Assembly (NCBI GenBank): GCA_016929465.1
Contig: JAFGIT010000265.1
Location: forward strand, 1 to 6,631
Length of the DNA: 6,631 bases
Direction: 5' to 3'
Source: JAFGIT01 sp016929465 [NCBI: Candidatus Coatesbacteria bacterium]
Lineage (GTDB): Bacteria > B130-G9
This document shows positions 1 to 6,631 of this stretch, in pieces. How positions within the stretch are numbered: position 1 is the stretch's first letter; every line of letters starts with the position of its first letter. Under the pieces are notes generated by a model, which did not search any database, was not told the origin of the DNA, and was given only the letters and a program-made list of their open reading frames with translations. The position numbers were made by a program, and so were the translations under genes.

Positions 1-1125
1 CGACTCTCAAGAGAGACCTTCGGATATCGCTTCGCGCACTCCATTCCACCGGGGATCTCCGATGCCGAGGTCCAGATACCGAGCGGGAGAATCCTCCGAG
101 GAAACCTCGTGGACGAAGATGATTTCGTTATCCTTTGGGCAGGCGGATATAACACATGGACGGACGTTGGCACTCTCTTCGAAGCTCTCGAAAACCTCTT
201 CAAATGCAATCCCAAGGCCAAATTCGTCTCCTTCGGCGGATGCATCGATGGCCACGATGATGTTACTTACAGGCGATTCTACTCACTCGTGGAAAATTCT
301 AAATACAGACCGCAATTCATCCTGTGTGGATGGAAGCAGCGCGAAGACGTGCTCAGGGCCTATAAAGAGAGCGATATTGGGCTTAACATCGACAGCTATC
401 ATTATGAGCTGGTATTCGGCACCCGCACCAGGCTGGTGGAGATGATAGCTTGCGGCCTTCCGATTATTACAACCGTTGGGAGTGAATTGAGCTTCATCAT
501 AAAGGACAACGACTTGGGACTTACCTTCGAAATAGGCGATGCGAAAGGCATGACCGAAGCCCTGTTGAATTTCAGCAGGGACATCGTTCACTCGAGAGAG
601 CATTACTCGAAGACAGCGCTCAATTACTTCAAAAAGCACTTTACTTACGCCATGACTTGCGAGCCCCTGCTCAAATGGATCGAGAAGCCTCACTGCGCGC
701 CGGATGTGGACCACAGCGTCAGACCGGTTCTCATGGGCGATAGGGTTGGAGTAAAGGAAGCTCTTCTTGACTTGGCTTTGGAGGAGGTCAGCGCCGGTCG
801 TGACGCAAAGGCGATGAAGTACCTGGATGCGTTCACGGAGATGTGTCCCGACCACGTATATGCTCGCTATCATCTGGGCTCAATAAGAAAGCGGTTCGGT
901 GACATAAAGGGCGCCCTGGAGTGTTTCGAGGCTGCTGAGGGACTAATCGAGCGAAGCGGAGCAAAAGAGGAAGCCGCTCTATCGGGCGGAATTCATTTCC
1001 ATCTGGGCGAATGCCTGCTCGCAATCGAAGACAAACAACAGGCCGTCGCCCATTTCAAAAAATGCCTGTCGATTATTCCTGGCCACGGCAAAGCGACTGA
1101 ATATCTGAGCAGACTTGGAGAATAG
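1..1125 (+). CDS. GT4-like (GT-B) glycosyltransferase with C-terminal TPR repeats, 5'-truncated
   Basis: The frame is open from the first base to a TAG at 1123-1125, giving 374 visible residues. The GTG at 109 falls inside the conserved fold, so it is an internal Val and the true start is outside the window. Residues 42-56 (FVILWAGGYNTWTDV) look like the first strand and loop of the GT-B C-terminal, nucleotide-sugar-binding domain. Residues 134-153 (tyrosine, E136, G140, R142, R144, E147, then ACGLP) match the GT4 donor-binding region. The acceptor-binding N-terminal half is mostly missing. About three TPR-like helical pairs follow, near 252-285, 286-319 and 330-363, with the usual A/G, Y/F and P positions (for example ALECFEAAEGL). 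The family transfers a sugar from a nucleotide donor in the cytoplasm. The TPRs may dock a partner, but that is inference. The gene is followed after 1 bp by a GT2 gene, so the two are probably co-transcribed and translationally coupled. Donor and acceptor cannot be told from sequence. Confidence 0.85.
   Translation, partial: RLSRETFGYRFAHSIPPGISDAEVQIPSGRILRGNLVDEDDFVILWAGGYNTWTDVGTLFEALENLFKCNPKAKFVSFGGCIDGHDDVTYRRFYSLVENSKYRPQFILCGWKQREDVLRAYKESDIGLNIDSYHYELVFGTRTRLVEMIACGLPIITTVGSELSFIIKDNDLGLTFEIGDAKGMTEALLNFSRDIVHSREHYSKTALNYFKKHFTYAMTCEPLLKWIEKPHCAPDVDHSVRPVLMGDRVGVKEALLDLALEEVSAGRDAKAMKYLDAFTEMCPDHVYARYHLGSIRKRFGDIKGALECFEAAEGLIERSGAKEEAALSGGIHFHLGECLLAIEDKQQAVAHFKKCLSIIPGHGKATEYLSRLGE
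1117..1120 (+). promoter_or_regulatory. Ribosome binding site deciding the start of the GT2 gene at 1127
   Basis: GGAG lies 6 bases before the ATG at 1127. An in-frame TTG at 1115 would add four residues, but it would overlap this motif, so ATG 1127 is preferred. The site sits within the last codons of the upstream gene, which suggests translational coupling. Confidence 0.7.
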
Positions 1126-1126
1126 A

Positions 1127-3007
1127 ATGACAGAATCCCAACCACTTGTGTCTGCAGCCGTGGTGAATTTCAACGGAATGTCGCACCTCGATACCTGTCT
1201 GAAATCACTTGTTGCTCAGACCTACCCGAACCTGGAGATCCTTGTTTCAGATGATTCATCAACTGACGAGTCTGTCGAATTCATTCGCTCGAAATTCCCA
1301 TCTGTGAAGGTGGTACAGAATCCTCGGAATATGGGCTTCGTGGCAACCGCCAACCGAGCGATGCAGAGCGGGAGCGCTGATTGGGTGCTTCTTCTGAATA
1401 ACGATGTCGAATGTGAGCCAGATTTTGTTGAGCGCCTTATGGCATCCGCGATGGCCAATCCGGACGTCGGCATGTTTGCGCCGAAAATGAGGCTGTTTTA
1501 TGCACGGACCGTGCTGAATGGAGTTGGCAACGAGATGTGTAAATCGTGCTATGGCGTTGACAGGGGGCAAGGCGAGAAGGACGAGGGGCAGTATGACGAG
1601 CCATGCGAGGTCTTCGGAGCTTGTGGCGGGGCGATGCTTGCAAAGAAGGAAGTGCTGGAGCAAGTCCGGTACATGGATAAGGCCATCTACTTCCTCTTCG
1701 ACGACATCGATCTCAGCTGGAGGGCCAGGATTCTCGGTACACGCATCCTGTCCGTTCCTGACGCGGTCATATACCACAAATTCGGGGGTTTCTACGGCAA
1801 GGTCTCGACCTTCAAATACTTCCTCTCTTCCAAGAACCGAATGAGGTCATTCCTCAAAAATTACGAGTTGAAGACTATTCTGGGGCTCCTGCCCGAGATG
1901 CTCAAGGAGGACTTCCATCAGATCAGGGGAATGTATAAGCTCAAAATCCCGTCAAGGAGCGGGATCACAAAGGCAATTGTCAAATCCTACCTCTGGAACG
2001 TCCTACATCTGCCGGGCACACTCATTGAGAGACGCAGGGTGCAGAAGTCGCGCGTTGTTAGTGATGAGGCCCTGAAAAAATTCATCTTCCAGGGGCCGGG
2101 AAGAATGCCTGTCGTGCTTCCGTCCTACGACGCAGTTGACCTCGACCTGTTCAGGAAAAAGAACGTCCAATCGGACCGGATTGTAATGGGCCTGTCGGAC
2201 GAGGATAGTCTGGGGCCCGGTTGGGATTCAGCCCTGAATGATAACGGTGAAGCGGCGCATCACAGGACTTGCACGAAACGATCTTATTTTTACCTTCGGC
2301 TGCTGTCCGACTCAAAACGTTGGCTCAATATACGTGCTCGAGGGGTCCCGATAGCGATCTCGGGCAACCTCACCATCAACGGTCAATTCGTCGGAGGATT
2401 CGATGTCCCGGTGGGGGAGGGGAGGATGTTGTCGTTCGAAATCCCACAATCGCTCAAGGAGCAGGATGTCCTCGAGTGCATCCTGGAGCTCGATAAGACA
2501 TGGCGCCCGATTGACTATTTCCCCGGATTCGATAACAGGCCACTCGGGATCAATATCTACGAGATCAGCCTCGATGAAGTGCCCACACGCCTTGCTGACC
2601 GAGGCATAGCATACGCAATTGGCCCGCCGGCGTTCGGCGAAATCAAAAAGGTCCTCGTTTTACGCTCTGCTCGGCCGAATTTCTGCATTGTAGCTCTGCG
2701 CGGAATTAAGAGGGAGCTCCCATCAGCGGAGATCTCGCTCTTGCTGCAACAAGGTGCCGAAAAAGGACCCTATGAATCGCTCGTTTCTAGAATCATAGAT
2801 TATCCGGGCCAGGCCCTATCCACGAAGGTGGCCGGCAAGGAGATCCTGAATCGACTCGCGTCAGAAGGCTTCGATCTCTGCGTAGTCATTTACGGTCAAA
2901 TGCCCAGGTCGTCCTATAAGCGGGTAGAGCAGTTGGCGAAAGCGACTGGTGCACATCATCTGATTGGCATACCTCCCGAAGGCAAGCCTTTCATCCTTGC
3001 TGGCTGA
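1127..3007 (+). CDS. GT2 family glycosyltransferase (WbbL/rhamnosyltransferase-like) with beta-sandwich and GT9-half-like C-terminal regions
   Basis: This protein has 626 residues from the ATG at 1127; single-domain GT2 enzymes are usually about 300. Residues 7-300 form a GT-A domain of the WbbL-like group. It has SDDSSTD at 41-47 (nucleotide binding), NND at 91-93 in the DXD position, FGACGGAML at 163-171, FDDIDLSWR at 191-199 (likely catalytic acidic residues) and YHKFGG at 216-221. A basic helical linker with ERRRVQKSR at 301-309 follows. Residues about 363-482 look like an all-beta domain, with GW at 365-366, RW at 398-399, TWRP at 458-461 and DNRPLGINI at 469-477. Residues about 506-615 begin IKKVLVLRS and resemble the N-terminal Rossmann half of GT9 heptosyltransferases, but without the usual GD after the first strand. 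I see no membrane span. Probable role: cytoplasmic, membrane-associated sugar transfer to a surface-glycan intermediate. Sugar specificity is unknown. Confidence 0.88.
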   Translation: MTESQPLVSAAVVNFNGMSHLDTCLKSLVAQTYPNLEILVSDDSSTDESVEFIRSKFPSVKVVQNPRNMGFVATANRAMQSGSADWVLLLNNDVECEPDFVERLMASAMANPDVGMFAPKMRLFYARTVLNGVGNEMCKSCYGVDRGQGEKDEGQYDEPCEVFGACGGAMLAKKEVLEQVRYMDKAIYFLFDDIDLSWRARILGTRILSVPDAVIYHKFGGFYGKVSTFKYFLSSKNRMRSFLKNYELKTILGLLPEMLKEDFHQIRGMYKLKIPSRSGITKAIVKSYLWNVLHLPGTLIERRRVQKSRVVSDEALKKFIFQGPGRMPVVLPSYDAVDLDLFRKKNVQSDRIVMGLSDEDSLGPGWDSALNDNGEAAHHRTCTKRSYFYLRLLSDSKRWLNIRARGVPIAISGNLTINGQFVGGFDVPVGEGRMLSFEIPQSLKEQDVLECILELDKTWRPIDYFPGFDNRPLGINIYEISLDEVPTRLADRGIAYAIGPPAFGEIKKVLVLRSARPNFCIVALRGIKRELPSAEISLLLQQGAEKGPYESLVSRIIDYPGQALSTKVAGKEILNRLASEGFDLCVVIYGQMPRSSYKRVEQLAKATGAHHLIGIPPEGKPFILAG

Positions 3008-3021
3008 CAACTAAGCCCTAT

Positions 3022-4542
3022 TTACTGGTCCAGTTCTGGATTTTCGGGTGATTTTGCATCACTGGCCCCAAAGACCCAGATTGCGAGCAAAAGGGCCACA
3101 GAAATAGTGAAGGCGCACAGAATCAGGAGAAACTCCCAGCTGGATCGGGCGAGCCTGCCGGCAAAGCCCCAGCGGCTGAACTGATGCGCAGGACCATCCT
3201 CGTTGAAATAGAGGATATCTCTGGCGCCAGCTCTCAGGGCAACCAGATCAATGTTCAAAAATCCTCGACCAGAGGCACCTCCACGAAGGACAATCGTGGT
3301 GTCGTAGCCACGTTTCCGTAATCTTCTGGCGAAGCTTCTGGGCATCGTTATTCCGCAGAATCTCCCTCTTCCCGGATAGGTTATCGGCCTGATCCCGTCT
3401 TCGGTGGGGATCGTATCCTCAAATCCCGGCATAACTAGCACATCGATCGCATTAGCGCCGAGCCCACTTCTAGCGTATTCGATAGCGGGGCTCAAGAGCC
3501 TTCCGGCCGATCGTATGATCAGGATTCTTCTACCTGTACTTGGCTCCCCGGCTGGGACGTCCCATTCACCTGGCTGTGCTTCCTTCGGTGGATAATACTC
3601 TTCATAGGGCCTAATCATCTGCTCGAGGTGCCCGGGGTCGACGCGTCGCATCGACTGAATGTGCCGCCTTGCCTTGAGCTGATAGGGCAACGCCTTCAGA
3701 GCTCCGAATCTCGCCTTGAGCAGTATCGAGGTTCTCCCCTCATCAAGAGCCTGAATGGAAGCCCTGAATTGTTGTCTCAGTATCGCTTTGATATTGCTCC
3801 GGAGTATCGGTCCGGGCAGGTTCTTTGCGAGGACCACGAGCTCATTCCGGATGAGCTGGAACTTGCGCATGTCGCTGAAGATGCCCGCCGTCGCAGTGCC
3901 AGTGTGATAGACGACCGAGCCGGGCACATAGATGCAGCGCCAGCCCGCTAGCTGCTCCCTGAAGCCCAGGTCTATGTCCTCATAGAACATGAACAGCTGC
4001 TCATCGAAGAGACCGATCTCGTCCAACATCGCTCTTCTATAGAGAGCGGCGCACGCGGATGCCGAAAAAACCCAGCCAGGCTCATCTCGCTGGCCTCGAT
4101 CAGTCTCCCCGGTCGCTATATTTCCGCCAAAGCCCTCGCGGCAGAAGAAATCGCCCGCGGCGTAGATCGTGTCACGCGGATCGTCCCACAGTATTTTGGA
4201 GGCCGCAGAGCCGGCATCCTGATGTGCATCCAACGCACCTAGCAGCCTGCTCAGCCAATCCGGCTCAACCTCCGTGTCGTTGTTGAGAATTGCGACGAAT
4301 TCGCCGCTCGTCGCTCTTATCCCGGCATTGACCGCCGTAGCGAAGCCGGCATTCTCTTCGAGTTGGATGACCCCGACCTCTGGATATTCGGCTCGAATGA
4401 ATTCAGCTGAGCCATCGGTAGAGGCGTCATCCACGACCAGGGCCTCGAAGTCCGAGAAATTCTGCCCAGCAAGGCTGTCCAGGCAGCGCTTCAGGAGCTG
4501 AATCCCGTTGTAGTTCGGAATAATGACGGCGACTCTAGCCAT
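3022..4542 (-). CDS. GT2 family glycosyltransferase with GT9-half-like region and C-terminal membrane anchor
   Basis: This 506-residue protein starts at an ATG (4542-4540) with a good ribosome binding site. Residues 1-240 form a GT-A domain: IIPNYNG at 7-13, VVDDASTD at 36-43, NND at 87-89 (DXD position), FYEDIDLGFR at 186-195 and YHTGTAT at 212-218. A basic helical linker covers about 245-310 (KARRHIQSMRR at 290-300). Residues 337-448 start GRRILIIRSAG and form a Rossmann-like region similar to the one ending the facing GT2 gene. The FLLILC...IWVFG stretch at 471-492 is a single hydrophobic span. Arginines precede it and an acidic tail follows, which fits a cytoplasmic enzyme anchored at its C-terminus. 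The gene converges on the 1127-3007 gene with a 14-bp gap and diverges from the membrane protein at 4649. It probably adds a sugar to a lipid-linked or surface-glycan intermediate; the donor is unknown. Confidence 0.88.
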   Translation of the reverse strand: MARVAVIIPNYNGIQLLKRCLDSLAGQNFSDFEALVVDDASTDGSAEFIRAEYPEVGVIQLEENAGFATAVNAGIRATSGEFVAILNNDTEVEPDWLSRLLGALDAHQDAGSAASKILWDDPRDTIYAAGDFFCREGFGGNIATGETDRGQRDEPGWVFSASACAALYRRAMLDEIGLFDEQLFMFYEDIDLGFREQLAGWRCIYVPGSVVYHTGTATAGIFSDMRKFQLIRNELVVLAKNLPGPILRSNIKAILRQQFRASIQALDEGRTSILLKARFGALKALPYQLKARRHIQSMRRVDPGHLEQMIRPYEEYYPPKEAQPGEWDVPAGEPSTGRRILIIRSAGRLLSPAIEYARSGLGANAIDVLVMPGFEDTIPTEDGIRPITYPGRGRFCGITMPRSFARRLRKRGYDTTIVLRGGASGRGFLNIDLVALRAGARDILYFNEDGPAHQFSRWGFAGRLARSSWEFLLILCAFTISVALLLAIWVFGASDAKSPENPELDQ

Positions 4543-4548
4543 GAAAGA

Positions 4549-4552
4549 CCTC
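4549..4552 (-). promoter_or_regulatory. Ribosome binding site for the minus-strand GT2 gene
   Basis: On the minus strand GAGG lies 6 bases before the ATG at 4542, which supports that start. Confidence 0.6.
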
Positions 4553-4572
4553 GATTGGACAATCCATGATTG
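4553..4572. repeat. Alternating half-site motif GATTG-2-CAATC-3-GATTG, possible operator
   Basis: Three 5-bp half-sites alternate in orientation: GATTG at 4553-4557, CAATC at 4560-4564 and GATTG at 4568-4572. The middle one can pair with either neighbour. The motif lies in the divergent intergenic region, just upstream of the GT2 ribosome binding site. It overlaps the -35 element proposed for the plus-strand gene, where a repressor could act on both genes. The arms are short, so chance is a real possibility. Confidence 0.25.
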
Positions 4573-4597
4573 ACCCTCTTCGCCCCAGCGATATACG
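4570..4597 (+). promoter_or_regulatory. Candidate sigma70-type promoter for the membrane glycosyltransferase
   Basis: TTGACC at 4570-4575 (5 of 6 to the -35 consensus) is separated by 16 bases from TATACG at 4592-4597 (4 of 6 to the -10 consensus). Transcription would start near 4604 and leave a leader of about 45 bases before the TTG start at 4649. This is the best match in the 106-bp divergent spacer. The opposite strand offers only weak candidates for the GT2 gene. Confidence 0.4.
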
Positions 4598-4636
4598 CTT
4601 GAGCACGTAATTCATTCACCTGCGGATAATACATCA

Positions 4637-4641
4637 AAGGA
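4637..4641 (+). promoter_or_regulatory. Ribosome binding site supporting the TTG start at 4649
   Basis: AAGGA lies 7 bases before TTG 4649. The reading frame is open upstream only back to a TGA at 4571, and no ATG, GTG or TTG occurs in that stretch. The first in-frame ATG downstream would remove the first transmembrane segment. TTG 4649 is therefore the best start. Confidence 0.6.
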
Positions 4642-4648
4642 CGCCAGG

Positions 4649-6004
4649 TTGTCAGGCAGATCATTCTGGTTGAGGTTCATTCTGCTAGTCGCATCGTATG
4701 CAGTCCTTCATGTATTCGGGCTGCTCTTTTACGGGCTTTCGAGACCTTTTCTGAATGTGGCCCTGACGGCGATCCTCATGCTCCTCACCGTCACTCTGCT
4801 TCTATTAGGTCTGATTAAGCGGGCCGACAAGATGATCGATGCTGTGCGCCCGGGCAATGGTCTTCGATGGAGGATCTTGACGTGTGCGTTTGTCGCGTTG
4901 TCTGTCGTCTTCGCACCCAGCTGTCCCGCGATCAAAGCGGGGCTATCGCCGCTGGTGAGATTCCTCTTCCTCGTTCTCGTCGTTCTTCTCTGCTGGTTCT
5001 CATATAGAAGGACCACGGCCTTCGTCGGGCTCCTGGCTGCGCTTTCTATGATCTGCCGTGCCCCGATAGCAGCAGCTCCAATAGACCCGAACCATACTGA
5101 TATGCTCCCGCTCGTTCTTCTAGCGTGCAGGCGTTTTCTGTCGGGTGCCAGTCCCTATATGGATTACCTAATGCCCTGGAAGCTGCCGCTGACCTATCTG
5201 CCAGTCATCTGGCTGCCCTTCATACCTGCCGAGATATTCGGGCTCGATCCGAGGTGGCTTTCTGCGCTGTTCGGATGTCTGGCGGTTATCGTGCTCTTCC
5301 GAGCGTTCCCTGTTCTCGAGAGAGGGCCGTACGCGGGCGCGATGAAACTGCTCTTCGCAATGTTCATTTTTCTCAGCCTCGATCTGCAGTTTGGTCCCAC
5401 CACTCCTGAATCGGTATTCTGGCTGGCCTTGTCGCTTCTCGTGTTCTCGCTATCTCGGGATTCAGATCTCGGGACCGCTGTCGCGATGGGCGTCTGCCTG
5501 GCCACAAGACAACAGGCAGTGTTCCTGCTGCCCCTGCTTGTCATCTACTTCTTCAGGAGACTCGGGCGCCGCGAGGCTATGGTAAGCACAGCTCTTACGG
5601 TGGCGGTGCCTTTGGCTGTCTGCTTGCCGTTCTACATCGAATCGCCAATTCGGTTTTTCTCCGGCATTTACACCCGCTTCGGGAGATTCGCCCTTCAAAA
5701 GTGGATCAACGATCGAGTTTGGGAGGATGCTCTGTCATTCGCCCCCTTTTTCTACGAGCATGGTCTCCAACGCATTCTGACGCCCCTGGTGATTGCCTTG
5801 CAGCTTGTCCTCTATGGAATCGCGCTTCGCTGTCTGAAGGAGCTCTCAGGCCTTCTGTCCTTCATGGGGCTTTCGATGCTCCTGTTTCTCGTGCTTTCGC
5901 CGGTCATCTGGCCCTATATGTTCACGCCGCTCTCGATCCTGCTCGCGGCATCGGTTCTGAACGGGCTAAGTCCGCCTGAGAAGGGAACTCCTGAGACAGG
6001 CTAA
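4649..6004 (+). CDS. Polytopic membrane protein, probable GT-C glycosyltransferase (GT87/GT39-like)
   Basis: This 451-residue protein is strongly hydrophobic. About 12 membrane spans are visible by eye, for example near 7-29, 34-55, 103-117, 205-219, 231-246, 311-328, 374-396 and 400-438. The longest hydrophilic loop early in the protein (about 143-180) has DPNHTD at 146-151, then GASPYMDYLMPWKLPLTYLP at 166-185. In GT-C enzymes such a loop carries a catalytic acidic residue and a G-x-x-P-Y motif before a proline-rich entry to the next span. ATRQQAVFLLPLLVIY at 285-300 resembles the A-x-[RK]-Q...P...Y signature of GT87-like mannosyltransferases. GT-C enzymes use polyprenyl-phosphate sugars on the outer membrane face. 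It is transcribed divergently from the GT2 gene and overlaps the next gene tail to tail by 39 bp. O-antigen ligase or polymerase is less likely, because I see no large periplasmic loop late in the protein. The family call is tentative; the membrane topology is firm. Confidence 0.72.
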   Translation: MSGRSFWLRFILLVASYAVLHVFGLLFYGLSRPFLNVALTAILMLLTVTLLLLGLIKRADKMIDAVRPGNGLRWRILTCAFVALSVVFAPSCPAIKAGLSPLVRFLFLVLVVLLCWFSYRRTTAFVGLLAALSMICRAPIAAAPIDPNHTDMLPLVLLACRRFLSGASPYMDYLMPWKLPLTYLPVIWLPFIPAEIFGLDPRWLSALFGCLAVIVLFRAFPVLERGPYAGAMKLLFAMFIFLSLDLQFGPTTPESVFWLALSLLVFSLSRDSDLGTAVAMGVCLATRQQAVFLLPLLVIYFFRRLGRREAMVSTALTVAVPLAVCLPFYIESPIRFFSGIYTRFGRFALQKWINDRVWEDALSFAPFFYEHGLQRILTPLVIALQLVLYGIALRCLKELSGLLSFMGLSMLLFLVLSPVIWPYMFTPLSILLAASVLNGLSPPEKGTPETG

Positions 6005-6631
6005 ATCAGGATGGACGAGATCTCCGCGGTCGAGAAATGGCCGCTGATCGATCCACACGGAAGGGGAAGAGAGCACTAGGTCGGTGTGAGCATTCTTTGC
6101 CCCGAAGCCGATCCCAACAGTGACTGCGCCGAATACCCTCTCGTTGACCAGGATCGAATTGCCGAACTCGGCTGAGGGGTTCAATCCGAATGAGAAGTGC
6201 ATCAACTCCCGTGAGCCGCATCCGGCATTATGCTCGATCCATTTCTCGAGCCTCTTGCCAGCGTCCGTCTGCTCGACTCGCGTTACTCGCCCCGCTCTGA
6301 CTTCAATCTCGAACGGCTCTGCAAGAGGGCAATCCTGCTGAGGCGGGAACACGGCGGCATCGACTTTGAACCTACCATTGATGGACAACCTGATCGCGCT
6401 GAAAGAAATCTGGCCGGCAAGTGTGGAAAGAGTGCCAGCTTTCCGACAGAGGCCGGTGGGCTTGTCGAAAAACGAATTCAAGTAGCGTCTCAGCACGGGA
6501 GACCGCAACAGGTTTCGTGCCCATGGGGGCCCGAGCGAGGCCCAGAGCGCACAACCGCTGCCTGAAAAGAGCTCCATGTGGTGCGACCTGAGAAGCAGCT
6601 GGCGGACCCTATCACCAAGGGAGTGAACCGC
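5966..6631 (-). CDS. M29 / COG2309-like metalloenzyme (aminopeptidase T or NicX-type fold), 5'-truncated
   Basis: The frame is open from the window edge to a TAG at 5968-5966, giving 221 visible C-terminal residues. The Met encoded at 6577 is residue 19 and need not be the start; full-length relatives are roughly 340-410 residues. The order of motifs follows family M29: STLAGQISFSAI (69-80) for the PxGEV segment, INGRFKVDAAVF (84-95), the strand-rich FEIEVRAGRVTRVEQ (107-121), MHFSFGLNP (144-152), NERVFGAVTVGIG (163-175), NAHTDLVL (180-187) and a closing DRGDLV (201-206). Several expected aminopeptidase metal ligands are replaced: Q for Glu in GEV, H145 for the Glu before GxNP, and T171 for the His of the VHIA-type strand. 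H182 and D184 are kept. The remaining H, H, D set recalls the iron ligands of 2,5-dihydroxypyridine dioxygenase NicX, but that comparison is from memory. It is a soluble-looking enzyme with unknown substrate and no evident link to glycan synthesis. Confidence 0.65.
   Translation of the reverse strand, partial: AVHSLGDRVRQLLLRSHHMELFSGSGCALWASLGPPWARNLLRSPVLRRYLNSFFDKPTGLCRKAGTLSTLAGQISFSAIRLSINGRFKVDAAVFPPQQDCPLAEPFEIEVRAGRVTRVEQTDAGKRLEKWIEHNAGCGSRELMHFSFGLNPSAEFGNSILVNERVFGAVTVGIGFGAKNAHTDLVLSSPSVWIDQRPFLDRGDLVHPDLACLRSSLLRRT

What the first reader, a model, noticed from the sequence alone, without database searches (positions are those of the whole stretch)
2642..3534. Two convergent GT2 enzymes end in the same GT9-half-like Rossmann region
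Residues 506-615 of the plus-strand GT2 and 337-448 of the minus-strand GT2 share a pattern. Each has [KR]-x-[VI]-L-[VI]-[LI]-R-S-A at the start, a middle [IR]-x-[DT]-Y-P-G, then L-x-x-x-G-[FY]-D-x-x-[VI]-V and a closing G-A-x-x-[IL]. This looks like the acceptor-side half of ADP-heptose:LPS heptosyltransferases (GT9), without the GD usually seen after the first strand and without the donor-binding half. Fused to a complete GT2 domain it is unlikely to be a second full transferase. It may bind acceptor or act as a scaffold. The two genes may be diverged paralogues. This is the best candidate for an undescribed domain family in the window.
Basis: partly seen in the sequence, partly recalled or inferred. 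Interest (0 to 1): 0.62.

Follow-up and report, generated by a model that had tools for sequence, protein, structure and literature searches.

The report
Shared half-heptosyltransferase accessory domain
Two neighbouring sugar-transfer enzymes of an uncultured bacterium end in the same half of an old heptosyltransferase, stripped of its catalytic residue, and this uncatalogued half also turns up attached to quite different sugar and radical enzymes in other bacteria, so it probably serves as a shared recruiting module rather than as an enzyme.

Summary
Gene A (1127-3007, +) and gene B (3022-4542, -) are GT2 enzymes whose last ~120 residues are homologous. A profile built from B rows alone finds A. 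A GT9 profile matches both, in the GT9 N-terminal register. The five Coatesbacteria rows against GT9 give hhalign probability 97.6; seven control alignments stay under 4%. The "GD" Asp, the proposed catalytic base of heptosyltransferase I, is missing, and so is the donor half. Pfam and NCBIfam matched nothing over the domain above cut-off in the proteins scanned.

Beyond the finding: this half is a mobile accessory domain. Of 63 genes tallied in 24 genomes, 20 are standalone (16 with a membrane tail) and 43 fused, at either end, to GT2, GT4, radical SAM, FkbM or nucleotidyltransferase domains; 41 of 63 lie within 5 kb of another. In G230 a GT2 related to B's and a standalone half+TM are adjacent separate genes, a split form of gene B.

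Most likely (inferred): the old acceptor cleft binds a shared lipid-linked glycan, or partner enzymes, and gathers enzymes at the membrane. A and B being simple paralogues is not supported. New accessory family of a known fold; ligand unknown.

The parts
1127..3007 (+). Gene A: GT2 domain + beta-sandwich + GT9-N-like half domain (626 aa)
   Evidence: ORF; Pfam PF00535 residues 9-180, E 4.9e-23; orthologue in G003 66% identical over query residues 2-624
1142..1786 (+). GT2 catalytic domain of A (residues 6-220)
   Evidence: PF13641 and PF00535
2264..2575 (+). Middle beta-sandwich of A (residues ~380-483), carbohydrate-binding-module-like; tentative
   Evidence: AF2 model from 2 sequences, pLDDT 48-86 per block of 10 residues here; Foldseek best hits BcsB, CBM6/35/36
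2645..3001 (+). GT9-N-like half domain of A (residues 507-625)
   Evidence: Profile matches; GT9 profile match E 4.1e-4
3022..4542 (-). Gene B: GT2 domain + GT9-N-like half domain + C-terminal membrane helix (506 aa)
   Evidence: ORF; PF00535 residues 6-177, E 3.3e-33; orthologues in G003 and G001
4012..4527 (-). GT2 catalytic domain of B (residues 6-177)
   Evidence: PF00535
3169..3531 (-). GT9-N-like half domain of B (residues 338-458)
   Evidence: Profile matches; GT9 profile match E 1.1e-4; AF2 model mean pLDDT 80
3055..3174 (-). Long C-terminal helix of B (residues 457-496) holding a predicted membrane span
   Evidence: AF2 helix; best mean hydropathy of the tail 2.8 over 19 residues

Best explanation
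Shown by computation: the shared C-terminal region is homologous to the N-terminal (acceptor-side) Rossmann half of GT9 heptosyltransferases, lacks their catalytic Asp and has no donor half, and it is used as a mobile accessory domain on several enzyme classes, often in clusters with glycosyltransferases. Inferred: it is a recruitment module. Its former acceptor cleft, where the conserved residues sit (R-S after strand 1, Y-N after strand 4, G-Y before the last helix), holds a shared ligand, most likely a lipid-linked glycan or precursor. The membrane-anchored copies (standalone half+TM, or gene B itself) keep that ligand, and the enzymes bearing a copy, together at the inner membrane. In the window, B would be the membrane-anchored GT2 and A a soluble GT2 that also carries a putative sugar-binding sandwich.
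For: GT9 origin. With the 43-row profile a GT9 structure was the top hit among 177,635 PDB sequences (3tov E 1.5e-4), 1psw third (0.006), with PnsB1, itself a GT9 homologue, between them. No catalytic Asp: GD in 1 of 48 half domains against 27 of 30 GT9 by a strict pattern; of the 3 misses printed, two read GD and one AD by eye. That Asp is D13 of heptosyltransferase I (numbering; role from passages of PMC5713226). Fused to unrelated catalytic domains at either end, or standalone, and clustered. Standalone copies carry a membrane tail in 16 of 20 cases, fused copies have a membrane stretch after the half in 7 of 43. Split form of B in G230: the stop of the GT2 gene and the ATG of half+TM are three bases apart, that GT2 falling in a group with B's (SH-aLRT 93). 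Conserved non-aliphatic residues concentrate after the strands: 6 of the top 10 in a zone of 16 of 118 positions, p 4e-4 (zone drawn after seeing the list). [quoted passage not shown]
Against: No ligand or partner is known. Six genomes show only radical SAM+half and no membrane-anchored copy was found there (G065, G135, G149, G211, G272, G286), though incomplete genomes and remote copies could explain this. B lives without A in G001. In window B some of the commonest cleft residues differ (M for Q371, P for Y390, R-G for Y420-N421), so a single shared ligand is doubtful. Conserved cleft residues could equally form a protein interface. The group of GT2s near B also holds four from G027, G023 and G054 whose fetched loci show no half domain, so the GT2 type does not require it.
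Confidence: 0.45

Rival explanations
1. Pure protein docking: the halves pair with one another (or with the standalone membrane-anchored half) and so assemble the enzymes; the cleft has lost any ligand role. As in the chloroplast subunit PnsB1, which matches a GT9 profile over most of that profile's length and is a subunit of a membrane complex, the fold would serve as structure.
For: Clusters with several copies, standalone copies mostly anchored, split and fused forms of GT2-half-TM. PnsB1 matches a GT9 profile at E 1.1e-11 and contacts several NDH subunits (passages of PMC12170339).
Against: The most conserved non-aliphatic residues sit mostly at the strand ends of the cleft. In several genomes only one copy was found. 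G001 has B without A.
Confidence: 0.33
2. A second catalytic activity: the half works with another protein's donor half (split GT9), or has gained a new chemistry.
For: The domain keeps a conserved cleft edge.
Against: GD absent in 47 of 48. None of the 37 loci examined holds a GT9 C-half-only gene; two hold a full GT9. Partners are enzymes of other classes with their own catalytic domains.
Confidence: 0.08
3. A degenerate remnant: halves of ancestral GT9 genes caught in fusions and kept as inert linkers or tails.
For: The half evolves faster than GT2 (A against its G003 orthologue: 50% in the C-terminal piece, against 75% in GT2). Long branches.
Against: R and S kept at weighted frequencies of 93% and 85% across 48 divergent copies, repeated use with unrelated enzymes at both ends, and standalone genes are not what decay gives.
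Confidence: 0.1

Closest known systems
GT9 ADP-heptose:LPS heptosyltransferases (HepI/WaaC, HepII/WaaF)
   Same: Homologous N-terminal Rossmann half, same register; B model fits the N half of 1psw (Z 8.4, 99 residues, 2.4 A)
   Different: No GD (catalytic Asp13 of HepI), no donor-binding C half, fused to other enzymes
GT2 glycosyltransferases
   Same: Both window genes have a GT2 domain over the Pfam cut-off
   Different: Extra C-terminal modules, without a Pfam or NCBIfam match above cut-off
RiPP recognition element (RRE, PqqD-like)
   Same: Alike in pattern: small domain, discrete or fused to the N or C end of varied modifying enzymes; radical SAM neighbours and GT fusions are mentioned (passages of PMC7470986)
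   Different: Different fold (alternating beta-alpha here; three helices and a three-stranded sheet in RRE), glycosyltransferase-rich neighbours, no precursor peptide looked for
PnsB1 of the chloroplast NDH complex
   Same: GT9 homologue (E 1.1e-11) used as a subunit of a membrane complex (passages of PMC12170339)
   Different: Match covers most of the GT9 profile, in a plant electron-transfer complex; not a half domain fused to enzymes

Membership tests
GT9 glycosyltransferase | Homologous N-terminal Rossmann domain | tested here: met
   GT9 profile hits 30 of 48 half domains at E<0.01 (31 of 49 before removing a GT9 fragment), 0 of 294 decoys; window A 4.1e-4, B 1.1e-4 (database of 343 sequences)
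GT9 glycosyltransferase | Catalytic Asp in the GD motif after strand 1 | tested here: not met
   Absent in A and B; 1 of 48 half domains has GD
GT9 glycosyltransferase | C-terminal donor-binding half (Pfam PF01075) | tested here: not met
   No PF01075 match in A or B; no C-half-only gene in 37 loci
GT9 glycosyltransferase | GT9 fold by structure comparison | tested here: inconclusive
   1psw third by VIA-align (Z 8.4) but tied with unrelated Rossmann folds
GT2 glycosyltransferase | PF00535 domain over its cut-off | tested here: met
   A 82.3 bits, B 115.4 bits, cut-off 23.3
GT2 glycosyltransferase | Transfer activity | not testable with these tools
   Acidic motifs present by eye (NND, DDIDL/EDIDL) in both
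RRE-type recognition domain | Discrete or fused to varied modifying enzymes | tested here: met
   20 standalone, 43 fused of 63
RRE-type recognition domain | PqqD-like fold (three helices, then a three-stranded sheet) | tested here: not met
   B model is alternating beta-alpha
RRE-type recognition domain | Binds a leader peptide | not tested
   No precursor peptide search was made

The most novel reading that the evidence does not exclude
A GT9-derived, non-catalytic recruitment domain plays, for glycan or glycolipid assembly in little-known bacterial lineages, the part that RRE domains play for peptide natural products: a membrane-anchored copy holds a shared lipid-linked substrate, and glycosyltransferases, B12-type and SPASM radical SAM enzymes, methyltransferases and nucleotidyltransferases carrying the same domain modify it in turn. 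This would mark a hidden class of radical-SAM-tailored surface glycans.
Probability: 0.3. Interest if true: 0.82.

Novelty: new variant of a known kind. Interest (0 to 1): 0.62.

Why it matters
An unlisted domain shared by GT2, GT4, radical SAM, FkbM and nucleotidyltransferase enzymes gives a handle to find whole glycan-modifying clusters that annotation now treats as unrelated genes, many with radical SAM chemistry. It would also be a clear case of an enzyme half turned into an accessory module, with a simple prediction (what does the old acceptor cleft bind?) that can be tested on a 120-residue protein.

Tried and rejected
Direct BLASTP of the two C-termini: nothing; orthologues were needed. 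PDB search with the 3-row B profile: only two hits at E 0.23, neither GT9; with 12 rows 3tov appeared second (E 0.01), with 43 rows first. Foldseek with the B model gave a crowd of Rossmann proteins and no GT9 in the 50 rows shown. The A model is too poor (pLDDT 54) to test its half domain; the rows shown by Foldseek are led by beta-sandwich proteins.

Split GT9 (donor half encoded elsewhere in the cluster): no C-half-only gene in 37 loci (one of these loci, L135, holds no half domain). Simple A/B duplication: not supported, not excluded by the half domains. An artefact of frameshifted GT9 genes: rejected for the window, because A ends within about ten residues of its G003 orthologue and B has orthologues of nearly the same length in G003 and G001.

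Controls that did not work: the GT2 and NAD-epimerase control alignments could not be built, and four of the seven used are thin (one or two hits besides the query: GT4 N part, nucleotidyltransferase, FkbM, methyltransferase).

Looking for close relatives: GTDB contigs gave one record, Candidatus Coatesbacteria B130_G9, the same contig as G003. Plasmid records gave none for two half-domain queries.

Is it in print? Full-text searches with 'heptosyltransferase / radical SAM / glycosyltransferase / domain of unknown function / standalone' (at least 4 of 5: 2 papers, one seen as listing only, the RRE-Finder paper in passages), 'glycosyltransferase family 9 / N-terminal domain / fused / radical SAM' (0) and 'PnsB1 / glycosyltransferase' (1, by its title about seagrass genomes) found no description. 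Only open-access papers were searched. 'heptosyltransferase / Asp13 / catalytic base' gave none.

Rows dropped or changed: L104 (a GT9 fragment) was taken out of the half-domain set; duplicate ORFs of one gene in overlapping loci were merged; five of the 48 rows were left out of the 43-row alignment A7. In the typed table I had set two N-terminal fusions (L137:5516-7222, L142:10335-13142) to 'no membrane tail' although one search flagged them; one search shows a clear hydrophobic stretch between half and next domain in both, so the fused count is 7 of 43, not the 5 printed. Two partners called 'unknown' there are a weak radical SAM (below cut-off) and a GT4.
Full report
What is in the window. 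The window is the whole contig C407 of a 3.19 Mb draft genome. The nearest named record, which is the same 5,448-base contig as that of relative G003, is a Candidatus Coatesbacteria genome. Genes: a GT4 glycosyltransferase with TPR repeats, cut by the contig start (1-1125, +); gene A (1127-3007, +); gene B (3022-4542, -); a probably membrane-spanning protein with only a sub-cut-off ALG3 match (4649-6004, +); and a gene of unknown family running off the end (5966-6631, -). In G003 the order A, B, membrane protein, end gene is kept. In G001 the same neighbourhood has B but no A between B and the GT4-TPR gene, and no A orthologue was found elsewhere in G001 (best match 154.6 bits against 951 for the G003 orthologue).

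The observation. Both A and B begin with a GT2 domain. A then has about 170 residues, part of which is predicted as a beta-sandwich resembling BcsB and CBM6/35/36 modules (two-sequence alignment, so tentative), and then the region in question. B goes from GT2 almost directly into that region and then into a membrane helix. The two end regions are homologous. A profile of three B rows finds A at E 2.2e-4 in the window's genome and at 2.2e-7 in G003. phmmer with B finds A (2.6e-4 among 346 ORFs); with A it finds the B of G003 and G001 but not the window's own B. Plain BLASTP of the two pieces finds nothing.

GT9 origin. I built a GT9 profile from 30 proteins out of loci selected by Pfam PF01075; they were confirmed with a first GT9 profile that did include proteins picked up by the half-domain search, so the independence is not complete. 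It matches 30 of 48 half domains at E<0.01 (31 of 49 before a GT9 fragment was removed) and 0 of 294 shuffled or reversed decoys, in the N-terminal part of GT9; window B gets 1.1e-4 and window A 4.1e-4 in this set of 343 sequences; 18 of 48 half domains are not reached at that level. hhalign gives probability 98.8 for all 48 rows and 97.6 for the five Coatesbacteria rows alone against GT9. Seven control alignments (GT4 whole and N part, radical SAM, B12, nucleotidyltransferase, FkbM, another methyltransferase) stay under 7% and under 4% respectively; four of them are thin, and GT2 and epimerase controls could not be built. Against 177,635 PDB sequences the 43-row profile ranks the GT9 structure 3tov first (E 1.5e-4), PnsB1 second (0.0056) and 1psw third (0.006). 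The AF2 model of the B region (pLDDT 80 from four sequences) aligns with the N half of 1psw at Z 8.4, 2.4 A over 99 residues, but other Rossmann proteins score as well (up to Z 9.8), so the fold alone would not decide.

What is lost. In HepI the loop after strand 1 reads KTSSMGD, with the D at residue 13. [quoted passage not shown] Half domains mostly read RS in place of KT (R 93%, S 85%, weighted) and have no GD in 47 of 48. Of 30 GT9 of the PF01075 set, 27 have it by a strict pattern, and of the three misses printed two also read GD and one AD; of 26 GT9 picked mainly through the half profile, 24 have it and two read GN. No donor half follows, and 37 loci (36 with a half domain) hold no separate GT9 C-half gene, only two full GT9. 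The half is therefore very unlikely to be a transferase. PF01075 starts well inside GT9 genes (for example about 69 residues after the start of the half-profile match in G206 C24), which may explain why Pfam is blind to the half.

Where else it occurs. Profile searches over 386 genomes mix full GT9s and half domains. Sorting by architecture gives half domains in 21 of 386 genomes. This is a lower bound, since the match lists were cut. Five more genomes came from a 19-genome search of G286's phylum, three of them in the tally below. Among 63 genes in 24 genomes (with two 'unknown' partners resolved) there are 20 standalone and 43 fused. The fused ones are: radical SAM of the B12 kind with the half at the C end, 15; SPASM-type radical SAM with the half at the N end, 5, plus one weak radical SAM (below Pfam's cut-off); GT2, 7 C and 1 N; GT4, 8 C and 3 N; half+GT2+B12+radical SAM in one 936-residue chain, 1; FkbM, 1; nucleotidyltransferase, 1. 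Twenty fused proteins, including one (L111) outside the tally, were scanned with Pfam, two more; the other classes rest on profiles made here. For the B12 kind, Pfam's B12-binding domain was over cut-off in one of the four C-end radical SAM fusions scanned (below it in one, absent in two, one of them partial). The best NCBIfam match is HpnJ for L134:10108-11889 and L213:7770-9527, and a RiPP C-methyltransferase subfamily for L127:10281-12236, all below cut-off. Of the 63 genes, 41 lie within 5 kb of another half-domain gene. The 24 genomes were chosen because they hit, so these are descriptive counts. By a crude hydropathy rule, standalone copies have a hydrophobic tail in 16 of 20 cases and fused ones have such a stretch after the half in 7 of 43 (one search printed 5, see Tried and rejected). 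In the proteins scanned Pfam and NCBIfam have nothing above cut-off over the domain itself; the nearest is one TIGR02201 heptosyltransferase match of 18.4 bits against a cut-off of 170.2.

Gene B has a split form. In G230 a GT2 gene is followed by a standalone half+TM gene on the same strand, three bases between stop and ATG. In a quick GT2 tree that GT2 and a GT2 beside another half+TM (G396) fall in groups with the B clade (SH-aLRT 93 and 90), while A's GT2 lies elsewhere. These groups also hold four GT2s of G027, G023 and G054 whose fetched loci show no half domain. A clade of just B and the two half neighbours is not the best tree but is not rejected (AU p 0.414). B therefore looks like a fusion of a GT2/half-TM pair, which is the usual sign that the two parts work together. 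A acquired a half separately, or A and B have diverged past recognition: joining their GT2s costs 32 log units (AU p 0.062), while the half-domain tree cannot say (p 0.525).

Conserved face. Weighted conservation over 48 half domains puts the strongest non-aliphatic positions at Y428, R344, S345, Y420, F395, Y413, Q371, N421, D414, Y390 and G427 (B numbering, commonest residue). Six of the top ten fall within four residues after strands 1-4 (16 of 118 positions, p 4e-4; 5 of the top 8, p 0.001; 6 of the top 12, p 0.001). The zone was drawn after seeing the list, so the p values are optimistic. That is the edge where Rossmann-type domains bind ligands (recalled). B itself departs at several of these (M371, P390, R420, G421).

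How it probably works. Shown: homology, loss of the catalytic Asp and donor half, mobile accessory use, frequent membrane anchoring of standalone copies, split and fused forms, a conserved cleft edge. Inferred: the cleft binds a common substrate, most plausibly a lipid-linked glycan or precursor, and copies on different enzymes bring them to it at the membrane. The nearest known way of working is the RRE domain of peptide natural products, discrete or fused to modifying enzymes (passages of PMC7470986), though fold and context differ. The main rival is protein-protein docking; PnsB1, which matches a GT9 profile and is a subunit of the chloroplast NDH complex (passages of PMC12170339), shows that this fold can serve as a complex subunit. 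Against a strict anchor model, six genomes show only radical SAM+half.

Verdict. The finding is real and wider than reported. The fold is known and the use is new, as far as the searched libraries and open-access papers show. Function stays a hypothesis.

Noticed in passing
PDB chains 7eu3_6, 7wff_a, 9grx_1: PnsB1, a subunit of the chloroplast NDH complex, matches a bacterial GT9 profile over most of its length (profile positions about 20-303 of 349, E 1.1e-11 to 2.1e-9). One full-text search found no paper that says so.
   Followed up: partly
L199:4450-5166, L200:2597-3172, L201:7035-7802 (G000 C172, G001 C58, G002 C236): A third, standalone half domain in Coatesbacteria, without the R-S motif, kept beside a ParA-like P-loop gene (sub-cut-off Pfam match in the G001 copy) and pyruvate:ferredoxin-oxidoreductase-type genes.
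   Followed up: partly
L142:10335-13142 (G259 C24): One 936-residue chain carries half domain, a membrane stretch, GT2, B12-binding and radical SAM domains.
   Followed up: no
L136:12753-14566 (G135 C93): A radical SAM+half gene appears as two overlapping open frames, probably a frameshift or assembly error.
   Followed up: no
window 5966-6631 (-); full-length copy L041:852-1895: Gene conserved next to the cluster in G001 and G003; the 348-residue G001 copy has no Pfam match at E 0.01.
   Followed up: no
window 4649-6004 (+): Conserved hydrophobic, probably multi-span membrane protein divergent from B, only a sub-cut-off ALG3 match; possibly a GT-C type lipid-linked sugar transferase.
   Followed up: no
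L134:10108-14179 (G295): A compact three-gene run: radical SAM+half, half+TM, radical SAM+half; of the two radical SAM genes the first was scanned and is closest to HpnJ, below cut-off.
   Followed up: partly
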